Shown here piece after piece: positions 1-64,000 of a stretch of 64,000 nucleotides of DNA. Each line of letters begins with the position of its first letter. Position 1 is the first letter of the stretch. The position numbers and the translations under genes are program-made. The stretch is taken from positions 1 to 64,000 of the forward strand of contig DAHVCH010000003.1 of NCBI GenBank assembly GCA_027314165.1. Direction: 5' to 3'. The notes beneath the pieces were generated by a model. That model was not told the origin of the DNA. It made no database searches and saw only the letters and a program-made list of their open reading frames with translations. Origin of the DNA: Thermoplasmata archaeon (GTDB lineage Archaea > Thermoplasmatota > Thermoplasmata > Lutacidiplasmatales > UBA184).

Positions 1-302
1 ACCTCCTCTGTAGGATGAACCCCAATCAGTCGCGCTCAAGTCAACATCCACTTGACGCATCGGCGACGAGCTGACCGGAACTTGGACAGCAGAGACGATT
101 TCTCGAGGTAATTCGTGTAGCACTAATGGGGCCTGTTTTGTTGCCTCGGTCGTTCGAAGGAGAACCACCTTGATCCCCTCGAGCGCGTCGACCAGTTCTT
201 TCATTGACAGCTTCAGCGCCCTCAGCTCCCACTGCAGGTATCGGAGCAGCAGCAGCCCCATCGTGCACAGGAAGGCGTGCCCGGGCACCGTGGCGTCATG
301 CC
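1..302 (-). mobile_element. Transposase C-terminal fragment (left half of an inverted pair)
   Basis: Reading the minus strand from about 302 down to base 1 gives an uninterrupted frame with no stop and no obvious start. It carries the pattern PGHAF, a hydrophobic helix, then YLQWE and an amphipathic helix ending KVVLLRT. This is typical of the last 100 residues of DDE transposases of the IS4/IS1634 type, where the segment after the catalytic glutamate is a GH-x-F helix. Roughly half its residues match the fragment on the plus strand at 306-611. Homology stops near base 302, so the gene is cut at its 5' side and continues past the window at its 3' side. Bases 1-180 are less GC-rich than the rest of the window, which fits imported DNA. 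The family assignment rests on pattern only. Confidence 0.6.
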
Positions 303-305
303 GGG

Positions 306-611
306 GACCCATTCCGCTGGCTGAAGAACCGGTACGTAATCTCAATGGCCCCGATGGGGGTGTGGAACGACGAGGCGATCCCAGGCCACGCCTTTGTCGT
401 GCTGATGGCGCTGGCCCTGCTGATGTACCTGCTGTGGGAAGCGAGGGACCTGCACCTGACGATGAATCAGATGATGGAGGCCTTGGAGGAAGTACGTGGG
501 GCGGTGGTGGTCGAGAAGGGACGGCAGCCCTGGATCTCCCTCGAGCCGCTCGAGGGGCTCGCCGGCACGCGGGCGACCCGCTGGCACTGGAAAGAGCTGC
601 TGACGCCCTGA
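306..611 (+). mobile_element. Transposase C-terminal fragment (right half of an inverted pair)
   Basis: The plus frame reads FRWLKNRYVISMAP, then NDEAIPGHAF, a hydrophobic helix, YLLWEARDLHL and EALEEVRGAVVVEK, ending at a stop at 609-611. This is the C-terminal part of an IS4/IS1634-like transposase, related to but not identical with the fragment on the opposite strand at 1-302. The open frame extends back to 204, but those upstream codons overlap the other fragment and do not look like transposase. The catalytic DDE core is missing, so the gene is dead. The junction of the two tails lies at about 302-306, next to GTGCCCGGGCAC. Confidence 0.6.
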
Positions 612-640
612 CCACACCTTCACGGGGACCTACGTCCAGG

Positions 641-2152
641 CTATGCGGTCACCGTCAGCGGCCGGGCCTTGCTGTCTGAGTTGGGTCGGAGGAGCGAGAC
701 GCGTACGCCCGCCCGCTCGAGCATCGCCTCGAGAGGCTCGTCGAGGCTCGAGGAGAACTTCGCGAGGGAGGGGGGCGGGGGAGCGGCCTTCTTCTTCACC
801 GAGACCCGGGTCGAGGTCGTGGAGGAGGGGAGCGTCGGCGGGAGCGGGGCCTCTTCCCAGGGCGGGCGGCTCCCGACGGGAAGCCCGAACCCGTCCTCCT
901 TGCCGTCGTTGAAGCCGGTGGAGAGAAGGATCACCCAGCGGAACTCGACCCCGAGGCGCGCGGCCATCTGCGTGCTCCTTCGCGCCGTCTCCAAGGCCGC
1001 GAAGGTCTCCTGCCGCGCGGGGGAGACCCAGCTCCCGTTCGGAGGCCTCCTACGCTCGGACTCCTCGCGAAGCACTCGATGGGACTCATGGACGTACCCC
1101 ACCAGCGCCTTCACGAGCGCAGAGTTCGAGTGCGGGACCACCCACGCGACGCGGCCCTCCTCCTCGTTGATGAAGACCGCCCCTTCCAGGACGCCCTGAA
1201 GGCCGGGTGGGCCCTGCGACCGGCGCTGGCGGAGCCTCTCGGCGACATCCGTCCACCGCTGAGCGCGGGCGTCGAGCGCCCTCGCGAAGATCCTCACACG
1301 AAGCCGCGTCTCCTCGTCCTGGGGAGCGGGAGGGATCGTGGGGGGCGGCGGGGACGGAGCGGGCTCCGCGACCGGGTCCTCCCCGACACCGGGCTTGCGC
1401 ACGCGCTTCTTTCCCGCCGCGTCGGTGGACGCGGGCGTCGCTTCCGCGCCACCCTCCGCGCCCTCCGGCGTCGGGGCGACGGCCGCCGGCGTCGCGGGAG
1501 CCTCGCCCCCGAGCCAGGCCCTCAGGGTCTCCGTGATCATCTCGCAGGGGACCTTCAGGAGGTTCTCCCCTTCCCGCCTCAGCGGCTCGCTCTCGGCCAA
1601 GGCCAGACGGTGGGTGTCGAGGTCGGCATCGCCGATCATCCTCAGGAGCAGCCCAACCTCCTGCGACCGCAGTTCCGGCGTCGCCAGCATGGAGGTGACC
1701 CAGCTCTCGGAGCGGTGGACATCGGTCGACCGGTCGGCGAGGAGCTGGGCGGTGCCGATGACCATCTGGATGGAGGAGGACGAGAGCGTCGGGGGACGTG
1801 CGGCCGCTTCGGGTTCAGGTTCGACGCGGGGGGCGGCTGCCGCAGGCTCGGTGGCCGCCGGGGCCTTGGGCGCGGCCTCCACAACCTCCGTGGGTCGACC
1901 GCATTCCAGGGCGGGGATCGAGCTGTACTCCGCGTAGCGGAGGAAGTCCTTGAGCGAGGGAGCGTCGAAGCCCCGGAGGAGGAGGGTCCGTCCTTCGTTC
2001 ACCATCGAGAGGTGGAACGCGCGGGGATCCCGTCCACGGTGCCGGGCCCAGGCGACGAGCGTCGTGACGAGGTTGTCCGAGCTCGAAGGCCCGTGGAGGA
2101 CCGGTACGGACCAGGAGCCGGAACCTCCCGCGGGGAGCATGGACCCGCCCAT
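641..2152 (-). CDS. Uncharacterised 503-residue protein, multi-segment with Pro/Ala linkers
   Basis: I do not recognise this protein. The start at 2152 is chosen because the bases just before it (AGAGGAGT) make a ribosome binding site, although the frame extends to 2251. Residues 1 to about 85 form a compact domain with a pattern L-x6-W ... G-x-x-LLLRGFD ... PAL. Then follow an Ala/Pro/Glu linker, a helical block at about 120-240, a second Pro/Ser linker, a helical and beta region at about 285-425, and a tail with a Lys-Pro run. No membrane segment or signal peptide is visible, so it is probably cytoplasmic. It is transcribed divergently from the gene at 2285 with two inverted repeats between them. 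The first domain may resemble the C-terminal domain of that neighbour, but this is weak. Confidence 0.6.
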   Translation of the reverse strand: MGGSMLPAGGSGSWSVPVLHGPSSSDNLVTTLVAWARHRGRDPRAFHLSMVNEGRTLLLRGFDAPSLKDFLRYAEYSSIPALECGRPTEVVEAAPKAPAATEPAAAAPRVEPEPEAAARPPTLSSSSIQMVIGTAQLLADRSTDVHRSESWVTSMLATPELRSQEVGLLLRMIGDADLDTHRLALAESEPLRREGENLLKVPCEMITETLRAWLGGEAPATPAAVAPTPEGAEGGAEATPASTDAAGKKRVRKPGVGEDPVAEPAPSPPPPTIPPAPQDEETRLRVRIFARALDARAQRWTDVAERLRQRRSQGPPGLQGVLEGAVFINEEEGRVAWVVPHSNSALVKALVGYVHESHRVLREESERRRPPNGSWVSPARQETFAALETARRSTQMAARLGVEFRWVILLSTGFNDGKEDGFGLPVGSRPPWEEAPLPPTLPSSTTSTRVSVKKKAAPPPPSLAKFSSSLDEPLEAMLERAGVRVSLLRPNSDSKARPLTVTA

Positions 2153-2231
2153 ACTCCTCTCACGCTTGAAAGTCTGACGGCCGGCGCTCCGGTGGTGGAG
2201 CCGTGGGCTCCGGAAAGCGTAGGTTGAGCGT

Positions 2232-2263
2232 GTCCAGAACGCTGGACCCAACGTTTATGTTGG
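2232..2263. promoter_or_regulatory. Two inverted repeats over the divergent promoter
   Basis: GTCCAG-aacg-CTGGAC at 2232-2247 is a perfect 6+6 inverted repeat. Directly after it, CCAAC-6-GTTGG at 2248-2263 encloses the TATA-like TTTATGTT at 2254-2261. The box lies about 27 bases before the ATG at 2285, so that transcript should be leaderless. A protein bound to the second repeat would cover the TATA box, the classic position for archaeal repression. That these are operators is inference. Confidence 0.5.
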
Positions 2264-2284
2264 CCTCCCCACGTCCGGTGACAC

Positions 2285-3205
2285 ATGCCAGAGGAGGGGC
2301 CAGTGACCCCCTCTGAGCCCTCGCGTAAGGCGGGCTCCGACACCCCGGAAGAGCCCGGTCCGGACGAAACGGAACCGACGCCCCCCAACTCCTCCGAGGA
2401 GTATCCCACCGGGATGGACGAGCTGGAGCGCGAGATCGCCGAGCTCCTTCTCGCACCCGTCTCTCCCGACTTGCCGGGGCTGGGGCCGGAGGCGATCGAG
2501 GCGCCCGTTCCCCCGTCGCCGCCGTCACCCCCCTTCTCGCCCTCCCCCGCCCCGAGCCCCATCCGCAACCCGCTCCCGAACCTCTCCCCTGGGCCTTCGT
2601 CCCCCGCGCCCTCCACCCTCTCCCAGAACGACGCGGAGCGATTGCTGCGAGCCGAGATCCTCCGCCTCCGTGCGGTGCTCGACGTCATCCGTAGGGGCGT
2701 GGCCGAGCATCGGGCCGCGGTGGCCGACGTCCACGGTGAGATCGACCGCATGCACTCGGTCCTGAACGAGATGCGTACGGTGGGAGAGCCTCGAGGGACG
2801 CCCACCGAGGGCTCCCGGCCGTCCCCGCTTCCCGCAGGACCGGCCAAGACGATCTCCGCAGCACCGGTCTTCTTCATGGACCCGGAGGGGCGGAGCGTCC
2901 AGGCCCAGGCCTTCTTCACCCTCGGCAAGGGGGGGGCGCTGGAGTCGTTCCTGACCCGGGTCCTGAACGAATGGGAGGGTTCCGGCTACCCCATCGAGAC
3001 GAAGGGCGGGGTGGAAGGGTTCTCGCTCGTCCTGCTCAACGACCCCGAGGGACGCAGCCTACGGCTTCTCCCTTCGGGGATGTACCTGATGCAGCTCGGC
3101 CGGCGCGAGATCGCCGAACTCCAGAGGCTTCCGCCCCTGGTCTCCTCGAAGAGCTTGCCGAAGCAAGGCGACCTCATGCGGGGGCTCGGTTCCTTCGAGC
3201 GCTGA
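2285..3205 (+). CDS. Uncharacterised protein with C-terminal domain shared with the gene at 38344
   Basis: A 306-residue protein of unknown function. Residues 1-110 are Pro/Ser/Glu-rich and probably disordered, apart from a short acidic helix at about 38-55. Residues 115-160 form a heptad-like helix, probably a coiled coil. Residues 195-300 form a compact domain with F-x2-P-x-GR, FF-x2-GKG-x-ALE, VL-x2-W, GFSL, DPEGR-x-LR-x-LP-x-G and LPPLV. The same motifs in the same order occur at the C-terminus of the protein at 38344-39678, at roughly 40-45% identity by eye. I know no named family for this domain. The TATA box sits 27 bases upstream of the ATG. The last 32 bases overlap the convergent MFS gene. 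Confidence 0.7.
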   Translation: MPEEGPVTPSEPSRKAGSDTPEEPGPDETEPTPPNSSEEYPTGMDELEREIAELLLAPVSPDLPGLGPEAIEAPVPPSPPSPPFSPSPAPSPIRNPLPNLSPGPSSPAPSTLSQNDAERLLRAEILRLRAVLDVIRRGVAEHRAAVADVHGEIDRMHSVLNEMRTVGEPRGTPTEGSRPSPLPAGPAKTISAAPVFFMDPEGRSVQAQAFFTLGKGGALESFLTRVLNEWEGSGYPIETKGGVEGFSLVLLNDPEGRSLRLLPSGMYLMQLGRREIAELQRLPPLVSSKSLPKQGDLMRGLGSFER

Positions 3206-4460
3206 GCACCAGGTCCGGTTCGACCGGTAGCGGCCCAGCAGTCCTCTCCTCGTTGTTCGCGACCGAGCCGTCCCCTCCGGGTGCGTGCCCAGGCGTTCCC
3301 CTCTTTCGGAGGATGTAGAGGAGCTCGATGGCCGCGATCGAGATCAGCGTGGTCGCGATCGCGAAGAGGAAGAGGCCCTCGGGGCCCGCGAGCTGGACCG
3401 CGATCCCCCCCGCGAGGGGCCCCAAGCTCCAGAGCGTCGAGTTGATCAGGGCGAAGAAGCCCAGGTACTCCGCCCGCCTCCCCTCCGGCGCCGCCCGTGC
3501 GACCCAGGAGAGCATGGCGGGGTTCATCAGCGCAAAACCGAGCTGGTACGTCGCCCGCGCCGGGAGGAGATCGACCCACTGGGTCGCGAGAAGGTAGAGC
3601 ACCATCGAGACCAGGCTGATCCCCGTGCCCCAGAGCATCCCCGGGACCTCGCCGATCCGGTCGACGACGCGGCCCATCGGGACGGAGAGCACCGCCGTCA
3701 CTGCGAGCCCCGCGACGGCGATGAGGGCGATGTCGAAGGTGCTCGCGCCCAGGAGATAGGCATACGCCCCGTAGAAGGTGATGACCGCCCCGGCGCCGAG
3801 CGCGCGAACGGAGACCGAGAAGGAGAAGATGCCCACCCCCTTGAGCTCGCGCCACGGGCGCCGTATGGGGGCGGACGCGGTCGCACGGTCCGGAACGAAG
3901 AGGAGGACGATCGAGATCGTCCCGACCATGATCGCGCCGACCATGTAGAAGAGCACGTCGAACCCGAACCGGTTGACGAGGTAGCCCGCCAGGAGGAATC
4001 CCGCCATGGCGCCGGCGGCGCCGCTGGCCTGAAGGAAGCCATACCCCCACCCGCGCTCCTTCTCCCCCGTGAGGTCCGCCACGAAGGCGTTCACCGCCGG
4101 GGAGCCCACGGCCAGCACGACCTCGGCCCCGACGAACGCCGCTCCGGCCGCCCAGTACCCCGGCAGGAAGGGCACCGCGAGGAAGAGCGGCAACGAGCCC
4201 ACCTCCCCCGCGAGCAGGAAGGGCCATCGCCGTCCTATCCGGTCGGACCAGCGGCCCACGACGGGGCCGATGAGGCTCGAGCCCACGTAGGCCGCCGAGA
4301 GGATGGCCAGGGCGAGCGGAATGCTCGCATGCTTCTCCGCGCTGAGGAAGAGCACGAAGTAGACCGTGAACAAGCCCCCCCGGTTGCTCGAGAGCAACTG
4401 GTAGAGGGCGAGCGCGACGAGCGGACGGCGTTCCACGCGGGAGCGACCGGGGGACGCCAT
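3174..4460 (-). CDS. MFS transporter
   Basis: A membrane transporter of about 428 residues with roughly 12 hydrophobic segments. The loop between segments 2 and 3 reads GRWSDRIGRR, the major facilitator motif A, and a second copy (GRVVDRIGEVPG) occurs in the C-terminal half. The substrate cannot be told; the overall look is that of drug or sugar efflux MFS proteins. The start at 4460 follows GGTGG by a few bases; the open frame to 4901 lies over atpC and is not coding. It begins 76 bases after the end of atpC and may be read through from the ATP synthase promoter. The C-terminal tail of about 40 residues is hydrophilic and cytoplasmic. Confidence 0.85.
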   Translation of the reverse strand: MASPGRSRVERRPLVALALYQLLSSNRGGLFTVYFVLFLSAEKHASIPLALAILSAAYVGSSLIGPVVGRWSDRIGRRWPFLLAGEVGSLPLFLAVPFLPGYWAAGAAFVGAEVVLAVGSPAVNAFVADLTGEKERGWGYGFLQASGAAGAMAGFLLAGYLVNRFGFDVLFYMVGAIMVGTISIVLLFVPDRATASAPIRRPWRELKGVGIFSFSVSVRALGAGAVITFYGAYAYLLGASTFDIALIAVAGLAVTAVLSVPMGRVVDRIGEVPGMLWGTGISLVSMVLYLLATQWVDLLPARATYQLGFALMNPAMLSWVARAAPEGRRAEYLGFFALINSTLWSLGPLAGGIAVQLAGPEGLFLFAIATTLISIAAIELLYILRKRGTPGHAPGGDGSVANNEERTAGPLPVEPDLVLSARRNRAPA

Positions 4461-4536
4461 TTGCCACCACCCGGTGGGGCTTCGGGAGGGAGGTCCGAAG
4501 ACGGACCCAGGGGAGCCCCGGCGAGACCCCGCAAGC

Positions 4537-5607
4537 TCACGCGAGCTTCGTCGAGATGAGGTCCTTCGAGATCCGGTCGCCGGACCACCCGTAGACCTTG
4601 CCGTACACGATCTTCCGCAGGTCCGCCCGCTCCACCTCGGCCTGGAGGAGGAAGCCGAAGATGCCCGCGAGCGAGAGGGGGTACTGCCGCATCCGGACCA
4701 GGTTCTTCTCGGCCAGCTGGCGTTTGAGCGCGAGCTCGAACCCCGTGAGGCTCCCGTTCTCGGTGTAGGTGGAAAGGCCGTCCGCGAGGGGGAAGGCGGT
4801 CCCGACGCTCCCGACGATCTCCTGCACCGTGGAGAGGTTCGCGAGGTCGGCCAGGGCCTTCGCGGTGTAGGTGCCGCCGTCCAGCAGGAGCGGGGCCACA
4901 TCGTCCACCTGGATCTTCCGGTCCTTCGCCTTCAGCACGACCATCAGGTTCCGGACGTCGAGCTCGTTCGCCAGGTACTGGCGGACCACCCACTCGTCCC
5001 CCTGGAAGAACCGCGCCGCGGAGAGGAGCTGCTCGTAGTACTGCTTCTCGAGGGACTGGATGAGCGGGAAGATGTCCCGCGAGCTGTTGAACGCGTCGAG
5101 CTGCTGGAGCAGCACGGTGCCGTAGCCGAACTTCACCAGCTGGTTCGCGACCGCGTCCACGGAGCTCTGCGAAAGGAGGATCCGCAGGTCGTCGAGCGTG
5201 AGGAGTCCCGCCGAGAGCCCCGCCGGGGTCTCCCGGTCGGAGACCAGGAACGTGTCCCCTTCGGAGATGAGTCGGCCGTAGGCCTTGGCCGAGAGGATGA
5301 CCCCGATGTTCTCGATGTCCCACCGTCGGAGGTAGGCGCCGACGACGGGCCGCCCGGCGAAGGGCGACGCGTTGTAGGCGAATCGGTTGAGCTTGACGAA
5401 CTGCCGGTTGACCGCGACCTCAAGGGCCTCGGCCCCCGTGAGGGCCCCCATCGCCTGGGTGAGCTCCCCGCCGTACCAGGTGCCCTCCAAGAGCTTCGCG
5501 ACCTCGGGCACATCGCGGGCGGCGAGAAGGGCGGTGTAGAGGTCCTTCTTGAGGAATCCCGGGACCGTGGCCTTGATCCGGCCGAGCGAGGAAGCGTAGG
5601 TGTCCAT
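4537..5607 (-). CDS. atpC: A-type ATP synthase subunit C
   Basis: Subunit C of the archaeal A1Ao ATP synthase (the V-type subunit d/C family), which links the membrane K ring to the central stalk. At 356 residues it has the usual length. It is almost entirely alpha-helical and carries the three-fold repeated pattern of this family, with segments such as RWDIENIGVI, YLANELDVRNLMVVLKAK and the final QAEVERADLRKIVYGKVYG. The last of these, E-x2-(N/D)LRKI-x-YGK, is the family signature. It follows atpE by 29 bases in a K-E-C run. Subunits F, A, B, D and I do not follow in this window. Confidence 0.93.
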   Translation of the reverse strand: MDTYASSLGRIKATVPGFLKKDLYTALLAARDVPEVAKLLEGTWYGGELTQAMGALTGAEALEVAVNRQFVKLNRFAYNASPFAGRPVVGAYLRRWDIENIGVILSAKAYGRLISEGDTFLVSDRETPAGLSAGLLTLDDLRILLSQSSVDAVANQLVKFGYGTVLLQQLDAFNSSRDIFPLIQSLEKQYYEQLLSAARFFQGDEWVVRQYLANELDVRNLMVVLKAKDRKIQVDDVAPLLLDGGTYTAKALADLANLSTVQEIVGSVGTAFPLADGLSTYTENGSLTGFELALKRQLAEKNLVRMRQYPLSLAGIFGFLLQAEVERADLRKIVYGKVYGWSGDRISKDLISTKLA

Positions 5608-5636
5608 GGACGTCAGGCGCTCGCCGCCGGCCTACC

Positions 5637-6194
5637 TCAGTGACCGAGGACCTCGCGGACCCGGTCCTCTCGCAGCCGAAGCAGCTCCTCGAAGGTCAAG
5701 TTCAACGAACGGCTGCCGTCCTTCTTCTCGACGATGAGCCCGCCCATGCCCTTGAGGGGCCGACCGTCGTCGACCAGGGTCCTGGACCTGGCCGGGAGCA
5801 GCGGGACGTCCTCAGGGCGGACCAGGAGCCGTACGTCGTTCCCGAGCGAGCTGGTCCCTGCCGAGACCATTCCCGACAGCAGGCCGGGGTACTCCGGGCC
5901 CTTCGCGTAGGCCACGAGTCGGGCGCGGACCTCTTCCAGGGCGCTCGCCGTCCGCTTCTCGCGGGCCTCGAAGAGGACCTTCTTCGCCTGGAGCTTCGCG
6001 GAAGCGACCAGCCGGGCGCGCTCGCGCGTCGCCTCGACCTGGGCCCGCTTCTCGCTCTCGCCCCGGATCCGGACGGACTCCTGGCGTGTCGCCTCCTCGA
6101 TCGCACGGCGCTCGGCCTCGAGCTTCGCCTCGAGGTCCCGGACCTCCTTCGCGGAGCGGGTCTCGATCTCCTTCACGAGAGCCTCGAGCGTCAT
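5637..6194 (-). CDS. atpE: A-type ATP synthase subunit E
   Basis: Subunit E of the A1Ao ATP synthase, part of the peripheral stalk together with subunit H. It has 185 residues, the normal size. The first 100 residues are a long charged helix rich in Glu, Lys and Arg that would pair with subunit H; the last 80 residues make the globular head that binds the catalytic A/B hexamer, with the final segment LNLTFEELLRLREDRVREVL typical of the family. It lies between atpK (37 bases before it) and atpC (29 bases after it). Confidence 0.9.
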   Translation of the reverse strand: MTLEALVKEIETRSAKEVRDLEAKLEAERRAIEEATRQESVRIRGESEKRAQVEATRERARLVASAKLQAKKVLFEAREKRTASALEEVRARLVAYAKGPEYPGLLSGMVSAGTSSLGNDVRLLVRPEDVPLLPARSRTLVDDGRPLKGMGGLIVEKKDGSRSLNLTFEELLRLREDRVREVLGH

Positions 6195-6231
6195 GCCGTC
6201 CGCCTCCGTCTCCTCCGATCGCGGGATCGGC

Positions 6232-6693
6232 TCAGAGGATCTGCAGGAGCAGGAGGATACCCAGCACGAACCCCAGGATCCAGAGCGTCTCGGGAATGAC
6301 GAAGAAGACCAGGACCTGCCCGAACTTCTCCGGCCGCTCCGCGATGATGCCCATCCCCGAGGCGCCGATACCGGACTGGGCCATGCCCGTTCCGATGAGA
6401 CCGCCCGCGATGGCGATGGAGGCGGCGAGCGCGAGGACGCCCTTGTCGGTGACGCCGGAGGAGCTGGAGGTGGAGTTGGTCGCGTAGGTCTGGAGGTGAC
6501 CGGAGGCCACGCCCGGCGCCAGCGACGGGGAGGCCGAGGCGAGGACCCCCATGGCCACCGCCGCGACGGCGGCCGCGATCAGCACGGTGAGCCCGACTGC
6601 GACGGCCAGGTGACCCCAGGTCAGGGCCACGCGTCGGGGGGCGTGGGTTTCGGTCGCGGGGGAACGGTTCGCGCGGTCGAGGAGGGCCACCAT
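6232..6693 (-). CDS. atpK: A-type ATP synthase subunit K (proteolipid c subunit)
   Basis: The rotor proteolipid of the A1Ao ATP synthase. The 153-residue chain has an N-terminal hydrophobic segment at about 27-50, a Ser/Thr-rich linker, and a classic helical hairpin at about 80-152: a Gly-rich first helix (AIAGGLIGTGMAQSGIG), a polar loop with ERPEKFG, and a second helix with the ion-binding glutamate in IPETLWILGFV. One hairpin per chain implies a simple, undoubled c subunit. The extra N-terminal segment may be an uncleaved signal peptide. A strong TATA box lies about 37 bases upstream, and the gene leads the K-E-C transcription unit. Confidence 0.9.
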   Translation of the reverse strand: MVALLDRANRSPATETHAPRRVALTWGHLAVAVGLTVLIAAAVAAVAMGVLASASPSLAPGVASGHLQTYATNSTSSSSGVTDKGVLALAASIAIAGGLIGTGMAQSGIGASGMGIIAERPEKFGQVLVFFVIPETLWILGFVLGILLLLQIL

Positions 6694-6727
6694 TGCGAGT
6701 TGCCTCGAGCCGCGCGTACGACTAGGC

Positions 6728-6735
6728 GTATAAAA
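6728..6735 (-). promoter_or_regulatory. TATA box of the ATP synthase K-E-C unit
   Basis: On the minus strand this reads TTTTATAC, the strongest TATA-like sequence in the first 10 kb. It places the transcription start near 6705, about 12 bases before the atpK ATG. It shows that the K-E-C block has its own promoter rather than being the middle of a longer ATP synthase operon. Confidence 0.65.
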
Positions 6736-6816
6736 GCTCGGAGGGACCCGCCCTCGCTCCCTCCGGCGCCCGGAAGGGACTTCCGGGGGGCCGTCGGCGC
6801 CCGACGGGCGGCCTTT

Positions 6817-7485
6817 TCACTCCGGTCGTCCAGCTCCGGCGAGGGCGGTGGCCTGCCAATCCTGCGCCAGGAAACCCTCGAGCCGGCGCTTCACCCCGGG
6901 CCACTCATCGTCCGTGATGCTGTAGTACACCGAGTCCCGCACGTGCCCATCGGGGAGCACGAACTGCTTGCGGAGCACGCCCTCACGCTTGGCGCCCAGC
7001 CGTTCGATCGCCCGCTGGCTGCGCACGTTCCGGACGTCCGTCTTGAGTTGGACCCGCAGGCATCCCTCCGTCTCGAAGGCGTGGCGGAGAAGGAGGTACT
7101 TCGACTCGGTGTTCACTGGGGTCCGCCAGAGCCGTGCGTCGAGCCAGGTCCCCCCGATCTCCACGCCCCGGTCCTTCCGGCGGATCTCCAGGAACCGGGT
7201 CATGCCCGCGACCTGGCCATGGGGCCGGTAGAAGATGGTGAACGGCAGGTCGGTGCCCTCCGACTGCAGCTGGAGGATGTCCTGGACGAGGTCCCGCATG
7301 GCGGAGGGGGTGTCGCGTTGGCCCGTCCGCATGAACGTCCAGATGTCCGGCGAGCCGCCCGCCTGGAGGAGTCCAGGCAGGTGCTCCATCGAGAGCGGGA
7401 CGAGCGCCACCCAGTGCCCCTGGAGCGTCACGGGCGGGCGGAAGTTCATCGGCGCTGACGCGACTGGAGACGTGTTCGCGGCCAT
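6817..7485 (-). CDS. GNAT N-acetyltransferase, RimJ/RimL type
   Basis: A 222-residue acetyltransferase of the RimJ/RimL branch of the GNAT superfamily (Acetyltransf_3). Recognisable parts are LQGHWVALVPLSMEHL at the start, EIGGTWLDARLWRT-x-VNTESKYLLLRHAF, the central signature for this branch, and NVRSQRAIERLGAKREGVLRKQFVLPDG, which holds the acetyl-CoA and substrate-contacting strand. Such proteins acetylate N-termini of proteins or small amines; the substrate is unknown. Its ATG follows the stop codon of the hisE-like remnant without a gap (TAGATG), so it may be translationally coupled. An alternative ATG lies 12 codons in. Confidence 0.87.
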   Translation of the reverse strand: MAANTSPVASAPMNFRPPVTLQGHWVALVPLSMEHLPGLLQAGGSPDIWTFMRTGQRDTPSAMRDLVQDILQLQSEGTDLPFTIFYRPHGQVAGMTRFLEIRRKDRGVEIGGTWLDARLWRTPVNTESKYLLLRHAFETEGCLRVQLKTDVRNVRSQRAIERLGAKREGVLRKQFVLPDGHVRDSVYYSITDDEWPGVKRRLEGFLAQDWQATALAGAGRPE

Positions 7486-7740
7486 CTACCCCTTCCTCGC
7501 GGAACTTCTACGCGCGGTCGGCGGCGCCCGCGCCCGGGCTCGGGTCAGCGTCCGAGGGCTCGATCGACGGGCCCCGGGTGGACCTGGGAGGCCGGGCCGG
7601 GGGCTTCCTCGCCCCGCAAGCCCGCCAAAGAGGTCGCTCGGTCGGACGTCGGCGGCACCCAGGAGCGCGGTGAGATGGTAGAGCAGGTCCGCCCTGTCCG
7701 GGCCCCCCGGAGGCCGGGCGGGACCGCAGGACCTACCCAC
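7486..7740 (-). pseudogene. Remnant of phosphoribosyl-ATP pyrophosphatase (hisE)
   Basis: The frame contains DRADLLYHLTALLGAADV followed by RPSDLFGGLAGR, matching the C-terminal helix of HisE, whose consensus is ADLLYHLLVLLA ... VLAELARR. HisE catalyses the second step of histidine synthesis. Its N-terminal two thirds, with the metal-binding KVGEEA-x-E motif, is not found in any frame in the 150 bases between the end of the hisD domain and this segment. What remains cannot be an active enzyme. It lies right behind hisD, as expected of an old his operon. An assembly deletion is the main alternative. Confidence 0.45.
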
Positions 7741-9094
7741 GACGCCTCCGCGACCGTGGTCCCGGGTGGGTGCCGGACGAGGGGGTGGGAGCGGAAGGCG
7801 GGGAGGGCGCCGTCGCCGGGTTCGGTTCCCAGGGGCGGGTGCGCGCGCGCATGGCCTCTGCGTTCGCCCTCATTCCCTCGGCCTCCGCGATCACCGATCC
7901 CACGGGAGCGAGGGAGAGGGCATCGGCGTGGGTCAGCCGTTGGGAGGAGGTCCATCTTCCGAACTCAAAGGTGGTGAGGCCGCTCGCGAAGTGCGCGGCC
8001 CCTTCCACGGGAAGCACGTGGTTCGTCCCGGTGACGTAGTCCCCGAAGGCGACCGAGCTCCACGGTCCCAGGAAGAGCGCTCCGCACGGCGGAGGGTCGC
8101 GTTCCCAGCTTGCGAGGTCCTCGAGACAGACGAAGAGAATCTCCGGAGCCACCGCTTCCGCAAAGCGCCGGGCCTCCGCGAGGTCCTTGGCCACCCAGAC
8201 CTCGACCTGGGCCTCGGTCTCGGGCGAAGGGAGCTCCCGTTCGAGCCGACGCGCGAAGGTCTCGGCGAGCCCTCCGCCGAGCACCACCACGCGGGCACGG
8301 GAGTCGGCCCCGTGCTCCACCTGCGCGAGGGTCTCCCGTACGAGGAGGTCGAAGGGGGCCGAGCGGTCGAAGAGGAGGAGCGACTCGGACGGCCCCGCGA
8401 GGGTGTCGATGCCCACCTCCCCCATGACGATCCGCTTCGCGCTCGTGAAGTACCGGTTGCCCGGCCCGACGAGCTTGTCGACCTTGGGCACGCTCACCGT
8501 GCCGTAGGCGAAGGCTCCCGCGGCCACCGCACCACCGAGCAGGAAGATCCGGTCCACTCCCGCGAGCCGGGCGGCGGTCGCGATCGCCGGGGAGAGCCCG
8601 TCCGTCTCCCCCTTCTGGGGCGGGGTGGCGAGGAAGATCTCCGGGACCCCGGCGACCTTCGCCGGCACCGCCGTCATGAGCACGGTGGACGGGCTCGGGA
8701 ACTTCCCTCCCGGAACGTAGGCCCCGACGCGCCGGACGGGGCGGAAGCGCAATCCGAGGACCGAACCCCCGGGGAGCCGTCGCTCGATCACCGGGGGATG
8801 CTGGGCGGTGTGGAAGGCGCGGATGCGCTCGGCGGCGGTGGAAAGGGCCTGGCGGACGGGGGTCGAGGTCCGCGCGTCGGCCCGCTCCCAGGCCTCCCGG
8901 CTGACCCGGAGCGCCCCACCCCACCCGTCGAGCTCCTGCTCGAGGCGCCGGAGCGCGCCATCGCCCTCCCGACGTATCGACTCCAGCACGGGGCGGACCC
9001 GGCCCGCCGTCGACTCCAAGGTCGCGTGGTACGCCCGGCGCTCCTCCTCCATCGAGGCCAGGGCGGCCGGCCCAAGGGGACGGACCGCGATCAC
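7733..9094 (-). CDS. hisD: Histidinol dehydrogenase, with two catalytic residues replaced
   Basis: HisD oxidises L-histidinol to L-histidine in two NAD-dependent steps. The chain (453 residues from the GTG at 9094) has the family marks GAYVPGGKFPSPSTVLM (about 124-140), KLVGPGNRYFTSAKR and DTLAGPSE (about 207-237), QVEHGADS, and GDYVTGTNHVLP. Two key positions differ. The catalytic Glu-His of the PEHL motif reads PEIL, and the zinc-ligand histidine in the final EG-x3-HA motif is asparagine (EGMRANAEA). The last 35 residues are a Pro/Ser/Arg-rich tail that overlaps the hisE remnant. It may be a dead or repurposed enzyme. The frame continues upstream to 9976 but the start at 9094 follows GGAGG. 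Confidence 0.85.
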   Translation of the reverse strand: MIAVRPLGPAALASMEEERRAYHATLESTAGRVRPVLESIRREGDGALRRLEQELDGWGGALRVSREAWERADARTSTPVRQALSTAAERIRAFHTAQHPPVIERRLPGGSVLGLRFRPVRRVGAYVPGGKFPSPSTVLMTAVPAKVAGVPEIFLATPPQKGETDGLSPAIATAARLAGVDRIFLLGGAVAAGAFAYGTVSVPKVDKLVGPGNRYFTSAKRIVMGEVGIDTLAGPSESLLLFDRSAPFDLLVRETLAQVEHGADSRARVVVLGGGLAETFARRLERELPSPETEAQVEVWVAKDLAEARRFAEAVAPEILFVCLEDLASWERDPPPCGALFLGPWSSVAFGDYVTGTNHVLPVEGAAHFASGLTTFEFGRWTSSQRLTHADALSLAPVGSVIAEAEGMRANAEAMRARTRPWEPNPATAPSPPSAPTPSSGTHPGPRSRRRRG

Positions 9095-9400
9095 AGGACC
9101 CTCCGCACGAGAGCAGAGGTCGGGACCACGGTCCGGATCATCGAGCAGCCTCCCACGTGAACGAGAGGGTCCCCAGGACCGGGGGGACATAGAGACGGCC
9201 GGACCCCGGACGGGGAGCAGGGAACAGGGAACAGGGAACAGCGAGCGCGTCGGGTCGAGGTCCCCGAAGACGGCCCGGGGGAGCCACCCGCCGCAGGCCA
9301 ACGCCCTGACCCCACCGCTGCGGCGGTCCTCCCTTCCGGTATTCCCGCGCGCGGCGGCGGACATGTGCGTATAAGTACGCCGTACCCGCTCCGTCCCCCT
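9095..9400. other. Intergenic region with a short tandem repeat
   Basis: These 306 bases separate divergent hisD and the gene at 9401. They contain three tandem copies of GGGAACA near 9222-9243 and the promoter of the gene at 9401. A short minus frame ending at 9091 overlaps the hisD start by a few bases (stop in CTGTGA); I see no similarity in it. Confidence 0.5.
9370..9377 (+). promoter_or_regulatory. TATA box for a leaderless GTG start
   Basis: TATAAGTA. The GTG at 9401 lies 24 bases downstream of the end of the box, where archaeal transcription is expected to begin, so the message is probably leaderless. The box itself falls inside the longer open frame starting at 9365, which argues against that earlier start. 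Confidence 0.6.
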
Positions 9401-10267
9401 GTGACCCCGAAGCGGGCCGCCAGGACCGTGCCCGCTCCCGGGCGCGCCTGGCTTCGCCCGGCCTTCCGCCCATCCTCCGTGCCTCAGGGTCGGGCGCTCT
9501 ACCGGGGCCGGGCCGCGCACCCCGCGCCCCACCGCGACCCCCGGGCGCATCGCGCCCCTCGCGCCAAGGTCCCTCCGCCCGCGGTGGGCCTCCGCGTCGC
9601 GCGGGCGCGAGTTCGCGACACGCCCTGGGAGGCCACGCACTGGATCGAGCTCGCGGACATCCTCTACCGTCGAGGGGAGTTCGACCTCGCGGCGAAGGCC
9701 TATCGACGCGTCCAGGAGCTCGTTTCGGGAGGATCCGCCCACCCTCGGGGCTCCTCGGGAGCTCCCCACCCCGCGCCGGGGGTGGACCCACCGGAGCCCA
9801 GGTCCTCGCCCGCCCCCGAGGGAGGGCCGACCCCCGAGGTCGTCGCAACCCCGAAGGTCCCGATCATCACCAGCGCCACCGGGCAGACGCGGGCCGTCCG
9901 GTTGCCCGGCACGAACATCCTCGTCGCAGTGACCGGCCTCACCCCGTCCGCCTCGTCTCTGCCTCCCCCGAGGCATCTCCGAACGCCGGAGGAGGCCTCG
10001 GACCGCCCCCGCGGCTCCGTCGCCTCTCCAACGACCCCCACCGTGTCCGACCCAGCTCCCACCCCTTCCCCGTCCCGCCGCCGCTACGAGCCGGGGTCCC
10101 CTCCCGACGCGCGGGTCCGCACCGGGCTGGAACAGGACATGCTGCGCTTCCTGCAGATCTTCGACCGGCCCGCCCCCTCCGAGGATGGCAAGAAGCGTAC
10201 CGCGAAGGAGGGCTCGAGAGAAGCGGGAGAGGCGACCGAGGGCGCGGAGCCGCCCACCTCGAAGTAG
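9401..10267 (+). CDS. Uncharacterised protein with one TPR-like helical hairpin
   Basis: A protein of about 288 residues that I do not recognise. The only clearly folded segment is near residues 65-105, DTPWEATHWIELADILYRR followed by GEFDLAAKAYRRVQEL, which fits a single tetratricopeptide-type helical pair. The rest is rich in Pro, Ser, Arg and Thr and likely disordered, apart from a short beta-like piece (RLPGTNILVAVTGL) and a C-terminal helix (LEQDMLRFLQIFD). Its style (low-complexity linkers around short conserved blocks) is like the genes at 641 and 2285. The GTG start is chosen from the TATA box position. Confidence 0.5.
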   Translation: MTPKRAARTVPAPGRAWLRPAFRPSSVPQGRALYRGRAAHPAPHRDPRAHRAPRAKVPPPAVGLRVARARVRDTPWEATHWIELADILYRRGEFDLAAKAYRRVQELVSGGSAHPRGSSGAPHPAPGVDPPEPRSSPAPEGGPTPEVVATPKVPIITSATGQTRAVRLPGTNILVAVTGLTPSASSLPPPRHLRTPEEASDRPRGSVASPTTPTVSDPAPTPSPSRRRYEPGSPPDARVRTGLEQDMLRFLQIFDRPAPSEDGKKRTAKEGSREAGEATEGAEPPTSK

Positions 10268-10348
10268 GTGGGAAGGCCCCCCGGCGAGAGGTCCTGCCGA
10301 GCGGGTCCGTCGGCCTTATGGCTCGGACCTGATGCGAGGGCCAGCCCC

Positions 10349-11074
10349 ATGACCAAGTCCCACGACACGCCTCCCCGCGCGCCCGCCCCTCGCCGAAGCG
10401 GCTCCACGGGTCCCGGGGCGGCGACCTCCGCCTACGTCCGAGAGGTCGAGAAGGACCGGGAGCTGAAGGACCGGTTCATGGCCACGCAGCCGGAGAGTCC
10501 CTTCTCGGAGACGAACCTCCCGTTCCACGGACTGAAGTACTTCCCGGTCGACCCGAAGTGGAGGCTCGAGGCGCGCTTCCAGGAGGCCAAGGGCTCGCCC
10601 GAGGTCTTCCTCCGCACCAGCGAGGACGGCCACGCCTCGATGCGGAAGCTCGGGAAGCTGTCCATCCAGCATGCCGGGAAGAAGTACGACCTCTCGCTGT
10701 TCCACGCGGGGCCCCAGGCAGGGAACATCGCGTTCCTGCCCTTCCGGGACATGACGAGCGGGAAGGAGAGCTTCGGACCGGGACGCTACCTGAACCTCGA
10801 GCTCAAGGAAGGCCACGAGTACATCCTGGACTTCAACCAGGCGTTCAACCCCTACTGCGCCTACGTGAGCGGGTACGAGTGCCCGTTCCCCCCGGTCGAC
10901 AACGACCTGCACCTGCCCGTGCGGGCGGGCGAGAAGGCGTACGACCCCACGAACAACCCTGCCTCTCCCGAGGAGGCCATCCGGCAGCTCACGCTCCGCT
11001 TCCGGGAACGGATCACGGCCCGTAAGGCCGAGTCGAAGGCGCACGGCCGTTCGGCCGAGAAGGAGGACGCGTGA
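10349..11074 (+). CDS. DUF1684 family protein
   Basis: A 241-residue protein with the DUF1684 layout: a start motif ESPFSETN-x-PFHGLKYFPVDP, a middle beta-rich part (LSIQHAGKKYDLSLFH), FRDMTSGKESFGPGRYLNLE, and the hallmark NQAFNPYCAYVSGYECPFPP followed by N-x-L-x-LPVRAGEK. The cysteines and tyrosines of that motif are conserved in the family. The function of DUF1684 is unknown. The ATG at 10349 is used; the frame is open further upstream. The stop overlaps the GTG start of the following SDR gene by four bases (GTGA), so the two are likely translated together. Confidence 0.85.
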   Translation: MTKSHDTPPRAPAPRRSGSTGPGAATSAYVREVEKDRELKDRFMATQPESPFSETNLPFHGLKYFPVDPKWRLEARFQEAKGSPEVFLRTSEDGHASMRKLGKLSIQHAGKKYDLSLFHAGPQAGNIAFLPFRDMTSGKESFGPGRYLNLELKEGHEYILDFNQAFNPYCAYVSGYECPFPPVDNDLHLPVRAGEKAYDPTNNPASPEEAIRQLTLRFRERITARKAESKAHGRSAEKEDA

Positions 11075-11826
11075 GCGCTCCCGCCCCCCTTCCCTCCGAC
11101 CGTTCGATCGTCGTCACCGGTGGCGCGAGCGGGATCGGCCTCGCGGTCACGAGCCTCCTTCTCTCCGAAGGGGTCCCCGTGGCCGTCCTCGACCGTGACG
11201 CTTCCGCGCTCGCCCGTCTGCGCGACGGGCACCCCGGAGCGCGCCTCCTGACCCAGGAGGTCAGCGTCACCGACGCGGCCGCCGTCGACCGTGCGGTCGA
11301 GCGGGCCGCCAAGGAGCTCGCCCCCCTCTGGGGGGTCGTGACCTGCGCCGGCATCGTCCGGGACCGGACCATCCTGAAGATGACCGAGGAGGACTGGCGC
11401 GCCGTGCTCGACGTGAACCTCTCGGGGACCTTCTTCGCCCTCCGCGCCGGCGCGCTCCGCATGAAGGAGCTCGGGGGAGGGCGCATGGTCGCGATCGCCT
11501 CCATCGTCGGGCTGAGGGGAGGGTTCGGGCAGGCGAACTACGCCGCGAGCAAGGCGGGGGTGGTGGCCGTCGTCGAGACCGCCGCGCGCGAGCTCGGCAA
11601 GCACGGGATCACGGTGAACGCCATCGCTCCGGGGTTCGTCCGAACCCCGATGACGGCGAAGTACGGCGAGACGCTCGAGGAGGCGTGCAAGGCGGAGAGC
11701 CCCCTGGGCACGGTCTGCGAGCCCGAGGACATCGCGCGGTCCGTCCGCTACCTCCTCTCCCCCGAAGCCGGGCACATCACCGGCGTGGTCCTCCGCGTCG
11801 ACGGCGGACAGGCGATCGGGGCCTGA
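11071..11826 (+). CDS. Short-chain dehydrogenase/reductase, FabG-like
   Basis: A 251-residue classical SDR. The nucleotide-binding motif is TGGASGIG at about 13-20, the substrate-site CAGIV follows NAG-like at about 91, catalytic Ser is in AIASIVG and the Tyr-Lys pair in YAASK near residue 156-160. The end (TGVVLRVDGGQAIG) is typical for FabG-type 3-oxoacyl reductases and sugar or alcohol dehydrogenases of the same shape. Archaea do not use acyl carrier protein fatty acid synthesis in a standard way, so the substrate should be left open. It overlaps the DUF1684 gene by four bases. Confidence 0.85.
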   Translation: MSAPAPLPSDRSIVVTGGASGIGLAVTSLLLSEGVPVAVLDRDASALARLRDGHPGARLLTQEVSVTDAAAVDRAVERAAKELAPLWGVVTCAGIVRDRTILKMTEEDWRAVLDVNLSGTFFALRAGALRMKELGGGRMVAIASIVGLRGGFGQANYAASKAGVVAVVETAARELGKHGITVNAIAPGFVRTPMTAKYGETLEEACKAESPLGTVCEPEDIARSVRYLLSPEAGHITGVVLRVDGGQAIGA

Positions 11827-11881
11827 GGTTCCCCCTCGAGTCCCCGACGGGACCCGGTGGGGGAGGCCGCCCGTCGGAGGT

Positions 11882-11915
11882 GTAATATCCCCGGCGCTCG
11901 TCCGTCGCTCGGAGG
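11882..11915 (+). promoter_or_regulatory. Promoter and ribosome binding site of the AIM24 operon
   Basis: TAATATCC at 11882-11889 is a TATA-like box; GGAGG at 11911-11915 precedes the GTG at 11925. This is one of the few leadered starts here, with a leader of roughly 10-15 bases. Confidence 0.5.
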
Positions 11916-11924
11916 CAGGGAAAC

Positions 11925-12572
11925 GTGCAGCTCGAGACGGTCAAAGGCGTCGTTCCCGCGGTCCTCGCGACGCTCGCACCGAAGGAGGCCATCTATTGCG
12001 AGCACGGGATCATGCTCTACAAGGACCCCACGGTAGGGGTGGGTCGCAAGACCATCGCCTCCTCCGGGGTCTTCGGGTCGCTCAAGCGGACCACGGTCGG
12101 GGGCATCCCGTACTTCATGGCCGAGTTCAGCGGGCCTGGCAGCGTCGCCTTCTCCCGCGACGGCGTGGGGGAGATCCGGGAGATCGAGCTCGCGCCCAAC
12201 GAGGTCCTGGACGTGGCGGAGGGCTCGCTGCTCTGCGCGGACAACCGCGTGCCCTACGACATGTTCTACGTCGCCGGCACGCACCGCCCCGGCCGCATGA
12301 TGGGGTTCTGGATGGACCGGCTGACGGGCCCCGGGTGGATCGCGCTCCACGGGTACGGGAACATCATCTCCATGACGCTCGCGCCCGGAGAGAAGATGAC
12401 CTGCGACTACGGGAGCCTGCTCTGGAAGAGCGGGAGCGTCCAGGCCCGGTCATTGAACCTCCCCTTCGGGAGCGGGCTGCTCGGCAAGCTCGAGGCCTAC
12501 GAGGTGCTCGAGCTCTTCGGTCCGGGCAAGGTCGCACTTCAGAGCGTCGACGCGAAGAAGCCCCACACCTGA
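11925..12572 (+). CDS. AIM24 / TIGR00266 family protein, first of three paralogues
   Basis: A 215-residue beta-rich protein of the AIM24 (DUF124, TIGR00266) family. The family is known from mitochondria (AIM24) and many prokaryotes, but its molecular role is not settled. Family marks are GPGSVAFSRD-x2-GEIREIELAPNE, EGSLLCADNRVPYD, FWMDRLTGPGWIALHGYGNI, and GSGLLGKLEAYEVLE near the C-terminus. The pattern of repeated GPG turns suggests a double beta-prism or beta-helix. It heads a co-directional run of three such genes with a zinc-ribbon gene between the first and second, spaced 5 to 20 bases apart. It starts with GTG. Confidence 0.88.
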   Translation: MQLETVKGVVPAVLATLAPKEAIYCEHGIMLYKDPTVGVGRKTIASSGVFGSLKRTTVGGIPYFMAEFSGPGSVAFSRDGVGEIREIELAPNEVLDVAEGSLLCADNRVPYDMFYVAGTHRPGRMMGFWMDRLTGPGWIALHGYGNIISMTLAPGEKMTCDYGSLLWKSGSVQARSLNLPFGSGLLGKLEAYEVLELFGPGKVALQSVDAKKPHT

Positions 12573-12591
12573 GCGGAGGAGGAACGGAAGG

Positions 12592-12774
12592 ATGCCGGTA
12601 CCGGAAGAGTTCGTGAAGAAGCGCTCCGAAGTGACGATCAGCCGCGCGACGCTCAAGGAGATCAACTGCAAGAGCTGCGGCGCGAAGATCAACCCCCAGC
12701 AGATCCGGGGCGGGTTCGCCCGCTGCGAATACTGCGGGGCCACCTACAACCTGGACGTCCAGGGGGGCCCGTAG
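12592..12774 (+). CDS. Small zinc-ribbon protein within the AIM24 operon
   Basis: A 60-residue protein. The C-terminal half holds CKSCGAKINP and CEYCGATYNL, two CxxC knuckles 18 residues apart, forming a rubredoxin-like zinc ribbon. The N-terminal 25 residues are charged (VKKRSEVTISRATLKEI). It starts with ATG 20 bases after the first AIM24 gene and ends 10 bases before the second, so it belongs to the same transcript. Similar ribbons are found fused to or next to membrane- and chaperone-related genes; a role as an adaptor or metal sensor for the AIM24 proteins is inference. Confidence 0.8.
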   Translation: MPVPEEFVKKRSEVTISRATLKEINCKSCGAKINPQQIRGGFARCEYCGATYNLDVQGGP

Positions 12775-12783
12775 GGGGATCCG

Positions 12784-13434
12784 ATGAAGGCCGATACCGT
12801 CGGGACGGTCACGCCCGCCGTCCTGGTCCAGCTCTCCCCCGGGGAGAAGATCCTGGCCGCTCACGAGATCATGCTGCACATGGACGGCGCGGTCCAGGTC
12901 CACCGCAAGACCCTGAAGCACCTGGGCGTCAGCACCGCGCACCTCATGGCGCTGAGGGCCCGGGGCGACAGCGACGAGAACTACTTCTTTGCCGAGTTCG
13001 AGGGCCCCGGCAACGTCACGTTCTCTCGGGACAAGGCGGGGGAGGTGCGGATCCTCCACCTGGCCCCCGGCCAGGGGATCCGGCTCCGCTCCGGACACCT
13101 CATCTGCTTCGACGAGACCGTGCGCTACAATCCCATCGTCCTCGCTCAGTGGGTGGTCCAGAACGGGAACGACCAGGAGACCGAGTACCTCTTCGCCGAC
13201 GAGCTCATCGGGCCGGGCACGATCGTCTTCCAGGCCTTCGGCAACATCCTCTCCTTCAACCTCCAGCCGGGAGAGGCCATGCGGACCTCCGTGGAAGCCT
13301 ACCTGTCGAGCGCTCCCACCGCCACGGTGAACGTGTCCTGGTTCGCCCCGATGATGGGGGGGATGAACGTGAACGCCCAGCCGGTCCTGCATCTGATCGG
13401 GCCGGGACCCGTCATGGTCCACAGCGGGGTGTAG
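12784..13434 (+). CDS. AIM24 / TIGR00266 family protein, second paralogue (most divergent)
   Basis: A 216-residue AIM24-family protein. It keeps the EGPGNVTFSRDKAGEVRILHLAPGQ block, the FADELIGPGTIVFQAFGNILSFNLQPGEAMR block and a final LIGPGPVMVHS. It lacks the MDRLTGPG and GSGLLG motifs shared by the other two copies; instead residues 170-200 are a hydrophobic, Met/Asn-rich segment (VSWFAPMMGGMNVN). It may therefore be the specialised partner in a hetero-oligomer, which is inference. Gap to the next gene is 4 bases. Confidence 0.85.
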   Translation: MKADTVGTVTPAVLVQLSPGEKILAAHEIMLHMDGAVQVHRKTLKHLGVSTAHLMALRARGDSDENYFFAEFEGPGNVTFSRDKAGEVRILHLAPGQGIRLRSGHLICFDETVRYNPIVLAQWVVQNGNDQETEYLFADELIGPGTIVFQAFGNILSFNLQPGEAMRTSVEAYLSSAPTATVNVSWFAPMMGGMNVNAQPVLHLIGPGPVMVHSGV

Positions 13435-13438
13435 GAAG

Positions 13439-14104
13439 ATGCAGATCAACGTCCAGGGGGAGCTCATCCCGGTGACGCTCGTCCAGCTGAACCCTGGCGA
13501 GGAGATCTTCTGCGAGGGGGGGCTCATGGTCTACTCCGACCCGTCGATCCAGACGAGCATCCGCCCGCTCACGCAGGGAGGGCTCGGCCGGACGATCCGC
13601 CGGAGCATGGTTGGCGGCATCCCGTTCTGGATGCACGTCTTCCACGGCCCGGGCTACGTCGCGTTCAGCCGGTTCGGTCCGGGGGAGGTCCGGACGCTCC
13701 AGCTCGCCCCGGGACAGACCGTGGACATCGCGGAGCACTCCCTCATCCTGGCGACCAACAGCGTCCAGTACGACACCTTCTACGTCGCCGGCACGGGCCG
13801 GATCGGACGCATGGTCGGGTTCTGGATGGACCGACTGACGGGTCCGGGGACCATCGTCTACCATGGGCACGGGAACATCCTGGGATTCGACCTGAAGCCG
13901 GGGGAGGCGATGCAGATCGACCACGGCGGCCTTCTCCGGAAGGACGCGACGGTCCAGCTCCAGGCCTTCAACCAGCCTCTGGGCCAGGGTCTCCTCGGGC
14001 ACGCCATGAGCTTCGAGGCCCTCAACGTCGTGGGGCCCGGACGGCTCGAGCTCCAGACGGTGGACCCGACCCACGCCGCCGCCGAGAGCGGCGGCAAGGG
14101 CTAG
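13439..14104 (+). CDS. AIM24 / TIGR00266 family protein, third paralogue
   Basis: A 221-residue AIM24-family protein close to the first copy: GPGYVAFSRFGPGEVRTLQL, EHSLILATNSVQYDTFYVAG, FWMDRLTGPGTIVYHGHGNI and GQGLLGHAMSFEALN match at the same spacing. It closes the operon. Its stop overlaps the end of the convergent HxlR-type regulator gene by four bases. The short C-terminal tail (HAAAESGGKG) is not part of the domain. Confidence 0.88.
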   Translation: MQINVQGELIPVTLVQLNPGEEIFCEGGLMVYSDPSIQTSIRPLTQGGLGRTIRRSMVGGIPFWMHVFHGPGYVAFSRFGPGEVRTLQLAPGQTVDIAEHSLILATNSVQYDTFYVAGTGRIGRMVGFWMDRLTGPGTIVYHGHGNILGFDLKPGEAMQIDHGGLLRKDATVQLQAFNQPLGQGLLGHAMSFEALNVVGPGRLELQTVDPTHAAAESGGKG

Positions 14105-14529
14105 TCCCCCGCTCGCTTCGGACGGGTGTCCGCCGCCGGGACGGTCCGGCGCTCCGGGTCGGAGGCCCACCCCAGAAGCGGGAGGATCGCCCCCCGAAGC
14201 TGGAGGCCGGCCTCGGTGAGCCGATACGGGGTGTAGGCCGAGGGTCGGGGCCCGGTCGCGGGAGAGCGCTCGAGCAGCCCGAACGCCGCCAGCTCCCGGA
14301 GACGGCGCGCGAGCACCTTGCTGCCGATGCCCTGGATCGCGTCCTCGAGCTCGTTGAACCGGCTGGCGGGGCGGTTCCCGAGGACCCCGATGAGCGGCAA
14401 CGTCCACTGCTTGCCGAGCAGGGCCAGGACGCCGCTCGCCGGGTCCACGCAGAGCGCCCGCCCGTCCACGTAGAACATGCAGGAATCCTCTCGCCGGAAG
14501 CTTCGGCGACGTGCCTCACGGTCCGCCAT
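14101..14529 (-). CDS. HxlR-family winged-helix regulator
   Basis: A 142-residue protein with a single HxlR-type (MarR/ArsR-like) winged helix. Signs are ALLGKQWTLPLIGVLGNRPASRFNELEDAIQGIGSKVLARRLRELAAFGLLER, where the second helix and the recognition helix are evident, and the wing ending in YRLTEAGLQLRGAI. Two cysteines (positions about 16 and 26) precede the domain; HxlR proteins often sense thiol-reactive or redox signals through an N-terminal cysteine. The ATG at 14529 follows AGGGGGAG. The gene is divergent from the DUF169 gene at 14688, its likely target, with an inverted repeat in between. Confidence 0.85.
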   Translation of the reverse strand: MADREARRRSFRREDSCMFYVDGRALCVDPASGVLALLGKQWTLPLIGVLGNRPASRFNELEDAIQGIGSKVLARRLRELAAFGLLERSPATGPRPSAYTPYRLTEAGLQLRGAILPLLGWASDPERRTVPAADTRPKRAGD

Positions 14530-14633
14530 GGCTCCCCCTTCCGCCCATCCTCTGGCCCGGCTCCGCTGCACGCCCTCCGGGACAAGATGGTTCGGGGGGG
14601 TCACCGACCGTCCGGCCCCCGCGGGGCGAGAGC

Positions 14634-14656
14634 TTTCCCATTGGAAACCTTATTCC
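14634..14656. promoter_or_regulatory. Inverted repeat plus TATA box before the DUF169 gene
   Basis: TTTCCCATTGGAAA at 14634-14647 (arms TTTCC and GGAAA) stands directly before CCTTATTC at 14649-14656. The repeat is AT-rich against a very GC-rich background. Its place just upstream of the box fits a binding site for the HxlR-type regulator encoded on the other side; this is inference. Confidence 0.45.
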
Positions 14657-14687
14657 GTGCGGAACGGTCGGCCCAACCGGTGCGGTC

Positions 14688-15407
14688 ATGAGATACCAAG
14701 CGGTCGCGGCACAGTTGGAGCAGGACCTGGAGCTCGACACCCCCCCGGTCCACATCAGTTACCTCGAAACGCCCCCCGCGGGGGTCCCTGAGCATCCCGG
14801 GGGGGCCCCCTCGGCCTGCACGTTCTGGGCGGAAGGGCGCACCGAGTCGTTCTACGCGCCGCTCGCCAAGCACGAAGCCTGCGAGATCGGGGCGTACGTG
14901 ATGGGAATCCCCCCCGAGGGAAAGGTCGGGGAACGCCTCCAGGAGACGCTCGGCATGTTCGAGAGGATCGAGTACGTCGGGAAGGGGGAGGCGGCGGTCA
15001 TCCCGCACAACCCGACGGGGCCGAAGTTCGTCCAGTACGGACCCCTGGCCGAGGCGTCGAGCCCTCCCACGGTCGCGCTCATCTTCACGAACCCCGCGAA
15101 CGCCATGGTCGCGCTGGAAGCCGCGAGCCGGGGGAAGGCCCACCCGTTCGATGTCCCCGTGACGGGCCGCCCGGCGTGCTCCGTCGTACCCGTCGTCCTG
15201 AGCGGGAAGGCCCCGGTCGCCATGACCCTGGGATGTGCCGGGTTCCGGCAGTACACCGAGGTCGGCAAGGACAAGGTCATGATCGCGGTCCGGGGCGACC
15301 ACCTGGAGAAGTTCGCTTCCGACGTGCACAAGATCCGCGAGGCCAACGGGATGGTCGACGGGGAGATGGCCCGGCGGAAGGCGGCCTGGTCCGCAGGGTC
15401 CTCGTAG
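14688..15407 (+). CDS. DUF169 family protein
   Basis: A 239-residue member of the DUF169 family, seen in archaea and anaerobic bacteria with unknown biochemical function. Marks are the N-terminal LDTPPVHISYLETPPAGVP, ACTFWAEGR-x-ESFYAPLAKHEACEIGAYVMG, the mid region FVQYGPLAEASSPPTVALIFTNPANAMVALEAA, and RPACSVVPVVLSG ... MTLGCAGFRQYTEV. Conserved Cys, His and Tyr suggest a cofactor or metal site. The ATG at 14688 is chosen from the promoter position; the open frame goes back to 14511. It faces the HxlR-type regulator. Confidence 0.82.
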   Translation: MRYQAVAAQLEQDLELDTPPVHISYLETPPAGVPEHPGGAPSACTFWAEGRTESFYAPLAKHEACEIGAYVMGIPPEGKVGERLQETLGMFERIEYVGKGEAAVIPHNPTGPKFVQYGPLAEASSPPTVALIFTNPANAMVALEAASRGKAHPFDVPVTGRPACSVVPVVLSGKAPVAMTLGCAGFRQYTEVGKDKVMIAVRGDHLEKFASDVHKIREANGMVDGEMARRKAAWSAGSS

Positions 15408-15472
15408 GGATCGGGTAGCGAGACGGCCTCGCGCCCGCTCCCCCCTCCGGGGAGAGGGCCCACCCCCTCGTG

Positions 15473-15480
15473 ATTATCTA
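15473..15480 (+). promoter_or_regulatory. TATA box of the RNase Z gene
   Basis: ATTATCTA ends 21 bases before the GTG at 15502, so the transcript should start on the start codon. hutI follows RNase Z by 10 bases and probably shares this promoter. Confidence 0.55.
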
Positions 15481-15501
15481 CGCGGACCTCTCCGACGGGA
15501 C

Positions 15502-16407
15502 GTGCAGATCACCTTCCTGGGGACCGCGGGGTCGTGGCCCACCCGGGAGCGGAACGCGAGCGCCATCGCGCTCGACATGGAGCAGGAGCTGGTGCTCCTG
15601 GACTGCGGGGAAGGGACGCAGCGGCAGTTCTTCCAGAGCCCGGTGTCGTTCATGCGGGTCCGGCGGATCTTCATCTCCCACTTCCACGGCGACCACTTCC
15701 TGGGGCTCCCGGGGCTCATCCAGAGCATGTGCCTCAACAACCGGACCGAACCCCTCGACATCTACGGGCCGAGGGAGACGAGGAGGTTCGTCGACATGAT
15801 CCTCAACCTGGGCCACTTCACGCTCAAGTTCCCGGTCCATGCCCACGAGCTGGCGCCGGGGGACGAGGTCGACCTCACGAGCTACACGGTCCGGACCGCC
15901 CGGGCGAAGCACAGCGTCCCCACCCTCGCCGTCCGCGTCGAGGAGAAGATGAAGCGCGGAAGGTTCGACGGGGAGAAGGCCCGGGGGATGGGACTGCGCG
16001 GAAGGGATTTCGCGAAGCTCGAGGCGGGGGAGAGCGTGACCGTCGCGAGCGGCGCCGTCATCTCGCCCCAGATGGTCATGGGCCCGCCCCGGGCCGGCCG
16101 GAGCGTCGTGTACTCGGGGGACAGCGCTCCAGAGGGGGAGATCGTCCGCCTGGCCAAGGGCGCGGACATCCTCGTCCACGAGGCGACCGCCGGCCACGAG
16201 CTGGAGGGGGACATGAACGAATGGGGACATTCCTCGGCGCGACAGGCCGCCGCCGCCGCCACCGAGGCGCAGGTCGGCATGCTCTACCTCACGCACTTCT
16301 CCTCCCGGTACCCCGACCCCACGCCGCTGGAGGACGAGGCCAAGGGCGTCTTCGCCGCCTCCAAGGCCGCCCGGGACCTCCTGAGCGAGCTCGTCCGGCA
16401 GCGCTGA
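15502..16407 (+). CDS. rnz: Ribonuclease Z
   Basis: tRNase Z cuts the 3' trailer from tRNA precursors that lack an encoded CCA. The 301-residue chain has the short-form layout: start MQITFLGTAGSWPT, DCGEGTQRQF, the zinc motif HFHGDHFLGLPGL near residues 55-67, the exosite region (CLNNRTEPLDIYGP), VVYSGDS with an aspartate ligand, and LTHFSSRY with a late histidine ligand. The motif set, especially GTQRQ and SSRY, separates it from general metallo-beta-lactamase proteins. The tRNA in this window ends without an encoded CCA, in line with a need for it. Start is GTG, leaderless. Confidence 0.92.
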   Translation: MQITFLGTAGSWPTRERNASAIALDMEQELVLLDCGEGTQRQFFQSPVSFMRVRRIFISHFHGDHFLGLPGLIQSMCLNNRTEPLDIYGPRETRRFVDMILNLGHFTLKFPVHAHELAPGDEVDLTSYTVRTARAKHSVPTLAVRVEEKMKRGRFDGEKARGMGLRGRDFAKLEAGESVTVASGAVISPQMVMGPPRAGRSVVYSGDSAPEGEIVRLAKGADILVHEATAGHELEGDMNEWGHSSARQAAAAATEAQVGMLYLTHFSSRYPDPTPLEDEAKGVFAASKAARDLLSELVRQR

Positions 16408-16417
16408 GGAGCGGGGC

Positions 16418-17698
16418 ATGGCCGGCGGGAGCGGAGGGCCGCCCCTGCGGGCGGACCTTCTCCTCACCGGGTTCTCCGAGGTGGCGACGCTCTCCGGGCC
16501 ACCGGGACCCCGGCGGGCGGAGGCCCTGGGGGAGCTCTCGATCGTCGAGGATGCGGCCATCGCCTGCGATCACGGCACGGTGGTCTGGGTGGGGCCGGAG
16601 CGCCGGCTCCACCGAGAGGTCCGGCCGCGTTCGGGCGCACGCCGGCGCTCCTTCCCCGGCGGGGTCGCGCTCCCGGGGTTCGTCGACGCCCACACCCACG
16701 TCCTTTTCGCGGGCAGCCGAGAGAGCGAGATCGGCCGCAAGGTCCGGGGGGAGAGCTACCTCTCGATCGCCGCCTCGGGGGGAGGCCTCTACCGGACCGT
16801 TCGGGAGACCCGGGCCGCCTCCCCGCAGCTCCTCTTCCGCGAGGCGAGGGCGCGGTTGACCCGGATGCTCTCCTGGGGGACCACCTCGGCGGAGGTGAAG
16901 AGCGGCTACTGCCTCGACCTCGAAGGGGAGCTCAAGCTCCTGCGGCTTCTCCCTCGCCTGGCCCGCGCCACCGGCATGACCCTCGTGCCCACCTTCCTCG
17001 GGGGACACGCCTACCCCCCGGGGGCCGAGGGGGACCACGAGGGCTACCTCCGCGAGCTCATCGACCGAATGATCCCCAGGGTCGCCGAGGAGCGGCTCGC
17101 CCGCTTCTGCGACGTCTTCTGCGAGAAGGGGTTCTTCTCGGCCGAGGAGAGCGAACGGGTGCTCCGGGCGGGCCTCGCGCACGGGATGGGCGCGAAGATC
17201 CACGCCGACGAGTTCTCCGTGACCGGAGGGTCGGGGGTGGCCGCACGCTTGCCTGCGGTATCGGCGGACCACCTCCTCGAGACCCCGTCCTCCGACCGGG
17301 ACGCGCTCGCCCGTGCGGGGGTCATCGCCGTGCTCCTCCCGGTCACCCCGATGGCCTCCCTCGCGAGCTCCCGGTCGCTCGGAAGGGAGATGGCGGACCA
17401 GGGGGTGGCGGTGGCCCTCGGCAGCGACCTGTCGCCGAACTCCTGGGTCGAGTCGATGCCGATGGTCCTCGGCCACGCGGTCCATGGGGGAAGGCTCACC
17501 CCCTCCGAGGCGATCGTCGCCTCCACGGTGAACGCGGCCTACGCCTCGGGCCTGGGAGGGGTGGCCGGGGAGATCGTTCCTGGGCGCAGGGCCGACCTGG
17601 TCATTTTCGACCTGCCGGGGGCCGAACATCTGGCCTACCGTTGGGGTACCTATCCACCGAAGGCGGTCTTTCTCGCCGGACGCGAGGTTCTCCCGTAG
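16418..17698 (+). CDS. hutI: Imidazolonepropionase
   Basis: HutI opens the imidazolone ring to N-formimino-L-glutamate in histidine breakdown. The 426 residues match the usual length and carry GFVDAHTHVLFAGSRESE (metal ligands H-x-H), the signature TTSAEVKSGYCLDLEGELKLL, FLGGHAYP, KIHADEFS, VSADHL and GSDLSPNSWVESMP. These are the amidohydrolase-fold metal and substrate residues. The frame starts with ATG 10 bases after the RNase Z gene, so they are probably cotranscribed. The other hut genes are not in the window. A histidine-degrading step is notable beside a decayed histidine synthesis cluster. Confidence 0.92.
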   Translation: MAGGSGGPPLRADLLLTGFSEVATLSGPPGPRRAEALGELSIVEDAAIACDHGTVVWVGPERRLHREVRPRSGARRRSFPGGVALPGFVDAHTHVLFAGSRESEIGRKVRGESYLSIAASGGGLYRTVRETRAASPQLLFREARARLTRMLSWGTTSAEVKSGYCLDLEGELKLLRLLPRLARATGMTLVPTFLGGHAYPPGAEGDHEGYLRELIDRMIPRVAEERLARFCDVFCEKGFFSAEESERVLRAGLAHGMGAKIHADEFSVTGGSGVAARLPAVSADHLLETPSSDRDALARAGVIAVLLPVTPMASLASSRSLGREMADQGVAVALGSDLSPNSWVESMPMVLGHAVHGGRLTPSEAIVASTVNAAYASGLGGVAGEIVPGRRADLVIFDLPGAEHLAYRWGTYPPKAVFLAGREVLP

Positions 17699-17831
17699 TT
17701 CCGCGCTCGTTCCTCTGAAGATCGCGGGGCTGGGCGACCTTCTTCGAGGGGAGGAGGGCGCGGTACGGCCCTCAAGCGCCACGTTTTCCCCCGAAGAACG
17801 TCCAGTTCTCCCTCGAGGGCTCGAGAGAGAT

Positions 17832-17841
17832 ATTGATATAC
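17832..17841 (+). promoter_or_regulatory. AT-rich promoter of the 71-residue protein gene
   Basis: ATTGATATAC in a short AT-rich island, with a predicted transcription start about 10 bases before the ATG at 17876. It is among the most AT-rich promoter cores in the window and suggests strong expression. Confidence 0.5.
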
Positions 17842-17875
17842 CCGCACTTTCCTCCCTCGACCGGGGGCAACCTCA

Positions 17876-18091
17876 ATGGCAGAACGAATCGGCAAGGAGC
17901 AGATCAAGCGAGAGAAGGGCTACCTGTACTACCTCGGAAAGGATGGATACATCTGGAAGACCCCGACCAAGCTCAACAAGTCCGGGCGCAAGGCCAAGGT
18001 CGGATCCGAGAAGATCCAGCGCGAGGACGGCTACATGTACTTCCTCGACAAGAAGGGGTACGTGGCTCGCGCGAAGATGAAGAACGCCTGA
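17876..18091 (+). CDS. Small basic protein with two copies of a GY-x-YY-x-KDGY motif
   Basis: A 71-residue lysine-rich protein built from two similar halves: KREKGYLYYLGKDGYIW at 12-28 and QREDGYMYFLDKKGYVARAK at 47-66, joined by a basic linker (KLNKSGRKAKVGSEKI). Small proteins of this look occur in other archaea and some bacteria without an assigned role, as far as I recall. Size, charge and the strong promoter suggest an abundant protein, perhaps binding nucleic acid or a larger assembly; this is inference. It stands alone between hutI and a GC-rich inverted repeat. Confidence 0.75.
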   Translation: MAERIGKEQIKREKGYLYYLGKDGYIWKTPTKLNKSGRKAKVGSEKIQREDGYMYFLDKKGYVARAKMKNA

Positions 18092-18110
18092 AGGCGCTCG
18101 AAACTTTTCG

Positions 18111-18138
18111 TCCCCCGGGGGATCTTTCCCCCGGGGGA
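18111..18138. terminator. Paired CCCCCGGGGG palindromes after the small protein gene
   Basis: Two copies of CCCCCGGGGG, at 18112-18121 and 18128-18137, separated by ATCTTT, followed by GTTCTCTTT. The two copies can pair into a long hairpin. The place, 20 bases after the stop at 18091, fits a transcript end. Archaeal termination mostly needs T-rich stretches, of which only a weak one is present. Confidence 0.45.
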
Positions 18139-18209
18139 CCCCGTTCTCTTTAGATCCTTCTCCTCGCGGACGCGCTCGAGGAGCTACGGACGCTGGCGAG
18201 GGCCGGCCT

Positions 18210-18572
18210 CTACCGGTCCTGAACGTCAGGAACGACGTCGGAGGTCACCGAGGTGACGTCCTCGGACTTGGCCGCCGCGACGCTCGGAGCGTCCACCGAT
18301 GGCGCCGCGGCGGGAGGAGCGCTCTTCCGTCTCCTCGCTCGGAGCTCGCCGGCGAACCCGGCGGTGAGAAGGCCCAGGCCCGCGACGGCGAACGCGGTCC
18401 CTAAGATGCCGGGCCAGGGGTCGGGGGTCTCCCAGCAGAGCGCGGGATCGTCGGGAGCGCATTGACGGCTGTTGAAGGTCCCCACCTGCTGAGCGATGAG
18501 CAGGGCGGCGCCTATCGCCAGAAGGAGGAGCGAAAGAAGAAGAGGTCGGCGCGGCGGGAGAGGGACCGTCAC
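18210..18572 (-). CDS. Small membrane protein with two transmembrane helices
   Basis: About 120 residues from a GTG at 18572. Two hydrophobic helices, PLLLSLLLLAIGAALLIA (about 12-30) and GILGTAFAVAGLGLLTAGFAG (about 52-72), flank a short outside loop with two cysteines (RQCAPDDPALCW) that could form a disulfide. The C-terminal 45 residues are polar, rich in Ala, Ser and Val. I do not recognise a family. The frame extends to 18710, but a TATA-like TCTTAAAC lies at its beginning, so the true start is further in and uncertain. Confidence 0.5.
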   Translation of the reverse strand: MTVPLPPRRPLLLSLLLLAIGAALLIAQQVGTFNSRQCAPDDPALCWETPDPWPGILGTAFAVAGLGLLTAGFAGELRARRRKSAPPAAAPSVDAPSVAAAKSEDVTSVTSDVVPDVQDR

Positions 18573-18920
18573 CGTTCGAGAAGAGGACGGCCGGAGCCCA
18601 TGAACCCTCGGAGGGAACTCGAGGCGGTCCCGTCGGTGCGCCCGTTCCTCCGGAAAGCGTCCGACGTGCTGCTCACGACGCCCTCCGGCCCAGAGTTTAA
18701 GACCCGGCACTAGGGTTGTGACCTCAACTTGGCGTGAAGGGACCCGGGACCGGGAGCCCTCGGGGCCGGCTCTCGTTCGCGGCGCATCCAGCGTCGCGGC
18801 CGCGCGCGGTACGGGCCGTGGTCACGCGAATCGTACGACCCCTTTATTTGTCACCCGCCTTGCTGGGGTCCTATCTCACCAAGTTTGGGTCCGTCCCACC
18901 GAGAATCTGGAGGTAAAATC
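18573..18920. other. Non-coding stretch before nrdJ
   Basis: About 350 bases hold the possible N-terminal extension of the small membrane protein and the nrdJ leader. The box CTTTATTTG at 18842-18850 is the likely nrdJ promoter, giving a leader of about 45 bases with GGAGGT at 18909-18914. I looked for a cobalamin riboswitch core and for an NrdR-box pair and saw neither. GGGTCC occurs twice in direct orientation inside the leader. Confidence 0.5.
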
Positions 18921-21683
18921 ATGGCCACCACCCGCCGACGCGCCGCTCTTCCCCACGTTGCTGAACAGTCACAGCCCCGATCCGCACGGGAGACCATCAC
19001 GCTCGATCGCCTCGTCCCCAAGGGCAGGACCGGGTTCGATGGCGTGGAGTGGCGGACCCACGACGCGCTCATCAAGAGCCCCTCGGGAGAGGTCATCTTC
19101 GAGCTCAAGGGGATCAAGGCCCCGAAGAGCTGGGGCGAGACCGCGATCAACATCGCGGCGTCGAAATATTTCCGTCTCATCCAGGGGAAGCGCGAGAGCT
19201 CCATCGAGGGGATGGTCAAGCGCGTCGGCCACTGGATCGCGCAGGCGGGCCTCCGCCTGGGCTACTTCGACTCTCCCGAGGAGGCGACGGTCCTCGAGGA
19301 CAACCTCGACTGGCTCATCGTCCGCCAGATGGCCTCCCACAACTCGCCGGTCTGGTTCAACGTCGGCGTTCGTGAGCCACCGCAGTGCTCGGCCTGCTTC
19401 ATCCAGTCCGTCTCGGACTCCATGGACTCGATCATGACGCTCGCCCGGAGCGAGGCGCTCCTGTTCAAGGGAGGCAGCGGCACCGGCTCGAACCTTTCGA
19501 ACCTCCGCTCCTCGAAGGAGCGGCTGTCCGGTGGGGGCCTCGCGAGCGGCCCGGTCACCTTCATGCGGGCCTTCGACGCCTTCGCGGGGGTCATCAAGAG
19601 CGGCGGGACGACACGCCGCGCGGCGAAGATGGTCATCCTGAACGTCGACCATCCCGACGTGACCGAGTTCATCGAGTGCAAGGTCAAGGAGGAGGAGAAG
19701 GCGGCGGCCCTCATCCGCGAGGGATACAGCGCCAACTTCGACGGCACGGACCCGGACAGCGCCTACGCCTCGATCTCCTACCAGAACGCGAACCACTCGG
19801 TGCGCATCTCCGACACGTTCATGCGCGCCGTGGAGAAGGAAGGGATGTGGGCGACCCACTGGGTCACCGACCCGGCCCAGGTCGCGCAGACCTACAAGGC
19901 TCCCGAGCTCTTCCGGAAGATGGCCCGCGCCGCCTGGCGCTGCGGGGACCCTGGCGTCCAGTTCGACGACATCATCAACGACTGGCACACCTGCCCGCAC
20001 ACGGCGAGGATCAACGCCTCCAACCCGTGCTCGGAGTACATGTTCCTGGACGACTCCGCGTGCAACCTGGCCTCGATCAACCTGATGAAGTTCCTGAAGG
20101 AGGACGGGGACTTCGACACGGAGCTGTTCATCCAGGCGGTCCGGTCGTTCATCTTCTCGATGGAGATCGTGGTCGATGCCTCCTCCTATCCGACGGAGGC
20201 CATTGGGCGCAACTCGCGCGACTTCCGCCCGCTCGGGCTGGGCTACGCGAACTTGGGCTCGCTCCTCATGCGCTGGGGCCTCCCCTACGACTCGGACGAG
20301 GCTCGGGCGGTCGCCGGGGCGATCAGCGCCATCCTCTCGGCGGAAGCCTACCGGATGAGCGCGGAGATCGCGAAGCGGGTCGGACCCTTCGCGGGCTTCG
20401 AGAAGAACCGCGCCCCGATGCTGCGCGTCATGAACAAGCACCGCGATGCGGCCCACAAGCTCCCGAAGAGCGAGGGACGGACCAGCAAGCTCGTCAGCCA
20501 GGCCCAACGCTCCTGGGACGCGTGCGTCCACGAAGGCGAGCTCTACGGCTACCGCAACGCCCAGGTCTCGGTCATCGCCCCCACGGGGACGATCGGGCTG
20601 CTCATGGGATGCGACACGCTTGGCCTCGAGCCCGAGCTCGCGCTCGTGAAGCTCAAGAACCTCGTGGGCGGCGGCACCCTGAAGATGGTCAACACCACGG
20701 CCCAGCTCGCTCTCAAGGAGCTCGGCTACACTCCCGAGCAGGTCACCAAGATCGTGGACTACGTCGGTGAGGCGGGCACCATCGAGGGATGCCCCGAGCT
20801 CCTCCCGGAGCACCTCCCGGTCTTCGACACGGCGCTCCCCTCGGCCGGCGGGACGAGGACCATCTCCCCGATGGGCCACCTGAGGATGCTCACGGCGGTC
20901 CAGCCGTTCCTGTCGGGAAGCGCGTCCAAGACGATCAACCTCCCGAACCAGGCCACCGTCGAGGACATCGAGCGGATCTACCTCGAGGCCTGGCGCCTTG
21001 GCGCCAAGTGCGTCTCGGTCTACCGCGACGGCTGCAAGGCGAGCCAGCCCTACGAGACCGGGAAGTCGAAGGAGGCCGCCGTCGCCCTCGGCCGCCCGAT
21101 GCCCCGGCAGAAGCTGCCGGACGTCCGCGAGGCCATCACCCACCACTTCTCCGTCGGCGGCCATGACGGCTACGTGACCGTCGGCCTCTACGAGGACGGC
21201 CGGCCCGGCGAGGTCTTCTTCCGGGTCACGAAGGAAGGGAGCACGGTCAACGGGCTCATGGATTCCCTCGGGATCTCGATGAGCATGGCCCTCCAGCATG
21301 GAGTTCCGCTCAAGGACCTGGTCCGCAAGCTCGCGCACATGCGCTTCGAGCCGTCGGGGATGACGAACAACCCCCAGATCCGGTTCGCGAAGAGCATCCC
21401 GGACTACATCGCCCGCTGGATGGCCGTGCGGTTCCTGACGATCGAGGAGCGGCGGGCGATCGGGCTCGACGCCCACGAGGAGCCGCCGCCCACCCCCACC
21501 GTGCTGGCGCCGCCCCCCAAGACCGAGTTCAAGGGGAAGACCCTGGACGCGTTCACCCCCACCATCGAGCTGGTGGACCGGACCGAGGACTCCCCTTCGT
21601 GCTACATGTGCGGGGGGATCATGGTCCGATCGGGGACCTGCTACGCCTGCACGCAGTGCGGAGCGACGAGCGGCTGCTCGTAG
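18921..21683 (+). CDS. nrdJ: Adenosylcobalamin-dependent ribonucleotide reductase (class II)
   Basis: Makes deoxyribonucleotides using a radical from adenosylcobalamin, so it works with or without oxygen. The 920 residues include CSACFIQSVSDSMDSI (first redox cysteine), GSGTGSNLSNLRSS, the active-site NPCSEYMFLDDSACNLASINL (radical cysteine and glutamate), PTGTIGLLMGCDTLGLEPEL, and at the C-terminus a swinging cysteine tail with CYMCGG and CYACTQCG, typical of the vitamin B12 type. A second domain after about residue 700 (TSCPD-type insert: VGLYEDGRPGEVF ... SGMTNNPQIRF) matches this class. No intein. The ATG follows GGAGGT. Needs cobalamin uptake or synthesis elsewhere in the genome. Confidence 0.95.
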   Translation: MATTRRRAALPHVAEQSQPRSARETITLDRLVPKGRTGFDGVEWRTHDALIKSPSGEVIFELKGIKAPKSWGETAINIAASKYFRLIQGKRESSIEGMVKRVGHWIAQAGLRLGYFDSPEEATVLEDNLDWLIVRQMASHNSPVWFNVGVREPPQCSACFIQSVSDSMDSIMTLARSEALLFKGGSGTGSNLSNLRSSKERLSGGGLASGPVTFMRAFDAFAGVIKSGGTTRRAAKMVILNVDHPDVTEFIECKVKEEEKAAALIREGYSANFDGTDPDSAYASISYQNANHSVRISDTFMRAVEKEGMWATHWVTDPAQVAQTYKAPELFRKMARAAWRCGDPGVQFDDIINDWHTCPHTARINASNPCSEYMFLDDSACNLASINLMKFLKEDGDFDTELFIQAVRSFIFSMEIVVDASSYPTEAIGRNSRDFRPLGLGYANLGSLLMRWGLPYDSDEARAVAGAISAILSAEAYRMSAEIAKRVGPFAGFEKNRAPMLRVMNKHRDAAHKLPKSEGRTSKLVSQAQRSWDACVHEGELYGYRNAQVSVIAPTGTIGLLMGCDTLGLEPELALVKLKNLVGGGTLKMVNTTAQLALKELGYTPEQVTKIVDYVGEAGTIEGCPELLPEHLPVFDTALPSAGGTRTISPMGHLRMLTAVQPFLSGSASKTINLPNQATVEDIERIYLEAWRLGAKCVSVYRDGCKASQPYETGKSKEAAVALGRPMPRQKLPDVREAITHHFSVGGHDGYVTVGLYEDGRPGEVFFRVTKEGSTVNGLMDSLGISMSMALQHGVPLKDLVRKLAHMRFEPSGMTNNPQIRFAKSIPDYIARWMAVRFLTIEERRAIGLDAHEEPPPTPTVLAPPPKTEFKGKTLDAFTPTIELVDRTEDSPSCYMCGGIMVRSGTCYACTQCGATSGCS

Positions 21684-21710
21684 TCCGAACGACGGAGAGC
21701 GAAGGGGGGC

Positions 21711-22670
21711 CTACGGCCCCCCGGGGCCCGTCCCGAGGGTTCCGGGCGGTACGCTCGGAGCGGACGCCGGCAGGTTCACGACCGGGGGAGTGAGCGGGAT
21801 CCCCATCTTGACGTCGAACCCGAGGTGGACCCCGAGGTCGATGTCCAGGGACCAGGAGCAGCGGAAGAGCTGACCCATCCCCGGATTGACCATCCCCACC
21901 AGGTCCGGGACCATCAGGTCCATCCGGCCCTCGTAGAGCGGGCCGTTCCCCTCGAGGGCCAGGGGGAAGGTCCCGAAGACCGTCCGGTTGGCACGGGAGT
22001 AGCTCCGGATCGTGTAGTCGATGGTCCTGACGAGGGTCGCCGTGAACCCCTTGAGCGCCTTTCCGCCCGGGTTCTGCACCGCGTACACCATGGAGAACGG
22101 CTTGCCCGGGGCGATCCAGGGTTGGTTGGTGTCCGCGGGGGATACCCGGACCTGGGGATGGTCCGGCGAGCTCGCGCTCATCGCGTCGGACAATCCTCCG
22201 AGGACGCGAACAGGAGGGAGCACCTGGACGCGGTGGCTCAGGACCGGGTCGACCCAGAGCGGTACGTCGACCTTCGCCTTCAGCGTGTAATCGACGAAGA
22301 GGCCGTCCGGTGACCGGTCGAAATGGCCATGCTCCTGAGAGAGGGGGCTCGTCTCGAGGGTCGGGGGCGCGACGGGAGGCACGGGGAACTCGAACGGGAC
22401 CTGGTAGTTCCCCGGTGCCGTGTGCTCGGGGTCCTGGAAGGGGACGCGCTCGCGCAGGGAGACCGCCTGCTCGTAGAAGGGCCGGACGTCTTGGATCAAC
22501 TCGCTGCTCTTCCCCTGGCTCACCGTCACCTGGGAGCGCTCCGCCCCGGTCAGAACGAGCGAGATGTCCCGGACCTTCGAGGGCCGATCGAAGTCGAGCT
22601 CCACGGTCCCCGCGATGGCCCCGCCGAGGAACGCATAGGGGGAGACCGAAACAAAGCGAATACCGGGCAC
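21711..22670 (-). CDS. Arrestin-like fold protein
   Basis: A protein of 319 residues made almost only of beta strands. Residues 1-150 look like an arrestin N-domain: YAFLGGAIAGTVELDF-x8-DISLVLTGAE, then PGNYQVPFEFPVP and LFVDYTLKAKVDVP. A second beta sandwich follows from about 190 (KALKGFTATLVRTIDYTIRSY). Family members in bacteria (Spo0M-like) and eukaryotes bind membrane proteins or lipids; nothing specific can be said here. The start is set to the GTG at 22670 because the minus-strand box AAATATCT at 22690-22697 lies 20-27 bases before it; the open frame extends to 22784. Confidence 0.6.
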   Translation of the reverse strand: MPGIRFVSVSPYAFLGGAIAGTVELDFDRPSKVRDISLVLTGAERSQVTVSQGKSSELIQDVRPFYEQAVSLRERVPFQDPEHTAPGNYQVPFEFPVPPVAPPTLETSPLSQEHGHFDRSPDGLFVDYTLKAKVDVPLWVDPVLSHRVQVLPPVRVLGGLSDAMSASSPDHPQVRVSPADTNQPWIAPGKPFSMVYAVQNPGGKALKGFTATLVRTIDYTIRSYSRANRTVFGTFPLALEGNGPLYEGRMDLMVPDLVGMVNPGMGQLFRCSWSLDIDLGVHLGFDVKMGIPLTPPVVNLPASAPSVPPGTLGTGPGGP

Positions 22671-22689
22671 GCTGACTTGTAGCCGGCGC

Positions 22690-22760
22690 AGATATTTGGA
22701 GGGCGAGCCCCCGGCTGGAACGCGACGACCCCTCGTCCCATCCCCAATCCCCTTATTGTA
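22690..22760. promoter_or_regulatory. Back-to-back TATA boxes of two leaderless genes
   Basis: The minus-strand box AAATATCT (22690-22697) serves the arrestin-like gene at 22670. The plus-strand box CTTATTGTA (22752-22760) serves the hydrolase at 22783. Each start codon lies 20-24 bases beyond the end of its box, so both transcripts are expected to be leaderless. Confidence 0.6.
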
Positions 22761-22782
22761 GAAGGGCCCTCCGTCCCTTGGC

Positions 22783-23610
22783 ATGGCCGACTCCGTAGTA
22801 CTCCCCCACGACGACCGGGGCGCGGGAAACCCGATCGTCCTCCTGCACGGATTCCCGCTCCACCGCGGGGTTTGGAAGGGACAGCTGGACCCCCTCGCCG
22901 TAGGTAACCGCGTGATCGCGTTCGACCTTCCGGGCTACGGACAGGCCTCGACCCTGCGCACCCCGGAGTCGCTGGAGAGCCTGTCCGCCGTCGTGGACGC
23001 GAGCATTCACGCCATCGCCTCGCCCCCCGCCGTCCTCGTGGGGCATTCCATGGGGGGTTACGTGGCCCTTCACCGCTACGCGGACCACCCGGAACGCATC
23101 CGCGCCCTGATCCTCACCAGCACCCGGACCGCGGCGGACAGCGAGGAGGCCGCGGCCAAACGTCACGCCACGATCTCGCGGCTCCGTCAGGAAGGCCCAG
23201 GAGGGTATGCCGTGGAGACCGCTCGAGGGCTCCTGGCCCCCAACAACGCGAGCAACCCCGACCTGTTTCCCGCGGTCCTCCAGATCGTGCGCTCGGCCCC
23301 GGTCCCGTCCATGGTCGCCTCGCTCCTGGCGCTCGCCGGCCGTCCCGACCTCACCGACCTGCTCCCCGAGGTGCACGTGCCGACGCTCGTCGTCTGGGGG
23401 GAGGAGGACCGCGTGATCGCGCCCGAGCAGTCCAAGAAGATCGTGAAGGCGATCCCGGGGGCGAAGGGCGTGGGCATCCCCGGAGCCGGGCACCTGCCCT
23501 TCCTCGAGAACCCGTCCGCGTTCAATCAGGCCGTGCGGGAGTTCCTCGCCACCCTCCCCGAGTTCGAGGGCGCCCCGGCCGAGAAGGGGGAAGCTCCGGC
23601 CCCCGACTGA
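22783..23610 (+). CDS. Alpha/beta hydrolase
   Basis: A 275-residue hydrolase of the alpha/beta fold. The oxyanion motif is LLHGFPLHRG at about 19-28, the nucleophile elbow GHSMGG at about 87-92, the acid lies in VVWGEEDRVI, and the histidine in GAGHLPFLENP. The layout matches esterases, C-C hydrolases and haloperoxidase-like enzymes of about 260 residues; the substrate is not evident. No signal peptide, so cytoplasmic. It shares a divergent promoter region with the arrestin-like gene. Confidence 0.88.
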   Translation: MADSVVLPHDDRGAGNPIVLLHGFPLHRGVWKGQLDPLAVGNRVIAFDLPGYGQASTLRTPESLESLSAVVDASIHAIASPPAVLVGHSMGGYVALHRYADHPERIRALILTSTRTAADSEEAAAKRHATISRLRQEGPGGYAVETARGLLAPNNASNPDLFPAVLQIVRSAPVPSMVASLLALAGRPDLTDLLPEVHVPTLVVWGEEDRVIAPEQSKKIVKAIPGAKGVGIPGAGHLPFLENPSAFNQAVREFLATLPEFEGAPAEKGEAPAPD

Positions 23611-23648
23611 GCGGGACCGGGGTCCCGCTCACGGTCCCCGTCCCGGCT

Positions 23649-24098
23649 TCAGAGCACGCTCTCTGCGAGCGCGATGAGGTCGCCCATGTCGAGGCGCCTT
23701 GGCTCGCCGGGGAAGCGTAGACCGAGGACGCTCACGGCCGTCCCCTCCAGCATGATCGCGCCCCAGGCCGCCTCGATGGCCCCGTCCGCGTACTCCCCGG
23801 CGCGGTCGCCGGTGAGGACCACGAGCCTTCGCGGGGACATCTGGCGCTTCGCGATCTCGAGGAGGACCAGCACGGCGCCGAGCGGCTTCGCGTCGACGAA
23901 CATCCGCTCGGAGAACATCGACCGGAGGTCCGTCCGGATCGCCCACTGCTCCCCGTGGGAGATCCGGACGCGACGGACGATGCCCTTGCGGTTCGCGAGC
24001 ACCTCCTCCGTCTCCTCGCCCAGGGAGAGCCCCTGGGCATAGGCCCGGCACTTCTCGACCAGGTCCGGGTCGAGCACCGGCCCCCCCCAGGAGTTCAC
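23649..24098 (-). CDS. Uncharacterised 149-residue protein
   Basis: No family recognised. The GTG at 24098 overlaps the stop of the DUF2400 gene by four bases (GTGA), so they are coupled. The chain reads as mixed alpha/beta, with a beta-rich middle (GIVRRVRISHGEQWAIRT) and a strand-helix pattern PRRLVVLTGDRAGEYADGAI that resembles an ATP- or nucleotide-hydrolase loop but has no Walker motif. Coupling to a DNA-glycosylase-like neighbour hints at nucleic acid work; this is inference. Confidence 0.6.
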   Translation of the reverse strand: MNSWGGPVLDPDLVEKCRAYAQGLSLGEETEEVLANRKGIVRRVRISHGEQWAIRTDLRSMFSERMFVDAKPLGAVLVLLEIAKRQMSPRRLVVLTGDRAGEYADGAIEAAWGAIMLEGTAVSVLGLRFPGEPRRLDMGDLIALAESVL

Positions 24099-25063
24099 GC
24101 GCGCGCCTCCTTCCCTCGGGCCCCCGTGACCCGCGGGGAGAACCGGACCCGGCTCCCGCGCCAGAGGTCGCAGTCCGCCCTCACCGCGCACGGACCGCAC
24201 ACCGCGACCTCCCTCCGCTTCGGGCAGTCACCGGAGATCCCGGTGTGCGCGAGGACGAAATCGAACCGGACCGGGTCCTCCGGGTCGTAACGCCGTAGCC
24301 CCTTCGTGACCTCCACGACCGTCGGCCAGTTCTTCGTGCCGCGACGGGTGAGCCCCAGGTGACGGGCAATCCAGTAGACGTGGGTGTCCAGCGGGACCTG
24401 GAGGACCGAGGGGGGAACGCGCTTCCACAGCCCCAGGTCCGGCCGCGCTCGGCGCACCATCCAACGGAGGAAGAGGGCCTCCCTCTTGCAGGCCGGTCGC
24501 CCGGGACCCAGCGGGCTCGGGAAGAGGTTCAGGTACCCGGGAGGGGGCTCATAGACGGTGGGTGCGCGGTCGACCGAGCCCCATCGCAGCGCCTCGGACA
24601 GCGCGTGGAGTCCGTGGGCGAACCGGACCGCCGGGTCCTCCGTCGGCCCCGCGGCCTCCATGCCCGAGAGGAAGACCTCCTCGAGCCCGCCGGGGTACCG
24701 CCGGTAGATCTCCTGAAGCCTCACGCAGAGGAACCCGAACTGGTCCGCCCGGATCCACCGGTGCTTCCACGGATAGAGCTCCATCCTCCACCGCCGGGCG
24801 GGAAAGTTCTCGATGAACTCGCGCGGGCGGCCCCCCATCCGACGAAGCAGGTCCGTGAGCGCGAGCTGGATCGACCGAACGTTCCCGACCGCGACCGTCG
24901 ACGCCAGGACACCGACGATCTCCGCGGAGCGAACATCCCGCGAGAACGGGAGGAGCCAGGAGAGCGGGTCCTGGGGGAGCGAACGGTCGAAGGGGAAGCG
25001 AGAGGAGAGGACCTCGAGATGGGCCCCCAACGTCGCGGTGGGACCGACTGGGCTCACGTCCAC
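24095..25063 (-). CDS. DUF2400 / TIGR02757 protein with C-terminal cysteine cluster
   Basis: A 322-residue protein of the TIGR02757 (DUF2400) family, a relative of HhH-GPD DNA glycosylases. Marks are DPLSWLLPF ... AEIVGVLASTVAVGNVRSI near the start, ACKREALFLRWMVRRARPDLGLW, PLDTHVYWIARHLGLT, and LRRYDPEDPVRFDFVLAHTGI. The PLDTHV segment corresponds to the catalytic region of endonuclease III. After it come four cysteines, C-x8-C-x2-C-x5-C (CPKRREVAVCGPCAVRADC), like the iron-sulfur loop of endonuclease III. DNA repair is plausible but not shown. Starts at GTG 25063 or 25057; the minus TATA CATTATC at 25081-25087 supports this. Confidence 0.78.
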   Translation of the reverse strand: MDVSPVGPTATLGAHLEVLSSRFPFDRSLPQDPLSWLLPFSRDVRSAEIVGVLASTVAVGNVRSIQLALTDLLRRMGGRPREFIENFPARRWRMELYPWKHRWIRADQFGFLCVRLQEIYRRYPGGLEEVFLSGMEAAGPTEDPAVRFAHGLHALSEALRWGSVDRAPTVYEPPPGYLNLFPSPLGPGRPACKREALFLRWMVRRARPDLGLWKRVPPSVLQVPLDTHVYWIARHLGLTRRGTKNWPTVVEVTKGLRRYDPEDPVRFDFVLAHTGISGDCPKRREVAVCGPCAVRADCDLWRGSRVRFSPRVTGARGKEARA

Positions 25064-25144
25064 CGGAGAGGCAGATGCCCGATAATGGCTCCTGCGCGCG
25101 GAAGAGCAAGGACATATCTCGAGGGCCGGCGTTCCGACCTTGTC

Positions 25145-25978
25145 GTGCCGACAGCGCGAGGACCTCCTCCCAGGTTCGAGCTGAGGGAAGGGCTCGGTCC
25201 CGAGGAGCTCTCCGTCCTCGCCCGCGACGCACCCCTGGACCACGCGTTCGCGCTCTACGACATGGAACGCTCCTCAGAGAGGGTCCGCTTCGTCACCGTG
25301 CGAGAGGGCGGGAGGCCGGTCTCCTACCTCCTCATCTGGTACGGCGACCCCTCGAAGCCGGTCGTGCACTGGGTGGGAGAGGCCGGATGGGAGGTCCTTG
25401 AGAAGGGGCTGCCCGTCCCGCCCTTCGTCGCGATCGTTCCGACGAAGGTCGCCGAGCGCGTCGCGTGGCCCGCGCCCTCCACGTCCCACACCATCGAGCT
25501 CTGGGTCCGTGGGCGCCACGACGCGCAGCCCGCTCTCATGGGCCACCCCGGTGGAACTCCCCGGGTCCGTCGCTTGGGCCCCGGGGACCGGGAGGCTCTG
25601 CAAAGGTTCGCGCAGCGCCACCAGGACGAGCCCGACCTCCGGGCCCTAGGCGGGACGGACCCCGGGCGGGCGCGGGTCTACGGCGCCCTCTCTCTGGCCC
25701 CCGAAGGCGAGCAACTGCTCGCCCTCGCCCGAAGCACGGTCGAGCTGCCGCAGGTCTGGTTCGTCGGTGGAGTGTATACCGAGCCCTCGCACCGGGGGAC
25801 GGGGCTGGGGCGAGAGGTGACCTGGGCCGTGGCCCGGGCCGCCCACGAGGCCGGGGCGGACTGCGCCCTCTACGTTCGATCGGACAACCCGGCCGCGATC
25901 GCCGCGTACACCGCTCTCGGGTTTCGGAAGCACGTCCAAAAGGAATGGATCGATGCAGGCGGGAGGCCACCACCCTAG
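25145..25978 (+). CDS. GNAT N-acetyltransferase with an N-terminal substrate domain
   Basis: About 277 residues. The last 130 residues are a GNAT domain: VWFVGGVYTEPSHRGTGLGREVTWAVARA carries the acetyl-CoA motif RGTGLG, and LYVRSDNPAAIAAYTALGFRKH is the typical C-terminal strand. Residues 1-130 form a separate region (LDHAFALYDMERS ... VSYLLIWYG ... VHWVGEAG) seen in two-part acetyltransferases. Substrate unknown. A TATA box (ACATATCT, 25112-25119) puts transcription start at the GTG at 25145; an ATG at 25085 is an alternative. Divergent from the DUF2400 gene. Confidence 0.8.
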   Translation: MPTARGPPPRFELREGLGPEELSVLARDAPLDHAFALYDMERSSERVRFVTVREGGRPVSYLLIWYGDPSKPVVHWVGEAGWEVLEKGLPVPPFVAIVPTKVAERVAWPAPSTSHTIELWVRGRHDAQPALMGHPGGTPRVRRLGPGDREALQRFAQRHQDEPDLRALGGTDPGRARVYGALSLAPEGEQLLALARSTVELPQVWFVGGVYTEPSHRGTGLGREVTWAVARAAHEAGADCALYVRSDNPAAIAAYTALGFRKHVQKEWIDAGGRPPP

Positions 25979-25988
25979 GGGGTTGAGT

Positions 25989-27563
25989 TTACGTCCTCTT
26001 CCAGGGCGGCCGTTCTCGATCTGGTAACGAAGGGCGCTCGGATGCGGGGGGCTCCGGCGGCGCGGTCGCGGTCTTCCGAGGGGGCCATGAATCCGGCAAG
26101 GGAGGAGCGGGGGGAGACTCATCGAATGGGGACGCGGGGGGAGGCGATGCGGCGGGAGGGGGAACGGACGAGGCCGTGGTCAGAACCGCCTGTGGAGCGA
26201 TGGGGGCCTGCTGGTGCGAGTAGAGGGCCCGCATCTCCTCCCAGTTGAGCGGAGGGTTGAGGCGGGCCCTACGGCCTGGTCCGGCGAGGCTAGGGACCCG
26301 TGCGAAGAGCTCCGCCTTGCACTTGGGGTCGGACAGCCAGGTCCGCAGGGCACCGATAGGGGCCACAATGGTCGTGACGAGCCCGACCGTGGCGATGATG
26401 GTGAAGATCGTGGTCCCGATGAGCCCGGTCTGGAGCAGGATGGTGGCCATGGCAAGCTCGACGGCCCCTCGACTGCCGACCATGTAGCCGATGGCGAGCG
26501 CGTCGGGATCGCGCCAGCCTTGAAGCCGGGCGAAGCCCGCCCCGATGGCGACCTTGGATGCGGCGCCGATCGCAAGGAGTGCCCCGAACGCGGCCAGCAC
26601 GGAGATGGGGACCAGCAAGTGCTGGAGGTTCATCTCGACCCCCACGAACGCGAAGAAGAGCGGAACGAAGAACCCCCAGGTCATTGCGTCGAAGATCGTG
26701 CTGATCGCCCGGTGCGCCTCCTCCCCCGTGTTTTCCCGAGTGACGAGGATTCCTGCATAGAACGCCCCGACGACATAGGTGAGCCCAAGGTACTGGGAGA
26801 ACAGGGTGGAGCCCACGACCATCACCATCAGGAGCGCGAAGTTGCCCTGCTTGGACTTCCATGTCCTGGAGAAGGCGGCCTTGAAAGGTTCCCACAGCTT
26901 CGCCGCCCTCAGAAGTCGAAGGACCATGTGGATCGTCAGCATCACGGAGATGAACAGGCCCACGGAGAGGACCGCCACGACGACCCCGATCGCCCCTCCC
27001 GATCCGCCGGCCCCCAGACGGAGGAGTATCGCGAAGACGGTGACCGCGGTGAGTTCGTTGATCAGGGCCACGTTCATCAGCAGGACGCCCATCTTCGACC
27101 CTATCAGTCCGAACTCCGAGAGCATGATGCCCATGACCGGGAGGGCCGTGATCGACAGAGTCAACGCCACGTACAGGGCGGTCCGGGCTGGAATACCCGG
27201 GAGCGCAAGGGGAACGACCAGCGCGCTCAAGAGGAATGGGCCGAAAAAAATCGCGAGGCCCATCGCGATCGTGAGAGGGCTCATTTTGTAGAGCTGTTCC
27301 GGCACGACCTCGATTCCCGCCATGAAGAGAATGAAGACCGTCGCGAGGAACTGGAGCGAGCTCAACATCGGGGAGACCGACGTGAATCCGAGATAGGATC
27401 CCAAGCTGGTGGACCCGAAGAGCGAGGGGCCAAGCGCCACTCCTGCGAGGAGCTGTCCCACGAGCGCGGGCTGGCCCACGCGGGTCGCGAGCTCGCCCGC
27501 GAACACCGCGCATCCCAGAAGCAGAAACAGGTTGACGATGAACTGGGTCGTCGGGTCAAGCAT
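25989..27563 (-). CDS. Cation/proton antiporter, CPA2 (KefB/NhaS-like) family
   Basis: An integral membrane antiporter of 524 residues with about 12 helices up to residue 425. CPA2 marks are LATRVGQPALVGQLLAGVALGPS at 23-45, FMAGIEVVPEQL, and the region ALINELTAVTVFAILL with an acidic residue in the ion-binding helix, then VVGAFYAGILVTREN and VGSRGAVELAMATILL. It exchanges Na+ or K+ for protons. The last 100 residues are cytoplasmic, Pro/Ser-rich and without a TrkA-N domain. Start ATG 27563 is placed after a TATA-like CCTTATCTTC (27602-27611). An overlong frame reaches 27683. Confidence 0.88.
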   Translation of the reverse strand: MLDPTTQFIVNLFLLLGCAVFAGELATRVGQPALVGQLLAGVALGPSLFGSTSLGSYLGFTSVSPMLSSLQFLATVFILFMAGIEVVPEQLYKMSPLTIAMGLAIFFGPFLLSALVVPLALPGIPARTALYVALTLSITALPVMGIMLSEFGLIGSKMGVLLMNVALINELTAVTVFAILLRLGAGGSGGAIGVVVAVLSVGLFISVMLTIHMVLRLLRAAKLWEPFKAAFSRTWKSKQGNFALLMVMVVGSTLFSQYLGLTYVVGAFYAGILVTRENTGEEAHRAISTIFDAMTWGFFVPLFFAFVGVEMNLQHLLVPISVLAAFGALLAIGAASKVAIGAGFARLQGWRDPDALAIGYMVGSRGAVELAMATILLQTGLIGTTIFTIIATVGLVTTIVAPIGALRTWLSDPKCKAELFARVPSLAGPGRRARLNPPLNWEEMRALYSHQQAPIAPQAVLTTASSVPPPAASPPPASPFDESPPAPPLPDSWPPRKTATAPPEPPASERPSLPDRERPPWKRT

Positions 27564-27777
27564 CGGCAAGGCACCCGGGGTGTCTGGACTACCTCCACAC
27601 GGGAAGATAAGGAGGGGGGCTGAACCTGCGTGTGAAGTGCCGAAGTATGCGGTTGGACACGGAAACCATGCGCGGCGGCGCACGCGCTTCGGGTCGGGTT
27701 CGCGATCGCGCCCGTCAGCTCGGTCAGAGCGGGAGCAGAGCTTCGGGCTAGACTCTTAGGGCATCCCACGGTTCCCG

Positions 27778-29562
27778 GTGCGGGCGAACAACGATACCGT
27801 GGCGAACGAGCGCGTTGCCGTCATTCTTCTCGAGATCGCGGACCTCCTCGACCTGGAGGGCGTCAAGTTCAAGCCGGAGGCCTACCGGCGGGCCGCCCGG
27901 GCGCTGCAGCAATCCCCCGAGGAGACCGAGGAGCTCGTCCGAACGGGGAGGATCGACCAGGTTCCCGGGGTCGGCGAGGCGATCTCGGAGAAGGTCCGCG
28001 AGTTCGTCAAGACCGGGGAGGTCCACTACCTGGAGAAGCTCCGGAACCTGTGGCCCCCAGGACTCCTCGAGCTCATGCGGCTGGAGGGAGTGGGACCGAA
28101 GACGACCCGACGGTTCTACCTGGAGTTCCAGGTGAAAGGACCGGAGGACCTCCAGCGTCTCATCCAGGAGAAGAAGCTCGAGGGGGTCTTCGGCTTCGGG
28201 CCCCGGAAGATCGAGCTCCTGCAGAGGGCCCTCTCGAAAGGGGTCTCCGCCGCCGGCGCGAGCCCCGAGAGCGGGCGGACCCCGCTCCCCGAGGCCCAGC
28301 AGCGGATGGAGGAGCTGCTCGAGTCCTTACGTGAAAGCCAGGCCCCGTTCGAGAAGCTGGTCTTCGCGGGAAGCCTTCGCCGAAGGAGGGAGACGGTGGG
28401 CGACCTCGACCTCCTCGCGACCTCTTCTCGCCCACGGGAGGTCATGGAGCGCTTCACCCACCTCCCTCAGGTGCAGGAGGTCCGGCTCTCCGGAGACACG
28501 AAGTCCACGGTGGTGCTCACGGGAGGGCTGCAGGTCGACCTGAGGGTCGTCCCGTCCCAAGCCTTCGGCGCGGCGCTGCAGTACTTTACCGGGTCGAAGG
28601 ACCACAACGTCCACCTTCGGGCGCTTGCGAACCGGAAAGGGCTCAGCATCAACGAGTACGGGCTCACGCGCGACGAACAACTGGTCCCTGCCCCCACGGA
28701 GGAGGAAGTGTACGCCGCCGTGGGGCTATCGTGGATCCCGCCGGAGCTGCGGGAGAACCAGGGAGAGATCGAGGCCGCCCAGGAGGGAGAGCTGCCCGCC
28801 GTCGTGGGCGACGCGGACCTGAAGGGCGAGCTCCACATCCACGTGCCACCCTCGATCGAACAGGAGGACCTCCTCCCCTGGGTCGAGGAGCTTCGGGCGC
28901 TGCACCTCACCTACGGCGGTTTCGTCGTCCGGGCCTCCGAGGTCGACCGCGAGGACCGGACGCTCGAGCAGCTGCGGAACGCGCTGCCCCGCGAGGTCGA
29001 GGGGGTCCGGGTGTTCCTCGGCCTCGAGGTGACGTTGGACCCGAAGACCCGACCTACGGCCCCGGCGGGCGCGGACTACCTGGTCCTCCGACCACCGGAG
29101 AAGCCCCTCGCGAACCCGAAGGAGTCCGCCCGAGCGTGGACCTCCCCCCCTTCCTCCGCCGCCGCGATGTTTGCGCACGTGGACCCGGGGTCCCTCGCCT
29201 CCGCGGGGCTGGAATGGAAGGACCTCCTGCCCGAGGAGGGGGAGGAGAACGGGCTCCCGCTCGAGCTCGCCGTGCGCCACGACGGGGTGGCGACGGGGAC
29301 CGCGCTCGTACGGGGAGCGAGCCGACGTTCGGCCCGGTTCGTCCTCTCCGGAGCTCCGCGCTCGCCCGAGGAACTCCCTCGCCTTCTGCTCGCGGCGGGG
29401 ATCGCCAGGAGGGCCTGGGTCCCTCCGCACCAGGTCGTCAACGCCAGCTCGGAACCTATGTCCACGCTTCGCAACCCTGCGAACCCTCCGAGCGCAAGCC
29501 CGAAGGGGCCCGGGCCACCGAAGAGAAGCGGGTCGAAGAAACGGGACGGACCTCCCGCCTGA
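27778..29562 (+). CDS. polX: DNA polymerase X with an eroded PHP domain
   Basis: Family X repair polymerase, 594 residues, GTG start. Residues 1-180 hold the 8-kDa-like domain with helix-hairpin-helix motifs (VPGVGEAISEKV, GVGPKTTRRFY, GFGPRK). The nucleotidyl transferase core has GSLRRRRETVGDLDLLA (two catalytic Asp) and LQVDLRVV (third Asp), then YFTGSKDHNVHLRALANRKGLSINEYG. In bacterial PolX the C-terminus is a PHP exonuclease; here only DLKGELHIHV recalls it. The expected later motifs TDHS, SVHS and HPTGR are absent, so the nuclease site is very likely lost. Works in base excision or end repair. Confidence 0.9.
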   Translation: MRANNDTVANERVAVILLEIADLLDLEGVKFKPEAYRRAARALQQSPEETEELVRTGRIDQVPGVGEAISEKVREFVKTGEVHYLEKLRNLWPPGLLELMRLEGVGPKTTRRFYLEFQVKGPEDLQRLIQEKKLEGVFGFGPRKIELLQRALSKGVSAAGASPESGRTPLPEAQQRMEELLESLRESQAPFEKLVFAGSLRRRRETVGDLDLLATSSRPREVMERFTHLPQVQEVRLSGDTKSTVVLTGGLQVDLRVVPSQAFGAALQYFTGSKDHNVHLRALANRKGLSINEYGLTRDEQLVPAPTEEEVYAAVGLSWIPPELRENQGEIEAAQEGELPAVVGDADLKGELHIHVPPSIEQEDLLPWVEELRALHLTYGGFVVRASEVDREDRTLEQLRNALPREVEGVRVFLGLEVTLDPKTRPTAPAGADYLVLRPPEKPLANPKESARAWTSPPSSAAAMFAHVDPGSLASAGLEWKDLLPEEGEENGLPLELAVRHDGVATGTALVRGASRRSARFVLSGAPRSPEELPRLLLAAGIARRAWVPPHQVVNASSEPMSTLRNPANPPSASPKGPGPPKRSGSKKRDGPPA

Positions 29563-29617
29563 GGACGCGCGACGCCCCCTCCGACCCCTCAAGAGGGAGG
29601 ACGCTCCTACGGCTCCT

Positions 29618-30400
29618 GTGCGCGCCCACCGCCGTCCGAGCCCTCGGCGCACCCCGGCCTACCGAAGGCCCGCCACCGCCGCCACACGCTACGTGGTCTT
29701 CGACGTGGGAGGCGTGCTCATCCGGTGGGACGACCGACGGGTGATGGACGAGGTGGCACGCCGCCTCCACGCCGATCGAGAGCGGATGTACGACCTGCTC
29801 CATCGCTTCCGACCCGCCTTGCAGGCGGGGCGAGGCGACGTCGACGCGTTCTGGGAAGGTTTTGAGAGAGAGCTCGGGCGCGAGGTCGCCCCTTCCGTGC
29901 GCGCGCTCTGGTGGCGGCTCCTGGAGCGGGAAGCGCGCCCGAGGACCGACGTCCTGAGATGGGCCGGGGAGCTCCGGGGGATGGGGTTCCGAACGGCACT
30001 GTTCTCCAACACCGACGCCTCGCACCGGCGCTACTTCTCGGAGAGATGGGGGAGGGACTTCTCGCCCCGCCTCCTTTCCTACGAGCTCGGGGTCGTCAAG
30101 CCGGCCCCAGAGGCGTTCCGGCGCGCCAGGGCGAAGCTCGGGGCCCGGGCCTCGGAGATCTGCTTGCTGGACGACGTCGGAGCGAACGTGCGGGCCGCCC
30201 AGGCGGACGGATGGCGGGGCCACAAGTTCCAGAGCGTGGCCGGCGCACGGAGGTTCCTGCAGCGGCTGGGCTGGCTCCCCCGTTCCCCGCGTGCTCGTGG
30301 ACAGCTTGGCCGCGCCGCGAAGGACCGCGCGGGGAGGAGAGCGGGTGGCCGGGTGACGAAGAGGCCGCAACGCGTCCGGGCGACCGCGCGTCCTGCGTAG
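29618..30400 (+). CDS. HAD-superfamily hydrolase
   Basis: A haloacid dehalogenase-like hydrolase, about 260 residues from GTG 29618, though the fold only begins near 29690. Motif I is reduced at its end: VVFDVGGVLIRWDD has the nucleophile Asp in DVGG, but the second Asp of DxD is Gly, as in dehalogenase-type and some noncatalytic members. Motif II is TALFSNTDASHRR, motif III has the lysine in ELGVVKPAPEAFRRA, and motif IV is CLLDDVGANVRAAQADGW. This is the layout of epoxide-hydrolase-N or YihX-like phosphatases. The substrate is unknown. The C-terminal 45 residues are very basic. Confidence 0.8.
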   Translation: MRAHRRPSPRRTPAYRRPATAATRYVVFDVGGVLIRWDDRRVMDEVARRLHADRERMYDLLHRFRPALQAGRGDVDAFWEGFERELGREVAPSVRALWWRLLEREARPRTDVLRWAGELRGMGFRTALFSNTDASHRRYFSERWGRDFSPRLLSYELGVVKPAPEAFRRARAKLGARASEICLLDDVGANVRAAQADGWRGHKFQSVAGARRFLQRLGWLPRSPRARGQLGRAAKDRAGRRAGGRVTKRPQRVRATARPA

Positions 30401-30441
30401 CCTAGCCCGCGCTCCGAAGGAGGGCCACGCGGGGCGGCGGG

Positions 30442-31356
30442 CTACGCCGCCACCATTCGCTCGAGCGCGCGACGTGCCTTCACGATCGTGGGCGCGGGCA
30501 CGTCGATCTGGAACTTCATGTCCCTCAGGGAGTTCCGCAGCTTCTCGAGCGTGTTCTTCTTCATGAACGGGCACACCGCCTCGGGGGAGAGCGGGAGGAA
30601 GTTGGTCGTCGTGTTGACCTTGCGCATCCGGTGCAGGATGCCGATCTCCGTCGCGATGAGCACCTCGGGGCTCCGGGTCTCGTTCGCGTAGCGCATCATC
30701 CCGTCGGTGGACAGGACCCGGTCGACGTCCGGTAGGACCTCGGTGGAGCACCCGCACTCCGGGTGGGCCACCAGCTCCGCTCCCGGGTGCTCTGCCCGCA
30801 TGCGGCGCACCGTATCGGGCCGCATCCGGGTGTGGACGAAGCAGTCCCCCGCCCACAGGTGCATGTTCTTCCGGCCGATCTTCCGCTTCACGTAGTCGCC
30901 GAGGAACATGTCCGGAAGGAACAGGACCTCCTTCGATTCGGGGATCCGACGGACGATGTCGAGCGCGTTCGACGAGGTGCAGCAGTAGTCGCTCTCGGCC
31001 TTCACCTCGGCGGAGGTGTTGACGTAGCTCACCACCACCGCCCCGGGGTGCTCCGCCTTCCACGCTCGAAGCTGGTCCGCCGTGATCGAGTCGGAGAGCG
31101 AGCAGCCGGCCTCCAGGTCGGGAAGGAGCACCGTCTTCTCCGGGTTGAGGATCTTCGCCGTCTCGGCCATGAAAAGCACCCCGGAGAAAACGATCACCTT
31201 GGCGTCGGTCCCCATCGCCATGCGGGAGAGGTAGAGCGAGTCCCCCACGTGGTCGGCGACGTCCTGGATCTCCCCCAGCTGATAGTTGTGGGCGAGGATC
31301 ACCGCGTTTCGGCGGCGCTTGAGCTCCTGGACCTCCTCGACCAACGATGGCGACAT
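30442..31356 (-). CDS. nadA: Quinolinate synthase A
   Basis: NadA condenses iminoaspartate with dihydroxyacetone phosphate to quinolinate, the first ring-forming step in NAD synthesis. The 304 residues include AHNYQLGEIQDVADHVGDSL near the start, the first cluster cysteine in LEAGCSLSD, the second in AHPECGCSTEV and the third in AVCPFMKKNTL, so the [4Fe-4S] site is intact. Also YVNTSAEVKAESDYCCTSSNA and the W-x-GDCFVH segment. Directly follows nadC (64 bases). nadB is not in the window; an aspartate dehydrogenase elsewhere may supply iminoaspartate. Confidence 0.95.
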   Translation of the reverse strand: MSPSLVEEVQELKRRRNAVILAHNYQLGEIQDVADHVGDSLYLSRMAMGTDAKVIVFSGVLFMAETAKILNPEKTVLLPDLEAGCSLSDSITADQLRAWKAEHPGAVVVSYVNTSAEVKAESDYCCTSSNALDIVRRIPESKEVLFLPDMFLGDYVKRKIGRKNMHLWAGDCFVHTRMRPDTVRRMRAEHPGAELVAHPECGCSTEVLPDVDRVLSTDGMMRYANETRSPEVLIATEIGILHRMRKVNTTTNFLPLSPEAVCPFMKKNTLEKLRNSLRDMKFQIDVPAPTIVKARRALERMVAA

Positions 31357-31420
31357 TGAAGGGTCCACCCCCCCACCGGGGGAGGGACGATGGGGAGATA
31401 AGGCGGCCCGATGGGCCGCC

Positions 31421-32350
31421 CTACCGGCCGCGTCCGGAGGGTCCTGCCGGGCGGACGACCATGTGGAAGGGGAGGGCCGCCGCGGAATGGGTGATCCCTC
31501 CAAGCGACACCACGTCGGCCCCGGCCCGGGCGTAGGCCGCGACATTCCTCTCGGTGATGCCCCCAGAGACCTCCACGACGACCTTCCCACGATGCCCTGA
31601 GCGCTCCAGCCCTCGCAAGAGGGTCCGGACCTGCCGGGGGGTGAGGTTGTCGATGAGCAGCCGGTCGGCGCCGCCGCGCACCGCCTCGGCAGCCTCCCGC
31701 GCGGTCCGCACCTCCACGATGACAGGGTGGGCCGCCTTGCGGTGGGAGCGGACTCTCGCGAGCAGCGTCGGGAGGTCGACCAGGGCGAGGTGATTGCTCT
31801 TGAGGAGGACCGAGGAGGAGAGGTCCCGGCGGTGCGGGTCCCCGCCCCCGTGGACCACGGCCGACTTCTCGAGGTCGCGCAGGCCGGGCAACGTCTTCCG
31901 GGTCGCGGCCACGACGGTCCCGGTTCCCGCCCGGTCGGCCGCCTGCACCACGCGCGCGGTGGCGGTCGCCACCCCCGAGAGGTGCATCAGGGCATTGAGG
32001 AGCGTCCTCTCGCAGGCCAGGAGGCTCCGGGCCTGTCCCTCGAGCTCCAGCACGACGTCGCCGGGCCGTACGCGCTGGCCATCCCGCCGCCGCGGCCGGG
32101 CCCGGACCCGCATGGCCCGAGCGATGGCCACGGCCGCGGACATCCCGCTCAGCACTCCGGACGCCTGCGCCTCGACGCTTCCCCGGGCCCGAAGCCCGGG
32201 AGGAAGGGACCGTAGCCCCGTGAGGTCCGCCCGCGCGCGGTCCTCCTCCAGCCAGCGCTCGGCCATCCGGGCGATCCCGGCGGCGGTCAGGTCAGGGGTC
32301 TCGAGACCGAACCGCCGGTACCCCGGCGCCCGGGGGCCTGTCCTTCGCAT
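31421..32350 (-). CDS. nadC: Nicotinate-nucleotide pyrophosphorylase (quinolinate phosphoribosyltransferase)
   Basis: NadC converts quinolinate and PRPP to nicotinate mononucleotide with loss of CO2. The 309-residue protein has LLACERTLLNALMHLSGVATAT, the active-site ATRKTLPGLRDLEKSAVVHGGGDPHRRDLSSSVLLKSNH, VEVRTAREAAEAV, and SGGITERNVAAYARAGADVVSLGGITHS, all in the expected order for this family. It begins 9 bases after the STAND ATPase gene and precedes nadA, so the three form one transcription unit. Confidence 0.95.
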   Translation of the reverse strand: MRRTGPRAPGYRRFGLETPDLTAAGIARMAERWLEEDRARADLTGLRSLPPGLRARGSVEAQASGVLSGMSAAVAIARAMRVRARPRRRDGQRVRPGDVVLELEGQARSLLACERTLLNALMHLSGVATATARVVQAADRAGTGTVVAATRKTLPGLRDLEKSAVVHGGGDPHRRDLSSSVLLKSNHLALVDLPTLLARVRSHRKAAHPVIVEVRTAREAAEAVRGGADRLLIDNLTPRQVRTLLRGLERSGHRGKVVVEVSGGITERNVAAYARAGADVVSLGGITHSAAALPFHMVVRPAGPSGRGR

Positions 32351-32359
32351 GGGTCGCCT

Positions 32360-34921
32360 CTAGCCTTCGGTCCGGGCGGTCTGCGATTTCGACGAGCCGG
32401 AGGAAGGGGCGGCCGACGTGCCCGGTGTCGGGAGAGGGAGACCTTTCGCGGCGAGCGTGGCGCGCACCTTCTCGAGCTCCGGGAGCATGTCGGGGCGGAT
32501 GGTCCGGAAGGAGCGGCTCTCGAGCTCGAGGAGCTTCTGACGGGCGGACTCGTAGTCCCCGCGCTGGACCGAGAGCTCACAGAGACGCAGGAGCACCTCG
32601 AGCTCGTCCGGCTCCAGCGACACGTCCCGGGCCTGGCGGTAGGCATCCAGGAGCGCGAGCTCCGCGTGCGAGAGGTCCCCGCGGGCCTGGAGGAGACGGC
32701 CCTCGTTCAGCGCGACCTGGATGAGGGCGATCTTGTCGCCGACACGCTCCAGATGGCCGCGGGCCCGACGGTTCAGGTCCTCCGCCTGATCGAGCTCTCC
32801 CAATCGGAGCTTCAGGTCCGCCATGTTGAACTCGCACCAGCCGAGCATCCGCGGGTCCTTGCCCCTCTCGGCGAGGTGGAGCGCGCGGTCCATCTGCCGG
32901 ATGGCTTCGCTGAGCCCCACCTGTTCGAGGTAGAAGAGGGCGAGATTGTTCGCCGCCGTCGCGGCCTCGCTCGCTTCTCCGCGGGCCTCCAGCTCCTCGA
33001 TCGGCCCCCGGTAGAGCGCCTCGACCTCGGCCACGGGAGGGGCGGGACGGGTCATCGTCTTCACGTTCGCGAGCGAGATCCTCGACCGAACGACGTCCAT
33101 CGGGCTCTGGGCCTTCTCGAAGTAGACGCGGGAGCTCTCGTACTCCTTCTCCGCATCCGGGTACCGCCCCCGATAGAACTCCACGGTGCCGCGCAGGCGG
33201 TGGGCGTGGCCGACCAGCTGCGGGTCGCCGTCCTTCCCCAGGGCCTCCAGCGCCTCGTCCGTGAGCGGGAACGCCCGCTGCATCTCCCCGGCGTGGGTGA
33301 GGATCTTCGCCATGTGGATCGCGAGCCGGGCCCGGTCCTTCGGAGAGAAGGCGTCGCGGCTCCGATGGGCCTGTCCCAGGAGGTCCTCCAGGACGGCGGT
33401 CGCCCGGGGCAGCTCCCCGAAGGCGTCGAGCTCGAGGGCGAGCTCGATCGCGAGCGAGGTCTCCCCGCTGCGGTCCCCGGGTCGGAGGCGCCGGTGCACC
33501 TCCAGCGCCCGCTCCAGGTGGTGCGCCGCGGTCTGGGGGGAGAGGGACTTCTTGCCGAGCTCGGCGGCGCGCAGGTTGTACTCGAGCGCCTTCTCATCGG
33601 ACCCGGAGAGGAACCAGTGGCGGGCGAGCTCGTAGATGAGCCGGGGGTCCGGCGTCCCCTCGCGGGGAAGTTCACGCTCGAGGGTCTCGGCGACCTTGCG
33701 ATGGAGGATGGCGCGGCGCACCTCGGTCAGGGAGGTGTAGACCTCCGCCCGCAGCTCGTCGTGGACGAACTCGTACCGCTCTCCGCCCTTCTCCCGGAGC
33801 AGTCCCCGACGCACCAGGGACTCCACCGCTTCGGCCAGCTTCTCCTCCTCCTCCCCGCTCGCGCGATGGAGGAGGGGGAAGGGGAACTCCTTGCCCAGGA
33901 CGCTCGCGTACGAGAGGGCCCTCCGCTCCGGCTCCCTCATCTCCCGGAGCCTGCGGCGCAAGGCCTGGCGAAGCTCCTCGCCCCGCGGCAGCTCCGTGGC
34001 CGAGGATCCCGCGAGCGACTCGGTCGTGGAGGCGGGCGCGAGGAGCTCTCCCCGGACCAGCTGCTCCAGGAAGAGCGGGTTCCCCTCCGTGAGCGTGAGC
34101 CACTTCGTGAGCGTCGCCTCCGGCACGCGCTTCCCCTGCGCGAGCGCCTCGACGAACTCGGCCGCCTCTGGCTCGGTGAGGGGACGCAGCGGGAGACGGC
34201 GGAGCAGCCCCTCCTTCCCCAGGCCCTCCAGGTGGACACGGACGTGGGTGGGGATCTCCGCTTCCGGCAGCGAGGTGACGACGATCATGAGCGAGGCGTT
34301 CCGGGTCCGACGGGCCAGGAAGCTCAGGAACTCGAGCGATCCCTCGTCCGCGTGATGCAGGTCCTCCAGCACGAGCAGCAGAGGGGACTCGGCGGCCACG
34401 TCCTCGAGGTGCGCGGAGAGGCCGTCGAAGAGCTCCATCCGCCCCTCCTCGACGCTCGGGGCATCGCCCGATAGCGCCTCGAGCAGCCGGGCCTCGCGGT
34501 CCTGGGCGCTCTCCGTCTCCCCTTCGAAAGGGAGCATGCCCAGGGGCATGAGCGACCGCCCTTTTCGGTCGAAGGGACGGAGGATGCCGATCCCGGCGAC
34601 CCCCACGTTCGACACGCCCCGGTCGGATTCCTCCGCCAGTCGGCGGACCGTGGGAAGGTTCCGAAGCGCTTCCTGCAGGACGAAGTAGGGGGGCGGGAGG
34701 TCCATCGGGAGGGCGCGGCCCTCGAGCACGAGGGCGCCGCGCTCCCGCTCCTCCCGGATGAGCTCGCGGACGAAGACGGACTTCCCGACCCCCGTCGCCC
34801 CCACCACAAGGAGCACGGCGGGGCGGCGGGAGGACTCCTCGTGGAGCAGCTTCCTGGCCTCGGCCAGGACCTCCCGACGGCCGACGAGCTTCGGCTCCGT
34901 CCGGCTCGACGCGACCGCCAT
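32360..34921 (-). CDS. STAND-type AAA ATPase with TPR repeats
   Basis: A signal-transduction ATPase of 853 residues. Residues 10-270 are an AAA-16/STAND domain: GRREVL at the start, Walker A GATGVGKS at about 41-48, Walker B LLLVLEDLHHADEGSLEFL at about 180. A winged-helix-like block at about 330-400 (GLLREKGGERYEFVHDELRAEVYTSL) follows, as in MalT and AfsR relatives. Residues 430-820 hold many TPR-like helical pairs. No DNA-binding output domain is visible at either end. Such proteins act as ligand-triggered switches. It starts with ATG after GGAGG and leads the nadC-nadA unit, which might be under its influence or only share its promoter. Confidence 0.85.
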   Translation of the reverse strand: MAVASSRTEPKLVGRREVLAEARKLLHEESSRRPAVLLVVGATGVGKSVFVRELIREERERGALVLEGRALPMDLPPPYFVLQEALRNLPTVRRLAEESDRGVSNVGVAGIGILRPFDRKGRSLMPLGMLPFEGETESAQDREARLLEALSGDAPSVEEGRMELFDGLSAHLEDVAAESPLLLVLEDLHHADEGSLEFLSFLARRTRNASLMIVVTSLPEAEIPTHVRVHLEGLGKEGLLRRLPLRPLTEPEAAEFVEALAQGKRVPEATLTKWLTLTEGNPLFLEQLVRGELLAPASTTESLAGSSATELPRGEELRQALRRRLREMREPERRALSYASVLGKEFPFPLLHRASGEEEEKLAEAVESLVRRGLLREKGGERYEFVHDELRAEVYTSLTEVRRAILHRKVAETLERELPREGTPDPRLIYELARHWFLSGSDEKALEYNLRAAELGKKSLSPQTAAHHLERALEVHRRLRPGDRSGETSLAIELALELDAFGELPRATAVLEDLLGQAHRSRDAFSPKDRARLAIHMAKILTHAGEMQRAFPLTDEALEALGKDGDPQLVGHAHRLRGTVEFYRGRYPDAEKEYESSRVYFEKAQSPMDVVRSRISLANVKTMTRPAPPVAEVEALYRGPIEELEARGEASEAATAANNLALFYLEQVGLSEAIRQMDRALHLAERGKDPRMLGWCEFNMADLKLRLGELDQAEDLNRRARGHLERVGDKIALIQVALNEGRLLQARGDLSHAELALLDAYRQARDVSLEPDELEVLLRLCELSVQRGDYESARQKLLELESRSFRTIRPDMLPELEKVRATLAAKGLPLPTPGTSAAPSSGSSKSQTARTEG

Positions 34922-34928
34922 TTCCCTC

Positions 34929-34962
34929 CTGGCCCTGGCCAGGTACCGACCCCGAGATAATG
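34929..34962. promoter_or_regulatory. Promoter of the STAND ATPase unit with an inverted repeat
   Basis: The minus-strand box ATTATCTC (34954-34961) lies about 35 bases before the ATG at 34921. Between them CTGGCC-CT-GGCCAG (34929-34942) is a perfect 6+6 inverted repeat at the predicted transcription start, right before the GGAGG ribosome site. Confidence 0.45.
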
Positions 34963-35022
34963 ATGGTGGGAGCTATCGAGGAGCGCCCGTACCCTTAAGG
35001 GTCGAGGCACCGGTGATGAGGC

Positions 35023-35373
35023 GTGCCCGCGCGGTCACGGACGGCCCCGCTGCGCGGACGGAAGGGCTCGCCGGCCGACCCTGTCGCGGCTCCATCGGCC
35101 CGTGCAGTTCCTTCCCCGGCCGGGTTCGAGGTGGAGCGTGTTGTCGTCGACCCGTGCATCGAGGTCACGCAGTGGGTCGCCCCCGAGCTCGGGAACTCCT
35201 CCTACCGGATCCTCCTCCCCGACTCGAGGACCGCGGCCGTCGTGGACCCGGTTCGGGACGTCTACGGGTACCTGGCGGACCTAGGCTCCCAGGAAGAGGG
35301 GCAGGATAGGCGCCGGTGGACCTGGAAGGCGCGGGGCTCCTCGATGCTCTCGGAAGTCGCCCCGCAAGAGTAA
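35023..35373 (+). pseudogene. N-terminal fragment of a metallo-beta-lactamase fold protein
   Basis: From about residue 35, the frame reads ERVVVDPCIEVTQWVAPELGNSSYRILL, then TAAVVDPVRDVYGYLADLG. This matches the first 50 residues of ETHE1/glyoxalase-II-like enzymes, in which a strand with A-x-VVDP-x-RDV-x-x-YL precedes the zinc motif HxHxDH. No HxHxDH or rhodanese part follows; the frame runs into unrelated Arg/Trp-rich residues and stops at 35373, just before the aminopeptidase. It is therefore a truncated remnant. Confidence 0.6.
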
Positions 35374-35413
35374 TCCCCCTCTTGGAGGGTGTCAAGGCAT
35401 CTCCGCGCTCTCC

Positions 35414-37813
35414 TTGGCTTCCACCTATCGCCTGTCTCTCAGGGTGGACACTTCGAAATTGGAGTTCTCCGGCAAAGTGACCGTCGGCCTCGCCTCCCCC
35501 TCGCGGGAGGTGCATCTCCACAGCCTTGGGCTCCAGATCGACGGGGTCTCGACCCCGGCGGGAGCCGCGTCCTTCCACCTGGAGCCGGAGAAGCAGGAGC
35601 TCGTCGTGGGCCCGCTTCCTAACGGCACGACGGAGCTCACCGTCGCCTACCGAGGACGCGTGAGCACCGATTCCCTCGCCGGGTTCTATCGGTCCCGGCA
35701 CGGGGTCGACGGCCAGTTGCTGACCACACACCTCGCCCCCACCGCCGCCCGTCGATTGCTCCCGTGCGTGGACCATCCCGCGGCCAAGGCGGTCTTCGAG
35801 GTGGACGTGACGACCACGGCCACCGACGAGGTCGTGTTCAACACCTCGCCTCGGAGCGTCTCCGAGCAGGGCGGGCAGAAGACCTGGAAGTTCGAGCCCA
35901 CGCCCAAGATGTCCACCTACCTCCTCTACCTGGGGATCGGCCGGTTCGACACGGTGGAAGAGACCCGCGGCGGCATCCGCGTCGCCGTCAAGGCCGCTCC
36001 GGGCTCGAAGGGCTCCTGCGGGTGGGCGCTCGAGAACGGGCAGAAGAGCGTCCACGCCTTCTCGGAGTACTACGGGATCCCCTACCCTCTCCCCAAGCTG
36101 GACCTGATCTCGGTGCGGGACTTCGCCGCGGGGGCGATGGAGAACTGGGGCGCGATCTCCTTCCGCGAGAGCGCGCTCCTCGCGGACGAACGCACGAGCA
36201 CGCTCCGCCGCCGCGTGATCGCCGAGATCGTGGCGCACGAGATCGCCCACCAGTGGTTCGGCAACCTCGTCACCATGGAGTGGTGGAACGACATCTGGCT
36301 CAACGAGAGCTTCGCGACCCACATGAGTTTCAAGATGGTCGACCGGTTCTATCCGGACTGGGACGCCCTGGGTCAGTTCCTGTTCATCGAGACCGGCCCC
36401 GCCCTCCTGGGGGACTCGATGGACAGCACCCACCCCATCGACGTGGAGGTGAAGAACGTCGACGAGATCGGCGGGATCTTTGACGAGATCAGCTACGGGA
36501 AGGGCGCGAGCGTCCTTCGGATGATCGAGGCCTTCGTGAGCGAGGAGGCCTTCCGTCGCGGCGTGGCCGGTTATCTCCGCGCCCATGCCTACGGCAACGC
36601 CCGGGGCGAGGAGCTCTGGAGCTCGGTCGAGGCCAGCTCGGCGACCCCCGTCCGCCACACCATCGACGCGTGGATCCACCGGCCGGGCCATCCGCTGGTC
36701 AAGGCCGAACGCCGGGGGGAGCAGGTCCATCTCTCCCAGCGACGATTCCATCTCGCGGGAGATCACCCGGCGGGAGAGTGGCCGGTGCCCCTCATCTGCC
36801 GGGCCCAGGGGAAGGTCACGCGGATGCTGTTCGAGGGCCCCGAACTGGACCTGCCCCTCCCTTCGTGCGACGACCTGACCCTCAACCAGGATAGCGTCGG
36901 GTTCTACCGGGTGCTCTACGACGGCCCGACGTACGCGCGGCTTCGGGAGCACCTGCTCGACCTGTCCTCCCGTGAGCGGTGGGGGATGCTTCGCGACCTC
37001 TTCGCGTTCCTGCACTCGGGGGACGTGGACCTCCCCACGTACCTGGGATTCCTGAGGAAGGTCGGCGAGGACGAGGACTGGCTCGCCCCGCTCGAGGCCT
37101 CCGACCAGGCCCTCCTGCTCTTCGAGATCTTCGGGGAGACGCACCCGATCGTCCGGGACCTTCGCGAGCTCGTCCACCGGCAAGGGGAGCGGCTCGGGCC
37201 CGAGAAGCGCCCGGGCGAGCCTCCCTCGCGCGGGGTCCTGCGGGAGCGGGTCAACGTGGCCCGCGCCTTCCTCGAGCCCGACTTCGCGCGCACCCTCGCG
37301 CCCCGGTTCAAGGATTGGACGACCCTGGACCCGGACCTCCGCACCGCGGTGGCCGTCGCCTTCGCGCGGACCGGGGGGGCCGACGCCCATGCCCCGATGG
37401 TGGCTCTGGCCGGCTCGGTCCAGAGCGAGGCCGAGGTGGAACAGCTCCTGGTGGGGCTGACCTCGTTCCGGGAGGGTGCGCTCGTCAGCAGGACCCTCGA
37501 CTGGGCGCTGGAGGGGGGCGTGAGCCGCGGGCTCGTTCGCGCCGTGGGGATCGCGGCCGCGGGGAACCCTGCCTCCCGGGCGGCCCTATGGGACTGGTTC
37601 CAGCGCGCGGTGGAGCGGCTCGAGGCGATCTACCAAGGGACCGCCATGCTTTCGCTCATGGTCGAGCAGGTGATCCCCTCCGCGGGACTGGGACGCGAGG
37701 CGGAGGTCCGCAGGGTGCTGAGCGGTCGCCCCATCGCCGAATGCGACCGCGCCGTGCGCAAGGGACTGGAGCTTCTCGCGATCCGCGAGAGGATGCTCGC
37801 TCGGTCGCACTGA
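35414..37813 (+). CDS. M1 family zinc aminopeptidase (aminopeptidase N / tricorn-interacting factor type)
   Basis: Removes N-terminal residues from peptides, acting after the proteasome or tricorn protease in the cytoplasm. The 799 residues contain the exopeptidase motif GAMENWGAISFRE at about 240, the zinc site HEIAHQWFGNLVTMEWWNDIWLNESFA at about 276 (HExxH-x18-E), and the transition-state tyrosine in IFDEISYGKGASVLRM. The C-terminal half is the helical ERAP1-like domain. No signal peptide. The only in-frame start near the conserved N-terminus is TTG at 35414, as GTG 35389 is in a different frame. Closest in layout to the archaeal tricorn-interacting factors F2/F3. Confidence 0.92.
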   Translation: MASTYRLSLRVDTSKLEFSGKVTVGLASPSREVHLHSLGLQIDGVSTPAGAASFHLEPEKQELVVGPLPNGTTELTVAYRGRVSTDSLAGFYRSRHGVDGQLLTTHLAPTAARRLLPCVDHPAAKAVFEVDVTTTATDEVVFNTSPRSVSEQGGQKTWKFEPTPKMSTYLLYLGIGRFDTVEETRGGIRVAVKAAPGSKGSCGWALENGQKSVHAFSEYYGIPYPLPKLDLISVRDFAAGAMENWGAISFRESALLADERTSTLRRRVIAEIVAHEIAHQWFGNLVTMEWWNDIWLNESFATHMSFKMVDRFYPDWDALGQFLFIETGPALLGDSMDSTHPIDVEVKNVDEIGGIFDEISYGKGASVLRMIEAFVSEEAFRRGVAGYLRAHAYGNARGEELWSSVEASSATPVRHTIDAWIHRPGHPLVKAERRGEQVHLSQRRFHLAGDHPAGEWPVPLICRAQGKVTRMLFEGPELDLPLPSCDDLTLNQDSVGFYRVLYDGPTYARLREHLLDLSSRERWGMLRDLFAFLHSGDVDLPTYLGFLRKVGEDEDWLAPLEASDQALLLFEIFGETHPIVRDLRELVHRQGERLGPEKRPGEPPSRGVLRERVNVARAFLEPDFARTLAPRFKDWTTLDPDLRTAVAVAFARTGGADAHAPMVALAGSVQSEAEVEQLLVGLTSFREGALVSRTLDWALEGGVSRGLVRAVGIAAAGNPASRAALWDWFQRAVERLEAIYQGTAMLSLMVEQVIPSAGLGREAEVRRVLSGRPIAECDRAVRKGLELLAIRERMLARSH

Positions 37814-37819
37814 ACCGGA

Positions 37820-38260
37820 TCACGGGAGGGGGTCGGCCCCTTCCACCGGCAGCGGGCCCAGCTCCCCGACCCGGGCCTTCACTCGGGCCCAGAACGCCCG
37901 GATCTCCTCAGAGGAGGGCCGGCGTCTTTCGGAGAGGCGGTACTCGGCCTCGAGCCGTTCCGCGTCGTCGGCGTCCCACTTGAGCCGCAGCACGCCCCCC
38001 TGCCAGGGTTCCTCGAAGACGAAGATCCGCTTTCGCGCGTCGGTCGACACCGGCTCCGGCTTGAGCAGGTCGAGGGGCGGACTGGGCGGTGGCGGGAACG
38101 GGCCCATGAGCATCACCGTCGGGGCAGGCGGAGGCAGCCGAAGACGGATCCACGCGGAGGTGTGGCCGAACCGGCGCTTGGAGGAGGGAGGGAGCGGCAC
38201 GGACCTGTCAGGTGGGCGGTCCTTCTTCACGGTTCGGGGCGCGGAGCCCCGGCCGACCAT
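37820..38260 (-). CDS. Uncharacterised 146-residue protein, divergent partner of the gene at 38344
   Basis: No family recognised. ATG at 38260 follows GAAGGG. Residues 35-70 are a proline-rich segment (LRLPPPAPTVMLMGPFPPPPSPP). Residues 75-145 look folded: RKRIFVFEEPWQGGVLRLKW is a beta pair and DADDAERLEAEYRLSE plus SSEEIRAFWARVKARVGEL are two charged helices. It is transcribed away from the gene at 38344 with one shared palindromic TATA region, the same arrangement as the pair at 641/2285, but the two minus-strand genes do not look alike. Its stop is 6 bases from the convergent aminopeptidase stop. Confidence 0.6.
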   Translation of the reverse strand: MVGRGSAPRTVKKDRPPDRSVPLPPSSKRRFGHTSAWIRLRLPPPAPTVMLMGPFPPPPSPPLDLLKPEPVSTDARKRIFVFEEPWQGGVLRLKWDADDAERLEAEYRLSERRRPSSEEIRAFWARVKARVGELGPLPVEGADPLP

Positions 38261-38301
38261 CCCTTCGGCCAGGGCCCGCGCCTCGCTCGAGTGGAACGGC
38301 A

Positions 38302-38311
38302 CGCTTAAGCG
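38302..38311. promoter_or_regulatory. Symmetric CGCTTAAGCG core between divergent genes
   Basis: A perfect 10-base palindrome with TTAA at its centre, the only AT-rich core between the divergent genes at 38260 and 38344. It may serve as a TATA element in both directions; predicted starts would be near 38333 (plus) and 38280 (minus). Confidence 0.4.
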
Positions 38312-38343
38312 GCCCTCCGCGGCTCGAGAGGGGCGGAGCGTCG

Positions 38344-39678
38344 TTGGGGCCCTCTCTCGAGCGCACGAATGGCGCGGCGGGTCCGACCGGGGGGTGGGCG
38401 CGTTGCCCCGTCTGCCACCGGGGGCTGCACGGGGTCCCGTTCCCTCGCCACATGACCCTCGAGCATGGGGGGTCCTCCCGGAACGCCAGGGACGCTTCGT
38501 CTTCCTCTTCGAACTCCTCGCCGGAGAAGGCGACCACAGCCCTGGGAGGGATGGAGGAGATCGCCGATCCCGGCCCGGAACCTCTCATGGCCGATCTCCG
38601 GTCTGTCCTTCTGGAGCACGCAGGAGAGCCGCAGGTGACCACGCCCCCCGTGCCACCGACGTCCGTCGACCCGACCCCCTCCGTCGGTCCCTCGGGAACG
38701 GAGGGACCGGACAGGGCCCCGCCCGTCCCGGGTGACGAGGCAGAGCTCGAGGTCATGCGCGGGAAGTTGCGGGACTTCAGCGAGGGCCTCCTCGACCTCC
38801 AGGGCCGCCTACACGAACGCGAGGAGCTCGAGCAACGGGAGCTGGACCACGCGAGGTCGGTCGATGACGAGCGGCTCGCCCGCATCCAGACCCTCGAGAA
38901 GGAGCTCAAGGCCGCGCGGGAAGAGAGCGGACGGTCACTCGCGATGGCCGAGGAGCGGCGCGGCGAGCTCGAGTCCGCTTCCCAACGGTGCGCCGAGACG
39001 GAGCAGCGCCTCACCGCCCTTGACGAGGAGCATGCGCGGACGCTGGAGGAGCTGAAGGCCCTCCTTCGTCGCTCCTCGGAGCTGGAGAGCGAGCAGCGCG
39101 GCCTCCATGAGCAGCTCGCGGCCGAGCAGGAACGCCGTACGGAGGCCGTGCAGGCACAGGAGTCGGTCCGCCAGGACCTGCGCGCAGCTGTGGAGGAGGC
39201 GATCGCCCTCCGCGCGCGCCTCTCCGAGATGCGAGGACCCGGCCCATCGCCTCCCACTTCGTCCTCCTCATCGCCCCCCTCCCCATCGCCCTCCCCTTCC
39301 TGCACCCCGTCGCCACCGGCGACACCCTCCACCCCCCACGCCGCCTCGAGGGTCGTCGCCTCGGTCCCCGTCGGCTTCCTCGGCCCCGACGGGCGGACCA
39401 TCACCAAGGAGTCCTTCTTCGCGGTCGGAAAGGGGGAGGCGTTGGAGCAGCTCCTCGGGAACGTGCTGGACCGGTGGCGGACGACGCAACGGCCGCTGGT
39501 CGCGGGAAGCCTTCCAGGCGGAGGGTTCTCCCTATCTTTGCAAGGCGACCCGGAGCGGAGGGGCCTGCGGATCCTTCCCACCGGGGTCTTCCTGCTCCGC
39601 CTCGCCCCGGCGGAACTGGCTTCCCTGGGCGAACTGCCGCCTCTGGTCCGGCGGCACGACGGCCCTCACCCCGCCTGA
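38344..39678 (+). CDS. Zinc-finger, coiled-coil protein with the C-terminal domain shared with the gene at 2285
   Basis: About 444 residues with a TTG start at 38344 (uncertain). Near the N-terminus RCPVCHRGLHGVPFPRHMTLEH is a C2H2-type zinc finger (CxxC ... H-x4-H). Residues 120-310 are a long, nearly uninterrupted coiled coil rich in Glu, Arg and Leu. A Ser/Pro linker follows, then a terminal domain with FLGPDGRTI, FFAVGKGEALEQLL, VLDRWR, GGGFSLSL, DPERRGLRILPTGVFLLRL and LPPLV. This domain matches the end of the protein at 2285-3205 motif for motif. Function unknown; the parts suggest an elongated scaffold that binds DNA or protein at one end. Confidence 0.68.
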   Translation: MGPSLERTNGAAGPTGGWARCPVCHRGLHGVPFPRHMTLEHGGSSRNARDASSSSSNSSPEKATTALGGMEEIADPGPEPLMADLRSVLLEHAGEPQVTTPPVPPTSVDPTPSVGPSGTEGPDRAPPVPGDEAELEVMRGKLRDFSEGLLDLQGRLHEREELEQRELDHARSVDDERLARIQTLEKELKAAREESGRSLAMAEERRGELESASQRCAETEQRLTALDEEHARTLEELKALLRRSSELESEQRGLHEQLAAEQERRTEAVQAQESVRQDLRAAVEEAIALRARLSEMRGPGPSPPTSSSSSPPSPSPSPSCTPSPPATPSTPHAASRVVASVPVGFLGPDGRTITKESFFAVGKGEALEQLLGNVLDRWRTTQRPLVAGSLPGGGFSLSLQGDPERRGLRILPTGVFLLRLAPAELASLGELPPLVRRHDGPHPA

Positions 39679-39700
39679 GCGGCTGATCCCCCTCTGGGGG

Positions 39701-40924
39701 TTAGGGGACGTGGACCGGCTTCGGGCCGGCCGAAGGGGACGGGGCGTTCGGGACGAACGGCAGCGGGACAACCTTCGCTCCCGTGCGCCGCCCGCGCACC
39801 TCGATCTCGAGCCGGGCCCCGTTCGCGGAGAGCTCGGCTGGAAGGTAGGCGAGCGCGATGCCCTGGTGGAGCGTGGGAGACAGGCAGCCGGAGCTCACCG
39901 TGGCCACCGGCGTCCCGTCGTGAAGGATGGGAGAGCCGTGCCGGGGGATGACCGAGGGTTCGTCCGTGAGGATGCCGGTCCACCGCGCGTAGCGCCCCTC
40001 GTTGCGCTGCTTCTCCAGCGAGTCCCTCCCGACGAAGGGATGGTCCAGGTCCAGGAATCGGTCCATCATCGCTTCGACGGGGGTGCGGTCCCGGTGGAAG
40101 TCGACGCCGGAGAGCAGGAACCCCTTCTCCATCCGTAGCGTGTCGCGAGCGCCAAGTCCGCAGGGCACGGCGCCCTTTCCGACGAGCTCGCGCCAGACCT
40201 CCACGCTGCGGGCGGCCGAGACGAAGACCTCGTACCCGAGCTCACCGGTGTAACCGGTCCTGCTCACGAACGCCTCCCCGTTGTTCAGGATGCGGGAAGC
40301 GAACCCCTTGCCGAAGTGGCGGGGCCCCTTCTCTCCGAACCGGTAGTACCCGCCGGTGTAGGGCCGCAGGCCGAGGTCCCACCCGTAGGTGGCCTCGAGG
40401 AGCTGGCGCGACTTGGGACCCTGGACGGCGAGGATGGCCATCTCGCCGTTGTGGCGCACGATCTGGCATCCCTCCGGGCGGTGCTGGAGGATGACCTCGA
40501 GCACGCGCGGGGTCGTCCCCGCGTTGGGAACGAAGAGGAAGCTCGTCGGCTCCGCTTCCTCATCCAGGCGGGTGAAGATGAGGTCGTCGATCATCCTCGC
40601 GTCCGCGTCCAGGAAGAACGAGTACCGGCACCGGCCGGGGGCCGTCGTGAGGGCGTTCGCGGGGGTGCGCCGCGCGAGGAGCGCGGCCGATCCCTTTCCC
40701 TCGATCGAGACGATGCCCATGTGGGAGACGTCGAAGAGCCCCACCCCCTCCCGCACCGCGCGGTGTTCGCCGAGGATGCCCGTCGCGGCGTAGTAGAGGG
40801 GCATCTCCCAGCCGCCGAACGGGACCATGTGGCCTTCTGCGGCCACGTGAAGGGCGTGCAGCGGCGTGGTCCGGATCGGGGGAGCCTTCTCGTCGCTCAC
40901 GAAGGCCGGGAGCACTCCGCTCAT
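39701..40924 (-). CDS. gcvT: Aminomethyltransferase (glycine cleavage T protein)
   Basis: The T protein transfers the methylene group from aminomethyl-lipoyl H protein to tetrahydrofolate or its archaeal analogue. The 407 residues include TPLHALHVAAEGHMVPFGGWEMPLYY, REGVGLFDVSHMG, the catalytic Asp in DARMIDDLIF, SRTGYTGELGYEVFV, and GLGARDTLRMEKGFLLSG. These are diagnostic of GcvT rather than of YgfZ or sarcosine oxidase. The ATG overlaps the stop of purP by four bases (ATGA), so it is the last gene of the molybdenum hydroxylase-purP unit. gcvH and gcvP are not in the window. Confidence 0.92.
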   Translation of the reverse strand: MSGVLPAFVSDEKAPPIRTTPLHALHVAAEGHMVPFGGWEMPLYYAATGILGEHRAVREGVGLFDVSHMGIVSIEGKGSAALLARRTPANALTTAPGRCRYSFFLDADARMIDDLIFTRLDEEAEPTSFLFVPNAGTTPRVLEVILQHRPEGCQIVRHNGEMAILAVQGPKSRQLLEATYGWDLGLRPYTGGYYRFGEKGPRHFGKGFASRILNNGEAFVSRTGYTGELGYEVFVSAARSVEVWRELVGKGAVPCGLGARDTLRMEKGFLLSGVDFHRDRTPVEAMMDRFLDLDHPFVGRDSLEKQRNEGRYARWTGILTDEPSVIPRHGSPILHDGTPVATVSSGCLSPTLHQGIALAYLPAELSANGARLEIEVRGRRTGAKVVPLPFVPNAPSPSAGPKPVHVP

Positions 40925-42075
40925 GTCACGAGCTCCTCGAGCCGGCCTTCGTCCAGGGCACGGCGGAGCTCGAAGGCCATGCGTCGTCCGGAAGACATCG
41001 GGACGCGCCACAACGTGTTGCCGTACGGGTGGCCCAGGGCCATGTGGATGTTCGTCCCCCCTCCGAGCCGTGCGGCCACGTCGAAGACGAAGAGCTTTCC
41101 GTCGTGGTCGATGCACGTCTGGAGACAGAAGGGCCCGATGATCCCGGGGGGGTAGCGCTCCCGAGCGGCGTCGACGAACTTCTCGCCGATCTTGAAGACC
41201 TCCTCCAGGAGCGACTCGCGGACGGTCAGGCTCCCGTGCCCGACCACGGTGTACTCGGGGATCCTCGCGATGTCGGGGAGGGCCAGTTGCTGCTCGGCCG
41301 GCAGCCGCACCATGCCGTCCAACGAGCTCTCCCGGCGCTCGTCCACGCCCAGCAGCTCGAGACGCTCGAGCCGCGGGGCCAACGGGCTCAGGAAGAAGTT
41401 GAAGTTGAACACCGGTCCCAGGATGTACTGCTCGATCCGCGCCCGGTCCAGGTCCTCCTGGGTCACGGTCCCCTGGGCGAGGAGCGCCGCGGATTTCTTC
41501 AGGAACTCCGCGTGCGAGGCGCAGGTGAAGAACCCCCGCTCGAGCCGCTTCTGGGCGTGCGGGAGCTTCACGATGGAGAGCCCCTCGATCTGCTTCACGT
41601 CCGCGATGGGGCGCGGCGTGGGGATCTGCGCCCGGTCGAGGAGGGTGTAGTAGTTCTCGCGCTCGCTGCGCTCCTCGATCCGGAGCATTGCGCGCGAGCC
41701 CAGGATGGGAAGGTGCAGCTGGTCCTCCAAGGCGTCGATCGCCAGGTAGGAGGAGAGCGCCCGGTTCGGCACGAGGAGGACCCCCGCCTGCCGCAGGCGC
41801 TCCTGCATCTCCTCCTTGAGCAGTTCATCGAACTTGTCCAGGACCATCGAGGTGTCCACGCACCCCTTCAGGAGGTTCCCGGTCACGTCGCGGAAGGCCC
41901 GGTAGTACTGGCTGTAGGTCTTCTCGCGACCCCGCTGGCAGATGGCCAGCGTCCGGAACCCCTCGGAGGCCGCCCCGTCGAACGTGTCGAGGGCCGAGTG
42001 GGAGGCGACTGCTCCGACGACCGGCGGGAGGGGGTAGTCCTTCAAGCGCGCCTGGACCTTTGACCGCTCGATCAC
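40921..42075 (-). CDS. purP: 5-formaminoimidazole-4-carboxamide ribonucleotide synthetase
   Basis: PurP uses formate and ATP to formylate AICAR in archaeal purine synthesis, without a folate carrier. The 384-residue protein matches in length and has ASHSALDTFDGAASEGFRTLAICQRGR near the N-terminus (substrate loop), VPNRALSSYLAIDALE, the ATP-grasp core (GSRAMLRIEERSERENYYTLL, YILGPVFNFNFFLSPL), and VFDVAARLGGGTNIHM with LGHPYGNTLW at the end. GTG start overlaps the stop of the large hydroxylase subunit by four bases. A bifunctional PurH is also encoded at 55503, so two routes for the same step exist. Confidence 0.93.
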   Translation of the reverse strand: MIERSKVQARLKDYPLPPVVGAVASHSALDTFDGAASEGFRTLAICQRGREKTYSQYYRAFRDVTGNLLKGCVDTSMVLDKFDELLKEEMQERLRQAGVLLVPNRALSSYLAIDALEDQLHLPILGSRAMLRIEERSERENYYTLLDRAQIPTPRPIADVKQIEGLSIVKLPHAQKRLERGFFTCASHAEFLKKSAALLAQGTVTQEDLDRARIEQYILGPVFNFNFFLSPLAPRLERLELLGVDERRESSLDGMVRLPAEQQLALPDIARIPEYTVVGHGSLTVRESLLEEVFKIGEKFVDAARERYPPGIIGPFCLQTCIDHDGKLFVFDVAARLGGGTNIHMALGHPYGNTLWRVPMSSGRRMAFELRRALDEGRLEELVT

Positions 42076-44375
42076 CCGACCGACCCCCCTGCGCGCGCGG
42101 GACCCTTCCCTTCAGCTGGGGTCGGAGCGCCCGAAGAGATAAGCCCGAGGGCTCGGGCCACCCGCTCCGGGGTCAAGGGCAGGTCCCGGACCCTGGCCCC
42201 CGTGGCGTCGGCCACGGCGTTGGCCACCGCGGCGGGCACCGGGATGATGGGCGGCTCGCCCACGCCTTTCGCCCCTCCGGGACCGCTGCCGAGGTACCCT
42301 TCGATCGCCTCGATGCGGAGCTCCCGCGGCACGTCGTGGATCGTGGGGACGCGGTAGTCAAGGAGACCGGCGTTCAGGAGACGTCCCTGGGGGGTCAGGA
42401 GCCCCTCCTCGGTGAGCGCCGTCCCGAGCCCCATGAGGATGGCCCCCTCCACCTGACCGCGGTAGCCCTCCGGGTCCACCACGTGACCCGCGTCCTGGAA
42501 GGCCGCGTAGCGCACCACACGCACGGCGCCCGTGGAGCGGTCGATGGCCACCTGCGCGAGATGGACGGAGGCGATCAGGTCCGCGTAGGGATAGAGCACC
42601 CCTTCCTGGACCAGGGAAGTGTCCAGCGCCTGGGAGCGCCCGTACTCCTTCCCATGGGACAGGATGCCGCCCTCCCGTCTCTCCTTCCGGGTGAGGAGCG
42701 ACGAGAGCGAGCGGACGCGATCGCCGACCCGCACGCGGACCTCCCGCTTCTCGAACAGGAGGACGGGAGCGCCCGTCCGCTTCCCTCCGCGAGCACCCGA
42801 GCCACCCTTGGACCAACGTGCCGCCAGCTCGCGCAGAAGGGCGAGGCAGCCCTTCTCCACGGCGCGTCCCAGGGCGATGGTGGTGCGGCTCCCCCAGACG
42901 CCGCTATCGAACGGGGCCCGGGAAGTGTCAGCGTACTCGACCCTCACCGCTTCGCGCGGGAGCCCCGTCCGGGAGGAGGCGATGGCCCGTAGCCCCTCGA
43001 CGATCGACCCCGTGCCGATCTCCCGTTCCCCTTGCAGGATCGAGAGCCCCTTCGGGCCCAACCGGAGGATCGCTTCTCCCCCAGAGGAGGTCCCGGTCGA
43101 CCAGAACCCGACCGCCGCACCGATCCCCGTGCCCTCGGCCCCCTTCAGTTCCGCGCGCCAGGCCTTCTCCAGCTCGTGCGCCCGGTCCAGGGCCTCCGCC
43201 GCCGCGAAAGGACCGACCTCCTGGCCGAAGGGGTTGATCTCCCCCGGGGTCCAGATGTGGGCCTTCCGGAACTCGATGGGGTCGACCCCCATCCGCCGGG
43301 CGAGCGAGTCCAGGTGGCTCTCCGCAGCGAAGGTGCACTGGGGGGCGAGAGGAGCGCGGTGGGGGCCGAAGGGTGGCCGGTTCGTACGGAGGGCGTACCC
43401 TTCGAGCTCCCAGGCCTCGAGACGGTACGGCCCGAGCGTGAACCCGAGGGCGAACCCCAGCGCGAAGTCGCGCCCGGGCAGGGAGGCCCCGGTGTCGAGC
43501 AGAAGACGTGTCCGGCGTGCGACGAGCCGACCGCCCTTCACGCAGCTCGACATCCGGAAGACCGCCGGCTGGGTCGTGCGCGTGAACAGGAACTCCTCGC
43601 GGAAGGTGAGCGCGAGACGGACCGGTCGACCGGCGAGCTTGGAGAGGAGCAGCGCGTGCGCCTCCAGGAGCGCCTCGTTCTTCCCTCCGAACCCTCCTCC
43701 GACCCAGGTCCCCTCCACCCGCACCTTCTCCTGAGGAAGGCCGAGCTTGTCGGCGAGGTCCTCCCGAAGACCGAAGGGCGTCTGGGTGGTCGTGCGGACG
43801 TGCCAGTCCTCTCCCGTCACCTTCGCCAGGCAGGAGTGAGGTTCCATCGGGACCTGGGCGACCATGGGGGTGCGGTAGACCTCCTCATGGACCAGGTCGC
43901 AGCTCCGAGCGATGCGGTCGAAGTCGCCGCGGTGGGCCAGGACGTGGGCGTTGACCCGCGGATCGGCCTTCATGCGATCCCGGTCCGGCCACTCGGAGAA
44001 TTCCGATTCGATGTCGGTGAAGGCCGGTTGGACCTCCCACTCGGATTTCACCAGACGCGCCGCGGCCCGGGCGGCGGCCAACGTCTCCGCCGCGACCAGG
44101 GCCACCGGTTCTCCCTGGAAGCGGGAGGCCTTCGCGACGAGCAGCGGGCTCGCCTCGTCGATCTCGCGGTGCGGGAGCAAAGACAGGACCTCTTTCGAGG
44201 TCAGGACCGCCCGGACCAGGGGGGCCCGGCGCGCCTCCTCCGTATCGAGGGAGACCAGTCGGGCGTGCGGATGCGGGGAGGTGACGTAGACCGCCCAGAG
44301 CATCTTCGGGGCGGAGAGGTCGAACCCGTACTCCCGGGCCCCGGCGGTCTTCGGGAGCGCGTCGGTCCGTGTCAT
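42072..44375 (-). CDS. Molybdenum hydroxylase large subunit (xanthine dehydrogenase/aldehyde oxidase family)
   Basis: The molybdopterin-cytosine-dinucleotide-type catalytic subunit, 767 residues. Visible are the N-terminal a/b hammerhead (KTAGAREYGFDLSAPKMLWAVYV), TQTPFGLREDLADKLGLPQEKVRVEG-x-VGGGFGGKNE, and the terminal GYRGQVEGAILMGLGTALTEE and GAKGVGEPPIIPV, where the glutamate near 703 is the general base of this family. The active-site loop of true CO dehydrogenases (VAYRCSFR) is not present, so CO is unlikely. The substrate (purine, aldehyde, nicotinate, other) cannot be told. ATG overlaps the small-subunit stop. Confidence 0.9.
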   Translation of the reverse strand: MTRTDALPKTAGAREYGFDLSAPKMLWAVYVTSPHPHARLVSLDTEEARRAPLVRAVLTSKEVLSLLPHREIDEASPLLVAKASRFQGEPVALVAAETLAAARAAARLVKSEWEVQPAFTDIESEFSEWPDRDRMKADPRVNAHVLAHRGDFDRIARSCDLVHEEVYRTPMVAQVPMEPHSCLAKVTGEDWHVRTTTQTPFGLREDLADKLGLPQEKVRVEGTWVGGGFGGKNEALLEAHALLLSKLAGRPVRLALTFREEFLFTRTTQPAVFRMSSCVKGGRLVARRTRLLLDTGASLPGRDFALGFALGFTLGPYRLEAWELEGYALRTNRPPFGPHRAPLAPQCTFAAESHLDSLARRMGVDPIEFRKAHIWTPGEINPFGQEVGPFAAAEALDRAHELEKAWRAELKGAEGTGIGAAVGFWSTGTSSGGEAILRLGPKGLSILQGEREIGTGSIVEGLRAIASSRTGLPREAVRVEYADTSRAPFDSGVWGSRTTIALGRAVEKGCLALLRELAARWSKGGSGARGGKRTGAPVLLFEKREVRVRVGDRVRSLSSLLTRKERREGGILSHGKEYGRSQALDTSLVQEGVLYPYADLIASVHLAQVAIDRSTGAVRVVRYAAFQDAGHVVDPEGYRGQVEGAILMGLGTALTEEGLLTPQGRLLNAGLLDYRVPTIHDVPRELRIEAIEGYLGSGPGGAKGVGEPPIIPVPAAVANAVADATGARVRDLPLTPERVARALGLISSGAPTPAEGKGPARAGGSVG

Positions 44376-45040
44376 CGGCGCCGCCCCCTCGGGGCCCTCG
44401 CGGCCTTCGCGGCCTTCGGGACCTTCTTGGGCGTCGCTTCCCGGCCCGGCCCCTTCACGCGCGGCCGTCCCGTAACGACCTGGAAGTCGGAGCGGGCGAG
44501 CGGCCTCTCCTCCTCCCCGATCTGCCCCTTCTCCGCCACTTCTCCGTCCTTCCCAGGACCGGAGCGGGCCGCGACCTCGGACAATGCCCGGAGGATCGCG
44601 TAGTACCCGGTGCATCGGCAGAGGTTCCCTCCGAGCTCCTTCGCCAGCGATTCCGCGCTACGGGGAGGACCTCCCGACCTCTCGCGGAGGAGCCCTTCCA
44701 CCGCCACGACGAACCCGGGAGTGCAGTACCCGCATTGGACCGCGCCCGCTCGGGCGAAGGCCTCGGCCACGAGTTTCGCCCCCGGGCTCCGGGCGGAGAG
44801 CTCGTCCGCGGTCTCGACCGATCTGCCCTCGGCCTCTCGCGCGGGCGTGAGGCAGGAGAGCACGCTCTTTCCGTCGACGAGGACCGTGCAGGCCCCGCAG
44901 TCCCCCGTGCGGCACCCTTCCTTCGTACCCTTGAGGCCGAGGCGCCACCGCAGGAGGTCGAGGAGCCGCTCGTCGTCCGGGACATCGGGGATGGAACGGG
45001 CCTTCCCGTTCACCTTCGTCCGGAGGGGTTTGGCGGGCAT
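44372..45040 (-). CDS. Molybdenum hydroxylase iron-sulfur subunit
   Basis: The electron-transfer subunit, 222 residues, with two [2Fe-2S] clusters. The plant-ferredoxin-like site is GCRTGDCGACTVLVDGKSVLSC at about 42-63; the C-terminal helical-bundle site is CGYCTPGF and LCRCTGYYAI at about 98-145. The family normally ends near 160; here a further 60 residues of Lys/Arg/Pro-rich sequence follow, with no clear role. ATG at 45038-45040 shares one base with the stop of the FAD subunit gene (TGATG). Confidence 0.94.
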   Translation of the reverse strand: MPAKPLRTKVNGKARSIPDVPDDERLLDLLRWRLGLKGTKEGCRTGDCGACTVLVDGKSVLSCLTPAREAEGRSVETADELSARSPGAKLVAEAFARAGAVQCGYCTPGFVVAVEGLLRERSGGPPRSAESLAKELGGNLCRCTGYYAILRALSEVAARSGPGKDGEVAEKGQIGEEERPLARSDFQVVTGRPRVKGPGREATPKKVPKAAKAARAPRGRRR

Positions 45041-45909
45041 CAGCGACCTCCTCCCTCTCTGAGCCTTTCCAGCGTGGATTCTATCCCGGAGCGGACCAGG
45101 GCCTCGAGCAGCTTGCGTCGGTACTCTTCCGCGGCCCGGAGGTCGGTCGCGAAGCGGGCCTCCTGCGCGGCCCGCTGGGCCGCCTCCGCGATCTCCTCCT
45201 CCGAGGGCCAGGGGGAGAGAAGGGCGGACTCGGATCCCCGCAACCTTTGGACCCGGGGCGAGGTCCCGCCGGCGACGATGCGCCAGTCGGGGGCGGAGGA
45301 GCCGTCGTGGGTGGGGTGGCGCACCACGGCGACCCCCACCTGGGAGATGTCGTTCGCCGGTCGGACCCGCTGCCATCGGTAGGCGCCCGGGAGAGGGGTG
45401 GGGATGCGCAGGTCCTCGACGAGCTCCCCCGGCTGGAGCTTCGTCCTCCACGAGCTCTCCACGAACTCGTCGAGGGAAAGGGACCTGCGGCCCTTCCGGC
45501 TCGAGATCGTGAGGCGGCAATCCATGGCGACCAGCGGCGGAAGAAGGTCCGAGGAAGCGGAGGCGCGCACGACGTTGCCCCCCAGGGTGGCGCGATGGCG
45601 CAGCTGCACGCTGCCCACCTCCGCGAGGGCTTCGGAGAGCGCCGGCAGGGCCCTCCGCACCCGGGGGTCGAGCTCGATGGTCCGGAGCGGGACCGTGCTG
45701 CCGATGCGGACCTCCCGCTCCCCGAACTCCACCGTGTCGAGCGGCAGGCGGGAGAGGGAGACCACGCGTTCGGGCGCGAATCGGCGGAAGTCCATGGCGA
45801 GCAGCAGGTCGGTCCCTCCGGCCATCGCCATCGAGGAGCCGGGGGCGCCCTGCTCGAGAAGGGTCCAGGCTTCTTCCAAGGAACGCGGGAGGAGCAGCTC
45901 GAAGGGCAT
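45040..45909 (-). CDS. Molybdenum hydroxylase FAD-binding subunit
   Basis: The flavin subunit of the same enzyme, 289 residues. It begins MPFELLLPRSLEEAWTLLEQ and has the FAD motifs AMAGGTDLLLAMDF (about 29-42) and TLGGNVVRASASSDLLPPLVAMDC (about 108-130), then the CODH FAD C-terminal domain. The gene order FAD, Fe-S, large is the common archaeal and bacterial order. It is the first gene of a five-gene unit and is divergent from a winged-helix regulator at 46048. Confidence 0.93.
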   Translation of the reverse strand: MPFELLLPRSLEEAWTLLEQGAPGSSMAMAGGTDLLLAMDFRRFAPERVVSLSRLPLDTVEFGEREVRIGSTVPLRTIELDPRVRRALPALSEALAEVGSVQLRHRATLGGNVVRASASSDLLPPLVAMDCRLTISSRKGRRSLSLDEFVESSWRTKLQPGELVEDLRIPTPLPGAYRWQRVRPANDISQVGVAVVRHPTHDGSSAPDWRIVAGGTSPRVQRLRGSESALLSPWPSEEEIAEAAQRAAQEARFATDLRAAEEYRRKLLEALVRSGIESTLERLREGGGR

Positions 45910-45920
45910 GGCCGGGTCGG

Positions 45921-45980
45921 AGCGACCACCCCTCAATCCGCTTTCGTATCCGGTCGCTAGGGGGTTCCCCGTACAGGTAC
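45921..45980. promoter_or_regulatory. Promoter of the molybdenum hydroxylase operon with flanking inverted repeats
   Basis: AGCGACC (45921-45927) and GGTCGCT (45952-45958) are perfect inverted arms on either side of the minus-strand TATA-like GATACGAAAG (45941-45950). GGGGTTCCCC (45961-45970) and GTACAGGTAC (45971-45980) follow directly. They lie between the operon start at 45909 and the regulator gene at 46048, so they are candidate binding sites for that regulator. This is inference. Confidence 0.4.
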
Positions 45981-46047
45981 GTGCCCGCGTGGGGTGTCCT
46001 GCCCCCCGCGACCTCCCGCCTCGCAACGTTCATCTTCCCCGGTCGGC

Positions 46048-46578
46048 GTGTCAGCTCAGGCGAGGGGCTTGCCGTTCGAGATCCAGCTCCGCTACACCAC
46101 CCCCCTCACTCCGGTGAAGGAGCTCGACGAGGTCCTGCGCGAGTTCCTGACCCTGGTCGGCTACCTCCCGGAGGGCGAGGGGAGCGACCGTTCCATCGCC
46201 TACCGGCTCGTCCGCGACTGCTTTCTGCGCAACCCCGAGCGTCCGTGGTACCCCGAGGAGCTCGCCGGGGTCCTCAAGACGAGCAAGCCGACGGTCTACC
46301 GGCACATCAACAAGCTGAAGGCCATGGACCTGCTCGAGGAGGTCCCTGAGGTCCGCGAGACGGGGAAGGGCCGCAAGGGCTACCGGATCCGCTACGGCAA
46401 CCTGGCCCGAGCGTGGGACTTCGTCGAGGCGAACGCCCAGAACGCGCTCAAGAGATACCGCGAGACCGTGGACCATCTGCAGGGCCTCGTGGACGGGGCA
46501 CGGAGACCCACGACGGCGGGGGCCGAACGAAAGGAAAGCGCCGGAAGACTGGCCCCTTCCCCTGCCGCGCGCCCGTGA
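46048..46578 (+). CDS. Winged-helix transcription regulator
   Basis: A 176-residue DNA-binding protein, GTG start. The winged helix lies at about 50-115: SDRSIAYRLVRDCFLRNPERPWYPEELAGVLKTSKPTVYRHINKLKAMDLLEEV, with a clear recognition helix (KTSKPTVYRHINKL) and a wing around GKGRKGYRIRYG. A C-terminal helix (DFVEANAQNALKRYRETVDHLQGLV) probably dimerises. The domain is of the ArsR/TrmB-like archaeal sort. Its place next to the divergent hydroxylase operon suggests it controls that operon and itself. Confidence 0.8.
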   Translation: MSAQARGLPFEIQLRYTTPLTPVKELDEVLREFLTLVGYLPEGEGSDRSIAYRLVRDCFLRNPERPWYPEELAGVLKTSKPTVYRHINKLKAMDLLEEVPEVRETGKGRKGYRIRYGNLARAWDFVEANAQNALKRYRETVDHLQGLVDGARRPTTAGAERKESAGRLAPSPAARP

Positions 46579-46642
46579 TCCTCGCCGCCCCCCAAGCGCC
46601 CGCTCCTCCCTCCCGCGCGGCCCGCGCCCCGTCCGTAGGGTG

Positions 46643-46687
46643 GAAATAGCCCGACCCCCTCGCCTGCGTCGAGAGGGTTGCGCGCGA
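46643..46687 (+). promoter_or_regulatory. Promoter and leader of the small protein gene
   Basis: AAATAGC at 46643-46649 is a TATA-like core; GAGAGGG at 46670-46676 is the ribosome site for the ATG at 46687. The unit probably continues into the methyltransferase at 47006. Confidence 0.45.
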
Positions 46688-46989
46688 TGCCGGAAGAGAA
46701 GAAGACCCGAGCCTCCATGGCCCTGACGCCGGGCTCGTCCATCCAGATCCGATCCGGCGACAAGGGCGAGGACCCGCTCGTCTCCACCGGGACCTTCCGC
46801 GGATACGTCGGCATCGGGAGCGGCGACCAGGCCATCTCCATCGAGCTGGACGAGGCCAACGGCAAGGACCTCAAGGGACGTATCCGGCTTATCCCCGCCG
46901 CGGTCGTCCTTTCGATCGATATCCTGCACCACGCGAAGCCCGAGGAAGAGAAGAAGGCCCCCGAGCAGGTCCAGGTCTACTTCGGCTGA
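46687..46989 (+). CDS. Conserved small beta-rich protein of unknown function
   Basis: A 100-residue protein with mostly beta pattern: TPGSSIQIRSGDKGEDPLVSTGTFRGYVGIG and AISIELDEANGKDLKGRIRLIPAAVVLSIDIL. This resembles a small barrel of the Sm/SH3 type, in which a bent sheet is formed by five strands. I believe similar proteins occur in other Thermoplasmatota, but no function is assigned. The C-terminal segment is Lys/Glu-rich. It starts with ATG after GAGAGGG and ends 16 bases before the methyltransferase gene. Confidence 0.7.
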   Translation: MPEEKKTRASMALTPGSSIQIRSGDKGEDPLVSTGTFRGYVGIGSGDQAISIELDEANGKDLKGRIRLIPAAVVLSIDILHHAKPEEEKKAPEQVQVYFG

Positions 46990-47005
46990 GGACGGAAGGT
47001 CTCCC

Positions 47006-48526
47006 GTGCCCCTCGGGTCTTTCCCCCCCGGCGAGGGGCCGCTGCTCGCCGCGATCGAGCGGTCCGGGATGCTGGGGATCACCTCGAAGCAGCTGGCCAC
47101 CACCACCGGGCGCCCCCTCTCCGAGGTGGAGAGCACCCTGGAGAGGTTGTCGGGCCGCGCGAGCGTCCTCCGCGTGGGCAAGGGGCTGTGGATCGTGCCT
47201 CGCTTCGCCGGAGAGCCCGCGGGGGGAGAGGGGTTCCTCGGCCCGGAGTGGTACCTCGACCGTTTCCTCCGCGAGGCGGAGCTTCCCCCGGCCACGGCCT
47301 ACTCCGGAGAGATCCAGTTCAATCCGAACGAGGAGCTTCCTGTCCACCGCTGGTGGCCCTACGTCCAGGGGTTCAGCGCCGACTTCGTCCGGGGGGCCCT
47401 CCGGACCTACGGCATCCGACGGGGGGCGACGGTCCTCGACCCCTTCTCCGGCTCCGGCACCGTGAGCGTCGAGGCCCGGCTTGCCGGCGCCCGGGCCGTG
47501 GCGGTGGAGCTCATGCCGGTGGCGGCTTCCGTGATCCGGGCGAAGCACGCCTGGTCGGTCTCCCCCGCCGCGCTGCGTCGGGCCGGGGACGACCTGGTCC
47601 GGCGGGCCCGCGTCACGGCTCCGGGGGCGCCGCCCTTCCTCCGGGAGACGCGACGCCAGTTCTCCCCCGGAGCGCTCTCCACGCTCCTCCGGCTGCGAGC
47701 CGCCCTGGCGAAGGTGCGGCAGGGCGAGGTGAGGAGCCTCCTCGAGCTGTCCTTCGCGAGCATCCTCGTGGCCTCGAGCCGGCTGAAGCGTTCCCCCTGC
47801 CTCGGGTACGCCCGCAAGCCCGAGGTGGGTCCGGAGGGCCCCTACGAGCTCTTCCGGCTGGCCGTCGAACGCATTGCCACGGACCTCACGACCCTTCGAG
47901 AGATGGGCAAGTCCATCGGGCCGCCCGCCCAGGTATTGGAGCGGAACGCGAGGACCCTCCCCCTCAAGGACGAGGTCGTGGACCTCGCCATCACCTCCCC
48001 GCCCTACGTCAACGGGATGGACTACGTGATGAACTACAAGCTGGAGATGGCCTGGCTGGGGCAGGCGCGCTCCTACGAGGACCTCTCCCGGCTCAAGTCC
48101 GACATGGTGGCCTGCGACAACGTCTCACCGGTCACCATCGGCGCCTACCGACCTGGGCCCCTCATCGAGGGGGATGAATGGCTGCAGGGCATCTTGCAGG
48201 ACATCCGTCGGAACATCGCCTCGAAGTCCGTCTATCGCCGCCGCGACATGGCCGACATCGTCGCGAAGTACTTCGACGACCTCGTTCCCGTCATCGGGTC
48301 GGTGCACCGGGTCCTCCGCCCTGGAGGGAGGTTCCTCGTGGTGAACGGGGACAGCCTGATGGCCGGGACCTACGTGCCGGGCGACCTGATCTTCGGGCGG
48401 CTGGCCGAGAAGGTGGGGTTCGAGGTGGAACGGCTGGAGACGGCGCGCGAGAGGCGTTCCGGCCAGCGGCGGGACTTCCGGCTGAGGGAGTCGATCCTGA
48501 CCCTGAGGAAGCCGCTCTCCTCCTGA
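47006..48526 (+). CDS. DNA (N4-cytosine/N6-adenine) methyltransferase-like protein with an N-terminal winged helix
   Basis: A 506-residue enzyme with SAM-binding motif LDPFSGSGTVSVEA at about 144-158 and catalytic TSPPYVNGMDYVMNYKLEM at about 330. This order (binding motif before catalytic motif) and the S/TPPY sequence fit N4-cytosine or N6-adenine DNA methylases; some tRNA guanine methylases look related but use other catalytic residues. Residues 10-65 are a winged-helix-like domain (GITSKQLATTTGRPLSEVESTLERL ... WIVPRF). No restriction enzyme gene is nearby, so it is solitary. GTG start. Confidence 0.82.
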   Translation: MPLGSFPPGEGPLLAAIERSGMLGITSKQLATTTGRPLSEVESTLERLSGRASVLRVGKGLWIVPRFAGEPAGGEGFLGPEWYLDRFLREAELPPATAYSGEIQFNPNEELPVHRWWPYVQGFSADFVRGALRTYGIRRGATVLDPFSGSGTVSVEARLAGARAVAVELMPVAASVIRAKHAWSVSPAALRRAGDDLVRRARVTAPGAPPFLRETRRQFSPGALSTLLRLRAALAKVRQGEVRSLLELSFASILVASSRLKRSPCLGYARKPEVGPEGPYELFRLAVERIATDLTTLREMGKSIGPPAQVLERNARTLPLKDEVVDLAITSPPYVNGMDYVMNYKLEMAWLGQARSYEDLSRLKSDMVACDNVSPVTIGAYRPGPLIEGDEWLQGILQDIRRNIASKSVYRRRDMADIVAKYFDDLVPVIGSVHRVLRPGGRFLVVNGDSLMAGTYVPGDLIFGRLAEKVGFEVERLETARERRSGQRRDFRLRESILTLRKPLSS

Positions 48527-48531
48527 GGTCG

Positions 48532-48545
48532 CCACGTGCACGTGG
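48532..48545. repeat. Perfect 14-base palindrome after the methyltransferase gene
   Basis: CCACGTGCACGTGG, 5 bases past the methyltransferase stop and 39 bases from the tRNA 3' end. It holds CACGTG twice, sharing no bases. It could form a hairpin ending the transcript or be a protein or methylase site; neither is shown. Confidence 0.5.
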
Positions 48546-48583
48546 AGGGCGGCCCCGGGGGGACGCCCCCGGGGGGAGGGGGA

Positions 48584-48693
48584 CGGGCTCGCCGGGAGTT
48601 CCTCCCCCGGTCGCTTTCCGCGGCCGAGGAGATTCGAACCCGGGTCGATGGCTCCGAAGGCCATCAGGATAGTCCAAACTACCCCACGAGCCC
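48584..48693 (-). tRNA. tRNA-Arg(UCG) with a 35-base intron in the T-loop
   Basis: The minus strand reads a full tRNA once a T-arm intron is removed. 5' acceptor GGGCTCG (48693-48687) pairs with CGAGCCC (48591-48585), G73 at 48584. The anticodon arm is ATGGC-CTTCGGA-GCCAT, anticodon TCG, so arginine CGN. The T-arm runs CCGGG-TTCGAAT, is interrupted, and resumes with CCCGG (48596-48592). The intron is about 48631-48597. T-loop GTTC can pair with GAAC at the intron end as the 4-base centre of a bulge-helix-bulge, with an inner helix CTCC/GGAG. Cleavage would be at 59/60 or 60/61. Mature length 75; CCA is not encoded. Confidence 0.88.
48597..48631 (-). other. T-loop intron of tRNA-Arg(UCG)
   Basis: A 35-base insert. 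Its 5' CTCCTCGG can pair with the CCGG-G-GGAG near its 3' end, and a small CGC/GCG helix closes a GGAAA loop. The boundaries are ambiguous by one or two bases because of repeated T and C at both ends, as is usual for archaeal introns. Confidence 0.8.
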
Positions 48694-48731
48694 GGGGGAC
48701 GCAGGTTGGCCCGAGGTCATAGGTGTTCCGG

Positions 48732-51700
48732 TCACGCCGCCGGATCGGGGGGCTCGGTCCGGGGGGCCGCGGAGGGGTCCTCTTCCTCCGACGGAGGGGC
48801 GGGACGCTCCTCGGTCTGGAAGTCCTCCAGCTCCACCGTTCCCGGACCCGCGGGGAAGAGGCTCGCGAAGGAGCTCTCCAGGACCTCCACCCGCTGGCGC
48901 AGGTAGGTGGAGACCCCGTAGCGCTTCGCCAGCTCGCGCGAGAGCCCGAGATACTTCATCACGCTGCTCGGGTACACCGTGGGTAGCAGCTCCCCTCCGC
49001 ACCGCTTCTTGTCGTGGTACTCGGGGCAACGGCCGTCGAGCGCGGGACGCCGCAGCGAGCTTCCGCAGGCCTTGCAGCGGAACTTCTGCGTCGCGTAGCT
49101 CTTCATGTTGCCCATGATGTCGGGAAGGAAGTGGTGGTTGAGCAGCAGCCCGACCGCGTCCACCATGTCCACCCCCCGTAGCTGGGCCCCGAGCAGGAGC
49201 GTGTCCTCCACCGTCCGGGCCATCCCCCGAGCCTCGCGGTAGGCCGACTGGTGCGGCCCTCCCCCGATGTCGGAGGTGTCGTGGGTGAACCCCATCCGGG
49301 AGAACTGGAGCGGGCCCTTCTCGAGCCGCTTGCCCAGGGTGTCGATGAGGGCCTCCACGGTCTTGGGGGAGGCGTTCTTCTCGGCGGCCTCGTAGAGGGC
49401 GAGCGGATAGGTGAGCGCGACGTCGACGTTCTGGGCCTCCTTGTCCACCTCCCGGGAGTCGAGCCGGGTGGTGAGGACCAGCGGCTTGTCCATGAGCGCC
49501 CCCCGTTTGACGGGGAGATAGGCGAAGGAGAAGTTCAGCAGGCCGTCCATGAGCAGCGTCACGGAGTCCTCGTCCCCGTCGCAGTTGCGCCGCTTGGCGG
49601 CGTGGAAGACCGGATGGGCGAAGCACCCCTCCACCTCCGTGTAACCGACGACCCGACCCAGTACGCCTCCGGAGGTGTGGGGGGCGAGCGCGATCACGAG
49701 CTGGCCCAGCAGGTCGTTGCGGTGGCGGGCCCGGTAGAAGGGCTCGAGCCCGTAGAGCAGGTGGAGCTCGTCGTCGACGAAGCGGGAGAGCGCAAGGAGG
49801 TACTCGCCGCACCGCTTGGCGACGATGATGTCGTGCGGCAAGATCTCCAGGAGCTGGTCCTCGCGCTCCAGCGGCTCTCCCGTCCAGTCCCGCGCGTAGC
49901 CCAGGGAGCGGGCCTTGGCGACGCTGAGCCCGACCTCCCTAGGGCGGAAGTGGGTGAGCGGAAGGTCGGTGAGATCGAACCTGGCCGTCCCGTCCTGGTA
50001 GACGCTGACCGCGTGCAGGGCCCTCAGCACCCCCTTCTCGAGGGGCTCGGGCGTCTTGCCCTGGGAGACGAGCCCCTTGACCCCCTTGACCTCCCGGGGG
50101 AACTTCGAGAAGCCGAGCCCCCGTACGCAGCGGTCCCAGAGCTCGTGGAACGGGAGCGGCTGCTGGACCACCTTGTCGGTGGGGACGGTGTGCCCCCCGC
50201 ACGTGCACCGGTTGGAGATCGTCTCCTGGGAGCAGGTGGAGCATTGCCGGAGCCCCAGCCCCACGGTCATCATCGACATCGTCGGGGCGGCCGAGGAGCG
50301 GGGGGACGGGCGCGAGGAGGGAGAGCTGCGGTCGAGTTCGCGCGCCCGTTCCGCGGCGACCAGGAGCGAGCGCTTCGGCCCTCCCGCTTCCCCCACCGGG
50401 AACAGCACGTGGACGTTCGGCGACATCACGCGCTGGTAGGCCTTCTCCGGGCGCCCGACCCGCGCTCCTACGCGCGTCGGACCCCGGGGCTTCCAGAGGA
50501 TCCCCGACAGTCGGGCCACCTCGGCCATCGCCTCCGCCGCGGGACCGTCCAGCGGGGTCCGCCGGTGGAGCTCCCCGCTGCGCTCGTCCACCTCCAGCCC
50601 CAGTCCGAGAAGGAAGGCGCCCGCGAGGCGGGGTTCGAGGGCGAGCGTGCTCCCCTCCCGGTGGTGGAGGGCCCCGAGCACGAGGAGCGTCTCGCGCAGC
50701 GCGGGGTCGGAGGGGAGATGGAGCGTCCCGTCCTTCCACGCGCTCTGGTCCTCGACCCTTCGGGAGAGCTCGTCGATCGCCTGGACGGTCAGGTCGTGCC
50801 AGAAGAGGTTGAACCGCGGGTGGAGAGGGACGCCCAGCCGCTGGGAGTCCTCCAGGGCCTCCGGGAAGCTGGGAGCGACCGCCCTCCGGTCCAGAGCGGC
50901 CCCTTTGGCGCGGAGCATCTCCAGGTGCCAGGCGAGGGAATACCCTCCGGGGGCGAGCGCCCGGTTGTTCTCCAGGAACTCCCCGAAGGAGACCAGGATC
51001 TCGCCCAGGTCCAGGATCCGCTCGACGTGCGGGAGAAGCTCGTCGGCCCGGTCGGCATCGTCGACCTGGGTGTACGTACCGTCGTCCAGGAGGACGAGGG
51101 GCCCCTCGACGGTGTCGCAGGTGGCCATGGCCGCCGCCTTGCCGGGAAGCTCGGTCTTCACCTGGGTCCCGATCGCGACGAAGTGCCGCAGGAGCACCAT
51201 CGTGGCCGGGTTGATGCCGCACGCGGCGAGCCCGGTCGTCCGGCACCTGCCGTAGACGAGCCGGAACCCTCCGGGCCGGTGCGGATAGGCCAGGACCGGG
51301 CGCCCCCCTACCGCTTCCGCGAGGTACTTGGGCAGCGCCCCCTTCTCGGCGTCGTCGTCCTTCGAGCCCTTCTGCCCTACGCGCTTGAGGAACTCCCAAC
51401 CCTCCAGGGAGAGCCCCTTCTTGCGCAGGTTATCGACGATCTTGAGGACCTTCGGGGCCTTCAGGCAGAGCCCCTCCGCGATGACGAGGCAGGCGCCTCC
51501 CCGGACCCCGTTCGTGTCCACGCGGGGCACGTTCCGGAACGCGCTGACCTCCTGGTCGCCCTCGGTGGCCTCCCCGTTCACGCAGACCGGGAGGTTCGTG
51601 ACGACGGTCCGGACCTCCTCCACGGAGGGGGAGTACTGCAGGTGCTGCAGGTGCTTGTAGAGCGGGAGCTCCTCGCAGTACCGGCCGGTCTCGCCCTCGG

Positions 51701-52214
51701 TGGCCTTCCAGCGTGAGAGGCCGAGCTTCTCGCGCACCACGTCGGCGAGAAGGACCGAGACCGCCTGGGCACCCCCGCCGGCCGCGCGGATCGGGCCGGC
51801 GTAGAACAGGTCGACGTAGTCCCCCTGGGGGTCCGGGTGGATCTCGACCTTCACGAGCCCCTCCAGGGGCGCCACCACGATCCCCTCGGTGAGGACGGCG
51901 AGGCCGACCCGCAGGGCGACCTCGAGGCGCTCCCCGATGTTCCCCCGCGAGGGGTCGACGGCGAGCTCCTGGGCGAGCGCGATCGCCACCTCCTCGCGCG
52001 AGATCTTCGGCTCCTGCGAGGAGAGCGCGCGGATGCGGTCCGCCACCCCGTGGACCGGCCACTTCCGGAGGAGCTTCTCGACCCGGGAGGCGAGGTCCTG
52101 CGCGCGGGGAATCTCGACCTTCGTCTCGGGGTCGATGCCCAGGGCCCGGGCGCGACCCGCCACCTCGTAGGCGCGGGTCACCTCCTCCTCGAGGTGATGG
52201 AAGTACTCCTCCAA
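48732..52214 (-). CDS. polC: DNA polymerase II (PolD) large subunit DP2
   Basis: The catalytic subunit of the replicative D-family polymerase of euryarchaea, 1160 residues. The start MEEYFHHLEEEVTRAYEVAGRAR (from TTG 52214) matches the family; the frame is open to 52277 but that lies ahead of the TATA box. Marks are YAGPIRAAGGGAQAVSVLLAD, EGETGRYCEELPLY, GDQEVSAFRNVPRVDTNGVRGG, CGINPATMVLLRHF, zinc site CSTCSQET-x-SNRCTCGG, the catalytic NCDGDEDSVTLLMDGLLNFS with the essential aspartates, and a C-terminal zinc finger CKACG ... CPEYHDKKRCGG. No intein. DP1 is not in the window. Confidence 0.96.
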   Translation of the reverse strand: MEEYFHHLEEEVTRAYEVAGRARALGIDPETKVEIPRAQDLASRVEKLLRKWPVHGVADRIRALSSQEPKISREEVAIALAQELAVDPSRGNIGERLEVALRVGLAVLTEGIVVAPLEGLVKVEIHPDPQGDYVDLFYAGPIRAAGGGAQAVSVLLADVVREKLGLSRWKATEGETGRYCEELPLYKHLQHLQYSPSVEEVRTVVTNLPVCVNGEATEGDQEVSAFRNVPRVDTNGVRGGACLVIAEGLCLKAPKVLKIVDNLRKKGLSLEGWEFLKRVGQKGSKDDDAEKGALPKYLAEAVGGRPVLAYPHRPGGFRLVYGRCRTTGLAACGINPATMVLLRHFVAIGTQVKTELPGKAAAMATCDTVEGPLVLLDDGTYTQVDDADRADELLPHVERILDLGEILVSFGEFLENNRALAPGGYSLAWHLEMLRAKGAALDRRAVAPSFPEALEDSQRLGVPLHPRFNLFWHDLTVQAIDELSRRVEDQSAWKDGTLHLPSDPALRETLLVLGALHHREGSTLALEPRLAGAFLLGLGLEVDERSGELHRRTPLDGPAAEAMAEVARLSGILWKPRGPTRVGARVGRPEKAYQRVMSPNVHVLFPVGEAGGPKRSLLVAAERARELDRSSPSSRPSPRSSAAPTMSMMTVGLGLRQCSTCSQETISNRCTCGGHTVPTDKVVQQPLPFHELWDRCVRGLGFSKFPREVKGVKGLVSQGKTPEPLEKGVLRALHAVSVYQDGTARFDLTDLPLTHFRPREVGLSVAKARSLGYARDWTGEPLEREDQLLEILPHDIIVAKRCGEYLLALSRFVDDELHLLYGLEPFYRARHRNDLLGQLVIALAPHTSGGVLGRVVGYTEVEGCFAHPVFHAAKRRNCDGDEDSVTLLMDGLLNFSFAYLPVKRGALMDKPLVLTTRLDSREVDKEAQNVDVALTYPLALYEAAEKNASPKTVEALIDTLGKRLEKGPLQFSRMGFTHDTSDIGGGPHQSAYREARGMARTVEDTLLLGAQLRGVDMVDAVGLLLNHHFLPDIMGNMKSYATQKFRCKACGSSLRRPALDGRCPEYHDKKRCGGELLPTVYPSSVMKYLGLSRELAKRYGVSTYLRQRVEVLESSFASLFPAGPGTVELEDFQTEERPAPPSEEEDPSAAPRTEPPDPAA

Positions 52215-52247
52215 ACCGGGAACCCAGTGTACCCACCGGTACCCCGA

Positions 52248-52256
52248 GCATAAAGG
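52248..52256 (-). promoter_or_regulatory. TATA box of the DP2 gene
   Basis: On the minus strand CTTTATGC in CCTCCTTTATGCTCGG. It places the start of transcription near 52224, ten bases before the TTG at 52214, and lies inside the longer frame that begins at 52277. Confidence 0.5.
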
Positions 52257-52415
52257 AGGGGGAACGGACACGGTCACCCCTCCCCGAAGTCCGACCCGCC
52301 GACCGCGCGGGCGACACGCAATCGGTATGGAGGGGCCCCGGTGGGCACGGGGGGGCCGGGGTTACGAGGAGCACCGAAGACGACGCGGTCCCGGGGAAGC
52401 GCCCTTCGGTCGGGG

Positions 52416-52496
52416 ACCCCTCCAACTCCTCCAACTCCTCCAACGCCTCCAACTCCTCCAACGCCTCCAACTCCTCCAACGCCTCCAACTCCTCGA
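52416..52496 (+). repeat. Nine tandem 9-base units, ACTCCTCCA/ACGCCTCCA
   Basis: Nine units of nine bases, from ACCCCTCCA at 52416 to ACTCCTCGA ending at 52496. From the third unit they alternate ACT and ACG, making an 18-base super-repeat. The unit length is a multiple of three, so unit changes would not alter frame. The three plus frames encode poly (TPP), poly (NSS/NAS) and (LQL/LQR) runs. It lies in the upstream coding extension of the membrane protein gene. Confidence 0.85.
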
Positions 52497-52867
52497 ACGA
52501 CCCCCCGCTCTCCACCTCCAGCTCCGCGGAGGAAGGAGGAGGGGAGAAGACGTCGGAAGGCGGCGCTGACGAGACCCGGTCCTCCACCCGGAAAGGGCGG
52601 GGCGGGCGGAAAGGCGCGGCGGGGGCGCCTCCCACCGAGGAGCGACGCCGTCGGGAGGACCGGCTGGAAGGTGACGAGTGGACCCATCCCCGACGTCTCG
52701 CGCTCATCGTCGCCTTCGCGATCTCCCTCGCGCTCTTCCTCGGCACGGGAGCCGGGCTGCTGAACATCCCCGGCGCGCTCCAGATCTCCGGGGTCCTCAC
52801 CCTCGTCTCCGGCCTCCTCGAGATCCCGCCCCTCCTGTTCTTCGTCGCCGGCCTCGAGCGACGCACG

Positions 52868-53779
52868 ATGCGCCTCTCGCCGCTCCTCCTGCTTGCGGGG
52901 GCGGGGGGGATGACGGGCTACTTCGTCGGCGGGGCCGTCGGGATCACCTCCCCGACGGTGCTGGGCGCGGCGGTCCTGGCGCTGGTGCTCTTCCTCTTCG
53001 TCGGTCACCGAGCGGTCGAGAGCCAGCGACGCCGGATCCGGCGCGTCCGCCGATGGAGCCGCAACGGGGTCATCCTGGGGATCGCCCTGCTGCTGATCGC
53101 CCTCGCGCTCTACACGAGCTACACCAGCGACCCCTCGGTCTCCCCCATCGCCCACGTACAGCTGGACCACGCCACCTCGCTCGCCCCGGGAGAGAACTAC
53201 ACCTTCACCGTCAACGGGGCCACCGGCGACGAGCTCTACCTGCTGCTCGGCTGCTCGAACCCCACCTCGAACGTCCAGGGACGGTTCCAGACACTGGACG
53301 GCTCCCAGACCACCACGAACGTGAGCGCCGGGACCACCCAGAACCCCGGGTTCCTCCCCCTGTCGCTCCAGCACGGAGGCGGCGACTTCCAGGTCGTGAT
53401 CTTCTACCCCCTGGCCGCGAGCGCTCCGGGTCCGGTCACCGTGAACTGGACGGAGGGGGACATCCCCGCCGGGATCGTCGCCACCGGCGCCGCGGCGGTG
53501 CCCGCGGGATGGACGGGCTTCGTCCTCCTCATCGTGGGGGCGACCATCTGGGTCGTCAGCCGCCCTCCCGACGACACTCCTGCCCCTTCCACCGACCCCT
53601 CCTCGGGAGGCCCCCAGGCGAAGACCCCTGCCGAGCCCTCCAGTGGCGAGGCCCGTCCGCCACCTGAGGCGACCCCTCCCCCGGAAGGGCTGCTCCTCGG
53701 AGACGACTACGGCCCTCTCTCCCCTGAGGGCGAGGCGGGGACCGGGTCGGCCAAAGTGTCGGACGAAAAGACGACGTGA
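52868..53779 (+). CDS. Membrane protein with an extracellular beta domain; true N-terminus uncertain
   Basis: From ATG 52868 the 303 residues carry three to four transmembrane helices, an outside domain at about 85-205 with several N-x-S/T sites (ENYTFTVNGATGDELYLLLG, VTVNWTEG), a last helix (GWTGFVLLIVGATIWVV) and a polar Pro-rich tail inside. The same frame stays open far upstream and encodes two more plausible membrane helices (LALIVAFAISLALFLG, ALQISGVLTLVSGLLEI) and an Asn/Ser repeat, but it has no ATG, GTG or TTG back to about 52250. Either a rare start codon is used, or the frame is entered from another by a shift. No family recognised. Confidence 0.65.
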   Translation: MRLSPLLLLAGAGGMTGYFVGGAVGITSPTVLGAAVLALVLFLFVGHRAVESQRRRIRRVRRWSRNGVILGIALLLIALALYTSYTSDPSVSPIAHVQLDHATSLAPGENYTFTVNGATGDELYLLLGCSNPTSNVQGRFQTLDGSQTTTNVSAGTTQNPGFLPLSLQHGGGDFQVVIFYPLAASAPGPVTVNWTEGDIPAGIVATGAAAVPAGWTGFVLLIVGATIWVVSRPPDDTPAPSTDPSSGGPQAKTPAEPSSGEARPPPEATPPPEGLLLGDDYGPLSPEGEAGTGSAKVSDEKTT

Positions 53780-53815
53780 GGGTCTGACGTGCGGCACACC
53801 CTCTCGAGCGGAATG

Positions 53816-53823
53816 TCTAAATA
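53816..53823 (+). promoter_or_regulatory. TATA box of ftsZ
   Basis: TCTAAATA, placing the start of transcription near 53848, inside the palindrome at 53844-53864. A second weaker box (GAATAGAC, 53835-53842) would start near its right end. Confidence 0.5.
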
Positions 53824-53843
53824 GCCAACCTGGGAATAGACTC

Positions 53844-53864
53844 GCCGAGCGTCAGACGCTCGGC
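53844..53864. promoter_or_regulatory. Perfect 10+10 palindrome at the ftsZ transcription start
   Basis: Arms GCCGAGCGTC and GACGCTCGGC around a single A, at the predicted start site and 27 bases before the ftsZ ATG at 53891. Such a site would suit a dimeric repressor that blocks initiation, or an RNA hairpin in the leader. The one-base centre makes an RNA hairpin strained, which favours a protein site. Inference. Confidence 0.6.
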
Positions 53865-53890
53865 AGACAAACTCAATCGGGGCGAGAGTC

Positions 53891-55036
53891 ATGAAGTCCA
53901 TCATCCAGGAAGCAATCGCGAAGCACCAAGAGAGCAAGGCCCTAGAGGAACGACAGGTCGGAAGCCCCGCACCGGCCCACAACGCGCCCATGAGCGCGGA
54001 CGACGAGGAACTTTCGAAGCTGGCAGAGCAGCTGAAGGTCAACATCCGGATCGTCGGCTGTGGAGGCGGCGGGTCCAACACCATCAACCGCTGCGTCGAG
54101 GAAGGCATCTCGGGCGCCGAGATGTGCGCCATCAACACGGATGCGAAGCACCTTCTCACGATCCACGCTCCCCGCAAGGTCCTCATCGGACGCCGGGCCA
54201 CCAAGGGCCTTGGCGCCGGTGCCCGCCCCGAAGTGGGCGAGGAAGCCGCGCGGGAGAACGAGGAGGACCTCCGTAACTTCCTCCAGGGAGCTCACATCGT
54301 CTTCGTGACCGCCGGGATGGGCGGCGGGACCGGTACCGGCTCCGCCCACGTCGTCGGCCGGATCGCGAAGGAGGTGGGCGCCCTCACGATGGGCGTGACC
54401 ACCCTGCCGTTCTCCGCCGAGGGGGCCGTCCGCATGGAATCGGCCCGCGACGGGCTCGAGCGCCTCCGCCGGGTCTGCGACACGACCATCGTCATCCAGA
54501 ACGACAAGCTCCTGGAGCTCGTCCCCCGGATGCCCCTGGACGCCGCGTTCAAGCTGGCGGACGCGGTCCTGATGACCGCGATCAAGGGGATCACCGAGAT
54601 CGTGACCAAGCCTGGGCTGGTCAACCTGGACTACGCCGACCTTCTGACGATCATGAAGGACGGCGGTGTGGCCCTCATCGGCCTTGGCGAGAGCGAGAGC
54701 GCGACGGACCGGGTGACCGAGGCGGTCACCGAGGCCCTCACCTCCCCGCTCCTGGGCGATGTCGACCTGAAGGACGCGACCGGCGCCCTGGTCCGAGTCG
54801 TGGGGGGACCCTCCATGACCGTGAGCGAGGCGGAGAAGGCGGCGGCCCTGGTGGGCTCCAAGATCTCCAAGCGCGCTCGGATCATCTGGGGATGCACGAT
54901 CGACCCCTCGCCGGAGATGGAGAACACCATCAAGGTGCTCCTCATCATCACGGGCGTGAAGGCCGCAAGCCTCCTCGGCAGCCGAGGCGGATATGCCCAG
55001 GGCGAGACCTCCGGGGGCATCGACCAGGTCAGCTGA
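53891..55036 (+). CDS. ftsZ: Cell division protein FtsZ
   Basis: Tubulin-like GTPase that forms the division ring. The 381 residues have an N-terminal helix extension of about 45, then VNIRIVGCGGGGSNTINR, NTDAKHLL, the tubulin signature GMGGGTGTGSAHVV at about 140-153, TLPFSAEGAVRMESARDGLERL, IVIQNDKLLE, and the T7 loop NLDYADLLTIMKDGGVALIG, whose acidic residues trigger GTP hydrolysis in the next subunit. The C-terminal domain ends with WGCTIDP. Leadered message of about 43 bases with a weak GGGGCGAG ribosome site. Overlaps the pop5 frame. Confidence 0.96.
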   Translation: MKSIIQEAIAKHQESKALEERQVGSPAPAHNAPMSADDEELSKLAEQLKVNIRIVGCGGGGSNTINRCVEEGISGAEMCAINTDAKHLLTIHAPRKVLIGRRATKGLGAGARPEVGEEAARENEEDLRNFLQGAHIVFVTAGMGGGTGTGSAHVVGRIAKEVGALTMGVTTLPFSAEGAVRMESARDGLERLRRVCDTTIVIQNDKLLELVPRMPLDAAFKLADAVLMTAIKGITEIVTKPGLVNLDYADLLTIMKDGGVALIGLGESESATDRVTEAVTEALTSPLLGDVDLKDATGALVRVVGGPSMTVSEAEKAAALVGSKISKRARIIWGCTIDPSPEMENTIKVLLIITGVKAASLLGSRGGYAQGETSGGIDQVS

Positions 55037-55424
55037 TCGCGACCTCCCGCGTTCGCCCGCCGCCCAACGTCCAACCCGTTCCCGCTATGTCGGGGTCGAG
55101 GTGGAGGGGGGAGAACCCCCCTCCATCCGAGAGCTCGGCCATCTTCTGGCACTCCGACTGGCCGGGGGCCCCCAGCGTGGCCTTCCCGCTGCCCTTCCTT
55201 GGCTCCGCGTCGTTCGCGCCCAGGGTCCCCGGGCCATCGTCGAGATCGCGCACACGGACCTCGCTTCGGCGCGTACGGCGTGGAACGGTCCGCTGAGCGA
55301 GGCCCCTGAGCCTCGCGGTCCCCCGACGCTGGGGGCCCGAGGGCGGCTCTCCGTCAGGACGCGCCGCACCTGGGGCACGCTCAAGGACGCCAAGGTCTGG
55401 CTGGCACGGGCCAGTCCCGCCTGA
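54993..55424 (+). CDS. rnp2: Ribonuclease P protein component 2 (Pop5)
   Basis: Pop5 is a protein subunit of archaeal RNase P, which trims the 5' leader of tRNA precursors. The conserved portion begins at RSRYVGVEVEGGEP and continues PWLRVVRAQGPRAIVEIAHTDLASARTAW, ending RLSVRTRRTWGTLKDAKVWL. This tracks the family pattern RY-x-(A/L)-x-E-V ... GIVR-x-x-x-x-x-V-x-x-(A/L)R-x-AL ... R-x-L-G-x-SGT(I/L)K. The fit is moderate: S-G-T is W-G-T here. No ATG, GTG or TTG lies between the ftsZ stop and the RYV motif, so either the start is the ATG at 54993 inside ftsZ or another codon is used. Confidence 0.7.
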   Translation: MPRARPPGASTRSADRDLPRSPAAQRPTRSRYVGVEVEGGEPPSIRELGHLLALRLAGGPQRGLPAALPWLRVVRAQGPRAIVEIAHTDLASARTAWNGPLSEAPEPRGPPTLGARGRLSVRTRRTWGTLKDAKVWLARASPA

Positions 55425-55502
55425 GCCGCGCTCCCTTCCCCCTTCTGCCGTGCGGCGCAGAGCTTATCGCCCCCCGTACGACTGACCTCAGGGTAAGAGA
55501 CG

Positions 55503-57083
55503 TTGGGAGGAGACGAACCGAACCTCTTGGTGGCGCCCCGCCGGGCCCTCCTCTCCGCATTCGACCCCCTCGCGCTGCTACCTCTCGCCCGGGGCCTCGC
55601 CCGGCACGAGGTCGAGCTCTGGGGAAGCTCCGGGACCCAGAGGAGGCTCTCGGCCGAGGGGCTCAAGGTCCGCTCGACCGAGGAGATCACCGGCATCTCG
55701 AGCTGGTTCGGCCACCGCGTGGCGACGCTCCACCCCGCCCTCTTCGGAGGGATCCTGGCCCCCCGCACCCCGGAGGGGCTGAAGGAGCTCGAAGAGCGCA
55801 AGGTGCTCCCGTTCGACCTGGTCGCGGTCCTCTTCTACCCCTTCGAGGAGGAGCTCGCCCGGGGGACGATCCCCGCCGAGGCCCTCGTCGAGCGGATCGA
55901 CGTGGGCGGGCCCTCGCTGCTCCGCGCGGCCGCGAAGAACTTCCGTTGGGTCGTCCCGTTCTCGGACCCGGCCGACACGGAAGGGGTCCTTCAGGAGCTC
56001 GCGGAGCGCGGCGGGGTCTCCCTCCCGACGCGTGAGCGGCTGGCCGCCATGGCCTTCCGCCGGACGGCCCTGCACGACACCGCGGTCACCTCGTGGCTCT
56101 CCTCCCGGGCGATGCCGCCCAACGGACCGAAGCTCGACGCCCCCTTCCTGGCGCTCGCCCCCACGGGCGAGGGGCTGCGCTACGGGGAGAACCCCCACCA
56201 GCTCTCCCAGGTGATGGCCGCGGTGGGCCCCCCCGGGGTCCCCCTCCAGCCTTGGCCCATCGAGGTCCTGAAAGGCGGCTCCCTCTCGTACAACAACTAC
56301 CTCGACCTGGAGCGCAGCCTCTCGCTGGTGGGCGAGTTCTCGCTCCCTTCGGCGGCCGTGGTGAAGCACGCCACCCCGTGCGGGGCCGCGAGCGGGGAGA
56401 CCATCGAAGGCGCGCTCGCCCGCGCCCTCGAGACCGACCCGGTGGCGCGCTACGGGTGCGCGCTCGCGCTCAACGCCCCCATGACGCTGGAGGCGGTGGA
56501 GGCGCTGAAAGGGACGTTCGTCGACATCCTGGCCGGCCCCGAGTTCCCTCCGGAGGTCATGGAGAGGCTCGCCAAGCGCCCGAAGCTCAAGCTGGTCCGC
56601 GTCAGTCCTCCCGACCCCCGCGTCGTCCGCTGGGAGGTCCGGTCGGCGGCCGGACGCCTGCTCGTCCAGCAGGCCGACCAGCAGAACCTCAAGACCGGGG
56701 ACATGCGGCAGGTCACGAAGGCGCGAGCCTCGCCCGAGGACCTCTGCACCGCGGACTTCGCCTGGCGCGTCGTCCGTCACGCGAAGAGCAACGCGGTCGT
56801 CCTAGCGAAGGGCTCGACCACCGTCGGGATCGGGGGGGGCCAGACCAGCCGGGTGGGGGCCGTCCGCAACGCGCTCGAGATCGCCGGGGAGCGGGCCAAG
56901 GGGGCGGTGCTCGCCTCCGACGCATACTTCCCCTTCGCCGACGGCATCGAGGAGGCGGGCAAGGCCGGGGTCCAGGTCATCCTTCAGCCCGGCGGGTCGA
57001 TCCGGGACGCGGAGGTCATCGCGGCGGCGGACCGTCACGGGATCGCGATGTACTTCACCGGCTGGCGCGTCTTCCGCCACTGA
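55503..57083 (+). CDS. purH: Bifunctional AICAR transformylase/IMP cyclohydrolase
   Basis: PurH performs the last two steps to IMP: folate-dependent formylation of AICAR and ring closure. Residues 1-190 are the cyclohydrolase domain (RRALLSAFDPLAL ... RVATLHPALFGGILA), and residues 215-526 the transformylase: YGENPHQ at about 227, GGSLSYNNYLDLE, VVKHATPCGAA (catalytic Lys-His), VRHAKSNAVVLAKGSTTVGIGGGQ, SDAYFPFADGIEEAGKAGV and the C-terminal TGWRVFRH. It is of the two-domain bacterial type. TTG 55503 is used; GTG 55530 is an alternative closer to the usual N-terminus. A TATA-like CTTATCGC lies at 55463-55470. Confidence 0.95.
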   Translation: MGGDEPNLLVAPRRALLSAFDPLALLPLARGLARHEVELWGSSGTQRRLSAEGLKVRSTEEITGISSWFGHRVATLHPALFGGILAPRTPEGLKELEERKVLPFDLVAVLFYPFEEELARGTIPAEALVERIDVGGPSLLRAAAKNFRWVVPFSDPADTEGVLQELAERGGVSLPTRERLAAMAFRRTALHDTAVTSWLSSRAMPPNGPKLDAPFLALAPTGEGLRYGENPHQLSQVMAAVGPPGVPLQPWPIEVLKGGSLSYNNYLDLERSLSLVGEFSLPSAAVVKHATPCGAASGETIEGALARALETDPVARYGCALALNAPMTLEAVEALKGTFVDILAGPEFPPEVMERLAKRPKLKLVRVSPPDPRVVRWEVRSAAGRLLVQQADQQNLKTGDMRQVTKARASPEDLCTADFAWRVVRHAKSNAVVLAKGSTTVGIGGGQTSRVGAVRNALEIAGERAKGAVLASDAYFPFADGIEEAGKAGVQVILQPGGSIRDAEVIAAADRHGIAMYFTGWRVFRH

Positions 57084-57118
57084 GGTCCGACCGAGGGGTG
57101 GGCCCTGGGGGCCCGGGC

Positions 57119-58849
57119 TCACGGCTCGGGGTCGGGGTTGGAAGGGGTCCTCTCCACCTTCTCCCCCCTCGCTCCCCCCGAGGATGGAGGAGCCAGACGG
57201 AGGGAGCGGTCGGCGAGCGGTCCCAGGGCCCGGTACATCCAGAGGAGCAGGGCCATGCGCGGGGGGACGTAGGCGACGGGCCGCGGACGAAGGACGGTGC
57301 GCTCGGCCACGCGTCCGACCTCCTCGGGACCGATCATGATGTACCGCATCGCGCCCATCTCGCGAAGGTCGCGGCGCCCCGGCTCCTTCGCCGTCTCGAG
57401 GAACTCGGTGTTCACGGTGGTGGGCTCGAGCACGCTCACGTTCGTACCGCGAGGCGACACTTCCCTCCCAAGGGCCAGGGTGAGGCCCTTCACCGCCCCC
57501 TTGATCCCCGAGTACGCGGCGAGGCGGGGGAGCGGAACCTCGGGAGCGAGGCTCCCCACGTTCAGCACCTGTCCGCCCCCCTGCTCGAGCATGGCGGGGA
57601 GGAAGGCGCGGGTGACCGAGAGTACGGCGAGCAGGTCGACGCCCAGCTGCAGGGTCAGCTGCCGGTCGTCCTGGCGGACCAAACGCCGGAAGAACCCGAT
57701 GCCGGCGTTGTTCACCAGGATGCGCGGGGTCCCCCAGGTCTCCTGCGTGAACGCGGAGAGCCGGGCTGCGGCCCCGGCGGCGAGCAGGTCCTGCGCGAGC
57801 ACCCGCGCCTCTCCCCCCGCCTTCTGAACTTCCTTGGCGACCTTCTCGAGGGCCGGAACGTCCCGGCCGGTGAGGACGACCCGCATGCCGTGGGAGGCCA
57901 GCCGAAGGGCGATCTGCCGGCCGATCCCCCGGGAGGACCCCGTGACCACCGCGGTCCCACCGCGGAGGGCGTCCGCGGGGACGCTCGAGGGCGCCTCCGC
58001 CCGGCGGTGCGCCTCCGGGTGCCGTCCGTGGAGCTCGCGCTCGGTGTAGCGGCGCAGGACCTGGGGGGCGGGGGGCGCGCGCGCGTGGGAGTGGAAGCGC
58101 CAGCGGCGGACCCGGGGACGGTCGAGGACGTGCTCGAACGCCCGCACCACCGAGGCGTCGCTCACCAGGAAGCGCCGGTGGGACTCATGCAGCGGGGTCG
58201 GGCCGCCCGCGACCTCCTCGTCGATCGGGGGAGAGGGGTGGCCCGCGGGTTCGAGGTATGTGACGCGAACGCCCTGCCGGAACACTTCCCGCTCCAGGGC
58301 CGTGAGGAACGGGGGAAGGGCCATCGCCAGCGCCGAGTGGACCGCGGCCTTCGCGAGCGGGGCCCGCGCGGCGGCCGAGCCGAGAACGATCAGGCGGCCC
58401 TCGCCCTGTTCGATCATTCCCGGGAGGAACTGGCGCGCGAAGACGACCAGGGACGAGTACCCCCGGTTCGCCTCGACCGTGATGCTCTCCGGCTCGCGTT
58501 CGGAGAAGGCTCCCGTAACGGGAGGAGGGAGCGCGTGGACCAGCAGTTCGACCGGGGGGAACCCCGAGGGGACCTGGCGGGCGGCTTGGAGGAGAAGCGG
58601 GACCTCGGCGTACGAGGGGGCCAGGACCTCCGCGGAGGCGCCCAGGGACACCACCTGCTCCCGGGTGCGTTCCAGGTCGTCGCCCGCGCTGTCGACCAGG
58701 AGCAGCGAGAAGTCTCGGCGCGCGAGCGACTCGGCGAGCAGACGGCCCCACGGGCTTCCCGCCCCTAGGAGGACCGCGCCGCGCTCGCCGTTGTGGGACT
58801 CCAGTCCCCCCTCGTTCGAGGGCGCCGATGCCGGCGGTTCGAGGCTCAT
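57119..58849 (-). CDS. Tandem SDR protein with a degenerate first domain
   Basis: Two short-chain dehydrogenase domains in one chain of 576 residues. The second (about 295-560) is complete: TGSSRGIG, NNAGIGF, catalytic Ser in VGSLAPE, YSGIK, and LEPTTVNTEF. The first (about 20-240) keeps the fold pattern but its glycine motif is GAGSPWG and the Tyr-x3-Lys is gone (HSALAMA in its place), so it probably cannot act as a dehydrogenase. The C-terminal PPRMALLLWMYRALG resembles membrane-associated SDRs. Role unknown. It ends 36 bases from the convergent purH stop. Confidence 0.82.
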   Translation of the reverse strand: MSLEPPASAPSNEGGLESHNGERGAVLLGAGSPWGRLLAESLARRDFSLLLVDSAGDDLERTREQVVSLGASAEVLAPSYAEVPLLLQAARQVPSGFPPVELLVHALPPPVTGAFSEREPESITVEANRGYSSLVVFARQFLPGMIEQGEGRLIVLGSAAARAPLAKAAVHSALAMALPPFLTALEREVFRQGVRVTYLEPAGHPSPPIDEEVAGGPTPLHESHRRFLVSDASVVRAFEHVLDRPRVRRWRFHSHARAPPAPQVLRRYTERELHGRHPEAHRRAEAPSSVPADALRGGTAVVTGSSRGIGRQIALRLASHGMRVVLTGRDVPALEKVAKEVQKAGGEARVLAQDLLAAGAAARLSAFTQETWGTPRILVNNAGIGFFRRLVRQDDRQLTLQLGVDLLAVLSVTRAFLPAMLEQGGGQVLNVGSLAPEVPLPRLAAYSGIKGAVKGLTLALGREVSPRGTNVSVLEPTTVNTEFLETAKEPGRRDLREMGAMRYIMIGPEEVGRVAERTVLRPRPVAYVPPRMALLLWMYRALGPLADRSLRLAPPSSGGARGEKVERTPSNPDPEP

Positions 58850-58910
58850 GGGACGCCGGGGAAGAAGGGGTCAGGGACCGCGAGAGGCAGATACTGCGGT
58901 CCGGTCACGG

Positions 58911-59270
58911 TCAGACCGACACGAAGTACTTCTTCAGGACCGTACGGAACTCGTTCTCGGCGAGCAGCCCCACCTGACGGCCCCGTTCGGTGCCTTCCTC
59001 GAGGAAGATGAACGTCGGGATCGAGTAGACCCCGTAGCTCTCCGCCGTCTGCTCGTTCTCGTCGACGTTGAGACGGGCGAAGCGGACCCTCCCCGCGAGG
59101 GAGTTGGAAAGGCGCGAGAGGAGCGGCTCGGCCTGGCGACAAGGGCCGCACCAGTCGGCGTAGAAGTCGACCACCACGGGCACCGGTGAGTGGAGGACCA
59201 TTTCGTCGAAGGTGTCGTCGGTCACCAACGCCAGCGGGGGCTTCTCCGCCGTGTCCGCGTTCTCCACCAT
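58911..59270 (-). CDS. trxA: Thioredoxin
   Basis: A 119-residue thioredoxin, reducing disulfides in the cytoplasm. VVVDFYADWCGPCRQAEPLL holds the WCGPC redox site at about 39-43; the cis-proline lies in YSIPTFIFLEEG, and residues RFARLNVDEN match the family strand 4 region. The N-terminal 15 residues (ENADTAEKPP) are an extension. Divergent from the mutY gene with a short gap of about 60 bases. Confidence 0.92.
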   Translation of the reverse strand: MVENADTAEKPPLALVTDDTFDEMVLHSPVPVVVDFYADWCGPCRQAEPLLSRLSNSLAGRVRFARLNVDENEQTAESYGVYSIPTFIFLEEGTERGRQVGLLAENEFRTVLKKYFVSV

Positions 59271-59332
59271 CTGCGTCCCCGATACGCCACGTAAGCGACA
59301 CCTCTTGAACCTTCACGGTCCAGTGGCCGAGG

Positions 59333-60532
59333 GTGAGGGTGAAGGGCCCGAGGAGGAGACGCGGGCCCATTCCGGCCCTCCCGTCCCCGAACCGCCCTGA
59401 AAGGGCGGAGGACTTCGGCGCCCGGCTCGTCGCCTGGTTCGAGCGGGAGGCGATGGATCGCCCCTGGCGACGCACGACGGACCCGTACCGGATCTGGGTG
59501 GCCGAGGTGCTGCTGCAACAGACCCGTGTCGGGCAGGCGCTCCCCTACTACGAGCGGTTCCTCGAGAGCTTCCCGACCCTGGCGGACCTGGCGCGGGCCC
59601 CGCAGGGTCGTGTGCTGAAGGCGTGGGAAGGGGCCGGCTACTACCGCCGAGCTCGTCTCATTCACGCGGCCGCCCGCCGGGTGCGCGACCTCCACCAAGG
59701 AAAGCTGCCCTCCGACGTCGAGGAGCTCGAGCGGTTGCCGGGCTTCGGCCCGTACACTTCGCGATCGGTCGCGGCCCTCGCCTTCGGGCGCAGGGTGGTC
59801 GCGCTTGACGCCAACGCGCTCCGTGTGCTCGCGCGGGTCTTCCTCCTCCGCCCAGAGGGCCCCGCCCTATCCTCCCCCATCGAGGCCCGGGGTCTGGCGG
59901 CGCTCGGCGATCGACCGCCTCGAGCGTTCAACGAGGCGCTGATGGAGCTCGGACAACGCTTCTGCACGGCCCGCGCACCTCGATGCCCCGACTGCCCGGT
60001 GGCGGAGGTGTGCCGAGCCCGACGCGAGCTTCCGCAGCCGGGGGACTTCCCCCCACGGAAAGCGCGTGGGCGGAGGCCTCGAGTCGAAGCCGCCGTGGGG
60101 ATCCTCCTCGAGGGGGACCGGCTCCTGATGGGCCGACGGCCCGAGCAGGGCCTCTTGGGAGGGCTCTGGGAGTTCCCCGGCGGCAAGCTCGAGGAGGGGG
60201 AGACCCCGGAGCGGGCCGTGGTCCGGGAGTTCCGCGAGGAGACCGGGAGGCGCACGCGGGTCGTTCGTCGCCTTGGCGTCGTCGAGCACGACTACAGCCA
60301 CTTCCACTCCAAGCTGCACGTCTTTCTTCTCGAGACCCACGGCATGACCACCACCTCGACGGAGGAGGGCCGGTCGTGGCGATGGGTGCCCTGGAAGGAG
60401 GTCGGGTCGCTCGCGCTGCCGGGCGCCACCCGGAAGATGCTCCCGTGGGTCGAGAGCGAGATGGAAGCGCTCCCTCGACGGACGCCGAGCGGGAAGCGCT
60501 CCCGCGCTCCACGACGTCCTCAGGGCGCGTGA
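59333..60532 (+). CDS. mutY: A/G-specific adenine glycosylase fused to a Nudix domain
   Basis: MutY removes adenine mispaired with 8-oxoguanine. Residues 25-235 are the glycosylase: WVAEVLLQQTRVGQALPYYERFL (catalytic Glu), LPGFGPYTSRSVAALAFG (helix-hairpin-helix), VALDANALRVLARVF (catalytic Asp), and the iron-sulfur loop C-x6-C-x2-C-x5-C (CTARAPRCPDCPVAEVC). Residues 245-380 are a Nudix domain with GGKLEEGETPERAVVREFREETG, the full Nudix box, so unlike the C-terminal domain of most MutY proteins it may be an active hydrolase. GTG start. The C-terminal 25 residues are basic. Confidence 0.92.
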   Translation: MRVKGPRRRRGPIPALPSPNRPERAEDFGARLVAWFEREAMDRPWRRTTDPYRIWVAEVLLQQTRVGQALPYYERFLESFPTLADLARAPQGRVLKAWEGAGYYRRARLIHAAARRVRDLHQGKLPSDVEELERLPGFGPYTSRSVAALAFGRRVVALDANALRVLARVFLLRPEGPALSSPIEARGLAALGDRPPRAFNEALMELGQRFCTARAPRCPDCPVAEVCRARRELPQPGDFPPRKARGRRPRVEAAVGILLEGDRLLMGRRPEQGLLGGLWEFPGGKLEEGETPERAVVREFREETGRRTRVVRRLGVVEHDYSHFHSKLHVFLLETHGMTTTSTEEGRSWRWVPWKEVGSLALPGATRKMLPWVESEMEALPRRTPSGKRSRAPRRPQGA

Positions 60533-60576
60533 TCGCACCCGTAGGCACCTTGCCTCGGAGCTGAGAGAGGTCCAGC

Positions 60577-62043
60577 TCAGCGCCCTGGACCGGCCGTCCG
60601 CTTCGTGCGCCCCGTCTGCTCCCAGAACTTCCCGGGATTGAGGACCCCGTAGGGGTCGAGCGCGTCCTTGAGGTGGCGCAGCGCCCGAGCGCTTGCGAGC
60701 CCGTGCTCCCGCACGTAGGCCTCCGCCTTGAACGAACCCAACCCGTGCTCGGAACTGGCCGTGCCACCCAGGGACCAGGCGAGCCGCCAGAGGTCCCGAC
60801 GGACCATCCGGGCGACGGAGGAGGAGGGAGGGACCGCGAAGTTGGGATGGAGCGTCCCTTCCCCCAGATGGGCGTACAGGACAAGGCCGACCCCGCGACG
60901 CTGGGCCAGGGCGCGGACCCCGTCCATGAGCGCGTCCCACTTCGAGAGCGGCACGGCCACGTCCTCTCGAACGCGCGGACCCACCTGGGCGTCCAGCAGC
61001 GCCCCCGCCTTCCCTCGGGCCCTCCACAGCCCGTCCGCGTCCTCGAACGGGCGGACCGGTCCCTCGATCCCCAGCGGGCGCAGCCCCCGCCCCCATCGTG
61101 AGGGGACGTCTTCCACGATCTCCCTCGGAACTTCGACCTCGAGCAGCAGGGCCCCGCTTCCCGACGGAAGGGGGAGGCCCACGCCCCGGGCCAGCTCGGA
61201 GGCGACACGCGCGTCCACCCACTCGACGGCCGAGAGGCCCTCGCGACGTGCCCACTGGAGTCCCTGAGCGATCCGGCCCAGGGACGCCCTCTCCGGGACC
61301 GGTGCGAGGAGGCCGATCCTCCGAGCCGGAAGGGGTGCGACGCGCAGGGTGAGCTCCGTGAGGATCCCGAGCGTCCCCTCGCTCCCGAGGAGAGAGGGCA
61401 AGAGGTCGACGCCCGCCGACCGCTTCCAGGTGAGCGTCCCCACCTCGACGGTCTCTCCCGTCCCCAGGACCGCCCGCGCGCGAAGGACCCAGGCCCGGGT
61501 GGGGCCGTAGCGGAACGAGCGGAACCCCGAGGCGTTGGTTGCGGCGTTCCCTCCGAGGGTCGAGGACTCCCAGCTCCCGGGGTTCGGGGGATAGAAGAGA
61601 CCCCTCGGGCGGAGGAGCTCCTGGAGTCGATAGTTGATGAGACCCGGCTGGACCCGGACCCAGAGGTCCTCCTCGTTCACCTCGAGCAGCTGGTCCCACC
61701 CGGAGAGGTCCACGACCAGGCCCCCCCGTACCGGCGCGCTCTCCCCGTCGAGCGAGGTACCCCCGCCGCGAGCGACGAGCGGCACGCCCCTGGGACCCGC
61801 CCACCGGACGAGCGCCACGAGGTCGCGCTCGTGGGTGGGTCGGACGCGTCCCCAAGGTCGGCCCTCCGCCCCGGACTTGTCATGGTCCACCTCCTCGAGC
61901 GAGGCGGGGCCCCGGTCCACGAGACGCTCCAGTGCGCGCGGGAGCTTCGGCCCCTCGCCCGCCGCGCGAGAGACCGCCCGCGGAGCGTGCGGAGCCGTAG
62001 CGGTGGGGCGAGCATGGGAGACCGCCCGCCTCGCTCGCGCCAT
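60577..62043 (-). CDS. FAD-linked oxidase, GlcD/D-lactate dehydrogenase type
   Basis: A flavoprotein of 488 residues that oxidises a 2-hydroxy acid such as glycolate or D-lactate. The FAD-binding half (about 65-245) has VRPTHERDLVALVRWA, PLVARGGGTSLDGESAPVRGGLVVDLSGWDQ, GSWESSTLGGNAATNASGFRSFRYG and LLPSLLGSEGTLGILTELTLRV. The FAD-oxidase C-terminal domain has LVLYAHLGEGTLHPNFAV, GGTASSEHGLGSFKAEA and LKDALDPYGVLNPGKFWE. No iron-sulfur partner (GlcF) is present next to it. Its ATG directly follows the stop of a 21-codon upstream frame. Confidence 0.9.
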   Translation of the reverse strand: MARARRAVSHARPTATAPHAPRAVSRAAGEGPKLPRALERLVDRGPASLEEVDHDKSGAEGRPWGRVRPTHERDLVALVRWAGPRGVPLVARGGGTSLDGESAPVRGGLVVDLSGWDQLLEVNEEDLWVRVQPGLINYRLQELLRPRGLFYPPNPGSWESSTLGGNAATNASGFRSFRYGPTRAWVLRARAVLGTGETVEVGTLTWKRSAGVDLLPSLLGSEGTLGILTELTLRVAPLPARRIGLLAPVPERASLGRIAQGLQWARREGLSAVEWVDARVASELARGVGLPLPSGSGALLLEVEVPREIVEDVPSRWGRGLRPLGIEGPVRPFEDADGLWRARGKAGALLDAQVGPRVREDVAVPLSKWDALMDGVRALAQRRGVGLVLYAHLGEGTLHPNFAVPPSSSVARMVRRDLWRLAWSLGGTASSEHGLGSFKAEAYVREHGLASARALRHLKDALDPYGVLNPGKFWEQTGRTKRTAGPGR

Positions 62044-62045
62044 GC

Positions 62046-62111
62046 TCAGGCCGCCCCGTTCCCGAGCAGGGCCGTGAGCAGCTGCCGTTCATGGGGGCTC
62101 AGCTCCGGCAT
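62046..62111 (-). CDS. Possible 21-residue upstream ORF
   Basis: MPELSPHERQLLTALLGNGA is followed by its stop and then, two bases on, by the ATG of the FAD oxidase (TGAGCATG). A minus-strand TATA-like CTTTAATC at 62149-62156 puts the transcript start about 14 bases before it. Its frame, placement and helix-like sequence (LSPHERQLLTALL) suggest it is translated and coupled to the oxidase, perhaps as a leader peptide. No family evidence. Confidence 0.35.
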   Translation of the reverse strand: MPELSPHERQLLTALLGNGAA

Positions 62112-62245
62112 GGGTGCGGCTCCGCGAGAGGGGAGGGTCGCGGGGCCAGATTAAAGCCGTCCCGGATCGCGATCAACGCCTGCCGTGACATTCCACGGAA
62201 GAGGTTCCCGGGATGGTGGTGCGCCACCCTGCGGCGCCGCTCGCC

Positions 62246-64000
62246 CTACGGCTCCTCTTCGTCGGTGGAGGCGTGGAGCGGGTTCGGCTCGCTCTCCTCT
62301 CCCTCCTCCTCTTCCGCGGGGATGAAGGCGAGGAACCCGGAGGGCACCTTCTCCTTGCCCCGGTCCTGCTCTCCGCCCTCGGCCTTGGCGGCTCCCTTCC
62401 CCTTCCCCTTCCCCTTCCTCCGCGACCGCTCCCGCCTCCGCATCTCGACGGCGAGCAGGAGCGCCAACGTGATCGCGAAGGCCGCGGCCACCAGGACCAC
62501 GAGGTACCAGGGCGTCGGGGAGGGGGGAGTGGAGCTCACGGTGCCGTTCGTCGGATGGGGGGCGGGAGTGATCTCCAGCGGCGCGCTGGCGGTGGCGTTG
62601 CCCGCCACGGCGTAGAGGGTGTCCGCGCCCGGGGTGTCGCCCATCTGGACCAGGAACTCCACGGAGCCGTTCTGGAGCGTCCCGTTCTTCCGGGTCACGT
62701 CACCCAGACCGTCGGTGAGGACGAGGCTCCTGCCGCTCACGGGGTTGCCGTAGGCATCCCAACCTCCAGCATCCACCTCGACCCAGCCTCCGGTCGTCGT
62801 CGTCGGAGGTCGGGCGGTCAGGGTGAGCTGGGAGAGGAAGGAGGGAAGGACCGTGAAGTTGCCCTCGCTCGCGGCCAGGCCGCCCGCCTGCCCCCAGAGG
62901 GAGAAGCCGGTGCCCGCGCGCAGGAAGGCGACGTTGACCCGCGCGACCCCGTCGACGAGGGTGAGGGTCGAGGGGGTGACGACGCCCCCGGGGACCCCGA
63001 TCGCGGCCGTGCCGTTCCAGGTGGTGACCGGGGCCCCTGTGGCGTCCTGGACCTCGAGGGTCAGCGCCTGCGGGGCGCCGGCGGTGAGCGTCGCCGGCAG
63101 GGCGGAGAGCGAGAGCTTCGTCGGGACCTCTTGCACGGCGACGGAGAGGTTCACGCAGACGCCGAGCCCGCAAGCCTCGATGCGGTCGGACAGGCTGGGC
63201 GTCTGGATCTCGGCGGAGACCTCGCCCAGTCCGTTCGCGAGCATGACCTTGGTCGGCCGGAGGGTCCCGGTGAGGTCGCTCAACGTGAGCGTCGCGTTGC
63301 GCGGCGCCGTCGCACCGAACGGGTCGAGCGACGACGCGTTCAGCGCGAACGGGACGCCGGCCTCCACGGGGACGCCAGAGGCGACCGAGGCGACCGACAG
63401 GTTCCAGCGGACGTCGCGGACCAGCCAGTTGTCACCCAGGATGGTGTAGGGGCCGGCGTTCGTCGAGCCGATGCCCCCGTAGATCCACGTCCCGCCGCGA
63501 CCGGCGTCGTACACGCAGCTCATCATGGCCCGTGGGAGCGGAGCCGGGTCGGCTCCGCCTCCTCCCGCGCGCCCCGGGGGGCTCCAGGCCGCGAGCGTGA
63601 AGCTCCCGTTCGCTCCCGCGCGCCAGACCGAGTTGTTGTACCCCACGGAGAGCAGGAAGACCCCGTCGATCCCGAACTCGTAGAGGTCCTCGTGCTCGAC
63701 CGGATCGTAGGCCCCGCATCCGAACACCACGGCGGGGTCCTGCAGGGGCTTCGCGAGCTCCGTCCAGATGTGCGTCGTGAGGTTGAACGTCCAGGTGTCG
63801 TTGAGCGTGGTCACCCGGCTCGTGCACCCGGGGCTGGTGGGACCCGTGCCCCCGGCGAGGAGCGCGGTCCCGGGCGTCGCGCCCGTGGCGAAGAAGCTCC
63901 CGGCCCGGGGACCAGGGGACACGCCATTGGTGACGTTCGTCCAGCCGGAGGGAGAGAACTCCCAGGTGTCGTCCAGGAAGCGTGAGGTGACGATGGTGGG
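62246..64000 (-). CDS. Kelch-like surface protein with Ig-type domains and a C-terminal anchor (5' end outside the window)
   Basis: The frame is open to the window edge, so the N-terminus is missing; at least 584 residues are present. The part nearest 64000 has DDTWEFSPSGWTNVT, then GPRAGSFFATG, LLAGGTG, NDTWTFNLTTHIWTEL and WIYGGIG, a kelch or galactose-oxidase-like beta-propeller blade pattern. Two or three Ig/Big-like beta domains follow (LSALPATLTAGAPQALTLEVQDATGAPVTTW; LTLTARPPTTTTGGWVEVDAGGWDAYGNPV). Near the end is one membrane helix (WYLVVLVAAAFAITLALLLAVEM) and a Lys/Glu-rich tail inside. Many N-x-T/S sites. It is a cell-surface, likely glycosylated, adhesion- or binding-type protein. 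Confidence 0.8.
   Translation of the reverse strand, partial: PTIVTSRFLDDTWEFSPSGWTNVTNGVSPGPRAGSFFATGATPGTALLAGGTGPTSPGCTSRVTTLNDTWTFNLTTHIWTELAKPLQDPAVVFGCGAYDPVEHEDLYEFGIDGVFLLSVGYNNSVWRAGANGSFTLAAWSPPGRAGGGGADPAPLPRAMMSCVYDAGRGGTWIYGGIGSTNAGPYTILGDNWLVRDVRWNLSVASVASGVPVEAGVPFALNASSLDPFGATAPRNATLTLSDLTGTLRPTKVMLANGLGEVSAEIQTPSLSDRIEACGLGVCVNLSVAVQEVPTKLSLSALPATLTAGAPQALTLEVQDATGAPVTTWNGTAAIGVPGGVVTPSTLTLVDGVARVNVAFLRAGTGFSLWGQAGGLAASEGNFTVLPSFLSQLTLTARPPTTTTGGWVEVDAGGWDAYGNPVSGRSLVLTDGLGDVTRKNGTLQNGSVEFLVQMGDTPGADTLYAVAGNATASAPLEITPAPHPTNGTVSSTPPSPTPWYLVVLVAAAFAITLALLLAVEMRRRERSRRKGKGKGKGAAKAEGGEQDRGKEKVPSGFLAFIPAEEEEGEESEPNPLHASTDEEEP

Follow-up and report, generated by a model that had tools for sequence, protein, structure and literature searches.

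Predicted T-loop introns with a canonical bulge-helix-bulge motif in tRNA-Arg(UCG) and other tRNAs of Thermoplasmatota with a loop-free alpha'2 splicing endonuclease

The tRNA-Arg(UCG) gene was found at positions 48584..48693, on the minus strand, of the window (the whole stretch of 64,000 nucleotides that was analysed). The window comes from a soil archaeon whose lineage is Ca. Lutacidiplasmatales, an assignment drawn from its family, members of which have contigs in common with named isolates of the order; Ca. Lutacidiplasma belongs to Ca. Lutacidiplasmatales within the Thermoplasmatota (PMC9287336). Judged from its sequence and from those of its relatives, this is a functional gene (probability about 0.9) with a predicted 35-nt intron at tRNA position 59/60, whose canonical bulge-helix-bulge (BHB) motif would be cut by a splicing endonuclease (EndA) of the alpha'2 type and whose exons would be joined by RtcB. 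A sequence-only reading of the window had proposed that an intact tRNA-Arg(UCG) is interrupted in its T-loop by a BHB intron, and the proposal held: removal of the insert restored the cloverleaf, and the motif recurred across 100 introns.

All features of the gene lie on the minus strand. The G1 nucleotide is at 48693 and the discriminator G73 at 48584, and covariance model R1 scored the gene at 70.5 bits. The 5' exon (48633..48693, tRNA positions 1-59) was assigned by reading of the sequence and by a T-arm scan, and genus g3 has a nearly identical mature sequence at its empty site. The anticodon UCG was found at 48655..48657 by ARAGORN and by reading. The 3' exon (48584..48597) contained U60, the 3' strands of the T-stem and the acceptor arm, and G73. 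With the 35 nucleotides taken out, a minus-strand re-reading gave a perfect 7-bp acceptor arm (48585-48591 with 48687-48693) and a 5-bp T-stem (CCGGG/CCCGG), completing the cloverleaf; the fold z was -3.5 for the precursor and -4.8 for the spliced form. The exons are in order on one strand with the intron alone between them, so that the gene is neither a split nor a permuted tRNA. The intron had earlier been placed at 48597-48631. This gives the same spliced product, since the ends of the insert repeat and the boundary can slide, but the family-wide rule AA↓N...AC↓U60 (the arrow marking the exon-intron border) puts the boundary at 59/60, that is, at 48598-48632.

The gene for the large subunit of DNA polymerase II (DP2), at 48732..52277, is co-oriented with tRNA-Arg(UCG) and ends 38 nt upstream of it, and the description of the host as a DP2-containing genome was confirmed, the host being a member of the Thermoplasmatota. 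A candidate BRE/TATA element, GGAACACCTATGA, was seen by eye at 48717..48729, about 24-36 nt upstream of G1, with weak statistics; similar GGAAC..CCAAATA/CCTTATA elements were likewise seen by eye upstream of many orthologues. Elsewhere in the window, 42072-46033 (minus strand) contained molybdenum hydroxylase genes with MoCoBD and Fer2_2 domains, similar to xanthine dehydrogenase/CO dehydrogenase.

Standard finders miss the gene, as had been expected. ARAGORN reported a tRNA-Arg(tcg) at the locus with the gene end placed inside the insert, and the Rfam tRNA model scored it at 20.1 bits, below the cut-off of 29 bits (E = 0.16 in the whole-genome search). CGA codons are in use, with 38 of them across six genes of the window. 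The tRNA counts of Thermoplasmatota, and the codon-reading inferences drawn from them, are likely to be too low where finders score unspliced genes. The whole assembly of the window genome was searched and its sequence was read around the tRNA matches. Two candidates that ARAGORN reported when introns were allowed were rejected: C26:375-472, called as Arg(UCG), has the body of a tRNA-Glu, and C55:3079-3194, called as Arg(GCG), is a tRNA-Tyr with an intron at 37/38. In tRNA-Glu(UUC) with a 37/38 intron, at C26:375-472 and also in genome G008, position 33 seemingly contained C instead of U.

The motif was read over 100 distinct T-loop introns from 15 isoacceptors. Throughout the set, the exon-intron borders lay in two 3-nt bulges separated by a helix of 4 bp, with AA↓N in the 5' bulge and usually AC↓U60 in the 3' bulge. 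At a fixed distance from the intron 3' end, U54 and U55 each faced A or G in all 100 introns and C56 faced G in 99; G57 faced C in 76 of 79 cases, and A57 never faced C (U in 5 and G in 16). The family consensus is the pairing of U54-U55-C56-R57 with an intron 3' end of (C/G/U)GRR. The pairing of T-loop GTTC with GAAC proposed earlier (G53-C56) came close; it was dropped for the 54-57 register after the 100 introns had been counted. In the window the T-loop strand of the central helix, U54-U55-C56-G57, is at 48635..48638 and faces the intron 3' end AGGA at 48600..48603, giving U54-A, U55.G, C56-G and a G57.A mismatch. The window copy thus has three of the four central pairs, and its mismatch is common to 3 of the 66 Arg orthologues; its motif is slightly off canonical and slightly worse than that of most relatives. 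The relaxed forms (hBH, HBh' and BHL) do not describe the intron set as a whole, and the window copy departs by this single mismatch. As predicted from pairing, nearly all of the T-loop introns contain a canonical BHB at a noncanonical position.

The inner helix was found to start at intron base 2, with pairing of 94, 96, 85, 89, 87 and 87% at successive positions; shifted by one base, it was mostly about 20-60%. In an alignment of 25 precursors, with the middle of the intron masked, 94.5% of the cells were paired vs 31-52% when slid, and both sides changed in all six inner-helix pairs. The Arg(UCG) orthologues alone had 357 of 390 inner-helix cells paired, against a shuffled mean of 261 and maximum of 288. 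In the window the inner hairpin is at 48604..48631, beginning with C-G, U.G, C-G, C-G and U.G pairs; the predicted lowest-energy fold of this copy paired intron U1-A30 instead.

The T-loop intron had first been taken for a lone oddity, but at least nine tRNAs of the window genome, among about 40 tRNA genes seen, were found to contain one when weak matches were read and T-stems and acceptor arms were scanned, and the pattern is phylum-wide. The nine are Arg(UCG), Asn, Asp, His, Ala(GGC), Gly(UCC), Lys(UUU), Ser(GCU) and Ser(GGA). The scan, which required T-stem and acceptor pairing and made no use of the T-loop bases of the central helix, returned 166 intron hits vs 19 in shuffled sequence. Among the relatives, the complete genome G006 contained 13 T-loop introns and G008 contained 12; relatives that are 93-100% complete showed the same pattern as the 86%-complete window genome. 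T-loop introns were also present in other families of the order, where some tRNAs contained both 37/38 and 59/60 introns. Covariance model R1, built on T-loop-intron tRNAs, also matches intronless tRNAs, at up to 61.5 bits in the calibration genomes; counts were therefore made at E <= 1e-14 or by direct reading. At that threshold, 84 of 392 Thermoplasmatota genomes matched, a count from which short introns, like those of 13 nt in G038, are missing; at a looser cut, each of the 52 class-sample genomes from the window's family gave 7-11 matches. Outside the order, most of the T-loop-intron examples read were tRNA-Arg(UCU), including examples from genomes of a methanogen family, which encodes methyl-coenzyme M reductase. 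Two cases outside the class (G287 and G273) were tRNA-Asp with 59/60 introns and the same GAAAA↓U end, which suggests that the trait is old.

Introns were also seen in the D-loop. By eye, tRNA-Lys(UUU), Leu(UAG) and Arg(GCG) of the window genome (contigs C1, C4 and C15) contained one, that of Lys at about 20/21. D-loop introns with BHB-like pairing recurred in Lys(UUU), Leu(UAG), Arg(GCG), Met and Pro across the window genome, G006 and G008, and tRNA-Lys was found with a D-loop and a T-loop intron together in three families of the order. No intron sequence similarity between different tRNAs, of the kind that transposition would leave, was evident by eye.

A DNA pattern of the T-arm and intron, applied to 84,980 species genomes, matched 66 contigs. 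Of these, 65 were labelled Thermoplasmata or Ca. Lutacidiplasma silvani, and 64 (Thermoplasmata MAGs) contained a complete tRNA-Arg(UCG) with a T-loop intron. The remaining label, 'bacterium', belongs to DAIDCO010000016.1, which contained a Lutacidiplasmatales-type tRNA-Arg(UCG) with the T-loop intron and is probably a mislabelled archaeal MAG. An exact intron-free site in tRNA-Arg(UCG) was found in genus g3 and in genome G019. Since G038, of a different family of the order, contains the T-loop intron in this same tRNA, the intron was likely lost in genus g3. In G039, of another family, tRNA-Arg(UCG) (C20:5891-6182, 292 nt) was without the T-loop intron and contained an insert of about 217 nt at 37/38, unusually long for an archaeal tRNA intron.

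A finder score below cut-off and one mismatch in the BHB might be expected of a tRNA copy in decay, or of a pseudogene that gained its insert by chance. We consider this very improbable, as the exons of the Arg(UCG) orthologues are about 95% identical against about 59% in the intron interior, all seven acceptor pairs are kept in 66 of 66 orthologues (in a scan that itself demanded acceptor pairing), and the insert site is common to 15 isoacceptors. A second intact gene, together with a lack of splicing in RNA, had been named as the mark of a decayed copy; no other tRNA-Arg(UCG) was found in the genome as assembled, which is fragmented and 86% complete, so that a second gene, like a second endonuclease, could be missing from it. 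Still less probable is a long T-loop retained in the mature tRNA. In its favour is, indirectly, the stable fold of the unspliced RNA; against it, the insert ties up U54-C56, on which the elbow depends, varies from 13 to 41 nt with only the splice-motif bases conserved, and is absent from exact empty sites.

The intron might also be removed by some other or auxiliary nuclease, or by an alpha'2 EndA in which an element of relaxed specificity has gone unrecognised, and the sequence-only reading had likewise called for an endonuclease that accepts relaxed motifs. Noncanonical introns have been tied to EndAs of the (alpha-beta)2 and epsilon2 types that bear CSL/ASL loops (PMC12397907, PMC6379350, PMC4033280), Korarchaeum, cited as the one alpha2 archaeon with noncanonical introns, has an EndA with a loop (PMC4033280), and the motif of the window copy is slightly relaxed. 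Against this stands the endonuclease itself, the type of which was checked as had been advised. The window genome as assembled contained one PF01974 gene, of 378 aa with two fused domains, whose closest PDB entries by sequence were 5x89 ('EndA-like protein, tRNA-splicing endonuclease') and the EndA of A. fulgidus. In 59 of 61 relatives, each genome had two PF01974 domains in one frame and no further PF01974 match; the phylum-level relatives tested also had two domains in one frame, the second domain of G273 being below the cut-off. A CSL/ASL insertion was absent from the 378-aa EndA and from the EndAs of relatives that were read, the loop segment having the A. fulgidus length; it was measured by pattern in 30 EndAs, three of which were mis-measured in this way and were read directly instead. 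We take the inserted segment that the A. fulgidus EndA of entry 3p1y has at this place to be a grafted Crenarchaea-specific loop. An A. fulgidus enzyme with such a grafted loop has been described (PMC6379350). The sole endonuclease found is, as predicted from its sequence, a loop-free enzyme of the fused homodimer type (alpha'2), and neither (alpha-beta)2, epsilon2 nor CSL/ASL-bearing. Since the introns themselves contain the canonical BHB, which is cut by all archaeal EndA types (PMC8707768), the earlier call for a relaxed enzyme is unsupported and a separate nuclease or element is unlikely.

Splicing of a canonical motif by the alpha'2 EndA, which we prefer, would proceed as follows. The T-stem of the precursor would form as in the mature tRNA, and U54-R57 would pair with the last intron bases into a helix of 4 bp, flanked on either side by a 3-nt bulge and capped by the intron hairpin. 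Because the motif is the canonical BHB, the fused EndA homodimer should cut both bulges wherever the motif sits in the tRNA, and RtcB, which is encoded in the window genome, would ligate the exons into a normal T-loop. An alpha'2 homodimer from Thermoplasmatales cleaves minimal BHB RNAs that lack a tRNA body (PMC8707768), so that no new activity has to be assumed for the proposed mechanism. As U55 and C56 are tied up in the precursor, the D-loop/T-loop elbow could form only after splicing; end processing that depends on the elbow, and modification of the T-loop, should likewise come later.

A wider reading, to which we give somewhat better than even odds, is that this is a phylum-wide architecture in which the T-loop would serve as a universal docking site, the host sequence would set the intron position and splicing would license elbow formation. 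The sequence UUCRA varies little between T-loops, so that any hairpin ending in (C/G/U)GRRA(C) would make a canonical BHB at 59/60, whichever the tRNA. By this pairing rule, the universal T-loop sequence may be an easily invaded site. If so, introns reached up to 13 tRNAs per genome without change in a narrow alpha'2 endonuclease, and their position came from the host sequence, not from the architecture of the enzyme.

The occurrence of 59/60 introns in the T-arm of Thermoproteales tRNAs is established, and reviews mention T-loop positions as well as permuted tRNAs joined at 59/60. Our literature search found no paper on T-loop introns in Thermoplasmatota, some of which automatic tRNA-database annotation may already list, and the main text of the Lutacidiplasma genome paper is without mention of introns (PMC9287336). 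The T-arm introns of Thermoproteales and other Thermoproteota are similar to those described here in site, in BHB form, in their presence in several isoacceptors and in some tRNAs with two introns. However, Thermoproteota have an (alpha-beta)2 EndA with the CSL and often relaxed motifs (PMC6379350, PMC4033280), whereas in Thermoplasmatota the predicted enzyme is a fused alpha'2 lacking CSL/ASL, and the introns contain the canonical motif. The 37/38 introns of Euryarchaeota, with alpha4 or alpha'2 EndA, are similar in enzyme type and hBHBh' motif and differ in position; according to reviews, these archaea contain single introns at the canonical 37/38 position only (PMC4090602). Korarchaeum (alpha2, CSL-like loop) and ARMAN-1/2 (epsilon2, ASL) also combine a homodimeric enzyme with noncanonical introns, but their enzymes carry a specificity loop, absent here. 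The soil Asgard archaea Atabeyarchaeia and Freyarchaeia, likewise uncultured, contain unexpectedly many noncanonical tRNA introns; they belong to a different phylum, 92-95% of their tRNAs are affected and the endonuclease is unmentioned in the text of that paper (PMC11291895). In the accepted account, the EndA subunit architecture and the specificity loop decide where archaeal tRNA introns sit. Here, T-loop introns, nearly all with canonical motifs, occur many to a genome in dozens of species whose alpha'2 enzyme is loop-free (one complete genome has 13), which separates motif from position. As read from these sequences, they would break the positional part of the published rule and keep its motif part, and for a direct test of the positional rule one enzyme and two transcripts would suffice.
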